A stretch of DNA of 64,000 bases from Cytophagales bacterium (GTDB taxonomy: Bacteria > Bacteroidota > Bacteroidia > Cytophagales > Bernardetiaceae): contig JAAFJX010000007.1 in NCBI GenBank assembly GCA_013299045.1, positions 62,001-126,000 on the forward strand, in the 5' to 3' direction. Position numbers and translations under genes: made by a program. This document shows positions 1 to 64,000 of this stretch, one piece after another (positions within the stretch are counted from its first letter, which is position 1; each line of letters opens with the position of its first letter). Under the pieces are notes generated by a model. The model searched no databases. It saw only the letters and a list, made by a program, of their open reading frames with translations, and was not told the DNA's origin.

Positions 1-383
1 TGCCAGCTGGCTCTAACAATGTTTTCACTGCTTATTTGCAAGGGCTGGTGGCTTATCAGCACATCATGAGCAGACTCCCGCTCTGTAAATGCCAATATTT
101 TAAGCTCTGGGCTGTCTTCGCTTGGCATATCTTTGGCGCTATGAACGGCAATATCTATGCTGTCTTGCCGCAGAGCAGTTTCAAGTTCGGCAGTAAAAAT
201 ACCTTTAGAGCCTATTTTAGCAATATTGGTATCCATTTTTACATCTCCTATGGTTTCAAACAACACAAGCTCAGTGTTGTAGCCTGCGCTTTTTAGGCTT
301 TTGGCTACATCTTCGGCCTGCCAGAGTGCAAGCGGGCTTTTTCTAGTCCCAATTTTGATATTTTTTTTAAAATTTGAATCCAT
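1..383 (-). CDS. hemC: Hydroxymethylbilane synthase (porphobilinogen deaminase), 5' part only
   Basis: Condenses four porphobilinogen units into hydroxymethylbilane in cytosolic haem synthesis. Translating the minus strand from position 383 gives the family N-terminus: IGTRKSPLALWQAEDV near residues 10-25, GSKGIFTAELE near 60, and the conserved VHSAKDMPS near 80. The reading frame stays open to base 1, so the dipyrromethane-cofactor cysteine and C-terminal domain lie outside the window. Another in-frame ATG is at 404. A CAAATTTA at 424-431 (TAAATTTG on the minus strand, a Bacteroidota -7 element) would place the transcript start near 417, which fits the 383 start better. The gene is transcribed away from groES; no neighbour is visible on its far side. 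Identification is firm; only the start is uncertain. Confidence 0.93.
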   Translation of the reverse strand, partial: MDSNFKKNIKIGTRKSPLALWQAEDVAKSLKSAGYNTELVLFETIGDVKMDTNIAKIGSKGIFTAELETALRQDSIDIAVHSAKDMPSEDSPELKILAFTERESAHDVLISHQPLQISSENIVRASW

Positions 384-1160
384 TTTGGCGTGTATTATGC
401 CCATCAAAGCAATTTTTAGTCCGCAAATTTAGTGTTTCTATGCGAATGTAATAAACAAGTCAAAATATTTATAGTAATGGCAGGTAATCCTAAAGAAGAG
501 CTTATAACATTGTTTAAACCTATTTTAGTATGGATTGTCAGTTGTTTGATTGTCCTTGAATATACATCTAAAATTTTCATTATCATCAAGTTAAAGAAGA
601 ATTTTATCTTTAAAACCTCTTAGGTTAGTCTATTTTATAAAAAAATTGGCAAAACATTCAATTTATCCCTAAGACAGACTGGTTATAAGAACTTCAGATT
701 CATCTGATATGTCTTGCAAAGCCTTTCTAGGGACGAACAATCACTAAAAAACACAGGGGCGCGAATAATCTCAGCATAGAAGATGGAAAATGAAGCAAAA
801 GAGACGATACCAATTTGAAAATTTACCCAAAGTCATTAGAAAATTCCAACCGACTACACAAAAGTAAGTGCCCACAAGAATATTCCAAAAGCAAAATTCA
901 AAAATTTACAAAAAAAGAGAAGCATTTTCTGCCAAAACGTGAGTACAGTCCTGACAATTAGTCATCTTTTTTGCACGTTTTTTGCACTCCAAACGAAGCA
1001 AACTGCCATTTTTGCGGCTATATGCAGCGTTTAAGGACTTGGCACACAAAGTGCTAATTTTGTATTGGACTAAGAACCCACCGCCTAAATCCATTTGCGG
1101 TATTCTTTAACCTAGAAAGTTTATCTATTCACCAAACGACCTAAAAAACGTTTACGAGTC
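384..1160. other. Intergenic region hemC-groES, no gene recognised
   Basis: About 780 bases between divergent hemC and groES. It is AT-rich and holds only short, unconvincing frames (for example 432-623, 63 codons, low-complexity and hydrophobic). I found no tRNA-like or other structured RNA. The two ends carry the candidate promoters for hemC (424-431) and groES (1055-1062). The middle shows nothing I can name. Confidence 0.6.
1030..1062 (+). promoter_or_regulatory. Candidate groESL promoter with overlapping short palindrome
   Basis: TAATTTTG at 1055-1062 matches the Bacteroidota -7 consensus TAnnTTTG, with TTTA at 1030-1033 in the -33 position (21-base spacer). An inverted repeat, TTGGCAC (1039-1045) and GTGCTAA (1051-1057), overlaps the -7 element. 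Its arms resemble the outer part of the CIRCE heat-shock operator, but the spacing is far too short for a canonical CIRCE, so an operator role is inference. The leader to groES would be about 90 bases. Confidence 0.4.
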
Positions 1161-1439
1161 ATGTCTAATTTGAGTATCAAACCCTTAGCAGACCGCGTGC
1201 TGGTAGAACCAGCCGTAGCAGAAGAAAAAACAGCAGGAGGCATCATCATTCCTGACACCGCCAAAGAAAAACCACAACGTGGCAAAGTAGTAGCGGTGGG
1301 CAATGGCAAAAAAGATGAGCCAATGACCCTTAAAGTGGGCGACAGTGTGCTTTATGGCAAATATTCAGGCACCGAAATCACGGTTGAAGGCAAAGAATAC
1401 CTCATCATGCGTGAGTCTGATATTTACGCTGTCCTCTAG
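1161..1439 (+). CDS. groES: Co-chaperonin GroES (Hsp10)
   Basis: Seven-fold ring lid of the GroEL folding chamber in the cytosol. The 92-residue protein has the normal family length and signature: [10 protein letters not shown] at residues 7-16, the mobile loop [21 protein letters not shown] at about 21-41 that contacts GroEL, and a C-terminal [18 protein letters not shown] that closes the barrel. It is followed 93 bases later by groEL, the standard bicistronic arrangement. A TAnnTTTG promoter element and short palindrome lie about 100 bases upstream. There is no clear Shine-Dalgarno sequence, as usual in this phylum. Confidence 0.98.
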
Positions 1440-3173
<1,734 letters not shown>

Positions 3174-3195
3174 TCAAACCTCGCTGGCAACCCAT

Positions 3196-3231
3196 AAAAA
3201 AAGGCTGTTCCGAGAGGAGCGGCCTTTTTTT
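3196..3231 (+). terminator. Rho-independent terminator after groEL
   Basis: An A-run and GGCTGTTCC arm pairs through a GAGA loop with GGAGCGGCC followed by seven T's. With G-U pairs the stem is continuous through the A/T tracts. It lies 22 bases past the groEL stop. Confidence 0.9.
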
Positions 3232-3354
3232 ATGGCTCAGCATACCAAACAACACATCACTCAATAATTTTCGCCACTTTTTTTTCACTCACTCAAAACC
3301 AAAGAAGTCAAAATTAGTTGTTTATTTGCGAACCTAAAACTTAATTCTACGCCT

Positions 3355-4260
3355 ATGTCTCTGTTGTTTGATGATTTTGCAAGCTGGTCTGTGCATTGCC
3401 AAAATACTGGTGAAGCCCTCTGGCAGCCTGTTATGCGCTACGAAATAGAGCAAAGGGGGCGAACGGAAACTGAAATATGGGCTGGTGTGGCCAATGCTTA
3501 CCGCGTGATGAGCGAGGCTGTAGAAACTGGGCTGAATGACGACATGACCTCTCGTTCTGGCATGATTAACAACGGTGCTAAAAAAGTGTATAAAAGTCCT
3601 ATTGTTGTTCTTTCTGTTGAATTTCAGCAACTTATTGCACGTGCTTTGGCTGCTAAAGAAGTCAATTCTTGTATGGGGCGAATCGTAGCTGCACCCACAG
3701 CAGGTGCATCTGGCATTTTGCCAGGTACGCTTTACACCTTGCAAAAACAGCATAATCTCCCCGAACAACTCATTTTAGAAGGCTTGCTCGTAGCGGCTGG
3801 CGTGGCCCTTATTATAGAGCGTAATGCCTCTTTGGCTGGTGCGGTAGGTGGCTGTCAGGCAGAAACAGGTAGTGCGGCTGCTATGGCTTCGGCTGCTATT
3901 GTTTATTGCTTGGAAGGTTCTGTTACTCAAGCCTTCAATGCCGTAGCTATTACAGTACAATGTATGCTGGGCTTGGTTTGTGACCCGGTTGCCGGTTTGG
4001 TAGAAGTGCCTTGCGTGGTGCGCAATGCGAGTGCTGCTGCCATTGCCTATTCTTCTGCCCAAATAGCTCTGGCTGATGTGGACTCCGTCATTCCTGTAGA
4101 TGAGTGCATACACGCGCTTGGCGAAGTAGGCCAAAGCATGGAAACGCGCTACAAAGAAACAGCACTAGGTGGTCTTGCTGCTACGCCCACAGGCCAAAAA
4201 ATAGCCAAGAAAGTATTGATACACGACATAGACGTACTGCCCGATGAAGCGGCTAACTAG
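3355..4260 (+). CDS. sdaAA: L-serine dehydratase, iron-sulfur type, alpha (catalytic) subunit
   Basis: Deaminates L-serine to pyruvate and ammonia using a [4Fe-4S] cluster rather than PLP. The 301-residue protein has only the alpha domain: SRSGMINNG near residue 63, APTAGASGILPG near 113, GGCQAETGSAAAM near 161 and CDPVAGLVEVPC near 204. The Cys residues in these motifs are the expected cluster ligands. No beta subunit is next to it; in two-subunit enzymes the beta chain (sdaAB) must be elsewhere. The last 17 bases overlap the start of ldcA, so the two are probably translated together. A link between serine breakdown and wall recycling is possible but not shown by the sequence. Confidence 0.92.
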   Translation: MSLLFDDFASWSVHCQNTGEALWQPVMRYEIEQRGRTETEIWAGVANAYRVMSEAVETGLNDDMTSRSGMINNGAKKVYKSPIVVLSVEFQQLIARALAAKEVNSCMGRIVAAPTAGASGILPGTLYTLQKQHNLPEQLILEGLLVAAGVALIIERNASLAGAVGGCQAETGSAAAMASAAIVYCLEGSVTQAFNAVAITVQCMLGLVCDPVAGLVEVPCVVRNASAAAIAYSSAQIALADVDSVIPVDECIHALGEVGQSMETRYKETALGGLAATPTGQKIAKKVLIHDIDVLPDEAAN

Positions 4261-5167
4261 ACCGCCAGCCCTCCAAAAAGGCGATAAAATTGCATTGGTC
4301 ATGCCCGCAGGTTATGTGAAACCCGAGGTAATTTTGCGCAGCATGGACTTTTTTCACGAACACGGATACCTGCCTGTTGTCTTTCCTGATGCTTCGGTAG
4401 AAAGTTGCGATTTTTATCATTTTGCAGCGCCCGATGCCATTCGTGCAGAGGCTTTTGAGGCTGCTGTAGTATCTGATTGCGCTGCCATTTGGTGTGTTCG
4501 CGGTGGTTATGGCTGCATTCGTATTGCTGAAAGTCTGCAAAAAAGTATGGCAAAACTAGCTAAAAAGCCCAAGTGGCTCATTGGTTTTAGCGACATAACA
4601 TTTTTACATGGTTTGGCGCATCAGCAAGGGTTGCTGAGCATACATGGCCCTATGCCCAATGCAGTTTGGGCTGAGGGGAATGACCATTCTTATCTCTTAA
4701 AAAATATTTTAGAATTAATTTCGCAAAGAGACGCTGTAACTATCTCCTACGAAATGCCTTTTTTTGAAGAGAACAGAAAGAACAATGTGCCTGTAAGCGG
4801 CCGACTAATAGGAGGGAATTTATCTCTTTTGGTCAATACAATAGGCACGCCCTACCAAATGGACTATAACAACAGCATACTTTTTATAGAAGAAGTAGGA
4901 GAGCCGCTCTATAAAATTGACAGAATGCTGCACCATCTCTATTGGGCAGGCTGTTTAAGTAGCTTGGCAGGTCTAGTTATCGGCGATATGGATAAAGATT
5001 CTGTAGCAATCAGGGCTATTTTTAGCAATTTGCTCAAAAAACCTCAATATCCCATGGCTTTTGGTCTTTCGGTAGGCCATATTACTGACAATCAGCCTGT
5101 TTTGCACAGTGCGTGGGCAGAGTTGCACGTTACTACTCATGGAAGTACTCTACAGATGATGTTCTAA
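4244..5167 (+). CDS. ldcA: Muramoyltetrapeptide (LD-) carboxypeptidase, peptidase family S66
   Basis: Removes the terminal D-alanine from murein tetrapeptides during cell-wall recycling. The 307-residue protein carries the S66 triad in context: Ser116 in IGFSDIT, Glu216/217 in FIEEVGEP, and His279 in SVGHITDN. The N-terminal KGDKIALVMPAG and CVRGGYG motifs are also typical. No signal peptide is visible, so it should act in the cytosol on recycled muropeptides. It overlaps sdaAA by 17 bases and is the last gene of that unit. The start ATG is fixed by the family N-terminus. Confidence 0.93.
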   Translation: MKRLTRPPALQKGDKIALVMPAGYVKPEVILRSMDFFHEHGYLPVVFPDASVESCDFYHFAAPDAIRAEAFEAAVVSDCAAIWCVRGGYGCIRIAESLQKSMAKLAKKPKWLIGFSDITFLHGLAHQQGLLSIHGPMPNAVWAEGNDHSYLLKNILELISQRDAVTISYEMPFFEENRKNNVPVSGRLIGGNLSLLVNTIGTPYQMDYNNSILFIEEVGEPLYKIDRMLHHLYWAGCLSSLAGLVIGDMDKDSVAIRAIFSNLLKKPQYPMAFGLSVGHITDNQPVLHSAWAELHVTTHGSTLQMMF

Positions 5168-5482
5168 TTTTTTTTCTAAAAAGAATTTAAGTGTGCTTTT
5201 TATACACCTGAAAATCAATATTGAATCAAAAGAAGAGATAATTTAGCCACAGGGTCTATCAAAGGCTTTGAGATGACGGCCATGTAGCTATTTCTAAAGA
5301 AGTTTTGCTATGCTGTTTTTTGAACGTTCTTTTCTAGCCTGTGCGGTGTGTTGTTTGAGGATTCCCCGTGCAGCATTGCAGACCGCTAGAGCACCTGTAG
5401 TAAGCCTATCCATCTTCATACAAAAAAGGAAATAGATAGGGAGATGATTCTTTGAGGTATAAGTCATGGCCAAAGATATGGT
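5168..5482. other. Intergenic DNA before repeat copy A
   Basis: About 315 bases with no gene I can support. A 41-codon minus-strand frame (5294-5419) exists but has no recognised relative or translation signal. The stretch ends where repeat copy A begins. Confidence 0.5.
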
Positions 5483-6031
5483 TGATTAAAAACCGTCTTT
5501 TCCGCAGAGCTGCGGGGTTTTTGAACGAGAGCAAGCGCTTCAATTAACCTCTCTTGAGTCGTCAAAAAGCCCTTTTTGAGTTTTTTGAGTTCCAAACGCC
5601 CTCTTTTCACCTTTGTAGAGGCCATCTTCTCGCGTTTTCAAATAACTTTTTGCCAAATGCCTCATGTCTGGCCTTTTCAATATTTCTTCTTTTTCTACAA
5701 TTCTATTGGGGCGTTCCCGCTTCGCGGTCGTTCGTCTTTGGGCTTCGCTTTGCTTCGGTGCTACGCACTAAACCCGCCGCCTCTCTAACGCCAATACAGG
5801 CCAATAGACGTACTCAATAACAAAAAAAAGAGATAAAGCCGCAAACCAGCTTGATGCCTAAAAATTGCTTTTGTCCTATTTTGCCTTAGCCCTAGCACGA
5901 CCGTATCATAGCCGTATCATAGCCGTAGTTGGCCGTACTTTAAAAATAAAGCCCCTGTCTTAGAAAAATACAATTATTCGCTTCCTAAAACTTACATCTC
6001 TCAGAGAGGTTAATTAAGAGGTTGTTTTTTT
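5483..6031 (+). repeat. Dispersed noncoding repeat, copy A (full length)
   Basis: About 550 bases that recur almost throughout at 59630-60188 and in their 5' two-thirds at 27296-27630. Order of parts: a terminator-like hairpin (CCGCAG/CTGCGG followed by a T-run, about 5500-5521); the left arm AATTAACCTCTCT (5542-5554); a T-rich segment; the GC-rich 83-nt core (5709-5791); a 3' segment with two CCGTATCATAG units (5901-5922); and the right arm AGAGAGGTTAATT (6003-6015), an exact reverse complement of the left arm. Small frames inside are not conserved between copies, so I read it as noncoding. It lies just upstream of, and in the same orientation as, the TPR gene at 6145. It could be a nonautonomous mobile element or a structured RNA. 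Confidence 0.85.
5709..5791 (+). ncRNA. GC-rich structured core of repeat copy A
   Basis: 83 bases starting GGGCGTTCCCGC and ending CTCTCTAACGC, differing from the other two cores by a single base (T for C in the GCTTCGCT run). Ends can pair (GGCGTT/AACGCC). Inside, CCGC-TTC-GCGG and GTGC-TAC-GCAC form hairpins and GGG/CCC closes a branch around the latter, so a multibranch fold is likely. Typed as ncRNA because conservation and pairing suggest RNA; transcription is not shown. Confidence 0.4.
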
Positions 6032-6144
6032 TAATTCATCTTTTTTTTTAAATTGCGCTATCTACTGGTGTGGCCAGTACACTTGAACTGATAGATTTAT
6101 CTAATCGCCTAAATGTTTATGTATTTATGCTCCCAAAATGCGCT

Positions 6145-7575
6145 ATGAAAGCCCTTATCCTTACTTCATTCTTGTTTTTGTGGTTGAATACCAACACGTA
6201 TGCACAAGGCTTACTCGACGAAGAGGCTGTACGAAAAGCATTGGACACCACACGCGCCGAGTTAAATCTAAGCATTAATTTTAACTTTGGCGACAAGGAT
6301 ATAGCCGACCAGCCCCAACCCACCATAGCTGAAAAGCTAAAAAAGGCTGAGAATAACTTAAAAAGCAAGCCCAATAACATTGCAGACCTGCTTGTTTTGG
6401 CCGAAGATTTAAAAGATAGTACCAAGCGTATTCTTGTTCAGAACAAGACCGCCGCCATCTTAGATTCTATGTATGATGCCAATCCTAATGATTTTGATTG
6501 TGTGTTACAAAAAGCAAAACTTCTAAACATAAAAAAGGAGTATCAGGCGGCCGTGGATTGGTATGCCAAAGCACAAAACATTAACCCGAAGCGCTACGAA
6601 CCCTACGAAGCCGTAGGAACGCTCAATTTTTGGTTTGGTTACTATGAAGCTGCCCAAAGTATTTTTGGACAGAGCTTAGAAATGAATCCATACAGTATAC
6701 CGAGCTTGAACCTCCATGCTTTTTCAAATCTTATGACTGTTGTTGCGAGAGTGTCAGAAAATACTAACGAGTTTCCTGACTGGGATAAGACTTATATCAA
6801 CCATGTTTTAGAAAAGGGCACTCCCACACAAAAAAGCGAGGCAAAGATGCTGAATGAGCTAATGGACTTGACTTCTATCTTTTTGCAAAGTTTTTATAAT
6901 AGCACTCTAAACAACATAGATTTTGACAATATCACTTTACAAAAGTTGTTCACGCTGGGCACAGCGACCAAAAGCAGAGTCAATGAGCTTGAAACCTTTT
7001 TTATGGAAAAGCTAAAACAAAAAAAGCGCTCTCATCAGCACGCGGTAGCTGCCCATGCCTTAGCTTTTACGGCACTCTTACAGCATGACAGCAAAAAAGC
7101 AGTCAAGTTTTTTAGAACAGCCATTGCTTTGGATAAACAAAGCGCGATGCCTTACCGTAACTTAGCCTTTTATTATGCCAGTTTAGAACGAAACCTACCT
7201 CAAGCAATAGAGACCATGAGCCTGAAGGTACGCGAGCTACCCGAAGCAGAAGACTACAAAATATTGGCCTCTATTTCGTATAAACAAAAAAATTATAGTG
7301 CTGCCAATGATTATGCTGATAAAGGCTTGGCAATAGGAAATCTGACAGACCTACACTATCTGAAAGGCATATTGGCTTTGCACAAGGAAGAATATGATTT
7401 AGCCACGCAGCATTTGCTCAGCACAAACAAAGACGGACGCGAACTCTACGCGCTTGGTCTTATTGCGGCCAAACAGAAAAAATGGGGTGAATTTGAGGGC
7501 TACATGGAGGCTGCTCAGGCCAAAGAATACGAAAAGGCTTCTAAAGTATTGACTATCTATTATCAAAAACGATAG
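6145..7575 (+). CDS. Exported TPR-repeat protein
   Basis: I chose the ATG at 6145 because it begins a clean signal peptide (MKALILTSFLFLWLNTNTYAQ, cut after TYA); the frame is open back to 6070 but the extra 25 residues would bury the signal. The mature part (about 455 residues) consists of helical repeats of the tetratricopeptide kind: AAVDWYAKAQNINPKRYEPYEAVG near residues 155-180, AAQSIFGQSLEMNPYSI, AVKFFRTAIALDKQSAMPYRNLAFYYA, and several C-terminal repeats. TPRs are protein-binding scaffolds, so it probably acts in the periplasm or at the outer membrane; the partner is unknown. Repeat copy A ends about 110 bases upstream. It is convergent with the nucleotidase gene, leaving 12 bases between stops. 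Confidence 0.75.
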   Translation: MKALILTSFLFLWLNTNTYAQGLLDEEAVRKALDTTRAELNLSINFNFGDKDIADQPQPTIAEKLKKAENNLKSKPNNIADLLVLAEDLKDSTKRILVQNKTAAILDSMYDANPNDFDCVLQKAKLLNIKKEYQAAVDWYAKAQNINPKRYEPYEAVGTLNFWFGYYEAAQSIFGQSLEMNPYSIPSLNLHAFSNLMTVVARVSENTNEFPDWDKTYINHVLEKGTPTQKSEAKMLNELMDLTSIFLQSFYNSTLNNIDFDNITLQKLFTLGTATKSRVNELETFFMEKLKQKKRSHQHAVAAHALAFTALLQHDSKKAVKFFRTAIALDKQSAMPYRNLAFYYASLERNLPQAIETMSLKVRELPEAEDYKILASISYKQKNYSAANDYADKGLAIGNLTDLHYLKGILALHKEEYDLATQHLLSTNKDGRELYALGLIAAKQKKWGEFEGYMEAAQAKEYEKASKVLTIYYQKR

Positions 7576-7587
7576 TGAGTGGGTAGT

Positions 7588-9117
7588 TCAGATTCCCTTC
7601 TGGGTTCGCAAATAGCTGATAAGGGTTTTCCTGATGTCTTTATGGTTTTCTTGGAGAGGATACACCTTCAAAACACCTTTGTTTTGGGGAGTAAGAAACG
7701 CCATACCTTTTTCTTGCCCTGTTAGTAAAAAGTCATTAAGGACGAGCGTATAAACTTTTTGTGCTTGAATAGGCGCTCCACGCACTGTCCATATTTGCGC
7801 CTTAGCGTCCCAAGCCACATATTTTTGTTGTAGGTAGCCGCCCGTACCATTGTTCTTTTCGCTTGCATCAAGAATTTGAGTGAGTAAACTGCCCTTCAAA
7901 CTAATGCGCTTGAAACTTCCGCCAAAAGGCAAAAGGCGTAATACGTCGTATTGGGTAATGCTCTCATGCAGCACATCGTCTAGCCTAATGCTACCGCTTC
8001 CTAGAAAAAAAACATCAGTAGCCGGCATATTCGCTTCCATAGCTGCAATAATCAGTTCGCCAGCATTGGTTTGACGGCTTCTTACAACAGCTTCTTGGGC
8101 CTCAATAGGCGTTTTGATTTGGCACAAAAATTCATCAGGCATAAAGCCCTGTGTGCGTAAGGCAGAATCAGCCATTTTTTTCCATATACCGACTTGCGCT
8201 GCAGCAGCTGGGTCTTCGGCTATGCGCGTTCCAACGACCACTTTTTGAGAGACAATGCTCAGCTTTTTGCTTGAGAGCTGATATGTGCAGCGGTGTATGT
8301 AGGCTGTACGGGCGTTGGCATCAGCCTTGACGATGCGGGTATTGCCTTCACGCACTTCCATTGCGTTGTGGTCGTGCCCCCCCATGAGAAGCGGAATGGA
8401 CGGAAATTTTTGAGCATAAGCCTTATCCTCGGCTATATTGAGGTGTGTAAGCGCAAAAACAAGGTCTGCTTGCCCATCTAATTTTTTGAGTTCTTGCTCA
8501 GTAGCCAAATTATAGTCAGTGTAGTGGACGTGCGGCTTTTTGTTAAAAGGTATAGTTATACCCAAAACAGCTAAATTCATAGATGCGCTGTTATCGGGCG
8601 TTGTTATCTTCCAAATATAATTTGTACCGAAATCTTTACCATTTTTATCTTTGAAAGCTTGAACTTTGGGTTTGGTGCTGTCGCCGGCTTGATGGAAGGT
8701 GTTTGTGGCTACCCAAGAAAAGTTAGATTCTTTAATTCGCTCCAAGAGCTCTTCTTCTTTTATGTCAAACTCGTGGTTGCCGAATATGGCAAGGTCCAGA
8801 CCAGCAGCATTGAGTGCAGCCACCATTTGCTTACCTTTAAGCTTTTCCCCATTGATTTCTACATTGCCAAGCATTGAAGGGCTTAGAAAATCGCCACTAA
8901 GAACGAGTATCGTATTTGGATTTTCAGCCAAAAGCTGTTTTTTTATTGTCGCTATCCGTGCCAGACCGCCATATCGCCCGTTCGCAATCGGTGCAATTTC
9001 ATACACATCATTGATTTGCAGGATATTGAAGCTAATGGCTTCGTGCTTTGTGCTACAAGTGGTAGAAAAAAGCAGGCATAGCCCTACTAGGAAATAGCGT
9101 AAAAAAAATTGCCGCAT
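7588..9117 (-). CDS. 5'-nucleotidase / metallophosphatase lipoprotein
   Basis: Hydrolyses nucleotides or related phosphoesters outside the cytoplasm. The start at 9117 (MRQFFLRYFLVGLCLLFSTTC) gives a lipoprotein-type signal with Cys21; the open frame reaches 9303, but that extension lacks family similarity. Metal-binding motifs follow in order: LQINDVYEI, VLSGDFLSPS, IFGNHEFD and MGGHDHN, covering the N-terminal calcineurin-like domain (about residues 30-270). The C-terminal half (VRSRQTNAGELIIAAMEA, FLGSGSIRLDD, LPFGGSFKRISLKG) is the 5'-nucleotidase substrate domain. 509 residues is a normal length. The gene is monocistronic and divergent from nuoJ. Exact substrate cannot be read from sequence. 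Confidence 0.88.
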   Translation of the reverse strand: MRQFFLRYFLVGLCLLFSTTCSTKHEAISFNILQINDVYEIAPIANGRYGGLARIATIKKQLLAENPNTILVLSGDFLSPSMLGNVEINGEKLKGKQMVAALNAAGLDLAIFGNHEFDIKEEELLERIKESNFSWVATNTFHQAGDSTKPKVQAFKDKNGKDFGTNYIWKITTPDNSASMNLAVLGITIPFNKKPHVHYTDYNLATEQELKKLDGQADLVFALTHLNIAEDKAYAQKFPSIPLLMGGHDHNAMEVREGNTRIVKADANARTAYIHRCTYQLSSKKLSIVSQKVVVGTRIAEDPAAAAQVGIWKKMADSALRTQGFMPDEFLCQIKTPIEAQEAVVRSRQTNAGELIIAAMEANMPATDVFFLGSGSIRLDDVLHESITQYDVLRLLPFGGSFKRISLKGSLLTQILDASEKNNGTGGYLQQKYVAWDAKAQIWTVRGAPIQAQKVYTLVLNDFLLTGQEKGMAFLTPQNKGVLKVYPLQENHKDIRKTLISYLRTQKGI

Positions 9118-9295
9118 GGTGCTGATATGAGGTTCAAAATACAAGAAAAGAATGGTGTGATTCTTAATTAAGTCAAAGCGGCCTGTTACAATGCGTATTA
9201 GGCCAGCAAAATAACAGTTTTTTGGGCTGTAATCATAAAAACCAAAGGTAAGTTTCAAAAAAAGCATAAAAAATGCCAAAAAACTTTTAAAGAGG

Positions 9296-9326
9296 TTTTG
9301 CAAAGCAAATGCTTTGTTTAATTTTG
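9296..9326 (+). promoter_or_regulatory. Promoter for nuoJKL
   Basis: TTTG (9297-9300), an 18-base spacer, then TAATTTTG (9319-9326). This matches the Bacteroidota TTTG-N19-TAnnTTTG pattern closely. Transcription would begin near 9333, about 20 bases before the first nuoJ start codon. Confidence 0.65.
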
Positions 9327-9352
9327 TGCGTTACGAAGCATAGGCTTCTCAC

Positions 9353-9895
9353 ATGAATTTACGCAACGTTCTGATTATGCCTTTCTTAGCAGATAAACTC
9401 TTCTATTTTCTGACCTTCGTGGCGCTACTGAGTGCGCTTTTAGTGGTTTTTTCTAAAAAACCCATGCGCAGCGTGTTGTTTCTTATCATCACGTTTTTTT
9501 GCTTGTCTGGTCATTATGTATTGCTGAACGCACAATTTTTGGCAGCGGTTAATCTTATCGTTTATGCAGGTGCTATTATGGTACTTTTCTTGTTTACGAT
9601 TATGTTCTTGAACTTAAAAAGTGATGTGGTGGATAAGCGCAGCGTGCTAACACAGCTTACAGCCACTATTTCGGGTGGTATCATGCTCGTTCTCATGGTA
9701 GCACTTTTGCGTCAAGCTGAAATTACAGTCATTAAAGAAGGCGTGGACGGTAGCGTAGGCTTGGTAGAATCTTTAGGAAAAGTACTTTTCCGCGATTTTC
9801 TTCTCCCTTTTGAACTCGCTTCAGTACTCTTTTTGACTGCTATGGTAGGTGCTGTTATGCTCGGAAAGCGCGATGCTGGCGATAAAGTTATTTAA
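9353..9895 (+). CDS. nuoJ: NADH-quinone oxidoreductase (complex I) subunit J
   Basis: Membrane-arm subunit of respiratory complex I. The 180-residue chain has about five hydrophobic segments, the family's AVNLIVYAGAIMVLFLFTIMFLNL (TM3, with the pi-bulge region) near residues 62-85, and a final FELASVLFLTAMVGAVMLGKRD. An internal ATG at 9377 gives MPFLADKLFYFL and may be the true start, since relatives begin close to the first membrane segment. It is followed 48 bases later by nuoK and then nuoL. The usual upstream subunits (A-I) are not beside it. Confidence 0.93.
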   Translation: MNLRNVLIMPFLADKLFYFLTFVALLSALLVVFSKKPMRSVLFLIITFFCLSGHYVLLNAQFLAAVNLIVYAGAIMVLFLFTIMFLNLKSDVVDKRSVLTQLTATISGGIMLVLMVALLRQAEITVIKEGVDGSVGLVESLGKVLFRDFLLPFELASVLFLTAMVGAVMLGKRDAGDKVI

Positions 9896-9943
9896 ACAAA
9901 ACATTTTGTGTACAAGCGCAATAGGGCTTTAAATTATAAAAAA

Positions 9944-10267
9944 ATGGATTTAGAAATTATCAAATTGATTCCGCTTGAGCACTACATTTACTTTAGTGTA
10001 GCGCTCTTTTGCATCGGCGTAGTGGGTGTTTTAATGCGAAAGAATGCACTTATTATTTTTATGTGTGTAGAGCTTATGCTGAATGCCACGAACCTTCTCC
10101 TAACGGCATTTTCTGCTTACAGAGGCGATGCTACTGGGCAGGTCTTTGTGTTTTTTATCATGGTGGTGGCTGCTGCTGAGGTGTCGGTGGGTTTAGCCAT
10201 TGTGGTTATGATATACCGCAACTCACGAACTACCGACGTAGGGATTTTGAACAATCTAAAGTGGTAG
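9944..10267 (+). CDS. nuoK: NADH-quinone oxidoreductase subunit K
   Basis: Small antiporter-like (MrpC-type) membrane subunit of complex I. Starting at the ATG at 9944 (MDLEIIKLIPLEHYIYFS) it has 107 residues and three membrane helices, the family standard. The functionally important buried glutamates are visible in MCVELMLNATNL (Glu near residue 38) and VVAAAEVSVGLAIV (Glu near 74). The frame is open to 9908 but the extra 12 residues are basic and not family-like. It lies between nuoJ and nuoL in the standard J-K-L order. Confidence 0.95.
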   Translation: MDLEIIKLIPLEHYIYFSVALFCIGVVGVLMRKNALIIFMCVELMLNATNLLLTAFSAYRGDATGQVFVFFIMVVAAAEVSVGLAIVVMIYRNSRTTDVGILNNLKW

Positions 10268-10333
10268 AGGCAAGGCATCAGAGAATAAAAAAACTTCAGT
10301 TTTGAGTTAGAACAAAAAAAAATAGCAGTAGCC

Positions 10334-12259
10334 ATGAGTGGTCTAGAAATTAGTATTGCATTGATTCCATTATTGCCATTTTTAGGCTTTTTGATTAATG
10401 GACTTGGTTTTAAGACAGTTCCTAAAAGTCTGGTAGGGCCTTTGGGTATTCTGGCAGTGGTAGCGTCTTTTGCGCTGACCCTCTCTGTCTTTATGCAGTT
10501 TAATGCACTAGGTAAACAGCCTATTTTGGTAAACCTTTTTGAATGGATTGCTTTTGGCGAAGTAAGCATTCGTTTCTCGTTTTTGGTAGACCAACTTTCG
10601 CTGCTTATGTTGATGGTAGTTACTGGCATAGGTTCTCTCATACACATTTACTCAATGGGCTACATGAGCCACGACGAGGGTTATGGTAAGTTCTTTGCCT
10701 ATCTTAACCTTTTTATGTTCTCAATGTTGCTTTTGGTAATGGGTTCTAATTACCTCATCATGTTCATTGGCTGGGAAGGCGTAGGGCTTTGTTCTTACTT
10801 ATTGATTGGCTTTTGGAACAAGAATAACGACTACAATGATGCGGCCAAAAAGGCTTTTATTATGAACCGAATAGGGGATTTGGGCTTTTTATTGGGTATT
10901 TTTATGCTTTTGGGTTTGTTTGGCAGTTTGGAGTATATTGAGGTTTTCAATAAAGTGGCTACTGGTACTTTCAGCGTAGGCGATGCCACCATTACCGCCA
11001 TTACTTTGCTTTTGTTTGTGGGCGCAATGGGTAAAAGTGCGCAAGTGCCGCTTTATACTTGGTTGCCAGATGCCATGGCAGGCCCCACACCTGTTTCTGC
11101 TCTCATACACGCTGCCACCATGGTTACTGCCGGAATCTATATGGTGGTGCGTTCCAATGCACTTTTTGTGCTTGCACCCTTCAGTTTGGAAGTTGTTGGT
11201 TATGTTGGTGTGCTCACCGCGCTTTTGGCAGCTACTATTGGCATCTTCCAGAACGACATCAAAAAAGTATTGGCATATTCTACAGTCAGTCAGTTGGGTT
11301 ATATGTTTTTGGCTCTGGGCGTAGGTGCTTTTACATCTGGTATGTTCCACGTCATCACACACGCTTTTTTCAAAGCCTTGTTGTTTTTGGGCGCTGGTAG
11401 TGTTATCCACGCCATGAGCAATGAGCAGGATATTCGCAACATGGGCGGCTTGGCCAAAGACCTCAAAATAACATACATCACGTTTTTGATTGCTTGTATT
11501 GCCATTTCGGGTATTCCGCCTTTTGCTGGCTTCTTCTCTAAAGACGAAATTTTGTTGCACGTTTTTGAACACAACAAGCTTTTGTACGCTTTGGCGGTTT
11601 TAGGCTCTGCCATGACCTCTTTTTATATGTTTCGCCTGCTCTTCCTAACCTTTAACGGCTCATTCAGAGGTACTGCACATCAGCGCGAGCATTTGCACGA
11701 ATCACCACTGGTTATGACTTTCCCTCTCATCGTTTTGGCCGTTCTTTCTATGGCAGGTGGCTTTATGGGCTTGCCGCCTGTTTTTTCGTCCACTAACTGG
11801 CTGGGGGCTTTTATGGAACCGCTTTTTGCAAATGCAAAAATTGTGAATCCGACTATGTTTGCGCACCCACACGCCTCACATACGATGGAGCTTATATTGA
11901 TGGGAGTTTCTACTTTTGTGGCGCTTGCGAGTATGTTAGTGGCCTTCGTGGTGTATGGCAAGGGTAAAAATATTCCTGCTGAAGATTCTACCTATCAGGG
12001 TGTTACGAAATTAGTTTATAACAAATATTACGTTGATGAGTTGTACAACAGCGCCTTTGTTAAGCCTTTGATGCGTGCTTCCGAGCTTTTCTATACTTTT
12101 GTAGACAAGCAAGTAGTTGATGGTATCGTGGAAGGTGTAGGCAAGATTGTTAAAGGCACTTCTGAACGTGTACGTACATTACAAACAGGCGATACCAGCT
12201 TTTATCTGCTTCTTATGGTAGCAGGCATTCTGACTATTTTGGCGCTAAACTTTTTATAA
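10334..12259 (+). CDS. nuoL: NADH-quinone oxidoreductase subunit L
   Basis: Largest proton-pumping, Mrp-antiporter-like subunit of complex I, at the distal end of the membrane arm. 641 residues with many hydrophobic helices. Hallmarks: FIGWEGVGLCSYLLIGFW near residues 148-165 (key Glu), AMGKSAQVPLYTWLPDAMAGPTPVSALIHAATMV near 235-268 (key Lys and His), and STVSQLGYMFLALGVGA near 316. A C-terminal lateral-helix region precedes a last membrane segment. It ends the unit: nuoM and nuoN, normally next, are absent and the following gene is an unrelated response regulator. Confidence 0.97.
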   Translation: MSGLEISIALIPLLPFLGFLINGLGFKTVPKSLVGPLGILAVVASFALTLSVFMQFNALGKQPILVNLFEWIAFGEVSIRFSFLVDQLSLLMLMVVTGIGSLIHIYSMGYMSHDEGYGKFFAYLNLFMFSMLLLVMGSNYLIMFIGWEGVGLCSYLLIGFWNKNNDYNDAAKKAFIMNRIGDLGFLLGIFMLLGLFGSLEYIEVFNKVATGTFSVGDATITAITLLLFVGAMGKSAQVPLYTWLPDAMAGPTPVSALIHAATMVTAGIYMVVRSNALFVLAPFSLEVVGYVGVLTALLAATIGIFQNDIKKVLAYSTVSQLGYMFLALGVGAFTSGMFHVITHAFFKALLFLGAGSVIHAMSNEQDIRNMGGLAKDLKITYITFLIACIAISGIPPFAGFFSKDEILLHVFEHNKLLYALAVLGSAMTSFYMFRLLFLTFNGSFRGTAHQREHLHESPLVMTFPLIVLAVLSMAGGFMGLPPVFSSTNWLGAFMEPLFANAKIVNPTMFAHPHASHTMELILMGVSTFVALASMLVAFVVYGKGKNIPAEDSTYQGVTKLVYNKYYVDELYNSAFVKPLMRASELFYTFVDKQVVDGIVEGVGKIVKGTSERVRTLQTGDTSFYLLLMVAGILTILALNFL

Positions 12260-12468
12260 CACTAGGCCAGCTATCGGCTTGCTTAACAGTTTATTTTTCT
12301 GTAAATATATCAAGCTATTTTTTTTTATACTTTTTTTTGCATTTTTGCGCTGTGGTTTCCTAAAGAAAAAAATTAGGCATAGTTTTTAAGGCTTTATAGA
12401 GTTAGTATCTCGATAAATAGTCTATCTAAGCCAGCCTTAAAACCAGCTTTGCGGAAGGCAAATTTACT

Positions 12469-13692
12469 ATGAAGTATAAAATTCTTGTAGCAGACGACTA
12501 CGAAAGCAATTTAGCCGTAATTGAAAGTATATTTGAAGAGTCTGGCGGCCAAATTTATGATATTCTTTACGCACATAATGGTATGTCGGCGTGTGAGATG
12601 GCTATACTCCATCAGCCCGACCTGATTATTATGGACTGGGAGATGCCGAAAATGTCGGGAATTGATGCCGTGCGCTACCTCAAAGGCCGCGAAGATACCA
12701 AGCATATTCCAATTATTATGACGACGGCCTTTACATCGTCCGAACACCTTGAGAAAGCACTTAAAACCGGAGCTACGGACTATGTTCGCAAGCCTATTGA
12801 TGAGATAGAGCTATTAGCACGTGTTAATTCTGCTTTGCAAATTGTAACCTCCTACAAAAAAATTATTATTCAAAAAAATGAAATAGAAGAGAAAACAACA
12901 AAGTTAGAAACTGCCTTATTAGAAATAGAAAAAAGCAATAATAAAATTATTAGTAGTATCAACTACGCCAAGCGCATACAAGAGGCTATGCTGCCGCCTA
13001 TGCCCTCTTTTGAGAGCCTCTTGCCAGAATCTTTTGTGCTTTTTAAACCTCGCGACTTAGTTAGCGGCGATTTTTATTGGCTTAGCGAAAAAGATGATAA
13101 AATTTTTGTGGCGGTGGTGGATTGCACAGGGCATGGTGTACCTGGCGCATTTATGTCCATGCTCGGCACGGCTTATTTAGGACAAATCATTGATGGGAAG
13201 CATATTAGCAGCCCCGAACTCATTTTGAGTGAGCTGAATATAGCCATAAAGGGCGCTCTCAAACAAGACGAAACCAATAACCGCGATGGCATGGAAATAG
13301 CGCTTTGTGTATTGGACAAGAAAAATCAAAAACTAGAGTTTGCGGGCGCAAAATCGCCACTTATTTACATCAAAAATCGTGAACTGACCGTCGTCAAAGG
13401 CGATAGGGTATCTATTGGAGGTCGTCAAAACGAAGGCAACTTTACCAAACACGTTATAGATTTAGACCCAAACGAACCCACTTGCTTTTATATTTTCTCG
13501 GACGGTTATCAAGACCAGTTCAATAGTGATATGCACGCCAAATTTATGGCCAAAAGGTTCAGAAAGCTGCTCCAGCGCGTACACAAGCTCCCTTTTCAGG
13601 AGCAGGGCCAAAATCTTAACAATATTATTGAGGACTGGATGCGCCATACCCGCCAAGTGGACGATATCCTTGTGTTGGGTTTTAAGGCTTAG
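12469..13692 (+). CDS. Response regulator with C-terminal SpoIIE/PP2C-type phosphatase
   Basis: A two-domain signalling protein of 407 residues. Residues 1-125 form a receiver domain: acidic pair in VADDYESN, phosphoacceptor Asp56 in LIIMDWEMP, Thr in MTTAFTS and Lys in VRKPID. A coiled linker (about 130-170, rich in Glu/Lys) leads to a PPM-type serine phosphatase: FKPRDLVSGDFYWL near 190, VAVVDCTGHGVPGAFMSMLG near 213, and FSDGYQDQ near 345, giving the acidic metal ligands. Such proteins typically dephosphorylate an anti-anti-sigma or similar partner in answer to a histidine kinase; neither is nearby. Cytosolic and probably monocistronic. Confidence 0.9.
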   Translation: MKYKILVADDYESNLAVIESIFEESGGQIYDILYAHNGMSACEMAILHQPDLIIMDWEMPKMSGIDAVRYLKGREDTKHIPIIMTTAFTSSEHLEKALKTGATDYVRKPIDEIELLARVNSALQIVTSYKKIIIQKNEIEEKTTKLETALLEIEKSNNKIISSINYAKRIQEAMLPPMPSFESLLPESFVLFKPRDLVSGDFYWLSEKDDKIFVAVVDCTGHGVPGAFMSMLGTAYLGQIIDGKHISSPELILSELNIAIKGALKQDETNNRDGMEIALCVLDKKNQKLEFAGAKSPLIYIKNRELTVVKGDRVSIGGRQNEGNFTKHVIDLDPNEPTCFYIFSDGYQDQFNSDMHAKFMAKRFRKLLQRVHKLPFQEQGQNLNNIIEDWMRHTRQVDDILVLGFKA

Positions 13693-13784
13693 CCTAGTAT
13701 TTGGGTTGCCTTTAGGTAAAGACAAAAAATTGCTCTAAATATGCAGTCATGGGCGAGTTTAGAAAACTCATAGGCATTGAATCT

Positions 13785-13815
13785 AAAAAGGAGCTATTTT
13801 ACCGTAGCTCCTTTT
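13785..13815. terminator. Bidirectional terminator between convergent genes
   Basis: AAAAGGAGCTA (13786-13796) and TAGCTCCTTTT (13805-13815) form an 11-bp stem with an 8-base loop, A-run on one side and T-rich DNA on the other. It sits between the ends of the response-regulator gene (+) and the PorP/SprF gene (-). Confidence 0.85.
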
Positions 13816-13837
13816 CGTTTTTTTTAGCAGAAAAATA

Positions 13838-14803
13838 CTAAAATCTAAAGCGTGGTGTTCTGAGCGGTGTCGGTACAGGTGGTTTAGGCATAGGCACACG
13901 ATAAAACAACGAAACTTCGTTAGAGGTAGGTTGTTTGGCAGCTTGTCCACTCATAACCAAATCAATAGAATAAACAGCGCGGAGTGAGCGGTCTTTCAAA
14001 AAATAACCACCCAGCATGAATATAATATCGTCTAGATTGTTAGAAGCCCTAGCGCCCAGGCCAGCCAAAAACTGTTCGTTGAAAGTGCCCAATACATTCA
14101 AATCCAAAGAGAGAGAATTGAAGTCTGTTTTAACAATGGCAGAGGGTGAAATCTTAACCGTTTCAGAAGCGTCTATGTGCGCACCACCCATGAGGTATAA
14201 ATGTGGTACAAGCGAGGTGATGCTATTCAGAGCATCAAATTTGAACTTAGACATGAGCAAGTGCGTAGAAGACAACCCTACCCAATACTTTTCAGTGCTA
14301 TATTGCATACCAAAGGCCAGGTCTGGTTTAAACTCGCTTACACGGCCTTCGGGAATAAGAGGGTCTGGCTTTTCGTAGCGAAACTTTGTGCCGTCAATGG
14401 CTAAGTTGAACAAACCGCTGCGCAAACCGAAAGAGAGCGTACCTCCGTTTTTGAGCGGCGCATGGTAAGCATACGAAAGTTGTGCTTGCATACTAGAAAT
14501 AGCGCCTATTCGGTCATTTACCAAAAGCAACCCCGCGCCACTCTTGATGCCAGGAATAGGCGTTGTGAATGAGGCTGTTATTGTATTGGGCGCGCCGCCA
14601 TCATCAAAGGTAGGCGTATAGGCTGTCCATTGGCTACGAAAAAAAGTAGAAAACTCCATAAAGTTAGGGTTGTTGCCCGTAGCAGCAGGGTTCAAATAAT
14701 GCCTATTGAACATGAACTGGCTAAATTGTGGGTCTTGCTGTGCATACGCTTGCTGGATACAACAAAAGGCCACAAAAGCACAAGAAAACAGTATTTTTTT
14801 CAT
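13838..14803 (-). CDS. PorP/SprF-family outer-membrane protein (type IX secretion / gliding)
   Basis: Outer-membrane beta-barrel of the kind that helps present adhesins secreted by the type IX system. The signal peptide ends AYAQ at about residue 21; the mature start QDPQFSQFMFNRHYLNPAATG is the family signature, and the rest alternates in the manner of beta strands (SQWTAY, LSYAYHAP, GGTLSFGLRSGLFNLAIDGTKF, LAFGMQYSTEKYWVGLSSTHL). 321 residues is typical. No SprB-like adhesin or other Gld/Spr gene is adjacent, so it is an orphan paralogue. A TATATTTG -7 element (minus strand, 14882-14889) would give a leader of about 70 bases. The C-terminal proline-rich tail is slightly unusual. Confidence 0.87.
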   Translation of the reverse strand: MKKILFSCAFVAFCCIQQAYAQQDPQFSQFMFNRHYLNPAATGNNPNFMEFSTFFRSQWTAYTPTFDDGGAPNTITASFTTPIPGIKSGAGLLLVNDRIGAISSMQAQLSYAYHAPLKNGGTLSFGLRSGLFNLAIDGTKFRYEKPDPLIPEGRVSEFKPDLAFGMQYSTEKYWVGLSSTHLLMSKFKFDALNSITSLVPHLYLMGGAHIDASETVKISPSAIVKTDFNSLSLDLNVLGTFNEQFLAGLGARASNNLDDIIFMLGGYFLKDRSLRAVYSIDLVMSGQAAKQPTSNEVSLFYRVPMPKPPVPTPLRTPRFRF

Positions 14804-14894
14804 AGCAAATTCTCGGAATGGTAAAGACTTAATTTTTTAGCAAAGGCCCAAGCATGGCATAATATCTCATGCACTAAGGCACAAATATAGAATT

Positions 14895-14927
14895 AAAAAA
14901 AAATAATTCTGCTTTTTTTGAGCAGAA
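14895..14927 (-). terminator. Terminator downstream of murF-alr
   Basis: On the minus strand TTCTGCT and AGCAGAA (14907-14913 with 14921-14927) form a 7-bp stem, followed by ATTATTTTTTTTT. It lies about 95 bases past the murF-alr stop and just upstream of the porP-like promoter. Confidence 0.6.
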
Positions 14928-15022
14928 AATAAAAGCCCAATAAAAATATTTTTTTATCATTCATTCCAAAACAAGTGAATTGGAGTGCCCCATACCATTT
15001 TTTGTTCATTTCAGGTGTTGGA

Positions 15023-17446
15023 TTACCAATAAAAGACTCGTCTGACACGAGGCCCAACGTTCGTCAAAATTTCATAGGGGATTGTTCCTATTTGCTCAGC
15101 CAGGCGTTGTATGGGCAGCTCTTCGCCAAAAACAATAACCTCATCGCCTTCTTTGGCGGGCACATCTCCCAGCAAGACCATGCACATATCCATGCAAATT
15201 GAGCCTATGGTGCTTACCGAATGACCGTTTATAAGCATTTGGCCATTTCCTAAGCCAAATCTGCGGTCGTAGCCGTCTGCATAGCCAATAGAAATTGTTG
15301 CTATTCGCGTATCTTGCTCGGAGCGCCCTCTCCGTCCATAACCAACCGTTTCTCCTTTTTTCAACATTTTTATCTGCGAAATTCTGGCTTTCAAGGTGCT
15401 AATAGGTCTTACCTCCCTGCTGTGTAGATTGGCCGTTTCCACGCCATAAAGCCCCATACCGAGCCGTACCATATCCAAGTGTGCTTCGGGATACCTAAGA
15501 ATACCTGCCGAATTAAGTATGTGCCGAAGTGGCTGATAGCCAATTTTTTGACTAAAAGAACTCGTTGCGGATAAGAACTTTTGAAACTGATTGCTGGTGA
15601 ACACGTCATGTTCAGCGCTTTCAGAGGCTGCCAAATGCGTAAAAATGGAAGCCACATACAGCGGAAGAGATGTAGCCATCAGTAAATGCGCTACACTGGG
15701 CAACTCCTCGGGCTCAAAACCCAGCCGTCTCATGCCTGTATCCACTTTTAAGTGCAGGGCGGGAACTTCTGTAATATTTTGGTTTTGAATGAACTGTATC
15801 CAGCTTTTTAGTAGTCTGAAACTATAAATTTCGGGCTCAAGGTTATGGTCTAGCAGCGCTTTGAAAGATTCTTGCTCTGGGTTCATAATCATGATTGGTA
15901 ACTGTATGCCTTGTTGCCGCAAAAACGCGCCCTCGTCAGTATAAGCAACCGCTAAGTAATGTACGCCATTGTAGGCTGCTAGTTTTGCAATTTCTTTATA
16001 ACCAGACCCATAAGCCAATGCCTTGACCATGACCATCAGTTTACAAGGTGTTTTTAGTTGTCTTTTATAAAAATTTAGATTGTGTAAAACAGCTTCTAAG
16101 CTAATTTCTAGAACAGTTCCATGCTGCTTGGCCTCCAGGGCTTTAATGACGCGCTCTAAAGCATATTTTCTTGCCCCCTTAACCAAAAACGCATAGCTTT
16201 GATTGATAGGCTCTTGGGCTAGTGCTTCCAGAACACTGTCCGTGTCTATAAAAAAACGAGTAGGTAATAGCTGCTGTGTGGTTTTAGGAATATTCTCGGC
16301 TATGTACCAAAGTTCTGATATGCCCTTTTCTAGTGCAATTTTTTGTGTTTCAAGGCTCAAAATTTCTGAATCTAGCCCCATTTGTAAGGGTTGAGAAAGA
16401 ATAGCAATTCTATGACCACGGTCTGCGGCCTGTTCGTTCATAAAGTCCAACGCCACGGGCAGGCTGCTGAGGTCGTTGCTATAAGCATCATCTATTAAAA
16501 GTGATTGTGCAATGCCTTCTTTAAGGCCCAATCGCATATCCAAACGCCTTAAAAACGTCAGGCTTTGTTGTATTTCTTTGGCGCTTAAGCCCAGTTCAAG
16601 AGCGGCCAAGATAGCGTGGACGGCGTTTTCAAGAGAGCTTTTGTCTTGAAAAGGCAGTTGAAAATCCCCTATATCGGGGTGTTTTATGAGCGTAGAGTCA
16701 TTAGGCAAACTACTGGTTTCTATATGCAAACCATCATTTTGTTCAAACGACCATGCCACCAAGCGCTCTGCCTCAAAATTAAGGCTCAAAAGCTCCTGTA
16801 AGTCTTGGTAATCGCTAGAGTAAATGATTTTGCGGCAATTCTTAAATAGCCGCGCTTTTTCTGATATTTTTTCTTGGCGGCATTCAAATCCTTCATCGTG
16901 GGCGCTGCCAATATTCGTAAAAATACCGATTGTAGGTTTTATGATGTGCTCTAAGCGCTGCATTTCTTGGGCTTTAGAAATACCCGCTTCAAAAATGCCC
17001 ACTTCGTGATAGTCGGCCATTTCCCAAACTGAAATAGCAACCCCAAGCTGAGAATTATAGCTTTTAGGGCTTTTTACAACAGCTCTGTATGGCATAAGCA
17101 ATTGCGCAAGCCATTCCTTGACGATAGTTTTGCCATTACTGCCCGTAATACCCACCACGGGGCAGTGCATTTGGCCGCGCTTGTAAGCTGCTAGCTCTTG
17201 CAAAAAGTGTAAGGACTCTGTTGTGCGCTCTAATGTTGCGTCCAAAAACTCATTTTCTGTGTTGTTTTGTACTACAAAGTGCCTAAAACCACGTTGATAG
17301 AGGTCTTTCAAAAATACATGACCATCATGGCGCTCGCCCTGAATCGCTACAAAAAAAGTATCCTTTGCACTAGCCCATTTGCGGCTATCCGTCAGCACCT
17401 TAAAATTTTTGTAGCGCTCATAAAACGCTTGAATATTTGCTTGCAT
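15023..17446 (-). CDS. Bifunctional MurF ligase - alanine racemase fusion
   Basis: One 807-residue protein carrying two consecutive steps of D-Ala use in peptidoglycan synthesis. Residues about 1-440 are MurF-like (adds D-Ala-D-Ala to UDP-MurNAc-tripeptide): LTDSRKW, VGITGSNGKTIVKEWL (ATP P-loop, near 105) and SLLIDDAYSNDL. Residues about 447-807 are alanine racemase, fold III: LEISLEAVLHNLNFYK, MVMVKALAYGSGY (PLP lysine, near 475), HLKVDTGMRRLGF, and SIGYADGYDRRFG plus GSICMDMCMV at the C-terminus. The fusion is common in Bacteroidota. The gene stands alone, with a terminator downstream. Confidence 0.95.
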   Translation of the reverse strand: MQANIQAFYERYKNFKVLTDSRKWASAKDTFFVAIQGERHDGHVFLKDLYQRGFRHFVVQNNTENEFLDATLERTTESLHFLQELAAYKRGQMHCPVVGITGSNGKTIVKEWLAQLLMPYRAVVKSPKSYNSQLGVAISVWEMADYHEVGIFEAGISKAQEMQRLEHIIKPTIGIFTNIGSAHDEGFECRQEKISEKARLFKNCRKIIYSSDYQDLQELLSLNFEAERLVAWSFEQNDGLHIETSSLPNDSTLIKHPDIGDFQLPFQDKSSLENAVHAILAALELGLSAKEIQQSLTFLRRLDMRLGLKEGIAQSLLIDDAYSNDLSSLPVALDFMNEQAADRGHRIAILSQPLQMGLDSEILSLETQKIALEKGISELWYIAENIPKTTQQLLPTRFFIDTDSVLEALAQEPINQSYAFLVKGARKYALERVIKALEAKQHGTVLEISLEAVLHNLNFYKRQLKTPCKLMVMVKALAYGSGYKEIAKLAAYNGVHYLAVAYTDEGAFLRQQGIQLPIMIMNPEQESFKALLDHNLEPEIYSFRLLKSWIQFIQNQNITEVPALHLKVDTGMRRLGFEPEELPSVAHLLMATSLPLYVASIFTHLAASESAEHDVFTSNQFQKFLSATSSFSQKIGYQPLRHILNSAGILRYPEAHLDMVRLGMGLYGVETANLHSREVRPISTLKARISQIKMLKKGETVGYGRRGRSEQDTRIATISIGYADGYDRRFGLGNGQMLINGHSVSTIGSICMDMCMVLLGDVPAKEGDEVIVFGEELPIQRLAEQIGTIPYEILTNVGPRVRRVFYW

Positions 17447-17531
17447 AACACCTTTTTATCAGTTTATTGGCTACAAAAAAAGAGGCTGTTTTTCGTATAT
17501 TCAATTATTTAACTTAAAATACACAAAAGAA

Positions 17532-17563
17532 TTTGCTTTTTTTTGAAGTAAGAGCTAGTTTTG
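17532..17563 (+). promoter_or_regulatory. Promoter for the permease gene
   Basis: TTTG (17532-17535), a 20-base spacer and TAGTTTTG (17556-17563): a near-exact Bacteroidota promoter. Expected transcript start about 17570, 39 bases before the permease ATG. Confidence 0.7.
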
Positions 17564-17608
17564 CCATAAGAATAGTTGCACGTAAAGACCTTTTTTTGAT
17601 TCATATTC

Positions 17609-18664
17609 ATGCTCAAGTTCATACTCAGACGGCTTTTTTACGGTGCTTTGGTAGTATTCGGAGTAACTGTTGTCGTTTTTTTTATCTTTCATGCCCTGCC
17701 CGGCGACCCTGCCAAAATGATTACCCATGGGCGCGCTGACCAAGAAACGCTCAACTTCGTCAATCATTATTATGGTTTAGACAAACCGCTTCCACATCAA
17801 TTGTTGATGTATTTGAACGATTTAAGTGTTGTTTCTGTTCATGCCAACACACCCGAAAATGCGCAAGAGTATGGCTATATGCTGAGCATTCCTGTAGGCG
17901 AGAGTGTGCTGGCGCTCAAGATGCCCTACTTTAGGCGCTCCTTCCTAACTAACAGGCGCGTGGGCGAGGTCATTATGGAAAATTTGGACGGTACTTTTTG
18001 GCTGGCTATGGGCGCTATGGGCTTTGCTGCTTTTTGGGGTATTCTGTTTGGCATTTTAGCCTCGCTAAAGCCCAATTCCTTTTGGGATCATTTTCTTATT
18101 TCGGCTTCCGTTTTTGGTATTTCCGCACCCTCTTTTGTTATTGGTATTACGCTTGCTATGATTTTTGGCTACCATTTGTCTGATTATACTGGGCTAGAGA
18201 TGACTGGTAGCCTTTGGGAACTAAACGACTACGGTGAACGGGTTTTTCGTCCTAAAAATCTTATTCTACCTGCCATCACGCTTGGCTTAAAACCTTTGGC
18301 TATTATTGCGCAACTGATGCGTAATTCTATGCTAGAAGTTTTTGGGCAGGATTTTATCCGTACAGCCAAGGCAAAGGGGCTTTCTTCCTACAAAATTGTG
18401 TTTAAACATGCCCTTAAAAATGCGTTGAACCCTGTTGTAACTGCGGTGTCGTCGTGGCTGGCAATTATGCTGGCTGGTGCTTTTTTTGTGGAATATATTT
18501 TCAGCTGGAAAGGGCTGGGTTACACCACCATCAATGCAGTCAATAAACTGGATTTTCCGATTATTATGGGTGCAACAGTTATTGTAGCCATTATGTTTGT
18601 GCTGATTAATATTGTTGTAGACATTGTTTATGCTTGGTTAGACCCCCGTGTGCGTTTGCATTAA
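17609..18664 (+). CDS. ABC transporter permease, DppB/OppB family
   Basis: Inner-membrane permease of a peptide or nickel-type ABC importer. 351 residues: the N-terminal MLKFILRRLFYGALVVFGVTVVVFF helix followed by HALPGDPA is the family signature, then a periplasmic loop of about 90 residues, then five more helices. The ATPase-contact (EAA) loop is visible as DFIRTAKAKGLSSYKIVFKHALKNALNPV near residues 247-275. The partner permease (OppC-like), ATPases and binding protein are not adjacent, so the rest of the transporter is elsewhere. The gene is followed 39 bases later by sixA. Substrate cannot be predicted. Confidence 0.9.
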   Translation: MLKFILRRLFYGALVVFGVTVVVFFIFHALPGDPAKMITHGRADQETLNFVNHYYGLDKPLPHQLLMYLNDLSVVSVHANTPENAQEYGYMLSIPVGESVLALKMPYFRRSFLTNRRVGEVIMENLDGTFWLAMGAMGFAAFWGILFGILASLKPNSFWDHFLISASVFGISAPSFVIGITLAMIFGYHLSDYTGLEMTGSLWELNDYGERVFRPKNLILPAITLGLKPLAIIAQLMRNSMLEVFGQDFIRTAKAKGLSSYKIVFKHALKNALNPVVTAVSSWLAIMLAGAFFVEYIFSWKGLGYTTINAVNKLDFPIIMGATVIVAIMFVLINIVVDIVYAWLDPRVRLH

Positions 18665-18703
18665 TTTTCTGGTAATAAATTCGTTAAAAGTAAAATAAGA
18701 ACA

Positions 18704-19216
18704 ATGAAAACGCTTTACATCATGCGCCATGCAAAATCTAGCTGGCGCGACATCGTTTTAGATGATTTTGAACGCCCACTCAACAAACGCGGTAAGCGTG
18801 ATTTGCCATTTATGAGTGAGCTTTTGGCCAAAAAGGGCGTAAAACCAGACGTACTCATAGCCAGCCCTGCTTTGCGAACCAAGGTTACGGCTGAAGTCCT
18901 GGCCGCGCATTTGGACTATCCGCTAGAAAAAATTGTTTGGGACTTGCACATTTATAACGAAGATGCAGACTATTTGCACGACTTGCTGAAAGGCTTGAAT
19001 GACGAGGAGCATTCTGCTGTTTTAGTTGGCCATAACCCTGCCGTAACGATTCTTGCTAACTCTCTCTGTATCAAAGATTATATTGACAATATGCCCACTT
19101 GTTGTATTTTTGCGATGGAGTTCAACACAAAAAGCTGGGCAGAGATTAGCAGCAGAAATAGCAAACTGCTATTTGTAGAGTTTCCGCGCAAGTATTTCCC
19201 AAAAGACGAGGAGTAG
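18704..19216 (+). CDS. SixA-like phosphohistidine phosphatase
   Basis: Cytosolic histidine-phosphatase of 170 residues. The catalytic RHA motif is at residues 8-10 (MKTLYIMRHAKSSW), followed by DFERPLNKRGKRD, ASPALRTKVTAEVLA with the second phosphate-binding Arg, and VLVGHNPAVTIL with the second catalytic His. This short form with no insert is the SixA branch, known for removing phosphate from histidine phosphotransfer proteins; other small phosphoesters are possible substrates. Probably transcribed with the upstream permease (39-base gap); convergent with the glycosyltransferase gene. Confidence 0.85.
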   Translation: MKTLYIMRHAKSSWRDIVLDDFERPLNKRGKRDLPFMSELLAKKGVKPDVLIASPALRTKVTAEVLAAHLDYPLEKIVWDLHIYNEDADYLHDLLKGLNDEEHSAVLVGHNPAVTILANSLCIKDYIDNMPTCCIFAMEFNTKSWAEISSRNSKLLFVEFPRKYFPKDEE

Positions 19217-19226
19217 ATTTATTTGT

Positions 19227-20210
19227 TCAGACACGTCCGCTCAACTGCCTGAAAAAGGTATAAAAAGCAGGAATGGGTAATTTAAGTAGTGCGGCCATGT
19301 GTAAGCATTTCTCGAAGAAAGGCATTCTACTATGCGTATGCCCATATAGTTTTGCAAAATTGTGCGCCAATACATCTTCCCCTACATAATGCGCAAAGCG
19401 GTAATGAAAAAGCACAGACTGCGCCCAATCTTCTTGATGGCCACTCTGCATACAAAAGGCCATGTGCTTTTCTAACACACGCAAGGTGCTGCCTAATAAT
19501 TGTTTGCTTCGGGTGGTATAAAACTGCTTGGATAAAGAAGCTGGGTGTTGTCTGTACTGAATGACTACCGCATGATGGTAGGCCAAGAGGCTACTTTGAG
19601 CCATTTTGAGCATAAAGTCGTAGTCTTCGTAGGCAAGTGTGGCATCATAACCGCCGAGCTCTTTCATCAAATCTGTACGAAACATACTGCTCACGGTACA
19701 AACTAGGCCACCAGCACGCAAGGCGAGTGCATAGAGGTTCTGCGCTTTTGTATCAGGCTGATTTTGTGGATAGTAATAACGCAGATGGTGCCCATTTTCG
19801 TCAATCAATTCGGCGTTGGCATAGACCATACCGACCGTACTGGGCTGCTGCTCAAAAAAATGAACGTGGTTGGCAATAGCGGTTGGCAACAGCACATCGT
19901 CAGTGGAAAAATCTATCAAATACTTGCCTCTTGCTACAAGCAATAATTTATTGAAAGTCTGGCAGTTGCCTAAGTTTTTATCGTTCTGAACAAACTCAAA
20001 AGTTAGCGACGGGCCGGTGGATATTTTTTCTAAAAACGAGTCGATTTGGGCTTTGCTCCCGTCAGTGCTTGCGTCGTCGGCTATCAATACCTGCAAGGGC
20101 CTGTATGTTTGCTTCAAAATAGATTCTAAAGCCTCAATGACGAATTGTTTGTGGTTATAACAAAGGCAAATAACGCTTATCAGAGGTTTGTTTTTAGCTG
20201 TCATCGTCAT
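19227..20210 (-). CDS. Family 2 glycosyltransferase
   Basis: Transfers a sugar from a nucleotide donor to a growing polysaccharide, glycolipid or protein; the acceptor is unknown. 327 residues, GT-A fold: PLISVICLCYNHKQFVIEALESIL at the N-terminus, LIADDASTDGS near residue 38-50, GNCQTFNKLLLVARGKYLIDFSTDDVL with the acidic metal-binding motif near 100, and AYEDYDFMLKMAQ with the catalytic acid region near 195. No membrane helix is seen, so it is probably membrane-associated through partners. It is alone here; a flippase gene lies 2.7 kb away but is not in the same unit. Confidence 0.9.
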   Translation of the reverse strand: MTMTAKNKPLISVICLCYNHKQFVIEALESILKQTYRPLQVLIADDASTDGSKAQIDSFLEKISTGPSLTFEFVQNDKNLGNCQTFNKLLLVARGKYLIDFSTDDVLLPTAIANHVHFFEQQPSTVGMVYANAELIDENGHHLRYYYPQNQPDTKAQNLYALALRAGGLVCTVSSMFRTDLMKELGGYDATLAYEDYDFMLKMAQSSLLAYHHAVVIQYRQHPASLSKQFYTTRSKQLLGSTLRVLEKHMAFCMQSGHQEDWAQSVLFHYRFAHYVGEDVLAHNFAKLYGHTHSRMPFFEKCLHMAALLKLPIPAFYTFFRQLSGRV

Positions 20211-20286
20211 TATAGCTTAATACCCAAAACAGACTCGCTTTTGTGCTTTTGTAACATGAGCGAGCCTGTTCAGAATCATTCGGGTT

Positions 20287-21414
20287 TTAGCGAATAACAA
20301 CACTGCCGCCTTGTGAATTGACGCGAATGAACTTGTTGGGGTCTTTGGTTGCACTAGAGGAGCTTCCGCCCATAAAGCCCTGAATCATGACATTTTTATT
20401 TTTGGGGTCTAGATAGCTTTTTTGTAAGCCGCTGATTTGTGGTAGCACCATATTCTGCTCTTTGCCGTTTATATCCATTTTATAAGCGGATTCGTTATCT
20501 ACGTCCAGTCTAATATCTGTAGACTGCGCCGTAACATCAAGGTTTTGGAAAGAGGTAGGAATACGCCTTACAGTAAAGCTACCGCCTGTTGTAATAATCT
20601 TTGACGAGTGTGTGAGATTACCTACGTCGCACTTAGAAAAAATGCTTTTGCCGTCAAGGGTCTGTACCTCTTGTAAGTCCAGCTTATCGCTTTTGGACGA
20701 GAGCACAATACGTTGGGCTTTGTCTATGCGAATTTCTGCATTGACGCTTTCTAAACTGATGTCCTCAGCTTGTTGTATGTCTAGGTCGCCGAATTTGAGC
20801 ACAAAGCGCCCATTTTTCATACTCGTTATATAGGTTTTCCCGAACTCTACCCGTATGTTTGCATCTTGCGTGAGTTGCCCAGCTCGCAAATTTCCATGCG
20901 ATAGCTCTACGCTAGTACGGGCATTGTGGTCGTCGAGAATAACATCTCCATATTTGTTGTCCACATCAATTTTAGCTTTTGTGGGCACATAAATCAGATA
21001 GTCCACTTGTAAAGAGTTTTTATCAATAATCGCTTTGGACTTATCCATAATGCTGTTCAGAAATTCCATAACCACGCCCTCGTCTTTGTCATAAACAGAC
21101 ACTGCCGTCAGGTAATTGGCCGCTTGCGAAAAGTCCACATCCACACGCTTGAGTATGCTTTCGGCAGCATCTTCGTCCTTGCCTATGGCGGTCATTTCCA
21201 CTATCATACGAACGGAATCTTTGTCCCAGCTCACGAATTGCACCTTGCCGTATTTGCTGACAATATGCACATCAATATTGGGAACGGCCCTAAAGCCCAC
21301 ATTAATTTTTTTGCTTAAAGTATAACCAGACTTGGGTTTTTCGGCCAAAGCATAGCCCCAAAGAGCGTTCAGAAGCAAAAAGGCAAGCGTTGCTAATTTA
21401 AATTTGAGTTTCAT
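20287..21414 (-). CDS. Exported DUF4097-like adhesin/beta-helix protein of the sigma-factor operon
   Basis: Unknown function. The start at 21414 (MKLKFKLATLAFLLLNALWGYALA) gives a good signal peptide; the frame extends to 21489 but the extra 25 residues would hide it. The mature protein (about 350 residues) is a run of short beta strands with aligned Asp/Asn (VDVDNKYGDVILDDHNARTSVELSHGNLRAG, FGKTYITSMKNGRFVLKFGDLDIQQA), the look of DUF4097/head-domain beta-helix proteins. Its first 17 bases overlap the end of the anti-sigma gene, and the sigma gene overlaps that in turn. This suggests it is made with the regulators, perhaps as an envelope sensor or target. Confidence 0.65.
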   Translation of the reverse strand: MKLKFKLATLAFLLLNALWGYALAEKPKSGYTLSKKINVGFRAVPNIDVHIVSKYGKVQFVSWDKDSVRMIVEMTAIGKDEDAAESILKRVDVDFSQAANYLTAVSVYDKDEGVVMEFLNSIMDKSKAIIDKNSLQVDYLIYVPTKAKIDVDNKYGDVILDDHNARTSVELSHGNLRAGQLTQDANIRVEFGKTYITSMKNGRFVLKFGDLDIQQAEDISLESVNAEIRIDKAQRIVLSSKSDKLDLQEVQTLDGKSIFSKCDVGNLTHSSKIITTGGSFTVRRIPTSFQNLDVTAQSTDIRLDVDNESAYKMDINGKEQNMVLPQISGLQKSYLDPKNKNVMIQGFMGGSSSSATKDPNKFIRVNSQGGSVVIR

Positions 21415-22042
21415 TTTTGTTTGTATGGGGATTGTTAGAACTGTTATTGCTGTCTTCAATTTTTTGGAGTTCAAGGAGTACTTTTTCAAGAATAAGCAGC
21501 CTCGTGCGGTAGTTTTGTATCATAGCGCTAATAACTTGCTCATTGTTGGCGTTGTCTTGCAAATCGTTTTTGAGGTCGTTGTAAGCAACTTCTAGGCTCT
21601 TAACATCGCTCAAGATAACGTCTTCGGGCAGGGGTGTAGTGCCTTGAATAGCCTTCACTTGCTGTATGCGGGCTTCTACCTGACCTTTGTAGTAGCTTTC
21701 GGCCTCCATAAGCTCAGGGTAGGCTTGTGCCATACTGCCATCACCTTCTGTGCCTTCGTTGTTGATATTCACGAAGATAAAAGAGGCTACGGCCAGCAGC
21801 AGCAAAGAGGCGGCTACCTGAAAAAAAACTTTGCTGAACCGAAATTTATTGGGGGCACTGTGGTTGAGTGTTGCCTCATTCTGGTTCTTGTTGGTCGTGT
21901 TTTGGGCGTTCGCTTCGTGCAGACGCTCTTGAATACTAAGCCAAACCTTATCCGAATCTTTGCCCAAGTTATCGAGTTGCCAGAGGTCAAATTTTTGGTG
22001 ATTGGTTTGCACAAACTGTTTGAGTTTATCCGTGTTGGGCAT
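21398..22042 (-). CDS. Single-pass membrane protein, probable anti-sigma factor
   Basis: 214 residues from the ATG at 22042 (MPNTDKLKQFVQTNH); an ATG at 22066 is also in frame. The N-terminal about 80 residues are soluble and include DKVWLSIQERL, a pattern seen at the start of Bacteroidota anti-sigma-like proteins. One membrane helix follows (FFQVAASLLLLAVASFIFVNI, about residues 85-105), then a periplasmic coiled-coil-like region (residues 115-200). I do not see a zinc-binding anti-sigma motif. The call rests on position: it overlaps the ECF sigma gene by 17 bases upstream and an exported protein gene by 17 bases downstream. It could instead be an accessory membrane protein. Confidence 0.65.
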   Translation of the reverse strand: MPNTDKLKQFVQTNHQKFDLWQLDNLGKDSDKVWLSIQERLHEANAQNTTNKNQNEATLNHSAPNKFRFSKVFFQVAASLLLLAVASFIFVNINNEGTEGDGSMAQAYPELMEAESYYKGQVEARIQQVKAIQGTTPLPEDVILSDVKSLEVAYNDLKNDLQDNANNEQVISAMIQNYRTRLLILEKVLLELQKIEDSNNSSNNPHTNKNETQI

Positions 22043-22589
22043 ATTCGCGGGTTTTAAGAATTTCACGTAATTTTTTTCTTGCTTTAGAATATTGAGCTTT
22101 AGAGGTGGACTCTGTAACGTTCAAGATGTCGCCAATTTCTTGGTGGTCGTAGCCCTCAAACAAATAGAGGTTGAGCACCAAGCGGCAGCCTTCAGGTAGC
22201 TGGTTCACGGCGCGCATAATGCGTTGGGCTTCTTCCTGTACAAAACTAAGGTCTTCTTCTTCCTGAGCAATGCTGTCGGAATGGTTATCCAAAAGTTCCT
22301 CTAAAATCATTTTGTTTTTGTTGAGGTGGTTCAAGCATCGGTTTACTACCACACGCTTGAGCCAACTACCAAAACTAGCATCTTGCCTAAAAGAACTTAG
22401 CTTGGTAAAAGCATCAACAAAAGCATCTTGTAAAACATCTTTGGCTTCTTCCTCGTCTTTGACAATACGTACACAAACATTATACATAGCATTTGCATAG
22501 AGTTTGTAGAGCTGATATTGGGCTTTGGCATCATTTGCCAGGCAGCGTTCTACCAGATAATGATGCAAGTCGTAACGAGAAGTTTCCAT
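22026..22589 (-). CDS. ECF-type RNA polymerase sigma factor
   Basis: Directs RNA polymerase to a small set of promoters, probably in answer to an envelope signal passed by the overlapping membrane protein gene. Start chosen at 22589 (METSRYDLHHYLVERCL), 187 residues, normal for the family; an upstream in-frame ATG at 22628 adds 13 unlikely residues. Region 2 is clear: AMYNVCVRIVKDEEEAKDVLQDAFVDAFTKL (about residues 35-66) and SFGSWLKRVVVNRCLNHL. Region 4 is seen as LPEGCRLVLNLYLFEGYDHQEIGDILNVTESTSKAQYSKARKKLREIL (about 130-178). It begins a three-gene overlapping operon. Confidence 0.93.
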   Translation of the reverse strand: METSRYDLHHYLVERCLANDAKAQYQLYKLYANAMYNVCVRIVKDEEEAKDVLQDAFVDAFTKLSSFRQDASFGSWLKRVVVNRCLNHLNKNKMILEELLDNHSDSIAQEEEDLSFVQEEAQRIMRAVNQLPEGCRLVLNLYLFEGYDHQEIGDILNVTESTSKAQYSKARKKLREILKTREYAQHG

Positions 22590-22750
22590 TCCAGAGGTCA
22601 AAGTATATAGTCTTGAGAGAAGAGCCAAGTAGTTGTATTCTAAAGCAATCTGTACTAAAGAGCACGCAATTAGCTAAAAGGTTGCTAGCAGGCTTACTTT
22701 TTTTATAAAAAAAAACAAAAAAATACTCGGAGTTGTGTAAAATGTATCAT

Positions 22751-22782
22751 TTTTCAAAGGCCTAATAAGAATCTTATCTTTG
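22751..22782 (+). promoter_or_regulatory. Promoter for the candidate 6S-like RNA
   Basis: TATCTTTG (22775-22782) is an exact match to TAnnTTTG, with a T-rich TTTTC at 22751-22755 in the -33 position. It points away from the sigma operon toward a stretch with no frame, which is why a small RNA was sought there. Expected start about 22788. Confidence 0.5.
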
Positions 22783-22787
22783 CACGA

Positions 22788-22945
22788 CGTTTGGAATAGT
22801 TGATGAACAAAACAATCCGTGCCGTATGAGCTACGAATAAGCCATTTTAAGAAACAACTACTTGCTTTTCTAAAGGAATAGCAAGATAATCAGCCGCTAT
22901 TGTTCAGCATGATTCGGCACAGAAGCCTGATGTCTTGTGAGTGTT
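22788..22945 (+). ncRNA. ssrS: Candidate 6S-like regulatory RNA
   Basis: About 158 bases that fold into one long interrupted hairpin. Outer helix ACAAAACA (22807-22814) with TGTCTTGT (22931-22938), 7 of 8 pairs; middle helix TCCGTGCCG (22816-22824) with CGGCACAGA (22915-22923), 8 of 9; then ATG/CAT, and AATAAGC (22836-22842) with GCTATT (22896-22901) with one bulge; a large open bubble (22843-22860 and 22886-22895); and an apical hairpin CTTGCT/AGCAAG (22861-22885). A long rod with a central bubble is the architecture of 6S RNA, which mimics an open promoter to hold RNA polymerase, and a Bacteroidota 6S family is known. No frame occupies it, and a good promoter precedes it. An unrelated structured leader cannot be excluded. 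Confidence 0.5.
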
Positions 22946-22964
22946 TACTAAAATAATAGTATTA

Positions 22965-24314
22965 TTATTTAGTTCGCGCAAAGAGTACTTTGAGTAGTTT
23001 GTAGCCTTGTTCAAACATGGAAATACCTAATAAAGATTTGGTTTCTATCCAAAAAATGGGTCTGGTGGCTTTAAAAAACACAAAAATAAGGTAAGACGCT
23101 ACGCCTTGCGAAAAGAAGGCAGCCCAAGCAGCCCCCAGCACCCCCAGACGTGGAATAAGAATAACATTCAAAACTGCATTCAATAGAAAGCCGACGGCAG
23201 AACGAATCAAAATAAAACGCACCAAGCCCTCTGTTAGTAGCCAGCGGCCATTCATCGCATTCAGTGAGGCAAAAATTCCGCACCAAATGTGTACGACCAG
23301 AACAGAGGCAGCAGCTTTATAATCAGAACCATACATGACCTGAATAGCCCATTCGGCTAAAAGACTAACACCTACGCCCGCAGATAAACTCAAAACCACA
23401 AAAAAGTCGCTCAATTGTTGTATGCGTTTGTAATAGCGCTCTAACGAAGCCTGACGCGCATGTACCAAAGCAGGAAAGACCGACGCACCAATAATCATAG
23501 GCACAAACAACCACTTTTCGCTAATTTGTATAGCAGCAGCATAAACGCCATTAGCTGCATTGCCGAGAAGATGCTTGAGTAAAAGTTGGTCTATGCGTGC
23601 CGCAAAAGCCACCGCAAAAGCATTTAGCGCAAGAGGCCAGATGGTTTTGCCTAGGTCTTTGCATAATAGCCAGTCAAAATTGCGCCAATGCAAGTGCAGC
23701 CCACGTACCCTGAAAATGAAGTATAAACAAAAATTGGACAAGGCCCAGTCCAGCATACTCGCCCATGCAAAATAAACCAAGGGCATTTGCCAATAAACAA
23801 ACAACAACTTGAGCACAGAAGTAAGCAAAAGAACACCTAGCTGTACCAACACCACCACACGCGACTCCACTTTGGCCTGAAAATAATACGCCACAACATC
23901 AAAAGCAGCAAAAGGCGTGCTGAAAGACACAACAAAAATCAATAACAAGTCTGCATGATTAGAATGGCTAAAAAAAGCAGTTAAGTTGGCTAAAAGAAAG
24001 AAAAATAGACCTGAAAAGAGTTTGATGTAAAAAGTAGTACTTAGCATGGTGTTTTCAGGACGCTTCAAAAACTCTCTTGCTAGGAGCTCAGTAAGCCCTA
24101 AAGAAGAAATAGAGGTAAACAAGAACACAAAGCTAAGCGCGTAATTAAGTTGTCCAAAACGTTCCTTGCCCAAATACCGCGCCACCCAAAGCCCCACCAG
24201 CATAGCTAAAACCAAACGCAACACCTTTTCGGCAGCCAGCCAACCCGTATTGCTAGCATATTTCTTGAGTGCGGCCCCGTCAAAGTTTTTGAGCAAGTTG
24301 CTTAATTTCATCAT
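22965..24314 (-). CDS. Polysaccharide flippase (Wzx/MATE-like)
   Basis: Multipass inner-membrane protein likely moving lipid-linked sugar units across the membrane. From the ATG at 24314 it has 449 residues with 12 or so hydrophobic segments; ATG 24362 is in frame and adds 16 residues. The N-terminal TGWLAAEKVLRLVLAMLVGLWVARYLGKERFGQLNYALSFV is the family signature, with RIDQLLLKHLLGNAANGVYAAAIQISEKW near residue 235. It is not embedded in a polysaccharide locus here; the nearest glycosyltransferase is 2.7 kb away and separately transcribed. Export of O-antigen, capsule or exopolysaccharide units cannot be told apart. Confidence 0.88.
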   Translation of the reverse strand: MMKLSNLLKNFDGAALKKYASNTGWLAAEKVLRLVLAMLVGLWVARYLGKERFGQLNYALSFVFLFTSISSLGLTELLAREFLKRPENTMLSTTFYIKLFSGLFFFLLANLTAFFSHSNHADLLLIFVVSFSTPFAAFDVVAYYFQAKVESRVVVLVQLGVLLLTSVLKLLFVYWQMPLVYFAWASMLDWALSNFCLYFIFRVRGLHLHWRNFDWLLCKDLGKTIWPLALNAFAVAFAARIDQLLLKHLLGNAANGVYAAAIQISEKWLFVPMIIGASVFPALVHARQASLERYYKRIQQLSDFFVVLSLSAGVGVSLLAEWAIQVMYGSDYKAAASVLVVHIWCGIFASLNAMNGRWLLTEGLVRFILIRSAVGFLLNAVLNVILIPRLGVLGAAWAAFFSQGVASYLIFVFFKATRPIFWIETKSLLGISMFEQGYKLLKVLFARTK

Positions 24315-24694
24315 GGAAGCATACGAAGTTCTTTGAAAACTTCTTGGTTTAAACAGCCACAAAGCTAACCAAAAGCAGGCAGAGCTCTGCTAGACTTGTC
24401 ATTAAAAAATGATAAAAAAACAGGCCAAATGATACATTTCAATTTTACCTAAAACTGTTTATTTTGAATCAGTACCGTCCTTAACGTTTTCAGATTTTTA
24501 TAAATAGACTCCTTTTGAATCCTTCAATTCAGTCATCACAAACTGTCATAAATAAGAGCAAGAAAATATGATGCTGTTCTTTTCGTATTTCTACTGAACC
24601 TCAAACCTCCGCTCTTCATAAAAAAATTATACAAAAAAGTGAACCTTATGAGTTCAGAAATAAAATATAGACTAATTTTGCCAAAAATACAGGC
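24315..24694. other. Intergenic region flippase-pyrH
   Basis: About 380 AT-rich bases between divergent genes. A TAATTTTG -7 element at 24673-24680 lies 15 bases before the pyrH start, so pyrH may have a very short leader. I see no gene, RNA fold or repeat otherwise. Confidence 0.5.
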
Positions 24695-25411
24695 ATGAAA
24701 GAAGAAGTAAAATACAAGCGTGTGCTGCTCAAGCTGAGTGGTGAGGCGCTTATGGGCGAACAAAACTATGGCATTGAAGCCAAGCGTTTAGAACAATACG
24801 CCATTGAGATAAAAAAAGCGGCCGAAGAGGGTATTCAAGTTGCCATTGTCATTGGCGGCGGCAATATTTTTCGCGGCATTCAGGCTGCAAGCGTGGGTGT
24901 GGATAAGGTACAAGGCGACTATATGGGTATGCTGGCTACGGTCATCAACGCGATGGCTCTACAAAGCGCACTTGAAAAACAAGGCCTCTATACGCGCCTC
25001 ATGTCTAGTATGAAAATGGAGCAGGTTTGTGAGCCTTACATTCGTCGTCGTGCTATTCGGCACTTAGAAAAAGGCCGAATTGTTATCTTTGGCGCGGGTT
25101 TGGGTAGTCCATATTTTACTACAGACTCAGCGGCCAGTCTGCGCGCCATCGAGATTGGTGCTGATGTGGTGCTGAAAGGAACACGTGTGGACGGTGTTTA
25201 TACAGCCGACCCCGAAAAGCATCCTGAGGCCATCAAATATACGAATCTGACTTTTCAGCAGGTTTTTACCCAAAACTTGAACGTGATGGATATGACGGCT
25301 TTTACGCTCTGTCAAGAGAATGACTTGCCTATCATTGTTTTTGACATGAATGTGCCAGACAATCTCCGTCGCGTATTGATGGGGCAGGAAGTAGGCACTC
25401 TAATAGCTTAG
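24695..25411 (+). CDS. pyrH: UMP kinase
   Basis: Phosphorylates UMP to UDP in pyrimidine nucleotide synthesis, as a cytosolic hexamer. 238 residues, the usual length, of the amino-acid-kinase fold: [12 protein letters not shown] near residue 9, [10 protein letters not shown] near 51, the UMP-binding stretch around [21 protein letters not shown], and [27 protein letters not shown] near 142. In many genomes pyrH is followed by frr; here the next gene, 44 bases on, is a sodium symporter, so the usual tsf-pyrH-frr grouping is lost. Confidence 0.97.
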
Positions 25412-25455
25412 GCTATTAAAAATCATTTTTAAAAAAACCCAGACCGCATTTTTTT

Positions 25456-27192
25456 ATGAGTTGGATAGATTGGCTCGTGCTGGGCAGTACACAATTATTG
25501 ATACTTTTGTATGGTTTATGGCGTAGCCGACAAGCCAATGATATTGACTCTCATTTGGTATCGGGGCGCTCCATGTCTTGGGGGGCAGTTTGTGTATCCA
25601 TTATGGCCACACAGGCAAGTGCCATCACTTTTCTTTCTGTACCTGGCCAAGCCTACGACGACGGCCTGCGCTTGGTACAAATGTACTATGGTTTGCCTTT
25701 AGCCATGATAGTTTTGGCAATAACAGCTGTTCCTATTTTTCATAGACTAAAAGTTTACACGGCCTACGAATATTTGGAAAAACGGTTTGACCTCAGAACA
25801 CGAACATTTTGTGCTTTCTTGTTTTTGGTTCAGCGCGGTCTTTCTACGGGTTTCAGTATTTATGCGCCATCTTTGGTACTATCAGCCGTCTTGGGCTGGG
25901 ACGTTTTTTGGCTAAATCTTTTTACGGGTGGCCTTATAACGATTTATACCATGACAGGCGGCGCTAGAGCCGTGGCGCAGACGCAGCAAGTGCAGATGAC
26001 TGTCATTACGGTTGGTATGAGCGTGGCGGGTTTTATGGCAGTCTATTTAATGCCCTCAGATGTTGGCTTGGCCGATGCTATGCAAATTGCGGGTAAATCG
26101 GGGCGCTTGAATCCTATCAGCTTTCATTTTGATTGGAACGACCGCTATACGATATGGTCAGGCATACTGGGCGGCTTTTTTCTTTATGCCTCTTATTTCG
26201 GCACAGACCAGTCGCAGGTGCAACGTTACTTGGGTGGCAGCAGCATCAAGGAGAGCCGTATGGGGCTTCTAGCCAATGGCCTACTCAAGATTCCTATGCA
26301 AATTCTTATTCTTTTTTTAGGTATCTTGGTATTTGTGTTTTTTCATTTCAAGAATGAACCCCTCGTTTTTAATAGTTTTGAGCGCGAAAGCCTTCTCAAA
26401 TCGCCTCAAAGTGAAGTTTATAAAGCCTTAGAAGCCAAGCAAGATGCCCTAGAAGAACAGCGCCGAGCCATAGCCTACCAGCTCAACGAAAATGCTTATA
26501 AAAACGAGCTACAGCTAGAGCCAATCCGTAAAGAGCTAAAGGCCATACAAACAGCGCAAAAAGCGCTTCGGCTGGATGCTGCGCGGCTTGGTGAGGGCTT
26601 AACCCTAGACCAAAAGGGGACAAAGATACAAGAAGAACGCATCAAAAAAGCACCCTCAAAAGACTTAGACTTCGTCTTTATTGCTTTCATTTTAGGCTAT
26701 TTACCTATTGGTGTGGTGGGCTTGCTAATTTCTGTGGTGCTTTCAGCCTCTATGTCCTCGGCAGCAGGTGCGCTGAGTGCGCTGAGTTCTACAAGTGTTG
26801 TAGATGGCATCAAGCGCTTTGAAAAAGAAGCAAAAAGCGACGACAAGTATTTGTTTTACTCTCGTTTAGCTACGCTGTTTTGGGGAGTAGTGGCTATTGC
26901 TTTTGCGCAAATGGCGAGCGGCATGGACAATTTGATACAAGCCGTCAATATCATGGGTTCTTTGGTTTATGGTACTATACTCGGTATTTTTGTAGTCGCT
27001 TTTTATTGCAAGTCCATAAAGGGTGCAGCCGTTTTTTATGGTGCTCTTTTGGCCGAATGCGGCATACTCTACCTGTATTTTTTTGAAAGAGAGCTTGTTG
27101 CGTTTTTATGGTATAATCCCATTGGCTGCTTGGCTGTGGTTTTGTTCAGTTTTTTGTTCCAGTGTTTTATCTTTCAAGAAAAGAAAAAATAG
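25456..27192 (+). CDS. Sodium:solute symporter (SSS family) with a long hydrophilic insert
   Basis: Secondary transporter using the sodium gradient to import an organic solute; substrate unknown. 578 residues: SRQANDIDSHLVSGRSMSW, IMATQASAITFLSVPGQAYDDGL (sodium-binding helix) and YFGTDQSQVQRYLGG are family motifs, and LSASMSSAAGALSALSSTSVVDG near residue 430 covers the second sodium site. Between two helices, at about residues 298-404, there is a charged, coiled-coil-like segment rich in Glu, Lys and Gln (LEAKQDALEEQRRAIAYQLN and following) that many relatives lack. It is probably co-transcribed with pyrH (44-base gap), without a visible functional link. Confidence 0.9.
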   Translation: MSWIDWLVLGSTQLLILLYGLWRSRQANDIDSHLVSGRSMSWGAVCVSIMATQASAITFLSVPGQAYDDGLRLVQMYYGLPLAMIVLAITAVPIFHRLKVYTAYEYLEKRFDLRTRTFCAFLFLVQRGLSTGFSIYAPSLVLSAVLGWDVFWLNLFTGGLITIYTMTGGARAVAQTQQVQMTVITVGMSVAGFMAVYLMPSDVGLADAMQIAGKSGRLNPISFHFDWNDRYTIWSGILGGFFLYASYFGTDQSQVQRYLGGSSIKESRMGLLANGLLKIPMQILILFLGILVFVFFHFKNEPLVFNSFERESLLKSPQSEVYKALEAKQDALEEQRRAIAYQLNENAYKNELQLEPIRKELKAIQTAQKALRLDAARLGEGLTLDQKGTKIQEERIKKAPSKDLDFVFIAFILGYLPIGVVGLLISVVLSASMSSAAGALSALSSTSVVDGIKRFEKEAKSDDKYLFYSRLATLFWGVVAIAFAQMASGMDNLIQAVNIMGSLVYGTILGIFVVAFYCKSIKGAAVFYGALLAECGILYLYFFERELVAFLWYNPIGCLAVVLFSFLFQCFIFQEKKK

Positions 27193-27295
27193 GCGCTATT
27201 CAGAAACCTCTGCCTTCCTGCTTCAATGAATGCTTTGTGTCTTTGGGTGTTCTTTTGCCAACAATATTACAAATTTTTATACAAATCAGTATGGT
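27193..27295. other. Short spacer before repeat copy B
   Basis: About 100 AT-rich bases after the symporter stop, with no gene, terminator or repeat that I can support. Confidence 0.4.
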
Positions 27296-27940
27296 TTATT
27301 AAAACCGTCCTTTCCGCAGAGCTGCGTGGGTTTTTGAACGAAATCAAGCTCTTAAATTAACCTCTCTTGAGTCGTCAAAAAGCCCTTTTGAGGTTTTTGA
27401 GTTCTAATTGCCCTCTTTTCACCCTTGTAGAGGCCCTTTTCTCGCGTTTTGAAATAACTTTTTGCCAAATGCCTTATATCTAACTTTTTGACTAATGATT
27501 GTTTTTCTACAATTTATTGGGCGTTCCCGCTTCGCGGTCGTTCGTCTTTGGGCTTCGCTTCGCTTCGGTGCTACGCACTAAACCCGCCGCCTCTCTAACG
27601 CAGATACAAGCCAAAAGACGTATCTAATAGCCCAATTTTTTCCTAAATAAATCCGTTTTTTTATCTAAATTGGCTTTTTTCATCTAAACCAGCGAATGGC
27701 TTTTTCTTTGATACACTCTGATACCAAACATGATTGCACAGAAAATCTCACTCTCTAATATTTGAGCCATTCGCTTTTGTCTGATGCGAGGCATGGCAGG
27801 CCGTAAGAAGCCCTTGAGGTTTTGCCAGTTATTTGACAAAATAGGCTAAAAACTAGTAGATTTTAAAGATAAAGATATTGGTTAATCTTCTGATAATAAA
27901 TGCTTGATGTACTTTTTAAGGGACGACTAATTAAGAGCTT
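27296..27940 (+). repeat. Dispersed noncoding repeat, copy B (5' part conserved, 3' part replaced)
   Basis: 27296-27630 matches the first 60 percent of copies A and C, including the terminator-like hairpin (CCGCAGAGCTGCG), the left arm AATTAACCTCTCT and the 83-nt core at 27519-27601. After 27630 the sequence is unrelated, yet CTAATTAAGAGCTT at 27927-27940 resembles the right arm of the other copies (CTAATTAATAGCTT in C) and fits this copy's own left arm AAGCTCTTAAATTAA. The right end may therefore be preserved with a different interior. The replaced part holds an exact 11-bp inverted repeat, AGCGAATGGCT (27691-27701) and AGCCATTCGCT (27765-27775). The firm part is 27296-27630; the extension to 27940 is inference. 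Confidence 0.7.
27519..27601 (+). ncRNA. GC-rich structured core of repeat copy B
   Basis: 83 bases, identical to the core of copy C. Closing pair GCGTT/AACGC and internal hairpins as in the other copies. It is far more conserved than its flanks, which suggests selection or recent spread. Transcription not shown. Confidence 0.4.
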
Positions 27941-28048
27941 ATTCCTTTTAAAAGCATCTGTCTTTAGAATCGGCTCATACTGACAAAGTGTTTGAAACCT
28001 TTGGCTGCCTTGTTGCTGAAGCATTCTACCAAAAGCAAGAGGAGTCCT

Positions 28049-29008
28049 CTAAATTTCCTCTGCATTTTCATAGATAAAAACCTGGTTCGGTTCGTCGTTC
28101 TGAAAAAAGCCTCTGTACATTCCTTCAGAGTTGAATGGCATAGAAATTCTGCCACTTTTATCTATTGCTATTAAACCACCCTCACCTCCTATTTTTACTA
28201 GTTTATCCTTCACCACATAGGAGCAGGCTTCTTCTAAAGACAAGCCTCTGTACTCCATCAGACAGGAAACATCATAAGCGACTACTGCCTTGATAAAAAA
28301 CTCTCCGTGCCCGGTACATGAGATGGCGCAGGTCTTGTTGTTGGCGTAAGTACCCGCTCCTATAATGGGAGTGTCGCCTACTCTGCCGTATCTTTTGTTG
28401 GTCATTCCGCCAGTAGAAGTGGCGGCAGCCAAATTGCCAAAAACATCAAGGGCAACAGCTCCCACCGTACCAAATTTTTTATCTGGCGGGCTACTGGGCA
28501 ATACCACGGCGTGGTCTAGTTTGGTTTGGTTAGTATCACGTATGGCGAGCCACTGCTTATGCCGAAATTCATTAAAGAAATAGTCTGGTTTTGCTGTTTC
28601 TAGGCCATGTTCAGTGCCAAAATTTTCGGCTTCGGGGCCGCACAGGAGCACGTGTTCTGTTTTTTCCATCACTGCCGCTGCCACTTTAATTGGGTTTTTA
28701 AAGATGCGTACCCCCGCTACGGCTCCAGCGCTTAAATTTTCTCCCTCCATGAGCGCCGCATCCATTTCGTGTGTGCCGGTATGGGTAAAAACAGAGCCGC
28801 GCCCTGCATTAAAAACTTCGCAATTTTCAAGACTGACCACAGCCGCCACAACAGCTTCAGTGGCAGTTCCACCGCGTTTAAGCACCAAGCGCCCTGCTTC
28901 TAAGGCTTCTTTCAACCCTTTTAAATAGAGCACTTTAAGGCTCTCGTTCATATTGGTTTTAGCCAGTACGCCGGCACCTCCATGTATTGCTAATGAAAAA
29001 TTGGCCAT
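28049..29008 (-). CDS. Isoaspartyl peptidase / type 2 L-asparaginase (Ntn hydrolase)
   Basis: Self-cleaving hydrolase that splits beta-aspartyl peptides and asparagine. 319 residues: LAIHGGAGVL at residues 6-15, ENCEVFNAGRGSVFTHTGTHEMDAALMEG (about 61-89), and the autoprocessing site FGTVGAVALD, where Thr181 becomes the new N-terminal nucleophile. TSTGGMTNKRYGRVGDTPIIGAGTYA follows and holds substrate-binding residues. No signal peptide, so cytosolic. It is the last gene of a probable three-gene unit (SGNH-LysM protein, SDR, this enzyme), 39 bases after the SDR stop. Confidence 0.93.
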   Translation of the reverse strand: MANFSLAIHGGAGVLAKTNMNESLKVLYLKGLKEALEAGRLVLKRGGTATEAVVAAVVSLENCEVFNAGRGSVFTHTGTHEMDAALMEGENLSAGAVAGVRIFKNPIKVAAAVMEKTEHVLLCGPEAENFGTEHGLETAKPDYFFNEFRHKQWLAIRDTNQTKLDHAVVLPSSPPDKKFGTVGAVALDVFGNLAAATSTGGMTNKRYGRVGDTPIIGAGTYANNKTCAISCTGHGEFFIKAVVAYDVSCLMEYRGLSLEEACSYVVKDKLVKIGGEGGLIAIDKSGRISMPFNSEGMYRGFFQNDEPNQVFIYENAEEI

Positions 29009-29047
29009 AATCTTAGGTCTGTTTCAAATTCTGGATAAATGCCACTA

Positions 29048-29842
29048 TCACAAACAAAGTGTTCTACCGCCATCAACAGGAACATTGATGCCATTGATAT
29101 AGGCAGCGGCAGGCGTAGCCAAAAATGCAACAGCGGCTGCCACTTCTTGTGCCGTAGCGAAGCGCCCAGCAGGAATTTCGGTCTTCATTTCTTCTTCAAC
29201 GGCATGGCGGTCTGTGGTATTGAGTTTTTTCATGCGGTTTTCAATAATAGCATTTAGGCGTTGTGTGGCCGTAGTACCAGGAAGGACGTTGTTCACCGTT
29301 ATACCAAAAGGCGCTACTTCTACAGAGAGGGTTTTGGCCCAGTTAGCTACTGCTGCACGCACTGTGTTAGAAACTCCTAAGTTGCGCAAGGGCTGCTTAA
29401 CAGAGGTAGAAATGATGTTGATGATGCGGCCATAATGGGCCTTTTTCATGGCTGGTAATAAGTTTTGAGCCAAAATATGGTTGGCTAGCAAGTGCTGATT
29501 AAAGGTGCTTGTAAACTCGGCTGGGTTGGCATCAGCAATAAGGCCAGGAGCAGGGCCTCCGGTGTTATTAACCAAAATATGTGCCTCTGGGTTCTCTAGC
29601 AGAAACTTTTTAAGTTTTTGGCCTAATTGTTCTGGTTGGTTAAAATCAGCAACTATGGCATAATGCTCTTGATTATACGGTCTGCTAAGTTCTTGCAAAG
29701 TTGTATTCAAGGCCATAGGATTGCGCGCCAGCAATATCACACTCGCGCCCAAGTCTGCCAGCTCCATTGCCACGGCCTTACCTATGCCTTGCGTACTTCC
29801 ACATACAAAAGCCGTTTTTCCTTTCAAATTTAAATCTAGCAT
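29048..29842 (-). CDS. SDR-family oxidoreductase with a non-standard catalytic site
   Basis: Rossmann-fold NAD(P)-binding protein of 264 residues. The cofactor motif CGSTQGIGKAVA (residues 14-25) and NNTGG (92-96) are intact, and PGTTATQRL after the active site is typical. The classical catalytic YxxxK is not present: counting from the catalytic Ser region (IISTS, residues 143-147), the expected positions read Ser158 and Arg162 (GVSNTVRAAV). I recall this S-N-x-x-R variant from a branch annotated as 3-oxoacyl-ACP reductase or glucose dehydrogenase-like; true substrate unknown, and reduced or altered activity is possible. Middle gene of a three-gene unit, 27 bases after the SGNH gene. Confidence 0.88.
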   Translation of the reverse strand: MLDLNLKGKTAFVCGSTQGIGKAVAMELADLGASVILLARNPMALNTTLQELSRPYNQEHYAIVADFNQPEQLGQKLKKFLLENPEAHILVNNTGGPAPGLIADANPAEFTSTFNQHLLANHILAQNLLPAMKKAHYGRIINIISTSVKQPLRNLGVSNTVRAAVANWAKTLSVEVAPFGITVNNVLPGTTATQRLNAIIENRMKKLNTTDRHAVEEEMKTEIPAGRFATAQEVAAAVAFLATPAAAYINGINVPVDGGRTLCL

Positions 29843-29869
29843 AAAATGTTTTCTTGCTAATGTTTAGAG

Positions 29870-31693
29870 TTATTTTTGTATAAGCAACTGTGCGCCTATT
29901 TGGAGCTTATCTGAGCGTAGGGCATTTAATGATTTTATCTGCGCCACACTGACTCCATACTTTTGGGCTATCTCCCAAAGGCTGTCTCCGCTCACGACAC
30001 GGTGTATAATTTTGCCTTTGAGTGGTTTGGTGGTTACTTTGGGTTTAACCGTAGTAGCGTTTTTGCTTACAACGGTTTCGGTGGTTTTGGAGTGGCCACT
30101 CCCATAAATAACCAAAGATTTACCCGCCACAATTTTATTGCTGGACAAATTATTCCATGCTCTTAACTGACTCACACTGACGTTATATTTTTCGGCAATA
30201 AAGCCCAAATTATCGCCATTACGAATCTTATAAATTATTTTTCCGCCCTTGCTTAGTTTTGTAGTGCTTGTGTTTGTTATTTTTTTAAGAGGGCTGTTTT
30301 TTTCAACAATTTTGGGATTTGTACTAGCAAAAACAGCACTTTCTGCATCAAAAGAGGGAGCATCTTTCAACAAATATTCGTTGAGGTTAGGTTGAATTAA
30401 CCAAGTAAGATAAGTATTCAAAAGACCATTAAAAAAGAGTTCACCTTTTAGGCGGTAGCCTTCGTGCGTGAGGTGCAGCATATCGTAGGAGCTAAGATTG
30501 TTACTAGACCATTTTCGCATAGAATACTTGCCACCACTTACGCGGTGGTAGTCATAGAAAATACAGCCCCGTTCTATAGCCACTCGTTTTGTGAGTTGTG
30601 CATACAGCTCGCCGCCACTGACGTTACTGCGCCCTCTGTAAACGTCCTGAGGATTGGTGATGAGGATACAAGCCTCTGGTGCGGCAATTTTGATGCTATC
30701 AATCATTTTGTTTAGACCCCGCTCCAAATGAACTTGCGGAAACCCCCCGCCATAATAATCATTTACGCCTATATCCAAGATAACTAAATCTGGTTCATAG
30801 GCGCTTAGTTGTTTACAAAAAAGCTCTTGGCGCAAAAGGCTCGTAAAACCAGCACCATTAATGCCTGCGGAGTTGTAGAGAATGCCCTCCTCCTTTTCGC
30901 TCAAAATTTGAATTCCGTAACCCTCCCAAAAATTTTGCTCTGGTTTGGTACGAACAGTTCTAAACTCTAAAACACGGCCTGGCACTTGCGGCAGCGTGAT
31001 TTCCATATAAGGATAGCCCGCATTATCCTTAGGCGAACAGCGCACACGGACTGGCGGCTTCTCTGAATCATAGTAAACGTCAAGGTCAAAACTTTTAGAG
31101 TCCGCCTTACAGAAAACCCTTATCTTTTTGAATTGCTTTTTCAGAATCCCCTCACGAAAAGTCATTTTAAAACTTGCTCCGCTCTGGCGTGTGTGCATCG
31201 TTACGCCCGAAAGCCCCAGCGGTAGGAGCGGACTTTTGTTTGTATTGCGTGCCGATGTCCAGCTTCCTGTATGCGAGGAGAGATAGTCGTCGGCGGAATT
31301 AGTGCCAGCCACAGAGTAAGGAAAGACTAAGCCACGGCCGCCTTCGCCAAATGTATGTTGTAATTTTTTACGAAACTCTGCCGTAAAAACACCACATTGA
31401 ATATGAGAATCTCCAATTTGAACAATGCGCACCTGCTTTTGAGGCGTATGCTTGAGCTTGTTCATAATGGACTTGATGGCATTGCTATCCCTCCATTCAA
31501 AATGGTTATCGTCGTAAGCTAAAAATGGGTACTGCTGGCTGTAAACCAGATGCCGTTGGATATAAGAAGGGTTTTTTACGGAGTCGGCATGAGGGATTTT
31601 GAGTAAATCAGTGTCTTTTGGCGATACATAAGAAGCCATCAAGATTAATAATAGCGCGCCCAAACCAGAACGCAAAAGTAGTGTATAAGCCAT
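29870..31693 (-). CDS. Exported SGNH/GDSL-like hydrolase with two C-terminal LysM domains
   Basis: 607 residues from the ATG at 31693 (MAYTLLLRSGLGALLLILMASYVSP, a signal or anchor helix); an upstream ATG at 31729 is less likely. The SGNH esterase blocks are visible: VRIVQIGDSHIQ (Ser near residue 90), DLVILDIGVNDYYGGG (Asn block) and YDMLHLTHEGYRL (Asp-His block). Two LysM peptidoglycan-binding repeats follow (YKIRNGDNLGFIAEKYNVSV and HRVVSGDSLWEIAQKYGVSV). Together this suggests an esterase acting on peptidoglycan or wall-bound acyl groups, for example O-acetyl removal; the substrate is inference. A TAAATTTG -7 element (minus strand, 31755-31762) gives a leader of about 55 bases. Confidence 0.85.
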   Translation of the reverse strand: MAYTLLLRSGLGALLLILMASYVSPKDTDLLKIPHADSVKNPSYIQRHLVYSQQYPFLAYDDNHFEWRDSNAIKSIMNKLKHTPQKQVRIVQIGDSHIQCGVFTAEFRKKLQHTFGEGGRGLVFPYSVAGTNSADDYLSSHTGSWTSARNTNKSPLLPLGLSGVTMHTRQSGASFKMTFREGILKKQFKKIRVFCKADSKSFDLDVYYDSEKPPVRVRCSPKDNAGYPYMEITLPQVPGRVLEFRTVRTKPEQNFWEGYGIQILSEKEEGILYNSAGINGAGFTSLLRQELFCKQLSAYEPDLVILDIGVNDYYGGGFPQVHLERGLNKMIDSIKIAAPEACILITNPQDVYRGRSNVSGGELYAQLTKRVAIERGCIFYDYHRVSGGKYSMRKWSSNNLSSYDMLHLTHEGYRLKGELFFNGLLNTYLTWLIQPNLNEYLLKDAPSFDAESAVFASTNPKIVEKNSPLKKITNTSTTKLSKGGKIIYKIRNGDNLGFIAEKYNVSVSQLRAWNNLSSNKIVAGKSLVIYGSGHSKTTETVVSKNATTVKPKVTTKPLKGKIIHRVVSGDSLWEIAQKYGVSVAQIKSLNALRSDKLQIGAQLLIQK

Positions 31694-31911
31694 TGTAGAT
31701 TTTACTTTAAATTGGTTTACTGCCTGCAAAGGTCTTAAATATAAGGTTTTAATCCAAATTTATGCCTTAAATTAACATCATGGAAGAAAGATAGGCATCG
31801 CCTAAATATGGCTCTGGAGCTGTTCAGGCTATGTTTTGGGGGACAAAAAAGTGTGTACTTGCAAATAAAAAAAAGCAAGCACACACCAAACTATATAACG
31901 CAAGAAATCAG

Positions 31912-32346
31912 CTATTTTGCTGAAAATTGTTCAAAGCTAGAGAAGAAGAACGCACTTTCTATATCCGCATTCTCGTCTGAATCTGAACCATGTACAGCGT
32001 TTGCTTCAATAGAACGTGCGAACTTTTTGCGGATAGTGCCCTCTTCTGCATTTTTGGGGTCAGTAGCACCAATCAGTTTACGATAACGTTCCACGGCGTT
32101 TTGCCCCTCCAGAATGGCAGCAAAGATAGGCCCTGAAGACATATAGGCGCATAAATCTTTGTAGAACGGACGTTGGCTGTGTACGGCATAAAATTCTCCT
32201 GCTTTTTCTAATGAGAGCTGGGTTACTTTGCCCGCTACTATACGAAAACCAGCCTTCTCTATCATGGCTAAAATTTCGCCGCTATTACCATCTTTAAAAG
32301 CATCTGGCTTTATCATGGTAAAGGTTGTGTTTGTTTTTTTGCTCAT
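31912..32346 (-). CDS. ndk: Nucleoside diphosphate kinase
   Basis: Balances nucleoside triphosphate pools by phosphate transfer through a phosphohistidine. 144 residues, normal length: [13 protein letters not shown] near residue 8, and the active-site signature ANAVHGSDS with the catalytic His119. The Lys12-like and Arg residues ([15 protein letters not shown]) are in place. It is a single gene, divergent from the DUF3098 gene, with a TATGTTTG -7 element on the minus strand at 32390-32397. Confidence 0.97.
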
Positions 32347-32574
32347 AGCAATAATTTTTATTGAGGTAGAAAAAATTGTAATCTAATGGCAAACATACAG
32401 CATTTTTTTGTTCCTAAGCCTTAATGAATGCTTAAATTTTTGATTACCACTCCAAAAATATCATTGAATAGACCTTTTTAGGAATATTTAAGTTGTTGTG
32501 CGGCAGCTTTACTACAAAAAAGTGTAACTTTGTGGCCAGTCAAATATTTAGCAATATTTTAAATTTTAAGTTGT

Positions 32575-32841
32575 ATGAACCACAAAGAAGCCTTAGTCAA
32601 AACTTCCGATAAAGAGGAGGTTCAAGTCAGTACTTCCAAGCCCCAATCGGCCTTTCCTTTTGCTAAGGAAAACTATATTTTTATGATAGCTGGCATAGTT
32701 GCTATCCTTTTAGGAATGCTCATTATTTCATTGGACGATACCACGCACGGTGCAGGCTTTTTAGGCTTAACGCTCGGCCCTATTGTTCTTTTTTTGGGCT
32801 TCATGTTTGAAATATTTGCCATTTTGTATAAAAAGAAATGA
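32575..32841 (+). CDS. DUF3098-type small membrane protein
   Basis: 88 residues with a soluble N-terminus and two membrane helices (NYIFMIAGIVAILLGMLIISL, about residues 35-55, and LGPIVLFLGFMFEIFAILYK, about 68-87). The pattern FPFAKENYIFMIAG and HGAGFLGLTLGPIVLFLGF is that of DUF3098, a family of Bacteroidota proteins often found next to ftsX. Here it precedes radA by 54 bases and no ftsX is nearby. Function unknown. A TAACTTTG -7 element (32525-32532) lies about 45 bases upstream. Confidence 0.85.
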   Translation: MNHKEALVKTSDKEEVQVSTSKPQSAFPFAKENYIFMIAGIVAILLGMLIISLDDTTHGAGFLGLTLGPIVLFLGFMFEIFAILYKKK

Positions 32842-32895
32842 GACAGAGCCTTTGTAGCTCAACTATAACTTATTAGCCAAGTTCTGCCATTATCT

Positions 32896-34275
32896 ATGTC
32901 TAAAAAACTGAAAACCAGTTATTATTGTCAGAACTGTGGCTATCAAGCGCCTAAATGGCTGGGGAAGTGTCCGGCCTGTGAAGAATGGAACACTTTTGTA
33001 GAAGAAGTGCAGGAAGATAACTCTGCCACGAATCAGAAAGCCTGGAAAAGTTCTTCTAGCTCTGCTCAAATAGCCAATAAACCAAAATCATTGGCCGCCA
33101 TTAGTTACGACAGCCGTCCGCGCCTCATCACGCCTGATGCGGAGTTGAACCGCGTGCTTGGTGGCGGTATAGTGCATGGTTCACTTGTTCTTTTGGGAGG
33201 CGAACCCGGCATTGGCAAATCTACGCTTATGCTGCAAATTGCGCTTATGCTCAAAGACTTGAAGGTGCTTTATGTATCGGGTGAAGAGAGCGACGCACAA
33301 ATCAAAATGCGTGCCGAGCGCTTAGATGCTCAGGAGTCAGACTGCTACATACTCACCGAAACCAATACACAGAATATCTTTCAGCAGATAGCCGCCGTCA
33401 GTCCTCATCTTGTTGTGATAGATTCTATTCAAACGCTACACACAGCTTTTATAGAGGCCGGCGCGGGTAGTATTTCGCAAGTTAGGCAATGCACCGCCGA
33501 GCTATTGCGTTTTGCCAAGGAAAGTGGTACTGCTGTTTTCTTGATAGGGCACATCACCAAAGAAGGGACGCTTGCAGGCCCTAAAGTTCTTGAACACATG
33601 GTGGATACGGTGCTCCAGTTTGAGGGCGACCGCCACCTTTCTTACCGTATCTTACGCACCACAAAAAATAGATTCGGTTCTACCTCCGAGCTAGGGATTT
33701 ATGAAATGCTGGCTAACGGACTCAGGCAGGTCAGTAATCCTTCTGAAATTCTTATTTCGCAGCGCGAAGATTCCATTACAGGCATTACGGTAGCGGCCAC
33801 CTTAGAAGGAAACCGTCCTTTACTAATAGAGGTACAAGCCTTGGTTAGCGCTGCCACTTATGGCACACCACAACGCAGCAGTACAGGTTTTGACGGCAAA
33901 CGCCTGAATATGTTACTGGCTGTTTTGGAAAAACGCGGAGGCTATCGGCTGGGGGTGCATGACGTTTTTTTAAACCTAGCTGGTGGCATCAAAGTAGAAG
34001 ACCCTGCCCTAGACTTGGCTGTTTGTATGGCAGTTATTTCTTCTCTGGAAGATTTAGTGGTGCCGCCTGATATTTGTTTTGCCGCGGAGGTGGGACTAGG
34101 TGGCGAAGTTCGTGCGGTTGGGCGTATAGAACAGCGCATTGCCGAAGCCGAAAAGCTGGGCTTTAAGCGAATGTTTATTTCAAAATTTAATCTTAAAGGC
34201 TTAAACCCTGATGGCTTCAAAATAAAGCTGATAGCAGAGGCAAAACTTGAAGACATGATAGGGCATTTGTTCTGA
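32896..34275 (+). CDS. radA: DNA repair protein RadA (branch-migration ATPase)
   Basis: DnaB-type ring helicase that moves along DNA during recombination. 459 residues: an N-terminal zinc ribbon with CQNC (residues 11-14) and CPAC (26-29), a RecA-like ATPase core with LGGEPGIGKST (near 105, Walker A) and VVIDSIQT (near 170, Walker B), the RadA-specific KNRFG motif near 257, and a C-terminal Lon-protease-like domain (SAATYGTPQRSSTGFDGKRLNMLLAVL onward). All expected parts are intact. It is preceded closely by the DUF3098 gene, so the two may share a transcript. Confidence 0.97.
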   Translation: MSKKLKTSYYCQNCGYQAPKWLGKCPACEEWNTFVEEVQEDNSATNQKAWKSSSSSAQIANKPKSLAAISYDSRPRLITPDAELNRVLGGGIVHGSLVLLGGEPGIGKSTLMLQIALMLKDLKVLYVSGEESDAQIKMRAERLDAQESDCYILTETNTQNIFQQIAAVSPHLVVIDSIQTLHTAFIEAGAGSISQVRQCTAELLRFAKESGTAVFLIGHITKEGTLAGPKVLEHMVDTVLQFEGDRHLSYRILRTTKNRFGSTSELGIYEMLANGLRQVSNPSEILISQREDSITGITVAATLEGNRPLLIEVQALVSAATYGTPQRSSTGFDGKRLNMLLAVLEKRGGYRLGVHDVFLNLAGGIKVEDPALDLAVCMAVISSLEDLVVPPDICFAAEVGLGGEVRAVGRIEQRIAEAEKLGFKRMFISKFNLKGLNPDGFKIKLIAEAKLEDMIGHLF

Positions 34276-34383
34276 TGAACTGCATTTTTCATTGGCCATA
34301 ATTCTGAATTAAAGATTTTGGTTACAGACTGATTCATTTTTTTAGCTATCTTTGTTGTCTGTTAGTACAGAGAACCTTGCCTT

Positions 34384-35790
34384 ATGAAATCTTTTGTAAA
34401 ATATTTGCCCTTATTGGTTTTGTTGAATTGGCCTCTTGCCCAAAATGTTTTTGGCCAAATGCTACCTCCTGAGCGCATCAATAAAACAACTCGTATGCTT
34501 TTCGTTCTGGACGGCTCGGGCAGTATGATGGCCAAACTGGGCAACGAAACCCGCTGGGACATAGCCAAAAGGACGCTTATTAGGCTTGTGGACTCTTTAC
34601 GCGATGTGCCACGCCTGGAGGTTGCTCTGCGCGTATATGGGCATCAGTCGCCCTCGCGTATGAAAAACTGCAAAGATTCAAAGTTAGAGGTAGCTTTTGG
34701 CCCTACTAGCCACGACCTCATCATACAACGCCTCAAAACAATTAAGCCACAAGGCGAAACACCCATCGCTTACTCCTTGGAGCAGTCTATCAATGACTTC
34801 CCCACAGGCGCAACTACACGGAATGTGATTGTAATGATTACAGACGGTTTAGAATCTTGTAATGGCGACCCTTGTGCTATTTCAGTTGGCTTGCAGAAAA
34901 AAGGCATTTTTCTAAGACCTTTTATCATTGGGCTTGGCGGCGAACGCAACTGGGGCGATGCTTTCAGTTGTATGGGCCGTTATTTTGATGCGCGTTCACC
35001 TGGCGAGTTTGCTGGCTGCCTTGGCGAAGTCATGAAGCAGAGCCTCTGCAAGACCACCGTGTCCGTAGAACTGCTGGACGACGACAAACAAACCCGCGAA
35101 AAAGACGTGAATGTATCTTTCATTAATACCGTTACGCGCCAAAGTATGTATGACCTCGTGCACTACCGCGACGGGAAGGGCAGAACCGACACTATTTCCA
35201 TAGATGCCATTCTGACCTATGATTTAATGGTTTATACCCTGCCTATGGTTGTTAAAAAAAACGTAGAAATTATTGGGGGCAGGCACAATGTCATTCGGAT
35301 AGAAACTCCACGCGGAAAGCTGCTTATTAGCCAAAAGAGCTATACGGACTATTCCAAGGAACTCAAGGCGCTTGTCCGAGAAACAGGAAAGCCCAAGACA
35401 ATTCTGGCACAACAAGTTGCAGAGCCGCACGATTTGCTTGTGGGCAGCTATGATGCACAAGTACTGACCATGCCCCGCACCTATTTCTCCAATATCAAAA
35501 TAGAGCAAGGAAAAACCACTACTATTGTTGTCCCTCAGCCCGGAATGCTCACTGTTCTTAACAAAATTGAGGGTTTTGGGAGTTTATACGTTTTAGAGGA
35601 AGAGGGAGAAGAATGGATTTATAATTTTCCGGAGCAGTCCATAGGAAGGCTAAACATGGCTTTGCAACCAGGCAGTTACAAGTTTGTGTTTCGTTCCAAA
35701 GATGCGCCAGCGAGTTCTTATACCAAATCCTTTAAGTTTACCATCACCTCTGGCCAAACGCAGAGCATAGATGTTTTTAAGTTGCGCTAA
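34384..35790 (+). CDS. Exported von Willebrand factor A-domain protein
   Basis: 468 residues with a signal peptide (FVKYLPLLVLLNWPLAQNVFGQ, cut near residue 25). The VWA domain covers about residues 35-215: the metal-binding MIDAS motif reads LDGSGSMM, followed by the conserved Thr in PQGETPIAYSLEQS and Asp in MITDGLESCNGDPC. The rest (about 220-468) is a set of beta-rich, carboxypeptidase-regulatory-like segments ending with SFKFTITSGQTQSIDV. VWA domains bind proteins through a metal ion; the partner is unknown. A TATCTTTG -7 element at 34347-34354 lies about 30 bases before the start. It appears monocistronic. Confidence 0.83.
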   Translation: MKSFVKYLPLLVLLNWPLAQNVFGQMLPPERINKTTRMLFVLDGSGSMMAKLGNETRWDIAKRTLIRLVDSLRDVPRLEVALRVYGHQSPSRMKNCKDSKLEVAFGPTSHDLIIQRLKTIKPQGETPIAYSLEQSINDFPTGATTRNVIVMITDGLESCNGDPCAISVGLQKKGIFLRPFIIGLGGERNWGDAFSCMGRYFDARSPGEFAGCLGEVMKQSLCKTTVSVELLDDDKQTREKDVNVSFINTVTRQSMYDLVHYRDGKGRTDTISIDAILTYDLMVYTLPMVVKKNVEIIGGRHNVIRIETPRGKLLISQKSYTDYSKELKALVRETGKPKTILAQQVAEPHDLLVGSYDAQVLTMPRTYFSNIKIEQGKTTTIVVPQPGMLTVLNKIEGFGSLYVLEEEGEEWIYNFPEQSIGRLNMALQPGSYKFVFRSKDAPASSYTKSFKFTITSGQTQSIDVFKLR

Positions 35791-35936
35791 GATTCGTGAG
35801 CGTCCAAGCACCTAACTACCTGCTACCAATAACTATAAACCAAGACAATAGCATTTTAGTTGTTGTTTGAGTTCACTCTTTTTAACCTGGCGTGAAGCCC
35901 TTTTGGTGTAGAAGCTCTATAATTATATTCTCAAAA

Positions 35937-35967
35937 TTTCGTTTTAAGATTAAAGCTACTAAATTTG
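35937..35967 (+). promoter_or_regulatory. Candidate promoter for the hydrolase-CBS unit
   Basis: TAAATTTG (35960-35967) with TTTC (35937-35940) 19 bases upstream, close to the phylum consensus. Leader to the hydrolase start is about 45 bases. Confidence 0.5.
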
Positions 35968-36019
35968 CCGTTGGTTCAACACCCCACTGGTCGTTATTAA
36001 CTATACCACACTATACTTT

Positions 36020-36778
36020 ATGCAATATACAGTCAAAAGTCAGGCAGGATTCGAGTACATAGATGAGGGAGAGGGAGAGGTTTTAATGATGCTGCACGGC
36101 CTTTTTGGTGCGCTCAGTAATTGGACAGATGTTATCACACACTTTGCAGGGCGTTACAGGGTGGTTATCCCCATGATGCCAGTTTATACAATGCCGCTCA
36201 AGCAAGCGGACTTGAATGGTTTGACGGACTTCATAGAGCTTTTTGTGGCGCACCACCAATTTAAAGACCTAACCCTTGTAGGCAACTCGCTCGGTGGGCA
36301 CATTGGCCTCATATTCACATTACGCCACCCGCATTTGGTTAAGCGCATGGTGCTTACTGGCAGTTCTGGCCTTTTTGAGCATGGCATGGGCAATAGTTAT
36401 CCTCGTCGTAGTAGCTATGAGTTTGTTCGAGAGCGCGTATCATATACGTTTTATGACCCTACCATAGCCACTAAAGAGTTGGTAGATGAGGTATTTCAGA
36501 TAACGAACGATAGCAGCACTTGTTTGCGTATGATTTCTATAGCGCGTTCGGCTCAGCGCCACAATATGGCCAAGGATATTCACGCTATAGAAGTCCCTAT
36601 TTTACTTGTTTGGGGGCTTAATGATACCATTACGCCTGCCGTGGTAGCGCATGAGTTCTATAACCTTTTGCCCAATAGCACGTTAAAATTCGTGGATAAG
36701 TGCTGCCATGTGCCTATGATGGAACATCCGGCGCTTTTCAATCAATATTTTGAAGATTTTTTAAACCTAACCGCTTAG
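36020..36778 (+). CDS. Alpha/beta-fold hydrolase
   Basis: 252-residue cytosolic hydrolase of unknown substrate. The oxyanion region MMLHGLFGALSNW is at residues 23-35, the nucleophile elbow is LVGNSLGGHIG with Ser90, the acid is in VWGLNDTITP near residue 200, and the His in CCHVPMMEHP near 233. The small cap between these parts (EHGMGNSYPRRSSYEF onward) is like that of ester or C-C bond hydrolases of the MhpC/BphD type. It is followed 68 bases later by a CBS-domain protein on the same strand. Confidence 0.88.
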   Translation: MQYTVKSQAGFEYIDEGEGEVLMMLHGLFGALSNWTDVITHFAGRYRVVIPMMPVYTMPLKQADLNGLTDFIELFVAHHQFKDLTLVGNSLGGHIGLIFTLRHPHLVKRMVLTGSSGLFEHGMGNSYPRRSSYEFVRERVSYTFYDPTIATKELVDEVFQITNDSSTCLRMISIARSAQRHNMAKDIHAIEVPILLVWGLNDTITPAVVAHEFYNLLPNSTLKFVDKCCHVPMMEHPALFNQYFEDFLNLTA

Positions 36779-36846
36779 AAACCGTTTTAAAGTTATTCAT
36801 AATGCCATATAACATTCCCACACTATAAAAAACCACATCAAGCACC

Positions 36847-37536
36847 ATGACAGATGCTACGCAAGAACAAATGTTGGCCATAGACCTCATCAATGAGGAT
36901 TTGCCACCATTAAAGCCCACCGATACTGTTCGTAAGGCTTTGTCATGGCTAGAAAGTTTTAGAGTGAGCGAACTCCCTGTAGTGGACAAGCGCAAATACT
37001 TGGGTATTGTACAAGAAGAAATGCTTTATGAACTCAGCGACCCAGAAACTCCACTTAGCGAACTAGATTTTGAGGCAGAAGATGTCTTTGTGAAACCCTA
37101 CATACATCTCTATGAAGTAGTAAAAATTGCAGAAGAGCACGATTTGAAATCTTTGGCTGTAGTAGATGAACAAGGCTTTTTTATAGGTACTATCAGCGTG
37201 AAAGACTCTCTGACGCGCATGGCCAAAAACTATGCGACACAGAACCCAGGCGGCATTTTGGTGGTTGGCATGAACTACCATGATTATTCCTTGTCCAACA
37301 TAGCGCGTTTGGTAGAAGAAAACTACGCGAAAATTCTGAGCAGTTTCTTGGAAACAGACCCAAACGATAACTACCGCGTTAAGCTCACTTTGAAAATTGA
37401 CAAACCAGACCTCACACACATCATTGCTACCTTGGAGCGCTTTGGTTACAGCATTCTGGCCAAATTTGATGATGCAGAAATCAATGATTCTCAAAAAGAT
37501 AGAATTGATTTGCTCTTTAGGTTTTTGAATATTTGA
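36847..37536 (+). CDS. CBS-domain protein
   Basis: 229 residues with a pair of cystathionine-beta-synthase (CBS) domains at about residues 8-125 (AIDLINEDLPPLKPTDTVRKAL, LPVVDKRKYLGIVQEE, DLKSLAVVDEQGFFIGTISVKDSL). CBS pairs bind adenine nucleotides and usually regulate a partner. The C-terminal about 100 residues (ILVVGMNYHDYSLSNIARLVEENYAKI onward) look ACT-like, with no enzyme motif. No signal peptide. Target unknown; the upstream hydrolase is the only gene with which it could be co-transcribed. It is convergent with the inositol phosphatase gene. Confidence 0.88.
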   Translation: MTDATQEQMLAIDLINEDLPPLKPTDTVRKALSWLESFRVSELPVVDKRKYLGIVQEEMLYELSDPETPLSELDFEAEDVFVKPYIHLYEVVKIAEEHDLKSLAVVDEQGFFIGTISVKDSLTRMAKNYATQNPGGILVVGMNYHDYSLSNIARLVEENYAKILSSFLETDPNDNYRVKLTLKIDKPDLTHIIATLERFGYSILAKFDDAEINDSQKDRIDLLFRFLNI

Positions 37537-37556
37537 GTCCTGAACAAGCCCATCGT

Positions 37557-38351
37557 CTATTCTCTCTTCAAATAATTTTTGGCAATGCAACGTTGCACTT
37601 CTCCATGAATGCTTGGGTTTGCGGCTGCAATGATTTCTCCACCAAAGATGTAGTTGGTCTTGCCCGAATAATCTGTAACAAGCCCGCCTGCTTCCTGAAC
37701 AATGAGCGCACCAGCCGCTACGTCCCAAGCATTTAGTTTGTATTCAAAAAAAGCGTCAAAACGCCCACAGGCCGTATAAGCCAAGTCCACCGCAGCAGAA
37801 CCTAAGCGGCGCAATCCTCTGGAGCGTTTCATTAATTCGCTAAAAGTATTCCAGAATGGGCCTTCGTGTTCAAACTTTTGGTAGGGAAAGCCAGTGCCAA
37901 GCAATGAGTCAGCTAAAATGATGTTGCTATTGGTTTTAATGGGTTTGTCGCCCAAAAAAGCGCCGCGTCCCTTCACTGCCCAAAAGCACTCCTGCCTGTT
38001 CACCTCATACACCACGCCCATAACCACCTCATTATCAAGAGACAAAGCTACACTGATAGAAAAAACAGGTATGCCATGCACAAAATTTGTTGTGCCGTCT
38101 AGCGGGTCTATAATCCAGTTGTAACCATTGGCATTCCGAACACCCTGCCCCTCTTCGGCTATAAAACCCGCGTCTGGTTGCAAATGCGTCAATTTTTCTA
38201 TAAGCATACGCTCGGCTTGTTGGTCTACATAAGACACCAAACTATTGAGTTCTTTCAGAACAACGTGTGAGCGGTCAAACTGAGCAGCTTCCTGCGCTAT
38301 GAATGCAGCCACTTCTTCTACGATTGGAATGACTTGTTGGATAAGTGGCAT
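37557..38351 (-). CDS. Inositol monophosphatase family protein
   Basis: Mg-dependent sugar-phosphatase fold, 264 residues. Metal-binding motifs are complete: GFIAEEGQG near residue 60 (Glu), WIIDPLDGTTNFVHGIP near 79-96 (Asp-x-Leu-Asp-Gly-Thr-Thr), and LNAWDVAAGALIVQEAGG near 208 (Trp-Asp). Substrates in this family include myo-inositol-1-phosphate and other small phosphates (SuhB/CysQ-like); which applies cannot be decided. The gene is monocistronic; its 5' side faces the barrel-protein gene 46 bases upstream on the same strand. Confidence 0.93.
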   Translation of the reverse strand: MPLIQQVIPIVEEVAAFIAQEAAQFDRSHVVLKELNSLVSYVDQQAERMLIEKLTHLQPDAGFIAEEGQGVRNANGYNWIIDPLDGTTNFVHGIPVFSISVALSLDNEVVMGVVYEVNRQECFWAVKGRGAFLGDKPIKTNSNIILADSLLGTGFPYQKFEHEGPFWNTFSELMKRSRGLRRLGSAAVDLAYTACGRFDAFFEYKLNAWDVAAGALIVQEAGGLVTDYSGKTNYIFGGEIIAAANPSIHGEVQRCIAKNYLKRE

Positions 38352-38397
38352 TTCTTTTGGGGTTAGATTATGCGCAAAGGCGCTATATTCATCTTAC

Positions 38398-39135
38398 TTA
38401 CAAATTATAGCTCAGAGCCAGCATAGGCGCTAAGGTTTTGCGACGGAAACGGTCGTTATCAAAAGCCAATTTTTGAGTCGTTGTGTATTCCGAAAACAAG
38501 AAGGAAAGCCCTGCCCTAAGCCCTAAACGCTCGTTAAGTGCATAAGCAGCATAAATTTCGGAGTTCAAACTACCCAAGTCATAATCGCCGGTTAATAGGA
38601 GACCCAATGACGTAACCTTCGCGCTTGGGGTGCTAGCGGGTATGCCTTCCGAAACTGAGACAAAAGTTCCTGTTTGCTTTTTGCCAAAACTAAAGCCTAG
38701 TACATCAATGTTAAAACCCACCATCAATTTTTTAGTGAATCGGTAGCCCAAATGTATGCTGGCATTCAAGGAGTTAATTTGTCCCTTTGGCAGAACGAGC
38801 GTATCTAGCTTTTCTTGGTTCTGAGGTTTAAAAAAGTTGCCCTCTGTTACTTTGGCGGGTGCGGTTACGTAGTTGCCATTTTTACCAGAGTAAGCGGTTA
38901 GGCGTACACCATAGCCTAGAAAAAACCGTTTTTTGAGCGCTATACCGTGTGTTTTTTGCCAAGAAAGGGCTGCCGAAAAGACATTTCCTTTGCTGCCAGT
39001 TGTAATACCAGCCAAAGCAATATCAATGTTCCCTTTTTTGTTATAAATGGGGCTATTGTCATCTTGTGCCTGAAGCGTTATTGTCAAGAAAACATATAAA
39101 AATACGAAGAGAAAACTTTTGAAAGTATGCAGCAT
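38398..39135 (-). CDS. Outer-membrane beta-barrel-like protein of unknown function
   Basis: I do not recognise a named family. From the ATG at 39135 (MLHTFKSFLFVFLYVFLTITLQAQ) it has 245 residues with a clear signal peptide. The frame extends to 39183, but a TATCTTTG -7 element (minus strand, 39161-39168) lies inside that extension, supporting the shorter start. The mature part alternates in beta-strand fashion (FSAALSWQKTHGIALKKRFFLGYGVRLTAYSG, SLNASIHLGYRFTKKLMVGFNIDVLGFSFG, SEIYAAYALNERLGLRAGLSFLFSEY) and ends MLALSYNL with a hydrophobic terminal residue, as outer-membrane barrels do. It is divergent from the bestrophin gene and may be read with the downstream phosphatase. Confidence 0.7.
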   Translation of the reverse strand: MLHTFKSFLFVFLYVFLTITLQAQDDNSPIYNKKGNIDIALAGITTGSKGNVFSAALSWQKTHGIALKKRFFLGYGVRLTAYSGKNGNYVTAPAKVTEGNFFKPQNQEKLDTLVLPKGQINSLNASIHLGYRFTKKLMVGFNIDVLGFSFGKKQTGTFVSVSEGIPASTPSAKVTSLGLLLTGDYDLGSLNSEIYAAYALNERLGLRAGLSFLFSEYTTTQKLAFDNDRFRRKTLAPMLALSYNL

Positions 39136-39160
39136 AAGAAACAGCGTTTTGATTCGTAGG

Positions 39161-39233
39161 CAAAGATAGCGCATTTTTTGCATGGCTGTTGTTTTATGGA
39201 GTATTTTTTATTTGCTTTTTTGAACTATATTTG
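39161..39233. promoter_or_regulatory. Divergent promoters, barrel protein (-) and bestrophin (+)
   Basis: TATCTTTG on the minus strand (CAAAGATA, 39161-39168) and TATATTTG on the plus strand (39226-39233) face apart. Each lies 25-30 bases before the start codon chosen for its gene. No clear -33 TTTG was found for either. Confidence 0.55.
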
Positions 39234-39263
39234 TTGCCTAACTTTATCCCAATCAATTTTTGT

Positions 39264-40256
39264 ATGTATGTAGGTAAAACCATCAGAATAGGGCTGATAA
39301 TTCAATTCGCGTGGCTTAATTTATTGATGACAATCGTTTTGAGTACAGTAGTTTGTGTGCTATACAAAGTTGTTGGATGGCACTTTTTGGCCATTCCCTT
39401 TCTGCCTGTAGGTACGATAGGTACGGCTGTGGCCTTCTTTGCAGGTTTTAAAAATAATCAAGCCTATGATAGGCTCTGGGAGGCACGTAGAATTTGGGGC
39501 GGCTTTACGAACACGAGCCGTATGTTTGCAAGCACGTTTTTAGCCCTACTAGGCAAAGAGCATGAGGAGTTAGTAAAAAGTGTACTTATTAGGCATATTG
39601 CTTATTTGAATGTACTCAGGCTACAACTACGCCGCCATATTCCGTGGGCTACAACGCAGTATGACAAACACCGCAACTACGTAAGCGATGCAGCCGAACT
39701 CCAAGACTTTCAGTCTGGTTTACTGGAAATCCTGACTCAAAACGGCAAAGAAAAATACTATGAAAAGGTGTCCAAGCTCAACAATCCAGCAGCAGCTTTT
39801 CTCAAAGCCCAAACCGATACTATTACAAAACTAAAGCGCGATGGCCTGATTGATGACTATGAGCATTCAGATTTGCTCAAATACATTTATGAGTTTTTGA
39901 ATCTGCAAGGCGGCTGCGAGCGGATTAAAACAACACCACTTTTCCGTCAGTACAGCATTTTTAGTCGTTTGTTTGTTAAGATATTCATTCTGCTTTTGCC
40001 CTTTGCTTTGCTGAACGACTTGTCCAAAGTAGCAGAATGGGGCGTTTGGCTTTGTATTCCATTTTCTACACTTATTTCGTGGGTCTTCAATACCATGGAA
40101 CAGATAGGGGAATATAGCGAAAATCCTTTTGACAGCGCACTGAATGATACTCCCATGTCTTTTATTTGCCGAAATATAGAAATTGACCTACTGGAAATGA
40201 TGGGTGAAAAGAACCTACCTCCCAAAATTGTCCCTACGAATGATATTCTGTTATAA
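39264..40256 (+). CDS. Bestrophin-family membrane protein (anion channel-like)
   Basis: 330 residues from the ATG at 39264 (MYVGKTIRIGLIIQFAWLN). The frame is open to 39189, but a TATATTTG promoter element at 39226-39233 falls inside that stretch, supporting the later start. Family features: two N-terminal helices, then FFAGFKNNQAYDRLWEARRIWGGFTNTSRMF (about residues 55-86), PLFRQYSIFSRLFVKIFILLLPFALL, and the C-terminal ENPFDSALNDTPMSFICRNIEIDLLEMMGE with the acidic cluster that precedes the end in this family. Prokaryotic members form pentameric ion channels; ion selectivity cannot be told here. Single gene. Confidence 0.9.
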   Translation: MYVGKTIRIGLIIQFAWLNLLMTIVLSTVVCVLYKVVGWHFLAIPFLPVGTIGTAVAFFAGFKNNQAYDRLWEARRIWGGFTNTSRMFASTFLALLGKEHEELVKSVLIRHIAYLNVLRLQLRRHIPWATTQYDKHRNYVSDAAELQDFQSGLLEILTQNGKEKYYEKVSKLNNPAAAFLKAQTDTITKLKRDGLIDDYEHSDLLKYIYEFLNLQGGCERIKTTPLFRQYSIFSRLFVKIFILLLPFALLNDLSKVAEWGVWLCIPFSTLISWVFNTMEQIGEYSENPFDSALNDTPMSFICRNIEIDLLEMMGEKNLPPKIVPTNDILL

Positions 40257-40324
40257 AAATGCTTGATTTGCGCTTATCTTTGTATTTTTATAACAACAGC
40301 CAAAGTCCAAAATAAGTTTACTGC

Positions 40325-42793
40325 ATGAAAAAGTACTATTTTTTTATTCTCTTTGTCTTTAATCTATGGCTTTTTGGCCATACGCTTTGGGCGCAAAACC
40401 CAGTTCCAGCACTCATAAAAGGTTTTGTATTAGACTCACTCAGCACAGAACCATTGAATGAGGCGGGTATCAGCTTGCGCGGGACGCTCAAAGGAACAAA
40501 AGCAAACAAAAATGGCTATTTTGAACTGAAAATAACCCCCAATACCAACTTGGAGCTGGAATTTAGCTACGTGGGCTATAAGAAACAGCGCTTACGCTTT
40601 AGGCTCAAGCCCGGCGAGATAGTGGAGCTGCGCGTTTTGATGTGCGTGCAGGAAGGGGCTGAAGTGGTGGTGGTGATAGACAAGAGCAAAGATGGTATGG
40701 TGATGCTTTCGCCCAAAACCCTCAAGAATATCCCTACTGCCATAGGCGACGTGGGGGACTTAATGAAGGTACTTGGCATGGGTGTCAGTGGCAACAGCGA
40801 ATTTGGGAGTGCGTATAACGTTCGGGGAGGCAACTACGACGAAAACCTTATTTACGTCAATGGCATTGAAGTTTACCGGCCTTTTTTAGTGCGAGCCGGG
40901 CAGCAAGAAGGGCTTAGTTTCGTCAATATCAATTTAGCCCAAAATGTCAAGTTTTCTACGGGTGGTTGGCAGGCGCAGTTCGGCGACAAGCTCTCCTCGG
41001 TCATGGACGTGAGCTATAAAAAAGTAAAACACACCGAAGGCAGTATAAACGTAGGTATTTTGGGCGGTTCGGCGCATTTGGGCATTAAGCGCAAGCGGAT
41101 AAGCACCTTATTAGGTATCAGACACCGCGATTTACGTTATTTGCTCAACACTTTTGAAGTCAGTGGTAGTTATCTGCCTGTTTTCTCAGATTTTCAGTCT
41201 TTTACCACGCTTGAACTCCACCGCAAAGAGGCCACTTGGAAGAAGGAACTTTCCTTTCTGGCTGCTTATGCCCGAAATAAATACCGCGTTTATCCTGAAA
41301 GCCAGAGTACAGATTTTGGTACACTCGGTGAAGCCAAAAGGTTTTTTGTGGACTATACAGGTTCTGAATTGATGAATTACAACACCTATCAGGGAGCTGT
41401 GAGCCTCAAACTTAAACGAAAAGAGACGTTTGAAAGCACTTTTACTGCTTCTGGCGTACAAACATACGAACGCGAGTTTGCAGACGTTTTGGGTGCTTAC
41501 AGGCTCTGCGAAGTAAACAAAGACTTGCAAGATTCTAACTTCAATAAATGCAATTTGGTGCTTGGCGATGGTAAATCTTTTCGTTACTCACGTAATTTCT
41601 TGAATGCTAATATTTTAAGTGTACAAAACCGAAGCGCCTATCAGGTTTCGGATAAGCTACTTACCGAGTTTGGAGCAGAGTTTAGAACCGAAAAAATCCA
41701 AGACGATATTTTTGAATACAGCTATTTTGATTCGGCAGATTTTTTGCGCTACACCCCACCAATAGACTCGGCACTTTCTTTGCAGAGTTCTCGCATATCG
41801 GCCTATATACAAGCCTCTTATACCGACACGCTCTACCGTCAGCGCGGTACACGCCGCAAAGCACACGTTTATGGCTTACATCTGGGTTTGCGCGTTGCGC
41901 AATGGTCGCAAAACCGTGAGTGGCTCATTAGTCCTCGCGCGCAGTTTTACTTCCGCCCCGACTGGTACGCAAGGCAGAGGAATACCAAAAACTCAAATGT
42001 TAAGGATACAGTTCTGGCTGATATTCAGTTCAGAGCAGCAATAGGTGTTTATCAGCAAGCACCTTTTTATAGAGAGCTTCGGGGTTTTGGCAATGAACTA
42101 AATCTTAATTTACGTGCTCAGAAGTCCATTCACACCATTGTTGGCATGGATTGGAGTTTTTTTGTTGGCGAAAAGCCTTTCGTTCTGACCGCCGAGGCTT
42201 ATTATAAACGAATTACGCAGGTAGTGCCTTATGATGTTGAGAATATGCGCCTACGCTACTATGCTCGGAATGCTGGCGATGCCTACGCTTATGGACTGGA
42301 CACACGCATCAATGGTGAATTTATCAATGGAACAGAGTCTTGGTTTTCATTGAGCTATCTCAAAACCTCTGAAAATGTGGATTTTGATACTTTGGGTTAT
42401 ATTCGTCGCCCAACGGACCAACGCGTAACTGCCACTATTTTTTTTGAAGACCACTTACCCAATAACCCCACCGCACGTGTTTACTTGCGTTTGCAATACG
42501 GCTCAGGCCTGCCCTTTGGGCCACCCAACTTCATTAATGCGCGTTCTGTTATTTCTGGGCCTTCGTACAGGCGTGTGGACATTGGCTTCACAAAATTTTT
42601 GCGCTACAATGCCAATACCCGCCCAGGCGAGTTGCAATCTTTGGCTGTACATTTTGAGGTGCTTAATTTGCTCGGCATAGCCAATGTTATTTCTTATAAC
42701 TGGGTGCAAGACTACATTAATAATCGTTATTATGCAGTCCCTAATCGGCTTTCTTTGCGTTTTTTCAACTTGCGTGTGGTCGCAAATTGGTAG
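40325..42793 (+). CDS. TonB-dependent outer-membrane receptor with carboxypeptidase-like N-terminal domain
   Basis: 822 residues. Signal peptide ends in WAQ near residue 24; a carboxypeptidase-D-regulatory-like domain follows (LIKGFVLDSLSTEPLNEAGISLRGTLKGTKANKNGYFEL, about 30-120), then the plug (GDVGDLMKVLGMGVSGNSEFGSAYNVRGGNYDENLIYVNGIEVYRP, about 140-190), then a 22-stranded-type barrel ending in FNLRVVANW. The plug motif NVRGGNYDENLIYVNG is typical. No SusD-like lipoprotein gene is adjacent, so it is probably a siderophore-, cobalamin- or peptide-type receptor rather than a SusCD glycan importer. A TATCTTTG -7 element at 40275-40282 gives a leader of about 35 bases. Energy would come from the ExbB/ExbD/TonB set at the end of the window or another. 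Confidence 0.9.
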   Translation: MKKYYFFILFVFNLWLFGHTLWAQNPVPALIKGFVLDSLSTEPLNEAGISLRGTLKGTKANKNGYFELKITPNTNLELEFSYVGYKKQRLRFRLKPGEIVELRVLMCVQEGAEVVVVIDKSKDGMVMLSPKTLKNIPTAIGDVGDLMKVLGMGVSGNSEFGSAYNVRGGNYDENLIYVNGIEVYRPFLVRAGQQEGLSFVNINLAQNVKFSTGGWQAQFGDKLSSVMDVSYKKVKHTEGSINVGILGGSAHLGIKRKRISTLLGIRHRDLRYLLNTFEVSGSYLPVFSDFQSFTTLELHRKEATWKKELSFLAAYARNKYRVYPESQSTDFGTLGEAKRFFVDYTGSELMNYNTYQGAVSLKLKRKETFESTFTASGVQTYEREFADVLGAYRLCEVNKDLQDSNFNKCNLVLGDGKSFRYSRNFLNANILSVQNRSAYQVSDKLLTEFGAEFRTEKIQDDIFEYSYFDSADFLRYTPPIDSALSLQSSRISAYIQASYTDTLYRQRGTRRKAHVYGLHLGLRVAQWSQNREWLISPRAQFYFRPDWYARQRNTKNSNVKDTVLADIQFRAAIGVYQQAPFYRELRGFGNELNLNLRAQKSIHTIVGMDWSFFVGEKPFVLTAEAYYKRITQVVPYDVENMRLRYYARNAGDAYAYGLDTRINGEFINGTESWFSLSYLKTSENVDFDTLGYIRRPTDQRVTATIFFEDHLPNNPTARVYLRLQYGSGLPFGPPNFINARSVISGPSYRRVDIGFTKFLRYNANTRPGELQSLAVHFEVLNLLGIANVISYNWVQDYINNRYYAVPNRLSLRFFNLRVVANW

Positions 42794-42802
42794 AGTGTAA
42801 AC

Positions 42803-42847
42803 AAAAAAGAATAGGCTACCCATTTTTTTCAGGCAACCTATTCTTTT
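42803..42847. terminator. Bidirectional terminator between receptor and clpC
   Basis: AAAAGAATAGG and CCTATTCTTTT form an 11-bp stem around a T-rich loop, with A- and T-runs outside. It serves the convergent receptor (+) and clpC (-) genes. Confidence 0.85.
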
Positions 42848-42866
42848 GACTTTTTAGAACTGTATT

Positions 42867-45389
42867 CTAGCTTTTACTTCCTTTGGGTGCTTTTTTTACT
42901 TTTAGGAAGATAGTCTCTTTCCCTTTTTCATAGTCAGCAATCAATATCTCGCCGTTTTTGAGTTCGCCTTTTAGCAATTCTTCTGCCAAGGGGTCTTCCA
43001 AATACTTCTGAATGGCGCGGTTAAGCGGTCTTGCGCCATACTGGGCATCATAGCCCTTTTCAGCGATGAAATCCTTAGCAGTATCGGTTAGTTCTATGTT
43101 ATAACCGAGCGCCTCCATACGTTTGAAAAGCTTGGCCAGCGAAATATCAATGATACGGTGAATATGCTCACGTTCTAATGAATTAAAGACAATGACATCG
43201 TCCAGACGATTCAAAAATTCTGGTGAAAACGTTTTTTTAAGAGCTTTCTGAATGGTGCTTTTCGCATTTTCTTCAGCAGCTTCATTGCGAGCGGTCGTTC
43301 CAAAGCCCACGCCCTGCCCAAAGTCCTTGAGCTGACGAACACCTATATTGGAAGTCATAATAATAATCGTGTTTCGGAAATCTACACGACGACCCAGACC
43401 GTCCGTTAGAATGCCATCATCGAGCACCTGCAACAAAATATTATAAACGTCTGGGTGCGCTTTCTCAATTTCATCAAGTAGCACCACACTGTAAGGCTTA
43501 CGGCGAATTTTTTCGGTGAGTTGGCCACCTTCTTCATAACCGACATATCCGGGAGGCGCACCTACCAAACGCGATACCGAAAACTTCTCCATGTACTCGC
43601 TCATATCTATACGCACAAGAGCATCTTCTCGGTCAAAGAGATAGGTGGCTAAAACCTTAGCCATTTCGGTTTTTCCTACTCCAGTTGGCCCCAAGAACAA
43701 GAAAGAGCCTATCGGTTTTTTAGGGTCTTTAAGTCCTACACGGGTTCTTTGTATGGATTTGGTCATCTTTTCAACAGCCTCATCTTGGCCAATAACCAAT
43801 TTTTTGAGCTGCTCGCGCATGGTCAGCAACTTTTTGCTTTCGCCTTCTGCTACGCGCTGCACGGGTATGCCTGTCATCATGGCAACGACTTCAGCTATGC
43901 TTTCTTCTGTAACCGGATAGACTACCTGTTTCGTTTCCAGCTCCCAGCGTGCTTTCGCTTTATCTAATTTTTCCAAGAGTTTTTTCTCCTTGTCGCGGAG
44001 TTGTGCGGCCTCTTCATATTTTTGACTCTTAACGACACGAGTCTTCTCACGCTTAATCTCCTCAATTTCTTCTTCAAGTTTGAGAATATCATCAGGAACA
44101 TGAATGTTATTGATATGCACACGCGCACCAGCCTCATCAAGGACATCTATGGCCTTATCTGGCAGAAATCTGTCAGTAATATAGCGTTCAGATAGCTTGA
44201 CACAAGCCGCAACTGCTTCCTCTGTGTAATTAACGTGATGATGGTCTTCGTATTTGCTTTTGATATTTTGTAAAATTTGCACAGTTTCTTCAGGTGTAGT
44301 AGCATCTACCATCACCATTTGAAAACGACGCGCCAAGGCACCGTCTTTTTCTATGTACTCGCGGTATTCATCAAGCGTTGTTGCGCCAATACATTGGATG
44401 TCGCCGCGTGCCAAAGCTGGCTTGAACATATTGGACGCATCAAGAGAACCAGAGGCACCACCAGCACCCACAATAGTATGCAGCTCGTCGATAAACAGGA
44501 TAATATCTGGATTTTTTTCCAGTTCGTTCATAACAGCTTTCATACGTTCTTCAAACTGGCCTCTGTATTTTGTGCCAGCTACCAACGAAGCCAAATCCAG
44601 CGTAACAACACGCTTACCAAAAAGGACTCTTGATACTTTTTTCTGCACAATACGAAGCGCTAGCCCTTCAGCTATGGCTGTTTTGCCCACCCCTGGCTCA
44701 CCTATGAGAATAGGATTGTTCTTTTTACGGCGGCTTAATATTTGCGCCACACGTTCAATTTCTTTTTCACGGCCAACTATGGGGTCAAGTTTTCCGTCTT
44801 CCGCGTGTTTGGTGAGGTCGCGGCCAAAATTATCCAAAACAGGTGTTCTGGATTTGTCAGCAGACTTGGAGCTGTCTCCACGTTGCCCCCCGCCAAAAAC
44901 GCCGCGGTTTTCTTCATTATCGTCGTCCATATCAGAGCTAGAGCTAGGTAAATCTTCAATATAGCGCAACATATCGCGCATAGCATCGTATTTAACGTTC
45001 ACTTGTTCAAGCACTTGCGCAGCTACGTTGTTCTCGGAACGTAAAATAGACAATAAAAGGTGTTCTGTTCCAACTGTTTGCGACTGAAAATTGCGCGCTT
45101 CAAGATGGGTCAGTTTTAATATTTTTTCAGCCTCCCTTGTTAGGGAAATATTGCTATGGCTACGAACAGAAAAACTGCCTGTGCCTTTCAAAATTCTATC
45201 CAACTCTTTTTTGAGCTGTTCTAAGTCCACATTTGATTTTCTGAGTAAGGCTACCGCCGTCCCTTCACCCTCACGGAGTATGCCTAGCAGAAAGTGCTCT
45301 GTTCCAATGTAGTCATGGCCTAAGCGTAAGGCTTCCTCACGGCTCATAGAAAGAACCTCCTTTACTCTATTAGAATATTTTGCTTCCAT
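42867..45389 (-). CDS. clpC: ATP-dependent Clp protease ATPase subunit ClpC
   Basis: AAA+ unfoldase that feeds proteins to ClpP. Start chosen at 45389 (MEAKYSNRVKEVLSMSREEA), 840 residues; 13 codons upstream are in frame but not family-like. Parts in order: two Clp_N repeats (HDYIGTEHFLLGILREGEG, about residues 26-145), first AAA domain (GEPGVGKTAIAEG near 230), a UVR-type middle segment (EEAAQLRDKEKKLLEKLDKAKARWE near 445), second AAA domain (GPTGVGKTEMAKVLA near 570) and the C-terminal D2-small domain. The UVR motif separates it from ClpB. Downstream lies a terminator shared with the TonB receptor; upstream is the map terminator, so it is its own unit. Confidence 0.96.
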   Translation of the reverse strand: MEAKYSNRVKEVLSMSREEALRLGHDYIGTEHFLLGILREGEGTAVALLRKSNVDLEQLKKELDRILKGTGSFSVRSHSNISLTREAEKILKLTHLEARNFQSQTVGTEHLLLSILRSENNVAAQVLEQVNVKYDAMRDMLRYIEDLPSSSSDMDDDNEENRGVFGGGQRGDSSKSADKSRTPVLDNFGRDLTKHAEDGKLDPIVGREKEIERVAQILSRRKKNNPILIGEPGVGKTAIAEGLALRIVQKKVSRVLFGKRVVTLDLASLVAGTKYRGQFEERMKAVMNELEKNPDIILFIDELHTIVGAGGASGSLDASNMFKPALARGDIQCIGATTLDEYREYIEKDGALARRFQMVMVDATTPEETVQILQNIKSKYEDHHHVNYTEEAVAACVKLSERYITDRFLPDKAIDVLDEAGARVHINNIHVPDDILKLEEEIEEIKREKTRVVKSQKYEEAAQLRDKEKKLLEKLDKAKARWELETKQVVYPVTEESIAEVVAMMTGIPVQRVAEGESKKLLTMREQLKKLVIGQDEAVEKMTKSIQRTRVGLKDPKKPIGSFLFLGPTGVGKTEMAKVLATYLFDREDALVRIDMSEYMEKFSVSRLVGAPPGYVGYEEGGQLTEKIRRKPYSVVLLDEIEKAHPDVYNILLQVLDDGILTDGLGRRVDFRNTIIIMTSNIGVRQLKDFGQGVGFGTTARNEAAEENAKSTIQKALKKTFSPEFLNRLDDVIVFNSLEREHIHRIIDISLAKLFKRMEALGYNIELTDTAKDFIAEKGYDAQYGARPLNRAIQKYLEDPLAEELLKGELKNGEILIADYEKGKETIFLKVKKAPKGSKS

Positions 45390-45619
45390 GTTTTGCTGAT
45401 TACCAGATATATTTGGCATTAGTACCAAATTACGTTTATTTATTTTTCAAAACCAAATTTTTTCACTAAAAAAAGTAAGTTTTTTTGTAGTAAACCAATC
45501 TGTTTGGATAGCTTCAACAAAAGTTTATCCAAAATATATCAAAATGTGTTATATGTAAAAATGGCAGAATGAGTACTTCTATTTATGCTGCCAACTTGTC
45601 TGAATGCGACTTATAGGCA

Positions 45620-45656
45620 TAAAAAAACCGATAAACTGTTCGGAACAATTATCGGT
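45620..45656 (-). terminator. Terminator after map (end of the ribosomal operon)
   Basis: On the minus strand ACCGATAA pairs with TTATCGGT, with an inner GTTC/GAAC pairing, followed by seven T's (45621-45627). It lies about 29 bases past the map stop, so the rplP-map block ends here and does not run on to infA or rpsM. Confidence 0.92.
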
Positions 45657-45684
45657 AATACTTTTATTCTTATTGTTCTAAAAG

Positions 45685-46476
45685 TTATCGTGCCAGCGCT
45701 AAGGCTTGCTCTATGTACTTAAAGGTTGTCAATATTTCAGGCTTACCATTGATAACCCCCACTGTATGCTCAAAGTGTGCGGAAGGCTTACCATCTTTTG
45801 TGCGAATAGTCCAGCCGTCGCGGTCTTGATAAACAGCCTTACTGCCCATATTAATCATCGGTTCAATGGCTATAACTAGCCCATTTTTAATAAGGGGGCC
45901 ATTGCCGCGCTTACCATGATTAGGTACTTGGGGGTCTTCATGTAAACTCTTACCAAGGCCGTGCCCTACTAATTCACGCACTACTCCATAACCTCGCTTT
46001 TCTGTGTATTCTTGAATAGCCGCACCAATATCGCCTATACGATTGCCTACTAATACTTGCTCTATCCCTTGATAAAGAGATTCTTTGGTAGCGTTGAGCA
46101 ATGCCTCAACCTCTGGTTTGACAGTACCAACCGGATAAGTATAGGCAGAGTCGGCATGAAACCCATTCAGATAAACTCCACAGTCCACAGAGATAATATC
46201 GCCTTCTTTCAAAACATAATTAGAAGGAAATCCATGCACAACTACATCATTAATAGAAATACAAAGGGCGGCAGGAAAGACCCTGTCGCCAACTTTGTAA
46301 TTCAAAAATGAGGGATAAGCCTTGTTATCAAAAATGAACTCTTTGGCGCGGTCATCTAATTTTTGGGTAGCAATACCTGGCTCTATCATTTTAGCAACTT
46401 CACCGTGTACTAGACCAAGTATTAGAGCAGATGCCCTAATAGCCGCCATGTCTTGTTCAGATTTATAGATAATCAT
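45685..46476 (-). CDS. map: Methionine aminopeptidase, type I
   Basis: Removes the starter methionine from new proteins; two-metal cytosolic enzyme. 263 residues: ISINDVVVHGFPSNY (His near residue 78), GDIISVDCGVYLNGFHADSAYTY (metal Asp pair near 97 and 108), GHGLGKSLHEDPQVPNHG (metal His near 171) and VIAIEPMINMG (Glu near 204). A final Glu is in AHFEHTVGVI. The stop-start overlap with secY is 4 bases, so the two are translationally coupled. It is the last gene of the spc block. Confidence 0.97.
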   Translation of the reverse strand: MIIYKSEQDMAAIRASALILGLVHGEVAKMIEPGIATQKLDDRAKEFIFDNKAYPSFLNYKVGDRVFPAALCISINDVVVHGFPSNYVLKEGDIISVDCGVYLNGFHADSAYTYPVGTVKPEVEALLNATKESLYQGIEQVLVGNRIGDIGAAIQEYTEKRGYGVVRELVGHGLGKSLHEDPQVPNHGKRGNGPLIKNGLVIAIEPMINMGSKAVYQDRDGWTIRTKDGKPSAHFEHTVGVINGKPEILTTFKYIEQALALAR

Positions 46477-47819
46477 AACTCTGCTTGTGCTGCAAAATTT
46501 TGGGTGCGTCCTGTAGAAGTTCCAGAGTTCATCATACCCTCATACTTTTGCATGAGTAGGTAGCCTTCTATTTGCTGGAGTGTATCAAGCACCACACCAA
46601 TCATAATAAGGAGAGAGGTGCCACCATAAAACTGAGCAAACTGTGCATCTATGCCTGCCAAGCGTGCAAATGCTGGCATAACAGCAATCATTGTCAAGAA
46701 AATAGCACCAGGCAGGGTTATTAAGTCCACAATACGACCAATATATTCTGAAGTTTCTTCTCCTGGTTTCACACCTGGTATAAAACTACCGCCCTGCTTC
46801 ATATCTTCAGATATTTGAACAGGATTGATAGTAATAGCCGTGTAGAAAAATGTAAAGATGAGAATCAATAAACCAAAAGTAACATTGTACTGCCAACTAG
46901 CAAAGTCAGAGAATACAGTTGCAATGTAAACAGCAGTAGGATTACCTTCACCAATAAAAGCTTGCGCAACGAGTGCAGGAATAAACATCAGTGACTGAGC
47001 AAAGATGATAGGCATAACACCAGCCGAGTTTACTTTCAAAGGAATGTATGAACGCTGTTCACCAGCCATAACTTGGCGTTTTGCACCAGCACCAGCCACT
47101 TGCTTTGCATACTGAATTGGGATACGGCGAACGGCTTGTATGATAAGAACAACACCAACCACAACGAAGAACAAAGCAACGAGTTCTAATAGGAAAAGCA
47201 GTAAACCAGAGGTCTGCTTGCTCATGAACTCAGCTACCAATGAGCCAGGTAGCCTAGATACAATACCAATCATGATGAGCATAGAAATACCATTGCCAAT
47301 GCCTCGGTCAGTAATTTTTTCACCCAGCCACATACAGAAGACTGTACCACCAGTAAGAATAAGCATAGAGCATATCAGAAAGAGGGTCTGGTCAACCACA
47401 ATAGCCTCAGCTGGTACTGTTCCTTTGATATAGGCCACAGACTGACCAAGTGTAACCAAAATAGTTAGCCAGCGCGTTATTTGGTTTAAACGCTTGCGGC
47501 CGGACTCACCTTCCTTTTGCATCCGCTGAAAATAGGGTAAGGCCACTGTCAATAATTGAATGACAATAGATGCTGAAATATACGGCATGATACCCAGCGC
47601 AAAAACTGATGCTCTGTTAAAGGCACCGCCCAAGAGAACGTTCAGGAAGTTCAAAATGCCTACCGAATTTTCCGCAGCCAGCCGAGCTGGATCTACCCCC
47701 GGCAATACAATGAATGAGCCCAAGCGGAATATAACAAGCAACCCTACAGTCAACAAGATTCTATTCTTGAGTTCCTCTATTGAAAATATATTGCGGATTG
47801 TATCTATTAATTTTTTCAT
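46473..47819 (-). CDS. secY: Preprotein translocase channel subunit SecY
   Basis: Core of the Sec protein-export channel in the inner membrane. 448 residues with 10 hydrophobic helices; landmarks are RLGSFIVLPGVDP near residue 31 (plug-region start), GIMPYISASIVIQL near 76 and IPLKVNSAGVMPIIFA near 260, with the cytosolic loop EDMKQGGSFIPGVKPGEET near 340. It sits in its standard place between rplO and map. Unusually, a strong hairpin (47847-47883) lies in the 77-base gap after rplO and may set the ratio between ribosomal proteins and SecY. Confidence 0.97.
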   Translation of the reverse strand: MKKLIDTIRNIFSIEELKNRILLTVGLLVIFRLGSFIVLPGVDPARLAAENSVGILNFLNVLLGGAFNRASVFALGIMPYISASIVIQLLTVALPYFQRMQKEGESGRKRLNQITRWLTILVTLGQSVAYIKGTVPAEAIVVDQTLFLICSMLILTGGTVFCMWLGEKITDRGIGNGISMLIMIGIVSRLPGSLVAEFMSKQTSGLLLFLLELVALFFVVVGVVLIIQAVRRIPIQYAKQVAGAGAKRQVMAGEQRSYIPLKVNSAGVMPIIFAQSLMFIPALVAQAFIGEGNPTAVYIATVFSDFASWQYNVTFGLLILIFTFFYTAITINPVQISEDMKQGGSFIPGVKPGEETSEYIGRIVDLITLPGAIFLTMIAVMPAFARLAGIDAQFAQFYGGTSLLIMIGVVLDTLQQIEGYLLMQKYEGMMNSGTSTGRTQNFAAQAEL

Positions 47820-47846
47820 AGGTCAATTCTTTTAAAAATTGCGCAA

Positions 47847-47883
47847 TGCCGCCGTAATTCTATTTTGTAGAAACACGGCGGCA
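47847..47883 (-). promoter_or_regulatory. Strong intercistronic hairpin between rplO and secY
   Basis: TGCCGCCGT (47847-47855) and ACGGCGGCA (47875-47883) are exact reverse complements; the loop contains a second pairing, TTCTA/TAGAA. No T-run follows, so it is unlikely to be a simple terminator. It may be an RNase processing or stability element or an attenuation site before secY. Confidence 0.7.
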
Positions 47884-47896
47884 TAACTCTTTAAAA

Positions 47897-48343
47897 TTAA
47901 GCAATTTTGGTAGCCTTACCGCCAGCCTTTTGAATAGCTTCTTCGGCAGATTTAGAAAAAGCATGAGCAACCACTTCAACAGCTTTAGTGAGGCTGCCGC
48001 TTGCCAATACTTTAACTAATGTATTCTTACTCACCAAACCATTTTCTCTGAGCGTATCCACCGTTACAATGCTCAAATTTTTGGCTTCGGCCAGTTCGTG
48101 AATGACATTCAAGTTAATTGCCTTGTATTCTATGCGGTTTTCGTTTTTGAAACCAAACTTAGGCACACGGCGCTGTAAAGGCATTTGTCCGCCTTCAAAG
48201 CCTAGTTTACGAGAGTAACCAGAGCGCGATTTAGCGCCTTTGTGCCCGCGACGTGCAGTACCACCACCGCCAGAGCCCTGACCTCTACCGAGTCTTTTAT
48301 TATCCTTTGTTTTAACCGCAGGTTTGAGAGATTGTAAGTTCAT
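47897..48343 (-). CDS. rplO: 50S ribosomal protein L15
   Basis: 148 residues, standard length. The Gly-rich basic N-terminal arm (RLGRGQGSGGGGTARRGHKGAKSRSG, residues 18-43) reaches into the large subunit rRNA, and the C-terminal globular domain ends with KAGGKATKIA. Lies between rpmD and secY; the 46-base gap to rpmD holds a small hairpin (CTGCC-GCA-GGCAG, 48365-48377). Confidence 0.97.
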   Translation of the reverse strand: MNLQSLKPAVKTKDNKRLGRGQGSGGGGTARRGHKGAKSRSGYSRKLGFEGGQMPLQRRVPKFGFKNENRIEYKAINLNVIHELAEAKNLSIVTVDTLRENGLVSKNTLVKVLASGSLTKAVEVVAHAFSKSAEEAIQKAGGKATKIA

Positions 48344-48389
48344 TATTTCTTAGGCTTTTAGATACTGCCGCAGGCAGCATCGGTTTGCA

Positions 48390-48569
48390 TTAGATGTTTT
48401 CAACAACGACGAGGTGTACTACTTTGCGCACCATACCCATAATGGTAGGAGTGGCTTCATGTTCCACACTTCGGTTAATTTTATGAAGACCAAGAGCTTG
48501 GAGAGTCAGACGCTGACGCATAGGACGCTTGATGGTGCTTTTGGTTTGAGTGATTTTTATCTTAGCCAT
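48390..48569 (-). CDS. rpmD: 50S ribosomal protein L30
   Basis: 59 residues read from the minus strand: MAKIKITQTKSTIKRP, then RQRLTLQALGLHKINRSVEH and MVRKVVHLVVVENI. These are the L30 motifs (conserved IKR.P, LGL.K.N). It lies in its standard position between rpsE and rplO with gaps of 20 and 46 bases. The gene is short and easily missed. Confidence 0.95.
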   Translation of the reverse strand: MAKIKITQTKSTIKRPMRQRLTLQALGLHKINRSVEHEATPTIMGMVRKVVHLVVVENI

Positions 48570-48589
48570 GGGGGTAGAGCGTTTAGAAT

Positions 48590-49108
48590 TTAGCCATTAA
48601 ATACTTTAGATAGGCTCACACCGCGCTGTTGTGCTACTGCAATAGGCTCGCGCATACGCACCAGCGCATCAAAAGTAGCTTTTACCACGTTGTGTGGGTT
48701 TGATGAGCCATGCGACTTGGCCAAGACGTTTTTAATGCCAGCCACTTCCAAAACAGAGCGCATACCACCACCAGCAATTACACCAGTACCTGGCGTAGCG
48801 GGCTTTAGAAAAACACGTGAACCGCCAAATTTACCATGGTTTTCGTGCGGCACGGTGCCCTTAAAAATAGGTATTTTGATGAGATGCTTTTTAGCGTCAT
48901 CAATGGCTTTAGTAATGGCATCAGTAACCTCGGCGGCTTTGCCTAAACCGTATCCTACTACCCCGTTGAAGTCGCCTACCACTACAATAGCGGCAAAACT
49001 AAAACGGCGACCGCCTTTAACAACCTTTGCAACGCGGTTGATAGCCACAACGCGCTCTTTGAGGTCAATTTCGCTGGCTTTAACTTTCAAGTTCATTAAT
49101 TGAGTCAT
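48590..49108 (-). CDS. rpsE: 30S ribosomal protein S5
   Basis: 172 residues. The double-stranded-RNA-binding N-terminal domain reads [30 protein letters not shown] (about residues 17-46), followed by [14 protein letters not shown] and the C-terminal [22 protein letters not shown]. Contributes to decoding accuracy and mRNA entry. Normal place between rplR and rpmD. Confidence 0.97.
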
Positions 49109-49132
49109 GTCTTTTCTAGCTTTTAGAATGGA

Positions 49133-49486
49133 TTAGAATGAAAGACCAGCTTCGCGTGCGCCTTCGGCCAATGCCTTTATTTTACCATGATATAAGAAAC
49201 CGCTACGGTCGAAAACTACCTTAGTGATACCCTTGGCCTTAGCTTTTTCAGCAACAGCGGCTCCCACTTTACGCGAGAGTTCAATGTTTACCGAATTTTT
49301 GCCGCCTAGCTCGCGCGAAGTTGCGCTTGCAAGCGTGGTGCCCTTTACGTCGTCAATAATTTGAGCGTAAATGGTTGAGTTGCTGCGATAAACTGACAAA
49401 CGCGGACGCTCAACAGTACCTGAAACTCTTTTGCGAATACGGTACTTGATGCTTGACCGTCTTTCTGCTTTACTAGTGTTCGCCAT
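49133..49486 (-). CDS. rplR: 50S ribosomal protein L18
   Basis: 117 residues; binds 5S r[23 protein letters not shown] near residue 23, and the C-terminal [28 protein letters not shown] are family signatures. Basic N-terminal tail present. Located between rplF and rpsE with 46- and 24-base gaps. Confidence 0.97.
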
Positions 49487-49532
49487 TTTGATTTGATATT
49501 TTAAAATGATTTAAGCACACAAGCTTTTTAGT

Positions 49533-50096
49533 TTACTTCTTACCTTTACCAGCAGCTTTGCCAGCTTTACGACGGATAGCCTCACCTTCAAAGCGTACAC
49601 CTTTCCCTTTATAAGGCTCAACTTTACGAAGTGAGCGAATTTTGGCAGCAATATGACCAATAAGCTGTTTGTCAATACCTTGCAATGTAACGACAGGGTT
49701 TTTACCTTTGAGCGTTTCTGCGGATACTTTCAATTCAGATGGTATTTGCATATAAATACCGTGCGAATAGCCCAAGCTCATTTGCAGAACCTGGCCGTTC
49801 ACTTCGGCTTTGTAACCAACACCTACAAGTTCCAGTTTAACGGTGTAGCCATTAGTAACACCTTCAATCATGTTGGCAACCAATGCGCGATAAAGACCGT
49901 GCATAGACTTGTGTCTTTTTTGATTTGTAGGGCGGTCTATGGTGAGTTCGCCATCTTCGCGCTTTACCTCGATATCAGGGTCGACTACTTGTGAGAGTGT
50001 ACCTTTTGGGCCTTTTACAGTTATGACGTTCTTATCTGAAACTTCCAACTGAACGTTGCTTGGCACCACGACTGGCTTTTTACCTATTCTAGACAT
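49533..50096 (-). CDS. rplF: 50S ribosomal protein L6
   Basis: 187 residues in two similar domains. MSRIGKKPV at the start, NMIEGVTNGYTVKLELVGVGYKAEVNGQ near 75-102, and the C-terminal KVEPYKGKGVRFEGEAIRRKAGKAAGKGKK contacting 23S rRNA. Slightly long Lys-rich C-terminus; otherwise ordinary. Confidence 0.97.
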   Translation of the reverse strand: MSRIGKKPVVVPSNVQLEVSDKNVITVKGPKGTLSQVVDPDIEVKREDGELTIDRPTNQKRHKSMHGLYRALVANMIEGVTNGYTVKLELVGVGYKAEVNGQVLQMSLGYSHGIYMQIPSELKVSAETLKGKNPVVTLQGIDKQLIGHIAAKIRSLRKVEPYKGKGVRFEGEAIRRKAGKAAGKGKK

Positions 50097-50124
50097 GAGC
50101 TTCTTCCTTTTGGAGTGTTATAGA

Positions 50125-50523
50125 TTAATAAACGTAACAGAGTACTTCGCCTCCAATATTTTCAGTACGTGCTTCTTTATCCGTCATCAAACCTTTTGAG
50201 GTAGAGATGATGGCAATACCCAAACCGTTAAGAATACGTGGCAGCTCGGTAGCCTTCACGTATTGGCGCAAACCTGGTGTACTTACACGCTGTATATGCG
50301 TAATGGCAGAGGCGCGTGTAGCTGGGTTAAATTTAAGGGCTATTTTGATGCTTTTCTTGAGGTCAGCCTCTTCAAATTTATAGCCTTGTATGTAGCCTTT
50401 ATCATAGAGGATTTTAGTCATGGCCTTTTTCACGTTAGAAGAAGGCACTTCTACAATCCTTTTATTGGCCATGATACCGTTTCTGATGCGTGTGAGAAAG
50501 TCCGCTATTGGATCAGTTACCAT
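50125..50523 (-). CDS. rpsH: 30S ribosomal protein S8
   Basis: 132 residues. N-terminal DPIADFLTRIRNG and C-terminal GLGIAIISTSKGLMTDKEARTENIGGEVLCYVY are diagnostic. Early-binding 16S rRNA protein; in enterobacteria it also represses the spc operon through an rplE-region site, but I did not find that site here. Confidence 0.97.
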   Translation of the reverse strand: MVTDPIADFLTRIRNGIMANKRIVEVPSSNVKKAMTKILYDKGYIQGYKFEEADLKKSIKIALKFNPATRASAITHIQRVSTPGLRQYVKATELPRILNGLGIAIISTSKGLMTDKEARTENIGGEVLCYVY

Positions 50524-50569
50524 TTTGCTAATTTAATTTTATTTTGTTCAGACAACTATTGAAACAATG

Positions 50570-50857
50570 TTACCAGCTAGATTTAGTTACCCCCGGTATT
50601 TTACCTTCAGAAGCCATTGTTCTGAACATGATACGCGATAAACCGAAACGACGCATATAGCCTTTAGGACGGCCAGTGAGTCTGCAACGATTTTTGAGGC
50701 GAACAGGCGAAGAGTTCTTAGGAAGCCTGTCCAACTCTGCTTGTGCGTCTATGTCGCCTTGAAGTACACGTGCTTTGAGCGCCTTTCTGCGTTCTGCAAA
50801 CACAGCTACGAGTCTTACTCTTTTGAGGCCACGTGCTTTAACGGATTCTTTTGCCAT
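50570..50857 (-). CDS. rpsN: 30S ribosomal protein S14 (zinc-free type)
   Basis: 95 residues. [23 protein letters not shown] near residues 57-79 is the family signature. It lacks the paired CxxC zinc motifs, so it is the longer C-minus form. Located between rplE and rpsH. Confidence 0.96.
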
Positions 50858-50883
50858 GATTTTTTGAAAATTTGAGCTGTGAA

Positions 50884-51432
50884 TTAACGTTGACGGAACG
50901 GAAGACCAAGTGCTTTGAGAAGCGCGTAACTTTCTTCGTCTGTCTGGGCAGTTGTTACGAAAGTAATATCAAAACCAGAGATTTGCTTGACTTTGTCAAT
51001 GCTAATTTCCGGGAAAATGATTTGCTCACGGATACCTAAGGTATAGTTGCCACGACCGTCGAAGCCTTTGTCGTTGATGCCTTTAAAGTCTCTTACACGT
51101 GGTAATGAAACAGTTGTGAGGCGGTCCAAAAACTCAAACATATAGCTACCGCGCAGGGTTACTTTAGCACCAATGGCCATGTCTTCACGCAATTTGAAGT
51201 TTGAAATAGCTTTGCGTGAGCGTGTAGCAACTGCTCTCTGACCTGTGATAAGGCCAAGTTCTTCTATGGCAGTATCAATCATTTTTTTATCGCCGACTGC
51301 CTCGCCAACGCCACGATTGATTGCAATTTTTAACAAGCGCGGCACTTGCATCACGCTTTTGTATTTGAACTGTTCCATCAGAGCCGGAACGACGTTTTTC
51401 AGATACTTTTCTTTAAGCCTAGTAGTTGCCAT
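50884..51432 (-). CDS. rplE: 50S ribosomal protein L5
   Basis: 182 residues; binds 5S rRNA and contacts the P-site t[19 protein letters not shown] near residue 29, [20 protein letters not shown] near 70, and the C-terminal [27 protein letters not shown] are all present. It follows rplX by 5 bases. Confidence 0.97.
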
Positions 51433-51437
51433 CTTGA

Positions 51438-51803
51438 TTACTTGTTAGGAATAACTTGACCACTTTTTTTAGCGTAACGCTCGTATTTGCCTTCTGCATT
51501 TTTGCGGCGGCCAATGCGTGTACCAGCATTTTTTGCATCTGGTTCAGCGCTTGGGTCTATCACCATGAGCTTAGAGAGGTAAAGCGGCGCTTCTTTTTCT
51601 ACGATACCGCCGTCTGGGCGTTGTGCAGTAGCTTTTATGTGCCTTTTAACGATAGCCACACCTTCTACAATAGCGCGCTGTGTTTTAGGATAAACCTTTA
51701 CCACAGTTCCTTTAGCGCCTTTATGATTACCCGAAATAACTACTACAGAATCGCCTTTGCGGATGTGTAATTTTGTAGGGGGAGTTGTTGTTTTCTTGTT
51801 CAT
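51438..51803 (-). CDS. rplX: 50S ribosomal protein L24
   Basis: 121 residues, a few longer than usual at both ends. The KOW motif [26 protein letters not shown] is at about residues 14-39; [17 protein letters not shown] is also typical. An assembly initiator of the large subunit. Spacing is 14 bases after rplN and 5 before rplE. Confidence 0.96.
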
Positions 51804-51817
51804 GACTGCCTTAGGGT

Positions 51818-52186
51818 TTAGAGCACTTCGGGTGCAAGCGAAACGATTTTCATGAATTGTTTTTCGCGAAGTTCACGCGCCACGGGGCCAAAGATACGCG
51901 TTCCACGTGGTTCGTTTTGAGCATTGAGCAATACTGCTGCATTTTCTTCAAAACGGATATAAGAACCATCTTTACGACGGATTTCTTTTTTGGTACGTAC
52001 GACTACTGCCTTAGAAACTGTACCTTTCTTGATACCACCTGAGGGGATAGCAGACTTGACAGTAACTACGATTTTGTCGCCAACTGAGGCGTAACGCTTA
52101 CCTGAGCCACCTAGTACTCTGATGCAGAGTACCTCTTTTGCGCCGCTATTATCGGCTACGTTCAATCTTGATTCTTGCTGTATCAT
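51818..52186 (-). CDS. rplN: 50S ribosomal protein L14
   Basis: 122 residues. [46 protein letters not shown] and [15 protein letters not shown] are the conserved blocks. Forms part of the inter-subunit bridge. Normal place between rpsQ and rplX. Confidence 0.98.
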
Positions 52187-52207
52187 AGCTTTGTGGGTGG
52201 TTTAGGG

Positions 52208-52471
52208 TTACTTAGCGCGTTCTATGATTTCTACTAAACGCCAGCGCTTGAGTTTGCTCAGGGGGCGTGTTTCCATGATGCGCACTTTGTCGCCAATATT
52301 GCACTCGTTTTTTTCGTCGTGTGCCATGAACTTGCTCGTACGCTTCAAATATTTGCCATAGAGTGGGTGCTTTTCGCGACGCTCTATAGTTACTACAATA
52401 GACTGCTGCATTTTGTTGCTAACAACTATCCCTACTCTTTCTTTTCGGGTGCTTCTTTCGGGTGTTTCCAT
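52208..52471 (-). CDS. rpsQ: 30S ribosomal protein S17
   Basis: 87 residues. [42 protein letters not shown] (about residues 11-52) and [20 protein letters not shown] at the C-terminus are diagnostic. 45 bases after rpmC. Confidence 0.97.
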
Positions 52472-52516
52472 TGTCTTTTGTGAAAGATACTTTCGTTTCT
52501 GGAGTTAAAGGATTAT

Positions 52517-52726
52517 TTAAGCAAGTTTAGCAACAACTTTGGCGTTGCGTGTGCCTTGTTCGGTTTTGAGGCGAGCCACTAGGCGGCGCGTTATGCGTAT
52601 AGTCATTGGGTTTTGAAGTGGCGTTACGCGGTGGTCAAATTCCAATGAATGCAGAATAGAGGTCTCTTCTTTGATTTTAGTAGCTAAGTCGGTGTCGCTG
52701 AGCTGACGGATATCGCTATTTTTCAT
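52517..52726 (-). CDS. rpmC: 50S ribosomal protein L29
   Basis: 69 residues forming two helices: [51 protein letters not shown]. The LE.L.F.....L.NP....R.R...AR pattern is that of L29. It lies at the nascent-chain exit tunnel. Gaps of 12 and 45 bases to rplP and rpsQ. Confidence 0.96.
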
Positions 52727-52738
52727 GGTGCTTCGAGT

Positions 52739-53164
52739 TTATTCGGTGAAGTCCGGACGTTCAGAAATTTTGACTTTGATAGGGAGCTTCTGCGCAGCCA
52801 AATGCAAAGACTGCATTGCCAGCTCGCGGCTAACGCCACCTATTTCAAACATAATTGTACCTGGCTTAATAACTGCCACCCAGTATTCAGGCGCACCCTT
52901 ACCTTTACCCATACGTACCTCAGCAGGTTTGCGTGTAACGGGTTTGTCGGGAAAAATGCGAATCCAAACCTGGCCTTGACGCTTCATTTGGCGGGTCATC
53001 GCGATACGAGCCGCTTCAATTTGGCGCGAAGTAATCCAAGCTGGCTCTAAAGCCTTGATACCGAAATCACCAAAAGCAATTTCATGACCGCGTGTGGCCA
53101 AGCCCGCTGTACGGCTTCTTTCTTTGTGGCGTTTTCTATAAGTTACTCTCTTAGGCTGTAACAT
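52739..53164 (-). CDS. rplP: 50S ribosomal protein L16, first gene of this block
   Basis: 141 residues. [16 protein letters not shown] at the start, the long conserved [16 protein letters not shown]-like stretch (here [15 protein letters not shown]), [37 protein letters not shown], and [11 protein letters not shown]. In nearly all bacteria rpsC lies directly upstream; here there is no frame for about 400 bases, and a promoter with perfect spacing (53385-53415) replaces it. So this block has its own transcription start. Confidence 0.97.
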
Positions 53165-53562
53165 AGCGTTTTACTCGTTTTTTTATGCAACAATTAAAGC
53201 ACACCGCTGCCGAAGCAAGAATGCGACTCTGGTAATACCCTCAAAAAAATCAATTCAATAAATGAATTTGACGTATTGCGTTTTAGATTTCTTTGTTGCG
53301 ACTTATGAATGTGCTTAGACAGACACAGTTTCGCGGGGGAAGTTTAAGCGCTTATAAATACTACTGTCGCTCTTAACGTGGGTGCAAAAGTACTACAACT
53401 TTTTGTCTTTGCAAATTTATGTTCTAATATTTTTCAATTTTCTTTATATTTTTTTAAAATTAGGTTACAGTTCAGCACAAAGGCGCTTTTACGCTTACAG
53501 TAATCTATGTCCACCCCAAACAAATGCAAAATAACTTTATGCTTCATACTGCCGCCATACAC
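53165..53562. other. Leader and promoter region of the rplP block
   Basis: About 400 bases with no gene. It holds the rplP promoter and a predicted leader of roughly 210 bases (53165-53378). I looked for an rpsC remnant and for a ribosomal-protein-binding fold in the leader and recognised neither. Confidence 0.55.
53385..53415 (-). promoter_or_regulatory. Promoter of the rplP-map block
   Basis: On the minus strand TTTG (53412-53415), exactly 19 bases, then TACTTTTG (53385-53392): the full Bacteroidota consensus. Predicted start near 53378. A second TAAATTTG overlaps the upstream element (53412-53419). Confidence 0.75.
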
Positions 53563-54603
53563 CTATTTCACCACCAAGTCATAGTTTTTGACGAACCACT
53601 CCTGGTCTTTCCAGGCCATGCACGAGAGCTTGTCCTCCGCGCAGTATTCTAGTGGCACTTGCGCCTCCAAATGAAAACTTTGCCGCTTTTGGCTCTCATC
53701 GTTGTAAACAAGCAACTGCGTGAAACCCTCGCCACGATAGGTATAAATTACAAAAATAGGTTTCCCTTTCATTTTGAGCAGGCGTGAGTAGCCGAAAGAA
53801 TTTTTACGCCATTTTCTATAAGTCCGTGGCGCATTGTAGTAGGTGATGCTGTCGCGTAAATCTTTTTCGGCAAATTTAATGGATTCTTTGGCTTCACCTT
53901 GCAGGTCATAGACTTCTATTTTGTTGTCAAAGGCATTCAAGATGTAGAGGTTTTCGCCCTCAAGAACCGTAGAAAAAGGCAAACCCATCATATCTACATA
54001 GCCCTCAATCAGATAGCTTGGTGCTTTGGCAAAACTCTTGACGTACTCACCTTTCTGATTAAAAATACTGATTTGCTGCATATTTTTGAAGTCTTTGGGA
54101 TTCGCCTGCTGGTTAGTAGTCGTTGCTATAAAGAATTGTTTACTGGGCGCGTGGTAATGAAAACAGCTACTTCCCTCATGAAAGGCCAAGCCAGGCGGGA
54201 GTTTAAACTTTAGCGTTCCTTTGAACTCGCCTTTAGGGCTCATATAAACCACCTGATTCAGGTAACCGTAGAGCAAAGCCATCACGTCTTCAACGAGCAG
54301 AGCTGCATCAAAATGGTTACCGGGCAGAAAATGATACCCTGCTTCGTTGGTAGCAAAATTATTGATAAGTGCGCCCTTTTTAGTGAATAAAAACACGCGC
54401 TGTATCATTACATCTGGGAAAAGTACTAAATCCTTGTAGTTGTAAACGGTACTTGCTCCACTCAAAACAAGGGAATCCGAGGTAATTTGCAGGCTATCGG
54501 TCAGTTTGAGCTCAAAAACATCTGTACTTTCTGAAACAGTGCCAGGGCTACCGCAGCCCAAAAGCAGTGCACAGAGGCATAAAAGAAGAAAATATTGGGT
54601 CAT
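53563..54603 (-). CDS. Lipoprotein, 6-bladed beta-propeller type (second of the peptide cassette)
   Basis: Function unknown. 346 residues beginning with a lipoprotein signal (MTQYFLLLCLCALLLGC, lipid-bearing Cys17). The body is made of repeated four-strand units with hydrophobic-aromatic spacing (GALINNFATNEAGYHFLPGN, YLNQVVYMSPKGEFKGTLKF, QISIFNQKGEYVKSFAKAP, YILNAFDNKIEVYDLQGEA), the look of the 6-bladed beta-propeller lipoproteins (BF3164/DUF5128 sort) of Bacteroidota. Outer-membrane or periplasmic location expected. It follows the first lipoprotein gene by 13 bases, so they are co-transcribed and perhaps form a pair. Confidence 0.7.
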   Translation of the reverse strand: MTQYFLLLCLCALLLGCGSPGTVSESTDVFELKLTDSLQITSDSLVLSGASTVYNYKDLVLFPDVMIQRVFLFTKKGALINNFATNEAGYHFLPGNHFDAALLVEDVMALLYGYLNQVVYMSPKGEFKGTLKFKLPPGLAFHEGSSCFHYHAPSKQFFIATTTNQQANPKDFKNMQQISIFNQKGEYVKSFAKAPSYLIEGYVDMMGLPFSTVLEGENLYILNAFDNKIEVYDLQGEAKESIKFAEKDLRDSITYYNAPRTYRKWRKNSFGYSRLLKMKGKPIFVIYTYRGEGFTQLLVYNDESQKRQSFHLEAQVPLEYCAEDKLSCMAWKDQEWFVKNYDLVVK

Positions 54604-54616
54604 GTCGGTTTATTTT

Positions 54617-55804
54617 TTAGCGGCTGCGGAGCTCCCAAACGTATAGCTTTTGGGGTGCTACTGGTGATAGTTGATAAATGCGGTTGTTGCGAAACACAGG
54701 AAAGGCGTATGATTCAGGAATCAAGGCTTGCTCAAAGTAAGTGTTGCTTTTTTCGTCGTAATGAACCACCATGATGTTGCGCGCTTTGCCTTCTGAATTT
54801 TTTACGTCCATATAAAACATAGTAAAGCCGCTCTCTGCATTATTGATAGAACAGTTTTGGTAGCCATTCAGCGTGTTTTCCCTCAGTTCGTAGATATACT
54901 CACTTGTTTGGGTTCTGGGCCTAATAAGTTTTTCCTTGGCTTTGTGCTCTTTTATACTATCATCAAGCACGTACTGGCTTTTAAAATAATCCAAGGATAC
55001 TTTAACAGCTGTTATCTTTCTACTTTTGTTCAGTTTATAGATATATGGCGTTTGGCAATGCGTAAAAAAAACAACTTCATTATCTGAGTCATAACGCGCT
55101 ACGATGCCCCTTCCATCTGTACGATTAAGTAAATTTGTCGCATAAGATTTTAACTCAAAAATAGGCTCTAAGTGCATATTTTTCAGATTAAACCAGCCAA
55201 GACCTGCTATTTCGTAACGCTTTTTTATCGTCTTCTTAGCAAAACGGAAAAGATACTTTTCACGCTCATACGTAACAAGTACGCGTTCATTGCATTCGTC
55301 ATAGTAATTATATACAAAAAGTCTTAAAAAAACGATACTGTTATACGTTTTGATGTAACTTTTAATTTCTTTGTCCTTTGTTTCCAAGAGCAGCCCATTT
55401 TGGTTAAAATGATACAATCTAGGCTGCGGAGAATTTGTAAATAAGTGTAATCCTTCATCAGAAAACATTGTATTGTAGTAAAGAGTATCTGGCTCATCTG
55501 TTTTAATTATCTGATTAATAATGCAGTAAGGCTCATTAATAACAGACTTACCTAAAGTATCAAAAATGATATGCTTTCCTGTGCCATACTCAGTAAAAAA
55601 AAGCATATTATCTGTAGCAAACGCCCCCCCAGTAGGAATAAATAGCTCTCTATTAATGATTGAACTTACATCAAAACTATCTACCAAAACAAAAGTGCGG
55701 TCATTGCTCCATGTTGCATCAGGTTTATATGTAATGGTTTGTTGTTTTTTGCTACAACTGGCGAATAGTGATACAATCAATGTAAAAAGAAAAAAGCGGC
55801 GCAT
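54617..55804 (-). CDS. Lipoprotein, propeller-like, first after the secreted peptide
   Basis: Not assigned to a named family with certainty. From the ATG at 55804 (MRRFFLFTLIVSLFASC) it has 395 residues; ATG 55810 adds two. Signal with lipobox FASC, Cys17. The rest is beta-rich with Tyr/Phe-rich strands (FATDNMLFFTEYGTGKHIIFDTLGKS, RLYHFNQNGLLLETKDKE, EVVFFTHCQTPYIYKLNKS), consistent with a beta-propeller; its neighbour and its C-terminal YQLSPVAPQKLYVWEL resemble DUF4221/BF3164-type proteins. It begins 107 bases after the secreted-peptide gene, with a 8-bp-stem hairpin between them, and leads into the second lipoprotein gene 13 bases on. More AT-rich than its neighbours by eye. Confidence 0.65.
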   Translation of the reverse strand: MRRFFLFTLIVSLFASCSKKQQTITYKPDATWSNDRTFVLVDSFDVSSIINRELFIPTGGAFATDNMLFFTEYGTGKHIIFDTLGKSVINEPYCIINQIIKTDEPDTLYYNTMFSDEGLHLFTNSPQPRLYHFNQNGLLLETKDKEIKSYIKTYNSIVFLRLFVYNYYDECNERVLVTYEREKYLFRFAKKTIKKRYEIAGLGWFNLKNMHLEPIFELKSYATNLLNRTDGRGIVARYDSDNEVVFFTHCQTPYIYKLNKSRKITAVKVSLDYFKSQYVLDDSIKEHKAKEKLIRPRTQTSEYIYELRENTLNGYQNCSINNAESGFTMFYMDVKNSEGKARNIMVVHYDEKSNTYFEQALIPESYAFPVFRNNRIYQLSPVAPQKLYVWELRSR

Positions 55805-55840
55805 ATCCAAAATAATTCAGTTTTTGAGGGTTGAGAATGA

Positions 55841-55882
55841 TAGGCTCAGAAAAATAAACTTTGCAGTATATTCTTGAGCCTA
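55841..55882 (-). promoter_or_regulatory. Hairpin between peptide and lipoprotein genes
   Basis: TAGGCTCA (55841-55848) and TGAGCCTA (55875-55882) are exact reverse complements around a 26-base AT-rich loop, in the 107-base gap after the peptide stop. No T-run follows on the minus strand. It could protect the peptide mRNA or reduce read-through into the lipoprotein genes. Confidence 0.5.
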
Positions 55883-55911
55883 CCAGAATTACAACGTGCG
55901 ATTGGTTACTC

Positions 55912-56142
55912 CTACTTTTTTGTGCCTGTACATGATATTTCTGCGCATCTTGTGCCATCAGGTTGGGTATAGTGTATCTCAACACAATTACTCCAGCCTT
56001 GTATCGGCCAACCGCCTACGTGTATAAGCTGAGACCAATTACTACTACACGGGCCTAGAGAGGCCGCATCAGCGGTTGTGCTAGCGCTCAATACTCCGAG
56101 CCCCATGAAGGCCAAAACGGCCAATACTCTTAAAGTTTTCAT
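55912..56142 (-). CDS. Small secreted cysteine-rich peptide
   Basis: 76 residues. A signal peptide (MKTLRVLAVLAFMGLGVLSA, cleavage expected after ADA near residue 26) leaves a mature peptide of about 50 residues with four Cys (32, 53, 66, 71), enough for two disulfides, and several Trp/Gly. I do not recognise a family for certain. Its size, signal, Cys content and position in front of propeller lipoprotein genes recall the NVEALA peptides of Bacteroides, which sit beside BF3164-type lipoproteins, but the NVEALA motif itself is absent. Its promoter region contains a TTTACC hexanucleotide tract (56233-56260). Export is well supported; function is not known. Confidence 0.7.
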   Translation of the reverse strand: MKTLRVLAVLAFMGLGVLSASTTADAASLGPCSSNWSQLIHVGGWPIQGWSNCVEIHYTQPDGTRCAEISCTGTKK

Positions 56143-56232
56143 TTTTCTTTGTGGAATTTAAATGTTCAAATAAACAGATAAACTTTGAGCAACAGAACCG
56201 CCCAAAAACGACCCTCCGAGAGAGTACGCCCA

Positions 56233-56270
56233 CAAAGGTAAAGGTAAAGGTAAAGGTAAAGACTGCCAAA
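56233..56270 (-). promoter_or_regulatory. Peptide-cassette promoter built on a TTTACC tandem repeat
   Basis: On the minus strand: TTTG (56267-56270), then GCAGTC, then four TTTACC units running into TTTG, so that the last unit forms TACCTTTG (56233-56240), an exact -7 element. The spacer to it is 26 bases, one repeat unit (6) longer than the ideal 20; the previous unit gives TACCTTTA with a 20-base spacer. Gain or loss of a unit would change promoter strength. Leader to the peptide start is about 86 bases. Confidence 0.55.
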
Positions 56271-56427
56271 TTTTTAGGCAACTATTTTTTTTAACGTGCG
56301 TTTGCTGCTCCTATCGCGGCTTTTGGGCAAATCTATAAGGTTTCATCGGTTTCTCGAAACCGAAGCACAAGCCCTTAATGGTCTTTCATAACGCGGTGGG
56401 CGAGCCAGCATTGTACATATTTTCTTT

Positions 56428-56459
56428 TTTGTATAAAGTGATACGATTGTTTATCTTTG
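56428..56459 (+). promoter_or_regulatory. Promoter for the rluD-like gene
   Basis: TTTG (56428-56431), 20 bases, TATCTTTG (56452-56459): near-perfect consensus. Start about 56466, leader about 98 bases. Confidence 0.7.
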
Positions 56460-56563
56460 CGGGCATTTTTAGCGTGCTATCCTGAAACTTTGGGCAAAAA
56501 GGCCACAGAAGACTAACGAGAACCATAAAAAAACAAGAATAAAAATAGGAAAGAACTAAATCT

Positions 56564-57583
56564 ATGAAAAATAAGTACGATTTTGAGGACGAAGATAATC
56601 TATTTGAACACCATCACCTCCTGGTAGATGCTGGGCAGGCCATGATGCGGGTGGACAAGTTCCTGACTATGCGTTTACCGAGCGTTAGCCGCAATAGGAT
56701 TCAAAATTCTCTGACAGCTGGTTTCATTACGGTTAATGGCGCGCCTTGCAAAAGCAGCTATAAAATACGCCCCGCCGACGACATTCTGGTTAGGCTGCCC
56801 GAGCCACCACGTATCGAAGAACTTTTAGCAGAGAATATTCCGCTGAATGTTGTTTATGAAGACGAGGAGCTGATAGTTATTAACAAGCCTGCGGGCTTAG
56901 TCGTACACCCCGCTACCGAAAACTGGCACGGTACTTTGGCCAATGGTATTCACTATTATTTAATTCAACAAGGCTTACCCGGATTTTGCGGTTTGGTTCA
57001 TCGCATAGACAAAGATACAACGGGGCTAATGGTGATACCTAAAACCGAGTTTTCGCGCACGATGCTTGCCAAACAGTTTTTTGACCACAGCATAGAACGC
57101 ACCTACAACGCGCTCGTTTGGGGCGAGGTGAGCGCAGAAAAAGGAACTTTCCGTGGCAACATCGCACGAAGCCCACAAAACCGAAAAGTAATGGCTGTTT
57201 TTCCTGATGGCGGCGAAGTAGGCAAAGTGGCTGTTACACACTACAAAGTACTCAAGCGCTTTCGCTACGTAACGCTTATGCAATGCAATCTTGAAACAGG
57301 CCGAACGCATCAGATAAGAGTGCATTTTAAAGCCAACGGGCACCCACTTTTTGGCGACCCTACTTACGGCGGCGACCGCATTTTGAAGGGAACTGTTTTT
57401 TCTAAATACAGCGCTTTTATTGAGAAATGTTTTGGCACTATGCCGCGTCAGGCGCTTCATGCTAAATCATTAGGCTTTGTACATCCAAGCACTAAAGAGT
57501 TCATGCAGTTCGACTCCGAACTCCCCCCCGATATGCAGGCTTTACTAAAAGCCTGGAGTGCTTACACACAGCAAGATGATTAG
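56564..57583 (+). CDS. rluD: RluA-family 23S rRNA pseudouridine synthase (RluD-like)
   Basis: Converts uridine to pseudouridine in large-subunit rRNA. 339 residues: an S4 RNA-binding domain (RVDKFLTMRLPSVSRNRIQNSLTAGFITVNG, about 29-60), then the catalytic domain with VINKPAGLVVHP near 105, catalytic Asp149 in HRIDKDTTGL, and ETGRTHQIRVHFKANGHPLFGDPTYGG near 245. Having an S4 domain and this motif set makes RluD (sites in helix 69) more likely than RluA or RluC, though exact sites cannot be read. Single gene with its own promoter. Confidence 0.92.
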   Translation: MKNKYDFEDEDNLFEHHHLLVDAGQAMMRVDKFLTMRLPSVSRNRIQNSLTAGFITVNGAPCKSSYKIRPADDILVRLPEPPRIEELLAENIPLNVVYEDEELIVINKPAGLVVHPATENWHGTLANGIHYYLIQQGLPGFCGLVHRIDKDTTGLMVIPKTEFSRTMLAKQFFDHSIERTYNALVWGEVSAEKGTFRGNIARSPQNRKVMAVFPDGGEVGKVAVTHYKVLKRFRYVTLMQCNLETGRTHQIRVHFKANGHPLFGDPTYGGDRILKGTVFSKYSAFIEKCFGTMPRQALHAKSLGFVHPSTKEFMQFDSELPPDMQALLKAWSAYTQQDD

Positions 57584-57600
57584 AACTACCCAAGGGCTGC

Positions 57601-57804
57601 CTAAATATAAATTTTCCGTAACTCACTCTCTACCATTCTAATACGCTCTATTATCATGGGGTCGTCCGGGGTGTCTTCTTTGTATTGATTGACGTGAATA
57701 CCACGCAAATAGAGCTTGGTTTCAATCAAGCGCCTTGATAGCGGGTCTCCGTGAGAGAAATCAGCAATCATTTGCTCCAGTAGAATTTTTATAGTGCCTT
57801 TCAT
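57601..57804 (-). CDS. Small conserved-looking protein of unknown function
   Basis: 67 residues from the ATG at 57804 (MKGTIKILLEQMIADFSHGDPLSRR); the frame extends to 57918 but the added 38 residues are less coherent. Predicted mainly helical and charged, cytosolic. The segment IADFSHGDPLSRRLIETKLYLRGIHVNQY followed by TPDDPMIIERIRM is orderly enough, with sensible codon use, to suggest a real gene. I do not recognise it. It is convergent with rluD and separated by 17 bases. Confidence 0.55.
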   Translation of the reverse strand: MKGTIKILLEQMIADFSHGDPLSRRLIETKLYLRGIHVNQYKEDTPDDPMIIERIRMVESELRKIYI

Positions 57805-58139
57805 CGCATTCAATTTGTTTAAATATTCATAAATAGTTTGGTGGCAATCTGAATAATTAGGTATGATGAAGTAGCTGCTTGTTGCTGCAAATGTAATATT
57901 ATTTATTTTAAAAATCATACTGAGCAGATGAAAAAAATAATTAAATCTTTTAAATTAATTAAAATAAGGTTTAGCTAGTATTTATTTCTTACAAAACATA
58001 CTTTAAATCTGTGTAAAAATTATTGATTGATGAGCCACCAAAGGCTTTTTTAGCCCAAAAACCTTAATACGACAATGAGGGTAACTATAATAAAGGTGCT
58101 CAATTTTTAAAAATACTTCTATTTACCACACTTTAAATC
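57805..58139. other. Intergenic region, small protein gene to photolyase
   Basis: About 335 AT-rich bases (partly the possible N-terminal extension of the small protein). I see no gene, fold or repeat. Confidence 0.5.
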
Positions 58140-59483
58140 TTACACATTCGGGTCAGTGTATGCACCCAGAGCTTCTTTGTAGGCTTTGAGGCAGCGTTCG
58201 CGGGCAAAAGTGTGTTCTACTATGGGCTTTCCATAATTTCCTTGCAGAATTTCGGGCACCCATTTTTTGATGTAACTCATTTTAGGGTCAAATTTTTCGG
58301 CTTGGCTCATTGGATTAAAAATTCTAAAATAAGGTGCTGCATCACAGCCCGAGCCAGCCGCCCACTGCCAGCCACCATTGTTAGCCGAAAGGTCAAAGTC
58401 CAGCAACTTTTCAGCAAAATAAGCCTCGCCCAAGCGCCAATCGAGGAGCAAATGTTTGGTCAAAAAGCTCGCTACCACCATACGAACGCGGTTGTGCATA
58501 AAGCCCGTTGCGTTTAGCTCGCGCATACCAGCATCTACAAGCGGGTAGCCAGTCTGTCCTTGACACCAGCGCTCAAAGTCATGGGTCGCATCGCGCCAAC
58601 GAATGCGGTCGTAAGCGGGTTTGAAAGCCCTTTTTTCTACGTGTGGAAAGTGCCAGAGTATCATCATATAAAAATCTCGCCAAATCAGTTCATTCACAAA
58701 CGTTTCGCTTAGCGGGCCAGCATAGCGAAGAAGCTCACGTACGCTGATAGTACCAAAGCGCAAGTGTAGGCTTAAACGTGAAGTACCTCTTTGGGCGGGA
58801 AAATCACGCTTAGCAGCATAGTTTTGAACAATATCAGTATCAAATAGTGCCTTAGGAAAATCAGTGCTTGTAAGCTCGAAGCCCATGCTGCTTAGTTCAG
58901 GTAATGGAAGAGGTGCTGTAAGTAATAAATGCGTAATATATATATCGCAAGAATACTTTTTTTGATAAAAATTGCTCATTTTAGCACGCCAGCGCTTGCT
59001 GTATGGTGTAAAGACAGTATATGGCTTACCGTCCGGTTTCAAAACCTCGTCTTTCTCAAAAACACATTGGTCTTTATAAGTTTTGAACTCCAATTGCTGG
59101 CTAGCCAAAAGCTCCCGAACGTTTGCGTCACGCTTAATAGCATAAGGTTCGTAATCGTGGTTTGCAAAAACCGTTGCTACCTTATAGCTTTGCAGTATTT
59201 CATTCCAAACAGCTATTGGCTCACCATACTTTACAAGCAAAGTACTGCCCAATTTTTCTAGCTCCTGCTGCAAATTTTGTAGGCTGTGATGAATGAACTG
59301 CACACGCCTGTCGTGTTTATTTGCAAGCGCATCAAGAATGGTTTTATCAAAAATAAACAGGGGCAACACGCTTGTTTCATGCTTTTGGGCATCTTTGAGC
59401 GCATGGTAGAGAGCGGCGTTGTCGTGCAGGCGTAAGTCGCGCCTCAGCCAGATGATATTGATTTTTTTATCAGAAAGAGGCAT
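58140..59483 (-). CDS. Deoxyribodipyrimidine photolyase (cryptochrome/photolyase family)
   Basis: Light-driven repair of UV pyrimidine dimers using FAD. From the ATG at 59483 (MPLSDKKINIIWLRRDLRLHDN) it has 447 residues; ATG 59498 is also in frame. The N-terminal antenna domain shows IIWLRRDLRLHDNAAL; the FAD domain shows ELIWRDFYMMILWHFP near 270, WCQGQTGYPLVDAGMRELNATGFMHNRVRMVVASFLTKHLLLDWR near 320-365 and LSANNGGWQWAAGSGCDAAPYFRIFNP near 377. All are photolyase signatures. CPD substrate is most likely for this class. Single gene. Confidence 0.95.
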   Translation of the reverse strand: MPLSDKKINIIWLRRDLRLHDNAALYHALKDAQKHETSVLPLFIFDKTILDALANKHDRRVQFIHHSLQNLQQELEKLGSTLLVKYGEPIAVWNEILQSYKVATVFANHDYEPYAIKRDANVRELLASQQLEFKTYKDQCVFEKDEVLKPDGKPYTVFTPYSKRWRAKMSNFYQKKYSCDIYITHLLLTAPLPLPELSSMGFELTSTDFPKALFDTDIVQNYAAKRDFPAQRGTSRLSLHLRFGTISVRELLRYAGPLSETFVNELIWRDFYMMILWHFPHVEKRAFKPAYDRIRWRDATHDFERWCQGQTGYPLVDAGMRELNATGFMHNRVRMVVASFLTKHLLLDWRLGEAYFAEKLLDFDLSANNGGWQWAAGSGCDAAPYFRIFNPMSQAEKFDPKMSYIKKWVPEILQGNYGKPIVEHTFARERCLKAYKEALGAYTDPNV

Positions 59484-59498
59484 TTCAATAAAAGACAC

Positions 59499-59629
59499 AG
59501 GGCGTACAATAAAATTTAGACTAGATTGGGCTAGAGAACTATCAACTCATAACAACAAGCTTGCTTAGAATTTGTTTAGTTTTGTGGAGGCATCATTTGG
59601 TCTAATTTTGTCAAGAAAAGAACGAGTCG
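59499..59629. other. Spacer before repeat copy C
   Basis: About 130 AT-rich bases upstream of the photolyase start, probably holding its promoter. I could not fix a convincing -7 element. Confidence 0.35.
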
Positions 59630-59853
59630 TTTATTAAAATCGTCTTTTCCGCAGAGTTGAGGGGGTTCTGAACGAAATCAAGCGCTTAAATTAACCTCTC
59701 TTGAGTCGTCAAAAAGCCCTTTTTGAGTGTCTTGAGTTCCAAACGCCCTCTTTTCACTTTTGTAGAGGCCATTTTCTCGCGTTTTCAAATAACTTTTTGC
59801 CAAATGCCTTATATCTGATTTTTTGACTAATGATTGTTTTTCTACAATTTATT

Positions 59854-59936
59854 GGGCGTTCCCGCTTCGCGGTCGTTCGTCTTTGGGCTTCGCTTCGCTT
59901 CGGTGCTACGCACTAAACCCGCCGCCTCTCTAACGC
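59854..59936 (+). ncRNA. GC-rich structured core of repeat copy C
   Basis: 83 bases identical to copy B. Predicted pairings: GCGTT with AACGC at the ends; CCGC (59862-59865) with GCGG (59869-59872); GGG (59885-59887) with CCC (59918-59920) enclosing GTGC (59903-59906) with GCAC (59910-59913). Strongly more GC-rich than its surroundings. Whether it is transcribed is not known. Confidence 0.4.
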
Positions 59937-60045
59937 AGATACAAGCCAATAGACGCACTCAATAACAAAAAAAAGAGATAAAGTGGCAAACCCGCTTGAT
60001 GCCTCAAAATTGCTTTTGTCCTATTTTGCCTTAGCCCTAGCACGA

Positions 60046-60078
60046 CCGTATCATAGCCGTATCATAGCCGTGTCATAG
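60046..60078 (+). repeat. 11-nt tandem unit (three copies) in repeat copy C
   Basis: CCGTATCATAG twice, then CCGTGTCATAG, followed by the related CCGTAGTTGG. Copy A has two units at 5901-5922 and the same following segment. The difference in number is the main length change between the two full copies. Confidence 0.85.
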
Positions 60079-60330
60079 CCGTAGTTGGCCGTACTTTAAA
60101 AGTAAAGCCCCTATCTTAGAAAAGTACAATTATTCGCTTCCTAAAACTTGCATCTCTCAGAAAGGCTAATTAATAGCTTGTTTTTTTGAAATAATTTAAG
60201 CGTTCAAAGTAGTTTTTCAACAAAAAAAAACGATATTTGAGCCGAACTTCGCAAAGATTATTTGGTGAACCCAATTCTTGAGGTTAAAACAACTAAAATT
60301 TGTGCTCTACCACAATCCAAACAGTTTGTT

Positions 60331-61260
60331 ATGAAAGCACTTTTCCGAACACAGCACCTTAGTAAAATACCCGTATTTATGAATTTTTCAGCGTTTAGTA
60401 TGCTCCTTTTGGTCGTTTTGGGTCTGACTTACACAACAGCCCATGCCCAAGATGAAGACCCCAATCAGTACTTCAAAAACGGCATGGAGAATATCAAAAA
60501 GGCCGATTATTTGGGCGCTATACGCGAATTTTTATATGCAGTTGGTACAAAGCCAGACTTTGCCGACGCATATTACCAACTGGCTGTGGCTAAGGAGCTT
60601 TTGGCCAAAAAAGAGGGCTATATCAGCACAGAGTACTGCCAAGACCTTATCAACGCCATGAAGCACGGCAATTCGGCTGCCGCCGATATGCTGCTAAAGA
60701 GTTGTGGGGCAGAATGTTTTAATATAAACGTGGCTTTTAATGAGCCTGAAAAGGTCTTTTGTGCGGACTTTACGGCTAGCGACATCAGCGACCTGCCCGA
60801 GGGCATGGAAAAATTAGAGTTCCTGTCTAGCCTTATCCTGGCAGACAATAGCTTTGAAAAGCTCAGCGATAAGTTCGGAAAACTGCCTTACGTGGTTACG
60901 ATGGATTTATCCAGCAACAAAATTACGAACCCAGGCAACGCATTAGGTAACATGACACGCCTCACCGACCTTAACCTGAACGATAATGCGGTAATAGCCC
61001 TACCCGACAACATTGGCCAGCTCAAAAATTTACGCGCTTTGCAGCTCCGCAACAACTTCTTGACTGACCTGCCCGCGTCTTTTGCACAACTCACCAATTT
61101 ACGCGAACTAGACCTCTCCACCAATGAGCTGAGCAAAGTTCCAGCTGCGCTCTTGGCGCTCAAAAACCTCAAAAAGTTAGACTTGTTCGGTAGCCAGCTC
61201 TCAGATATCGACAAACAAACCCTCAAAAAAGCCCTGCCCGATACGCAAATTAATTTCTAA
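60331..61260 (+). CDS. Exported TPR plus leucine-rich-repeat protein
   Basis: 309 residues from the ATG at 60331, with a long signal segment (FSAFSMLLLVVLGLTYTTAHAQ, cut near residue 41); upstream codons back to 60262 are in frame but unlikely. After the signal comes a TPR-like pair (NPNQYFKNGMENI-type: EDPNQYFKNGMENIKKADYLGAIREFLYAV and KPDFADAYYQLAVAKEL), then about six leucine-rich repeats (LEFLSSLILADNSFEKLSDKFGKL, LPYVVTMDLSSNKITNPGNAL, LKNLRALQLRNNFLTDLPASF, LTNLRELDLSTNELSKVPAAL). Both parts bind proteins, so a periplasmic or surface scaffold is likely; partner unknown. Repeat copy C ends about 140 bases upstream. Confidence 0.82.
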   Translation: MKALFRTQHLSKIPVFMNFSAFSMLLLVVLGLTYTTAHAQDEDPNQYFKNGMENIKKADYLGAIREFLYAVGTKPDFADAYYQLAVAKELLAKKEGYISTEYCQDLINAMKHGNSAAADMLLKSCGAECFNINVAFNEPEKVFCADFTASDISDLPEGMEKLEFLSSLILADNSFEKLSDKFGKLPYVVTMDLSSNKITNPGNALGNMTRLTDLNLNDNAVIALPDNIGQLKNLRALQLRNNFLTDLPASFAQLTNLRELDLSTNELSKVPAALLALKNLKKLDLFGSQLSDIDKQTLKKALPDTQINF

Positions 61261-61473
61261 AGAAGCAGTATTCTGTATTAAATTTTTGATTATCAACGAT
61301 TAAATAAGCCTCCCTCAACAAAGAAAAAGAGTGCTTATCAAAATTTTAAAAATAAATTTACGCACTTGTTTTGGTTTATAAAGAGTCTATCTCTATTATT
61401 GTGGCCATAAACTATCCGAAATGGATTTTAAAGTCAGTTTTGTTTCAAATTATCATTTAAAGAGTTCATTACA

Positions 61474-62346
61474 ATGAGCAAGACAACATCAGGCCCTTCA
61501 CAGGCAAGCTCCATGTTCGCACTGATTACTATTCCAGTAATTATTGTTATTTGTATTTTGCTGTACTTATTCGTACTCGGCAACCCTTCAAACTTCCAAG
61601 ACGGCGACCCTAACAATCACCCACTTCCGGGCAATTATTTAGGTATCGTTTACAAAGGCGGTCAGATTGTACCTATTCTTATGGCTTTCTTTTTGATGGT
61701 AATTGTGTTTAGCGTTGAACGCTTCCTGACTATTACTCGTGCAAAAGGCGCTGGCTCTATTTCAGTATTTGTTCGCAAAATTAAATCTAATTTAGAAACT
61801 GGTAACGTTACTGGTGCTATTGCAGAATGCGACAAGCAAAAGGGGTCGGTGGGCAACGTTATCCGCGCCGTATTGGTCAAGTACAAAGAAAATTCAGATG
61901 CTGCCAAAGCTGAAAAAACTCGCCCTGCTGACATGGTTGGCAACTCTGGCGGTACTATCGTAGTGGCAGACATTCAGGACAAAGAACAACGTATGGCCTC
62001 TATCCAGAAAGAATTGGAAGATTCTACCTCTTTGGAGCTGCCTATGCTTGAAAAAAACCTCACCATCATTGCAACGCTCGCATCGGTAGCTACCCTTACT
62101 GGTCTTTTAGGTACTGTAATTGGTATGATTAAGGCTTTTGCCGCTCTTGCTACTGCTGGCGCACCAGATGCTACCTCACTCGCAAACGGTATCTCAGAAG
62201 CTCTTATCAATACAGCTTTAGGTATTGCTGCTTCGGCCTTTGCCATCATCTTCTACAACTACTTTACGAGCGAAATTGATTCTTTGACTTATAGCATTGA
62301 TGAAGCTGGCTACAGCATTCTCCAAAGCTACTCTGTAAAGCACTAA
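61474..62346 (+). CDS. exbB: MotA/TolQ/ExbB proton-channel family protein
   Basis: Stator-type proton channel energising TonB. 290 residues: an N-terminal helix (MFALITIPVIIVICILLYLFVLG, about residues 14-36), a second helix GGQIVPILMAFFLMVIVFSVERFLTI (about 61-87), a cytosolic region of about 100 residues, and two C-terminal helices, LTIIATLASVATLTGLLGTVIGMIKAFAAL and ISEALINTALGIAASAFAIIFYNYF, with the conserved Thr/Gly-Thr motif. The extra N-terminal helix is typical of Bacteroidota ExbB. Followed by two exbD genes and tonB. A strong hairpin lies between it and the first exbD. Confidence 0.93.
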   Translation: MSKTTSGPSQASSMFALITIPVIIVICILLYLFVLGNPSNFQDGDPNNHPLPGNYLGIVYKGGQIVPILMAFFLMVIVFSVERFLTITRAKGAGSISVFVRKIKSNLETGNVTGAIAECDKQKGSVGNVIRAVLVKYKENSDAAKAEKTRPADMVGNSGGTIVVADIQDKEQRMASIQKELEDSTSLELPMLEKNLTIIATLASVATLTGLLGTVIGMIKAFAALATAGAPDATSLANGISEALINTALGIAASAFAIIFYNYFTSEIDSLTYSIDEAGYSILQSYSVKH

Positions 62347-62379
62347 TTCTCTCCTGATTGAACAAAGCCTGATGTATGG

Positions 62380-62412
62380 AACTATGTGTAACTTTAAAGG
62401 TTACGCATAGTT
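62380..62412 (+). promoter_or_regulatory. Intercistronic hairpin between exbB and exbD
   Basis: AACTATGTGTAAC (62380-62392) and GTTACGCATAGTT (62400-62412) form a 13-bp stem with one G-U pair and a 7-base loop TTTAAAG. There is no T-run after it. It probably protects the exbB part of the mRNA or reduces read-through, giving more ExbB than ExbD, as the complex requires (about 5 to 2). Confidence 0.7.
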
Positions 62413-62463
62413 CTGGGGCTGTAGCCAACTCATTCACTTATAGCTTTTAATTACATTTGCAAT

Positions 62464-63096
62464 ATGCCTAAGGTCAAAATTCCTCGCAAAAGTATCTCTC
62501 TGGATATGACTGCTATGTGCGACATGGCTTTTTTGCTGCTTACGTTCTTTATGTTGGCCACTAAGTTTAAGCCACAAGAACCTATTACAGTAGATACGCC
62601 TTCTTCAATATCCGAAATTCCGATTCCTGATGCCGATATTCTTTTGATACAAGTAGATAAAGAAGGGCGTGTGTTTTTTGGAGTAGATGGCCAACACTTT
62701 CGTCCTGCCGTGCTAGACCGCATCGCCTCGGTTTATAATGTGCAGTTCAATGACAAAGAAAAATATGAATTTTCTTTGATTGAAAGTTTTGGAACTCCTG
62801 TTGCTGGCCTCAAGCAATTCTTGAATATGCCAGTAGACCAGCGCGCCAAAATCAAGCAGCCGGGTATCCCTACAGACTCTCTCCAAAATGAGCTGAAAGA
62901 ATGGGTTATGAATGCCAGAAGAACGAATCCTAAGTATAAAATTGCTATTAAGGGCGACGAGGGTGCAGACTACATGACCATGAAAAAAGTAATTGCTACG
63001 CTGCAAGACCAGAATATCAACCGCTTTAATTTGGTAACAAGCATTGAAAATAAGCCAGGCGGTGCTGCGGAAGCAACTAGTGCTTCCAAAGAATAA
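62464..63096 (+). CDS. exbD: ExbD/TolR biopolymer transport protein (first copy)
   Basis: 210 residues: one N-terminal helix after a basic stretch (KVKIPRKSISLDMTAMCDMAFLLLTFFMLATKF, residues 3-35) with the channel Asp in CDMAFLLL, then a periplasmic domain of about 170 residues. The family usually reads MTPMVD here; this copy has MTAMCD, so the Pro is replaced and a Cys follows. A long periplasmic tail ends AEATSASKE. It pairs with ExbB and the second ExbD (63230); having two different ExbD chains is common in Bacteroidota. Confidence 0.92.
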   Translation: MPKVKIPRKSISLDMTAMCDMAFLLLTFFMLATKFKPQEPITVDTPSSISEIPIPDADILLIQVDKEGRVFFGVDGQHFRPAVLDRIASVYNVQFNDKEKYEFSLIESFGTPVAGLKQFLNMPVDQRAKIKQPGIPTDSLQNELKEWVMNARRTNPKYKIAIKGDEGADYMTMKKVIATLQDQNINRFNLVTSIENKPGGAAEATSASKE

Positions 63097-63229
63097 ATAT
63101 TCTTAAAAATAATTATGGAAGAGTTTATGGAAACCCCAAAACCGAAGCATCTATATTGCAACAAGGCACTAGGATTTTTATAACTCTAACCACCAAAAAA
63201 TATGTTTCATTGCTTAAACTGTTAAGAAA

Positions 63230-63760
63230 ATGGCAGAAGTAGACTCCGGTTCCGGGGGAGGGGACGGTAAAAAACGGACAAAAAAAGTATCTACCAAAAT
63301 TGACATGACCCCCATGGTAGATTTGGCCTTTTTGCTTATTACGTTCTTCATGCTGACGACGACCATGAATAAACCAAAAACCATGGAAATCAATATGCCT
63401 GATAAAACCACTGATAAGCAGACAATGGACGTAAAGGCCTCTGAATGTTTAACCATCATTTTGGGCGAAAGCAACAAAGTGCACTACTACGAGGGCGTAG
63501 TAGAAGCTTCCACTGCGCTAGAAACGACTGACTTTTCGGACGAGGGCATCAGGAAAGTTATCCTTAAAAAAGGACAAGAACTAAAAGGCATCGGCAAAGT
63601 ACCCATCGTTATCATTAAGCCTATGGACAAGTGCAACTACAAAAACGTAGTAGATATCTTGGACGAAATGCACATTACCTCCATGAAAAAGTATGCAATT
63701 GTTGAACTCTTTGAGCAAGACAGACAGCTTTTGAAAGAGCGTTTAAACATTGTTATTTAA
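63230..63760 (+). CDS. exbD: ExbD/TolR biopolymer transport protein (second copy)
   Basis: 176 residues: KVSTKIDMTPMVDLAFLLITFFMLTTTM at about residues 20-47 carries the standard MTPMVD with the proton-path Asp, followed by a periplasmic domain (KTMEINMPDKTTD onward) ending LFEQDRQLLKERLNIVI. The Ser/Gly-rich N-terminus (DSGSGGGDGKKRTKK) is common in the phylum. It is 133 bases after the first exbD and 37 before tonB. Confidence 0.93.
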   Translation: MAEVDSGSGGGDGKKRTKKVSTKIDMTPMVDLAFLLITFFMLTTTMNKPKTMEINMPDKTTDKQTMDVKASECLTIILGESNKVHYYEGVVEASTALETTDFSDEGIRKVILKKGQELKGIGKVPIVIIKPMDKCNYKNVVDILDEMHITSMKKYAIVELFEQDRQLLKERLNIVI

Positions 63761-63797
63761 AAATAATTTAGTTCAATTATTTAAAACACTTAGCTCC

Positions 63798-64000
63798 ATG
63801 TCTAATAAAAACTACGAAAAGCTCTCTATAGACGAGATTGTTTTTGAGGGACGCAACAAGACCTATGGTGCTTACGACCTGCGCCTAATTTATCCAAACC
63901 ACATCAACCGTGCTTTGATAATTGCGGCTATTCTTTTCGTGCTCTTTTTGGTAGGCCCTATGATTTATAGCAAGGTCATGCCTGAAGGCGACGAAGACGA
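63798..64000 (+). CDS. tonB: Energy transducer TonB, 5' part (runs off the window)
   Basis: 67 codons are visible: MSNKNYEKLSIDEIVFEGRNKTYGAYDLRLIYPNH and then one membrane helix (INRALIIAAILFVLFLVGPMIY, residues about 38-59) and the start of an acidic periplasmic region (PEGDEDE). The IVFEGRNKxYGAYxLR block before the helix is the signature of Bacteroidota TonB proteins. TonB carries energy from ExbB-ExbD to outer-membrane receptors such as the one at 40325. The C-terminal domain is outside the window. Confidence 0.9.
   Translation, partial: MSNKNYEKLSIDEIVFEGRNKTYGAYDLRLIYPNHINRALIIAAILFVLFLVGPMIYSKVMPEGDED

Follow-up and report, generated by a model that had tools for sequence, protein, structure and literature searches.

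A 555-bp repeat unit, here called Y, accounts for the three long noncoding repeats in the window (the whole 64-kb stretch of DNA analyzed) and is probably a lineage-specific, noncoding, nonautonomous mobile repeat of the MITE kind that also rides inside a second dispersed repeat, X. "MITE-like," one of the identities offered by the first-pass annotation of the window, is the best-supported reading: Y lies between genes in about 85 copies, its ends are discrete, and both nested insertions and paralogous empty sites occur. The core of Y is likely a distant homolog of the Flavo-1 motif (RF01705), and this relation suggests that Flavo-1 can travel as mobile DNA.

RESULTS

A 555-bp Y consensus was built from 46 full-length copies, whose mean pairwise identity is 94%. 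The three plus-strand copies announced for the window are present. Copy 1, delimited by repeat comparison at about 5479..6024, is essentially full (consensus 7-555), and the target T-run, 6025-6032, follows directly after it. Consensus alignment placed copy 2, which is 3'-truncated (consensus 1-329), at about 27295..27623, and copy 3, which is full length (1-555), at about 59627..60180. Copy 3 is flanked by ...GAACGAG on the left and TTTTTTTGAAAT on the right (target G^TTTTT), and its right end (GCATCTCTCAGAAAGGCTAATTAATAGCTTG; 60150..60180, plus strand) is an imperfect inverted match to a segment near 59678-59705 (CAAGCGCTTAAATTAACCTCTCTTGAG). A covariance model located Flavo-1-like cores on the minus strand at 5709..5791 (21.9 bits, E 0.0038), 27519..27601, and 59854..59936; the core of copy 1, whose Flavo-1 strand is the minus strand, appears on the plus strand as GGGCGTT...CTAACGC. 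Copy 2 had been suspected to extend to 27940, but the plus-strand stretch 27667..27938 is not Y: it abuts copy 2 and is the right part of the different repeat X, X(207-463), ending in the TIR TTAAGGGACGACTA. Repeat comparison revealed a further X fragment on the minus strand at 553..655.

The family extends far past the three window copies, with about 85 loci in the 4.06-Mb genome, 47 of them full length. This figure derives from 87 loci with Y sequence in a 1.05-Mb sample that contains the core matches; 4 of the 87 touch an edge of the sample, several lie at contig ends, and the true number may be higher. The right end is kept at 69 of the 87 loci and the left end at 62. A search with the core pattern returned 77 matches genome-wide (38/39 by strand) compared with 0 for the reversed control, which puts the family far above chance, and at least 40 full or near-full copies were scored at 86-94% identity. 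Because the 87 loci divide 44+/43-, the shared orientation of the three window copies is due to chance and not to a strand bias. No full-length Y was found in 58 relatives, including 1 of the same genus and 9 others of the same family, and exact patterns of the core and of the Y right end each had 0 matches in viral contigs and in contigs of 84,980 species, a collection that may not include the genome of the window. As the first-pass annotation had stated, the core is the best-conserved part, with 97% identity to the majority base versus 93% for the rest. The least conserved part, at consensus positions of about 405-450 (window positions of about 60044-60085), consists of minisatellite-like ATAGCCGTATS units whose number varies among copies.

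Y is without coding constraint, in agreement with the earlier claim that it carries no conserved reading frame: the median length of the longest ORF in a copy is 47 aa versus 56.5 aa in shuffles, and deletions of 1, 5, 10, and 21 nt recur among the copies, those of 5, 10, and 21 nt being common. An ORF is overlapped by more than 60 bp at only 1 of 83 loci. Y lies between convergent gene pairs 24 times versus 7 times between divergent pairs; within tandem pairs, it reads along with the genes 17 times and opposite to them 8 times, all of these placement numbers being approximate, as gene calling followed a simple rule of taking the longest ORF. This bias is the usual avoidance of promoters. A promoter and terminator scan of Y gave nothing above shuffles.

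X is a second MITE family of about 470 bp (for example, L106:15831-16299) with the TIR AGTCGTCCCTTAAAA. Its TIR-like ends gave 375 matches genome-wide against 3 for the control, and several copies are bordered by 4-bp direct duplications (AGTT, ATTT, AACT, AGAT, and ACTT). X and Y jointly occupy about 3% of the sampled DNA and account for most of its repeats. Y is found repeatedly inside X at either of two sites, A and B. X lies next to 31 of the 47 full-length Y copies, while 16 have no X within 60 bp. Some chimeras combine the A left side with the B right side without the intervening X sequence (X 271-390), as expected from recombination between Y copies; in others, X is joined to Y at position 180, or Y 329-336 is joined to the end of X. 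The insertions and mosaics together indicate that insertion and recombination or hitchhiking both contributed to the spread of Y, and recombination alone could have spread many of the mosaic copies. No autonomous parent of X was found. A long X copy at L089 (2,025 bp) was considered as a transposase-bearing X and rejected, as the extra part is an unrelated inserted IS; this IS (L089:15700-17400) has a long transposase-like open region and the ends TTAACCCCTAACCCCG/CGGGGTTAGGGTTTAA.

In unique DNA, the left end of Y reads T(C/T/G)(G/A)TTTATTAAAACCG directly after a G, and the right end reads ...GGTTAATTAAGAGCTTG directly before TTTT(T). Among unique right flanks, T occupies the first base past Y in 36 of 36 and each of bases 2-4 in 34-35 of 36; at the left end, Y starts with T in 28 of 30 and is preceded by G in 21 of 30. 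The insertion site is thus G^TTTT(T), and its T-run is part of the target and not of Y, since X copies without Y keep it where Y interrupts other X copies. These paralogous empty sites, CTTAGTTTTTAGCC and CTCTGTTTTGCAAGAG, correspond to the occupied sites CTTAG[TCGTTTATT...GAGCTT]GTTTTTAGCC and CTCTG[TCG...GAGCTT]GTTTTGTAAGAG, and uninterrupted X reads CTTAG-TTTTTAGCC and CTCTG-TTTTGCAAGAG exactly at the Y entry points. The end of the IS at L089 likewise occurs without Y (ATCGGTTTTTAGCATAAATTCC, i.e., ATCGG-TTTTTAGC), and a 5'-truncated Y interrupts another copy, at C74. All empty sites read were paralogous ones; the same-genus genome has 72-75% identity to this genome, and synteny is lost.

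Target duplication at the Y ends does not exceed 0-1 base. Subterminal palindromes (CCGCAGAGTTGCGG and CTCTCAGAGAG) lie near both ends, and an imperfect inverted match of 23-27 bp (CAAGCKCTTAAWTTAACCTCTCT) links the right terminus with a site some 50 bp inward from the left terminus; the ends are poor, partly subterminal inverted repeats. Lacking target duplication and having weak inverted ends, Y is called MITE-like here and not a canonical MITE. One copy (C67:44150) begins exactly at the inner inverted-match point, and Y 47-555 may therefore be the older element.

The first-pass annotation was right that no gene or transposase in the window explains the family. The autonomous relative that it proposed to look for did not appear either: no such relative, nor a transposase with matching ends, was found in about 1.05 Mb read in detail, and the loci keeping only the right end, considered as candidate autonomous copies, all proved to be truncated or mosaic Y. 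The genome holds one Y1/RAYT-like gene, single copy and below the Pfam family cutoff. It lies at L189:1462-2301 on contig C65, within a type I restriction locus where the methylase gene is on one side of it and the specificity gene on the other, and has a repeated SPEMTC segment. Reverse transcriptase (PF00078) is absent from the genome, which is 99.8% complete.

The core is an 83-bp segment, GGGCGTTCCCGCTTCGCGGTCG...CTCTAACGC, with ends common to the Flavo-1 motif. The link was first seen when the pattern GGGCGTTNCC...CCGC...CTAACGC matched a second genome, G041, whose copies Rfam names Flavo-1 at 54-60 bits. The GGGCGTT...AACGC segments that the first-pass annotation mentioned for other Bacteroidota are real and related: they are Flavo-1 and its relatives, of which the Y core is a divergent one. 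Rfam searches of the window, of single copies, and of the genome gave no match, including with the Flavo-1 model at its gathering score, and a sequence-only Flavo-1 profile HMM did not match the Y cores; thus, the relation is visible only with structure and ends. A covariance model (R1) was built from 28 Flavo-1-like sequences of other Bacteroidota genomes, with Y excluded; these sequences were collected by a shared-end pattern, which favors a match to Y, and with R1 the three Y cores rank 1, 2, and 3 in the window (E 0.004-0.005; next match, E 1.6). In 776 kb, 16 of 17 R1 matches are Y cores or a solo core. With a second model (R2), whose members were mostly not chosen by end pattern, the Y cores rank 1, 2, and 4 in the window at weaker E values of 0.3-1.1. 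An AT-rich R1 match at L102:8671-8761 (21.8 bits) is not a Y core and is either a chance match or a diverged Flavo-1-like element.

The Y cores are top matches to the Y-free R1, the closing stem GCGTK/MACGC and the conserved Flavo-1 ends are present in them, and P1 and P2 of Flavo-1 can still be drawn. However, the covarying GGG/CCC stem of Flavo-1 (AGGGAT...AGCCCGACC), which carries compensatory changes in two Flavo-1 relatives, is deleted or mismatched in Y. Among the relatives themselves covariation is strong, with double changes in 8 of 18 pairs; in the alignment of the 28 sequences (loci L209-L236), the closing stem GCGTK/MACGC covaries (U-A 15, G-C 13). A solo core without Y flanks (C69:183444-183528, equal to L098:3444-3528; ends GTGCCC...CCCTCACGC) scores with both R1 (E 0.003) and R2 (E 0.008) and looks like an intermediate in sequence; another intermediate is element L031 in genome G017 (E 4e-6). 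The core was also considered as an integron attC site and rejected: attC sites carry the motif GTTRRRY, and the core runs GTT...AAC without it. Folding energies of the unit are no better than those of dinucleotide shuffles (z of +1.23 and +0.26 for the two strands and +0.07 for the whole unit). The proposal that Y is a structured RNA family is not supported, given this folding, the absence of an Rfam match, and the loss of the covarying inner Flavo-1 stem.

DISCUSSION

The features of Y are best explained by a trans-acting transposase that would recognize the Y ends (an TCGTTTATTAAAACCG...CCGCAGAGTTGCGG hairpin on the left and CTCTCAGAGAGGTTAATTAAGAGCTTG on the right) and would join them on the 5' side of T-runs, leaving no target duplication. 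Ordinary DDE transposition of Y is disfavored by its oriented insertion at G^TTTT(T) and by the lack of duplications, both of which fit an HUH-like process; Y would accordingly move by a single-strand (HUH-like) or other duplication-free route rather than by the DDE chemistry seen for X. Part of the copy number would come from Y carried inside X, with its TIR and 4-bp duplications, and recombination between copies would then have shuffled X/Y modules. Y probably captured its 83-bp core, a hairpin cassette that is a divergent relative of Flavo-1.

A specific form of this explanation, in which Y is a REP/RAYT-type or PATE-type element moved by an HUH transposase of the IS200/IS605 group, is possible but doubtful. 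The subterminal palindromes near both ends, the lack of target duplication, the oriented insertion beside a short fixed motif, and the RAYT-like protein in the genome all agree with it; nonetheless, the gene for that protein is single copy, falls below the Pfam cutoff, and sits inside a type I restriction locus, any guide/cleavage pairing for Y is putative, and Y is ten times the length of a REP. We regard it as unlikely that Y has no mobility of its own and was captured once by X, its later spread being due to X and to gene conversion or ectopic recombination. About two-thirds of the full-length copies do adjoin X, repeatedly at the same two X positions, and the A/B chimeras lacking X 271-390 are the expected product of recombination between such composites, but 16 full-length copies have no X sequence within 60 bp, and copies with unique flanks have identical precise ends and the same target.

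It is improbable that Y is a multicopy structured-RNA gene family, transcribed and under selection to keep the Flavo-1-like core RNA. The core is better conserved than the arms, P1 and P2 can be drawn, the core model matches, and Flavo-1 relatives covary strongly; against this, folding stays at the shuffle level on either strand and over the whole unit, the covarying GGG/CCC stem is lost, Rfam gives no match, and insertional mosaics and truncations are tolerated everywhere. Moreover, in a published flavobacterial transcriptome study, Flavo-1 matches were both sense and antisense, many of them outside transcribed regions (PMC9723704). More improbable still is retroposition, by which an RNA with a U-rich 3' end would prime on A-runs (the other strand of G^TTTTT) and leave a fixed 3' end and 5' truncations. 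Nearly all copies do have the right end fixed at T-runs, target duplication is lacking, and several copies cut short on the 5' side have unique DNA on the left while the right end is intact (C40:86917, C48:53981, C68:19462, C74:29187, and C69:200777); however, the lack of PF00078 in the 99.8% complete genome, the right-truncated copies (C39, C48:5606, and C70:8642), and the assignment of the T-run to the target speak against it. Mobilization of Y in trans as a MITE-like element, with part of its spread owed to X, is therefore the reading that we prefer.

The Flavo-1 copies of G041 (loci L130-L158, e.g., L138:1400-1660) form the interior of a 143-bp TIR element (TIR TTCTACTTTACGAAGTTA), and exact 4-bp duplications border 8 of 12 copies. 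Thus, at least some Flavo-1 "RNAs" belong to mobile DNA, and two families of the order each have a miniature transposon, with ends of its own, centered on a Flavo-1-type core. At L130-L136, the RF01705 match appears to stop short of the shared element's end by about 11 bases, and Rfam's Flavo-1 model may consequently be too short. The Flavobacterium psychrophilum transcriptome contains Flavo-1 matches both sense and antisense, many outside transcribed regions (PMC9723704). Together with Y and the 143-bp element, these data make it plausible that Flavo-1 is at least partly mobile DNA, and an RNA role is also possible. We advance only tentatively, and with less than even confidence, the broader idea that Flavo-1 is a DNA-level hairpin cassette, repeatedly captured and amplified by unrelated miniature transposons, whose covariation would reflect a need for a DNA hairpin or cruciform instead of an RNA function.

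The X and Y repeats constitute an undescribed mobile-repeat system. Flavo-1 is among the more abundant annotated RNA motifs in Bacteroidota, and no function has been assigned to it since 2010; the finding that miniature transposons enclose at least some of the annotated copies offers a concrete, testable reason, and pipelines that annotate Flavo-1 as an sRNA may be labeling mobile DNA.

Among known systems, Y resembles BrickBuilt of Porphyromonas gingivalis (PMC4596501) and the Cardinium MITE (PMC9769881) in being noncoding, intergenic, about 0.1-1 kb in length, present in tens of copies in a Bacteroidota genome, and nested with other MITEs; like BrickBuilt, it also holds an internal minisatellite. 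The TIRs of BrickBuilt match IS5-family ends, with some target duplications (PMC4596501), whereas the inverted ends of Y are weak, its insertion at T-runs leaves no target duplication, it contains a Flavo-1-like core, and its parent IS was not found in the sequence searched. Y shares with REP elements and RAYT-mobilized repeats (PMC3733652) its palindromes, its intergenic position, the lack of target duplication, and a RAYT-like gene in the genome; REPs, however, are 20-40 bp and tagged GTAG or CGTC (PMC3733652), while Y is a long mosaic unit. With Flavo-1 (RF01705; Weinberg et al. 2010, PMC2864571), the Y core has in common the ends GGGCGTKCCC...GGTCG...TMACGC, the closing pairing GCGTK/MACGC, the P2 hairpin, and a full-length match to a Y-free Flavo-1-like covariance model. 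It differs in having no Rfam-model match, no GGG/CCC stem, and a different interior, and in lying inside a 555-bp mobile unit in about 75 copies, compared with 1-24 copies for Flavo-1. The 143-bp element of G041 likewise places a Flavo-1-type core at the center of a dispersed MITE-like repeat, but its ends (TTCTACTTTACGAAGTTA) are unrelated to those of Y, and 4-bp duplications accompany 8 of 12 copies. Altogether, Y is a new family of MITE-like repeats whose one link of interest is to Flavo-1.

What the first reader, a model, noticed from the sequence alone, without database searches (positions are those of the whole stretch)
56233..56270. Hexanucleotide tract between promoter elements: possible on/off switching
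Four TTTACC units lie between TTTG and TACCTTTG, and the last unit itself makes the -7 element. The present spacer to the exact -7 is 26 bases, exactly one unit longer than the preferred 20; the unit before gives a near-match at 20. Unit gain or loss by slippage would retune expression of the secreted peptide and lipoproteins. Spacer-length switching is a known mechanism of phase variation in other bacteria.
Basis: partly seen in the sequence, partly recalled or inferred. Interest (0 to 1): 0.65.

Follow-up and report, generated by a model that had tools for sequence, protein, structure and literature searches.

The report
Repeat-spaced promoter of secreted-peptide cassettes
A six-letter DNA repeat really does sit inside the promoter of a secreted-peptide operon, and sister copies in the same genome differ by whole repeat units, but nothing yet shows that it flips on and off in living cells.

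Summary
In detail: on the minus strand TTTG (56267-56270) and TACCTTTG (56233-56240) are 26 bases apart, with four TTTACC units between. It is the only perfect array of period 4-9 with four or more copies in 464 kb of this genome. The genome's own upstream regions support the promoter model: TTTG/TAnnTTTG pairs peak at spacers 19-20 (21 seen, about 4 expected); spacer 26 has none. Three units would therefore give the canonical promoter.

The same promoter precedes seven paralogous peptide copies: 4, 4, 4 and 2 perfect units in the four with an intact leader, and a 20-base spacer in three copies lacking leader and usual start. C70a and C70b have nearly identical upstream flanks yet differ by exactly two units. 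A separate cassette on contig C36 has the same geometry with another unit, (TTTACG)x4.

Against fast switching: four units persist in C61 and C4a although their leaders differ at 30 of 90 positions, and four units recur in C36. I read it as a promoter whose spacer evolves by whole units; true phase variation is possible but unproven.

The parts
56267..56270 (-). TTTG, -33-like element (conserved in all seven TTTACC-type copies)
56237..56260 (-). (TTTACC)x4 hexanucleotide array inside the promoter spacer
   Evidence: unit number differs among paralogues
56233..56240 (-). TACCTTTG, -7-like element made by the last unit plus TTTG; spacer to TTTG is 26
   Evidence: TAnnTTTG is strand-biased 157:64 in this genome's upstream regions
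56239..56246 (-). TACCTTTA, near-match at spacer 20; probably not a promoter element
   Evidence: arithmetic; TAnnTTTA not enriched
56267..56293 (-). A-rich upstream box ending in AAAAATTTG, shared by the copies (limits approximate)
56143..56228 (-). predicted 5' leader, 86 nt, conserved in the four leader-bearing copies (3-5 differences among C61, C70a, C70b; 30-33 of about 90 against C4a)
   Evidence: start site placed from the -12 to -5 position of TAnnTTTG in F. psychrophilum, not mapped
55912..56142 (-). 76-aa peptide with signal-sequence-like N terminus; mature part differs strongly between paralogues
54617..55810 (-). lipoprotein (lipobox-like ...FASC), first gene after the peptide
53563..54603 (-). 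lipoprotein, probable beta-propeller (weak DUF5128 and NHL-type matches; low-confidence model matches propellers)
56428..56459 (+). TTTG-N20-TATCTTTG, canonical-looking promoter of the divergent rluD-like gene, a built-in example of the preferred spacing

Best explanation
This is the primary-sigma promoter of a lineage-specific, multi-copy cassette (secreted peptide plus beta-propeller-like lipoproteins). A TTTACC array fills the gap between the -33 and -7 elements, so unit number sets their distance in steps of six: 14, 20 or 26. With four units the window copy is off the preferred 20 and is probably weak, or needs help from an activator or the conserved A-rich upstream box. Units are gained and lost whole, by slippage or by recombination between copies, on the time scale of paralogue divergence rather than demonstrably within a culture. 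Shown: array, geometry, genome spacing preference, whole-unit differences among copies. Inferred: transcription start, promoter strength, mechanism and rate of unit change.
For: Exact geometry. Genome preference for 19-20: 21 pairs in 267 upstream regions against a background of about 2.2 per spacing, and 0 at 26; whole genome 391 pairs at 19-20 against 202 at 25-26. Seven copies of the promoter in the genome with 4, 4, 4, 2 units and three copies whose third unit has drifted but still gives TTTG-N20-TAnnTTTG. C70a and C70b: 112 identical upstream bases, yet 4 against 2 units. A different unit, TTTACG, in the same place upstream of another peptide cassette.
Against: No transcript start or expression data. 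Spacers of 26 and 14 may both be working promoters, since most TAnnTTTG sites here lack a -33 at 19-20 (34 of 140 have it). The 14 and 26 spacers differ by about one helical turn, so n=2 and n=4 could both keep an upstream factor in phase; this would make n=4 a normal state. All leader-bearing copies are off 20 and all 20-spaced copies lack the leader and the usual start codon, which the simple model does not explain.
Confidence: 0.5

Rival explanations
1. True phase variation: slippage in the array switches each cassette between a canonical three-unit 'on' promoter and two- or four-unit 'off' forms within populations, so different cells show different peptides.
For: n is 4, 4, 4, 2 in leader-bearing copies, that is one unit either side of the optimum; spacing preference; multi-copy surface or secreted products with divergent mature parts.
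Against: Four units kept in C61 and C4a with 30 of 90 leader positions changed, and in C36 with another unit: a fast switch would scatter n. Arrays are short; in four H. influenzae genomes the ten hexanucleotide repeats were mostly constant in length, one non-coding one varying between two and three units (PMC2651432, section 3.10 read).
Confidence: 0.25
2. Fixed geometry with a regulator: TTTG-N6-(TTTACS)x4-TTTG is a regulated promoter with a long spacer; the direct repeats or the upstream box bind an activator and four units is the working state.
For: Same 38-base geometry and n=4 in C61, C70a, C4a and in C36 with a different unit; upstream box conserved in all seven copies.
Against: C70b has two units; the three leaderless copies have 20; no regulator or site identified.
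Confidence: 0.17
3. Neutral leftover: the -7 element alone drives the operon, and the array is a passive by-product of slippage.
For: Most TAnnTTTG sites lack TTG at 19-20; in F. johnsoniae no -33 motif was found, as reported in a passage of PMC7366714.
Against: Array kept perfect in four loci while the leader diverged; two unit types in the same place.
Confidence: 0.08

Closest known systems
Bacteroidota primary-sigma promoter (TTTG near -33, TAnnTTTG at -7)
   Same: Both elements present; this genome itself prefers spacers of 19-20; consensus as quoted in PMC7366714 and PMC9723704 (passages read).
   Different: Spacer 26 instead of 19-20, filled by a perfect hexamer array.
Spacer-length phase-variable promoters (e.g. 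Neisseria porA/opc, Haemophilus hifA/hifB; recalled, not checked here)
   Same: A short tandem repeat lies between the two promoter elements and its copy number changes their distance.
   Different: Hexamer unit, so steps of six; the last unit is itself part of the -7 element; switching not shown.
Mycoplasma gallisepticum vlhA (GAA)n promoters (PMC6258824, abstract and outline read)
   Same: Multi-copy lipoprotein family with a repeat in a conserved promoter, different copies holding different unit numbers.
   Different: GAA repeat lies about 40 nt upstream of the start, not between the promoter elements; 12 units reported as the active state; here no activity data and fewer copies.
Bacteroides peptide plus 6-bladed propeller lipoprotein pairs (NVEALA / DUF5128; NVEALA recalled, one search found no paper)
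   Same: Small signal-bearing peptide followed by propeller-like lipoprotein.
   Different: Peptides match no Pfam model and no NCBIfam model near its cut-off; DUF5128 match below cut-off (14.5 of 22.9 bits).

Membership tests
Bacteroidota primary-sigma promoter | TAnnTTTG -7 element upstream of a gene on the coding strand | tested here: met
   TACCTTTG at 56233-56240; TAnnTTTG strand bias 157:64 in 267 upstream regions
Bacteroidota primary-sigma promoter | TTTG at the preferred distance (19-20 in this genome) | tested here: not met
   Distance 26 in the window copy; met in C4b, C21, C63
Bacteroidota primary-sigma promoter | Transcript starts about 5 nt after the element | not testable with these tools
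   No transcript data
Spacer-length phase-variable promoter | Tandem repeat between the two promoter elements | tested here: met
Spacer-length phase-variable promoter | Unit number varies by whole units | tested here: met
   Only between paralogues: 4, 4, 4, 2
Spacer-length phase-variable promoter | Unit number varies at high rate within a clone | not testable with these tools
   No reads or second strain; indirect evidence is against a very high rate
Spacer-length phase-variable promoter | Expression follows unit number | not testable with these tools
   No expression data
vlhA-type repeat-controlled lipoprotein family | Multi-copy lipoprotein genes with a shared repeat-bearing promoter of differing length | tested here: met
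   Seven promoter copies, tandem cassettes at C70 and C4; works-like only, no homology claimed
vlhA-type repeat-controlled lipoprotein family | One unit number is active | not testable with these tools
   No expression data
DUF5128 (6-bladed propeller) for the 346-aa lipoprotein | Pfam score above the curated cut-off | tested here: not met
   14.5 bits, cut-off 22.9; fold search supports a propeller from a low-confidence model, pLDDT 56

The most novel reading that the evidence does not exclude
This bacterium carries a set of hexamer-repeat promoters, with at least two unit types (TTTACC, TTTACG), that randomly retune or switch a repertoire of secreted peptides and propeller lipoproteins, the repeat unit itself doubling as the -7 element. 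This would be a slippage switch built on the Bacteroidota promoter; my searches of the held papers listed no such case in this phylum (listings only, not exhaustive).
Probability: 0.25. Interest if true: 0.7.

Novelty: new variant of a known kind. Interest (0 to 1): 0.42.

Why it matters
If unit number controls expression, one genome offers a ready-made series (2, 3-like and 4 units, two unit types) to test how spacer length sets promoter strength for the unusual Bacteroidota sigma factor. It would also show repeat slippage, rather than DNA inversion, diversifying a secreted repertoire in this phylum. Even if it never switches, it is a clear case of promoter spacing evolving in whole repeat units among paralogues.

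Tried and rejected
Relatives for strain comparison: the 451-base region matched well only in the own genome; the weak hits in G009, G011 and G019 are short A-rich leader stretches, not arrays. The lipoprotein profile A1 gave seven rows in the own genome (five genes, two fragments) and two weak rows in 2 of 38 other genomes, and nothing in genome contigs, where the own genome may be left out. The peptide profile found seven own copies; an eighth own row at C36:46080 (E 0.146) has no array, leader or signal sequence around it and was rejected. Rows of that search in other genomes (E 0.06-0.97) were taken as chance and not read.

Phylum scan of 395 genomes was badly designed: its gap of 4-10 cannot match a four-unit array, and it missed the own genome, so it only speaks about three-unit forms. 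The repair was (order, 194 genomes including the own): 5 of 193 others matched, none with three identical units. One search (39 genomes, own included) found one other genome, G010, with three identical units (TTTATT) in a T-rich tract; it is not among the matches, which required TTTG in place. Genome-contig scan for the array: 4 hits, all in other phyla, taken as chance and not read further. IMG/VR: 0.

RNA-level explanation: no Rfam match; the leader folds no better than shuffles (z -0.57). Terminator-like hairpin TGCC...GGCA at the upstream box: not kept in C4a, C21 or C63, rejected. Promoters inside the leader: no other TAnnTTTG between array and start in the four copies.

Other own-genome matches to TTTANNTTTANNTTTG (C32, C39, C40, C48, two more on C61) were read and are not repeat arrays between promoter elements. 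The orphan lipoprotein on C50 has neither array nor peptide.

Full report
What is there. On the minus strand, upstream of a 76-aa peptide gene (55912-56142), TTTG (56267-56270) is followed by GCAGTC, four perfect TTTACC units (56237-56260) and TTTG; the last unit and TTTG make TACCTTTG (56233-56240). TRF finds 4.7 copies without error. In 464 kb of this genome no other perfect array of period 4-9 reaches four copies. Two lipoprotein genes follow the peptide (54617-55810, 53563-54603). The second looks like a beta-propeller: weak DUF5128 and NHL-type matches, and a low-confidence model (pLDDT 56) that still ranks Bacteroides propeller lipoproteins among its best matches.

Is it a promoter? I asked the genome itself. 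In 267 intergenic stretches upstream of ORFs of 120 codons or more (window plus 400 kb from two contigs), TAnnTTTG occurs 157 times on the coding strand and 64 times on the other. TTTG-N-TAnnTTTG pairs number 10 and 11 at spacers 19 and 20 against a mean of about 2.2 elsewhere (Poisson p about 7e-9); spacer 26 has none and 14 has three. Spacer 25, it should be said, has six. With TTG the figures are 17 and 18 against 3.7, and 0 at 26. Genome-wide, without regard to genes, there are 391 pairs at 19-20 and 202 at 25-26. TAnnTTTA is not strand-biased (63 and 66) and shows no peak at 19-20, so the near-match at 20 is unlikely to serve. The divergent rluD-like gene has a textbook TTTG-N20-TATCTTTG at 56428-56459. 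A caution: only 34 of 140 TAnnTTTG sites with enough upstream sequence carry TTG at 19-20 (8 of 56 on the reverse strand), so a missing -33 does not equal silence.

Natural variants. The promoter exists in seven copies. Four have the leader and start codon: C61 (the window), C70a and C4a with four units, C70b with two. Three (C4b, C21, C63) lack the leader and the usual start. In C4b and C21 two perfect units are followed by a drifted third (TTTAGT or TTTATT) and TTTG; C63 has TTTACC, TTTGCC, TTTATT, TTTG. All three have a spacer of exactly 20. Their reading frames are open but begin only inside the signal sequence, so they may be dead, or read from short-leader mRNAs; I cannot tell. C70a and C70b are tandem neighbours with 112 identical bases upstream, 2 differences in 150, 5 of 91 in the leader, and four against two units. 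C4a and C21 share their upstream flank (1 difference in 125) but have different cores, so recombination between copies also reshuffles this joint. Mature peptides differ far more than the leader and signal sequence.

A second unit type. A search for TTTANN arrays found contig C36: TTTG GATACG (TTTACG)x4 TTTG, again with a 26-base spacer, before two tandem signal-bearing peptides (about 121 and 119 aa), a 376-410-aa protein and a small further gene. One peptide has a weak, sub-threshold match to DUF6520. Either the two promoters are old relatives in which the unit was replaced throughout, which needs repeat turnover, or the design arose twice. Among 193 other genomes of the order no promoter-placed array with three identical TTTANN units was found.

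How it probably works. Unit number fixes the -33 to -7 distance at 14, 20 or 26. Three units would be canonical. Four and two are off by one unit either way. I favour a weak or assisted promoter whose spacing changes in whole units over evolutionary time. Fast on/off switching would fit n scattered around the optimum, but four units are kept in C61 and C4a although 30 of 90 leader positions differ, and recur in C36. A regulator that needs the 26-base geometry remains possible; 14 and 26 differ by roughly one helical turn.

Compared with what is known. The promoter type is the standard Bacteroidota one (consensus quoted in passages of PMC7366714 and PMC9723704). Spacer-length switching is known from Neisseria and Haemophilus (recalled). 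The vlhA family of M. gallisepticum (PMC6258824, abstract and outline) is the nearest in logic: many lipoprotein copies, one repeat-bearing promoter, differing unit numbers; but its repeat lies upstream, not between the elements. NadA spacing (PMC2791445) was seen only in a search listing. Paper searches with Bacteroidetes or Flavobacterium, or with hexanucleotide repeats, plus phase variation gave nothing on this arrangement in the rows listed: 15 of 49, 3 of 3 and 3 of 3.

Limits. No reads, strain series or transcripts. A short-read assembly error behind the two units of C70b cannot be excluded.

Noticed in passing
L067/L068 = G000:C36:65609-65646 (+): Second hexamer-array promoter, unit TTTACG x4, spacer 26, before two tandem secreted peptides and a larger gene.
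   Followed up: partly
G000:C4:23270-23301, C21:1063-1094, C63 near 49190 (-): Three cassette copies with a canonical 20-base spacer but no leader and no usual start codon; frames stay open from inside the signal sequence.
   Followed up: partly
G000:C70:220311-220554: Remnants (profile positions 2-52 and 309-345) of a propeller lipoprotein just upstream of C70a, a sign of deletion between tandem cassettes.
   Followed up: no
window 5901-5927 and 60046-60083: Two tandem arrays of the same 11-base unit CCGTATCATAG, 54 kb apart.
   Followed up: no
window 27552-27567 and 59887-59902: Same GCTTC pentamer array (3.2 copies) at two places.
   Followed up: no
L018 2476-4892: Two neighbouring OmpA-type proteins with nearly identical C-terminal parts and different N-terminal parts, downstream of the leaderless peptide copy C63.
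   Followed up: no
G000:C9:72660, 76488, 78475, 103202; C15:8876; C27:170, 3719, 7706: The same promoter string TTTGCAGAATGAAATTAGTTTTGTATTTTTG repeated many times, probably a mobile element's own promoter.
   Followed up: no
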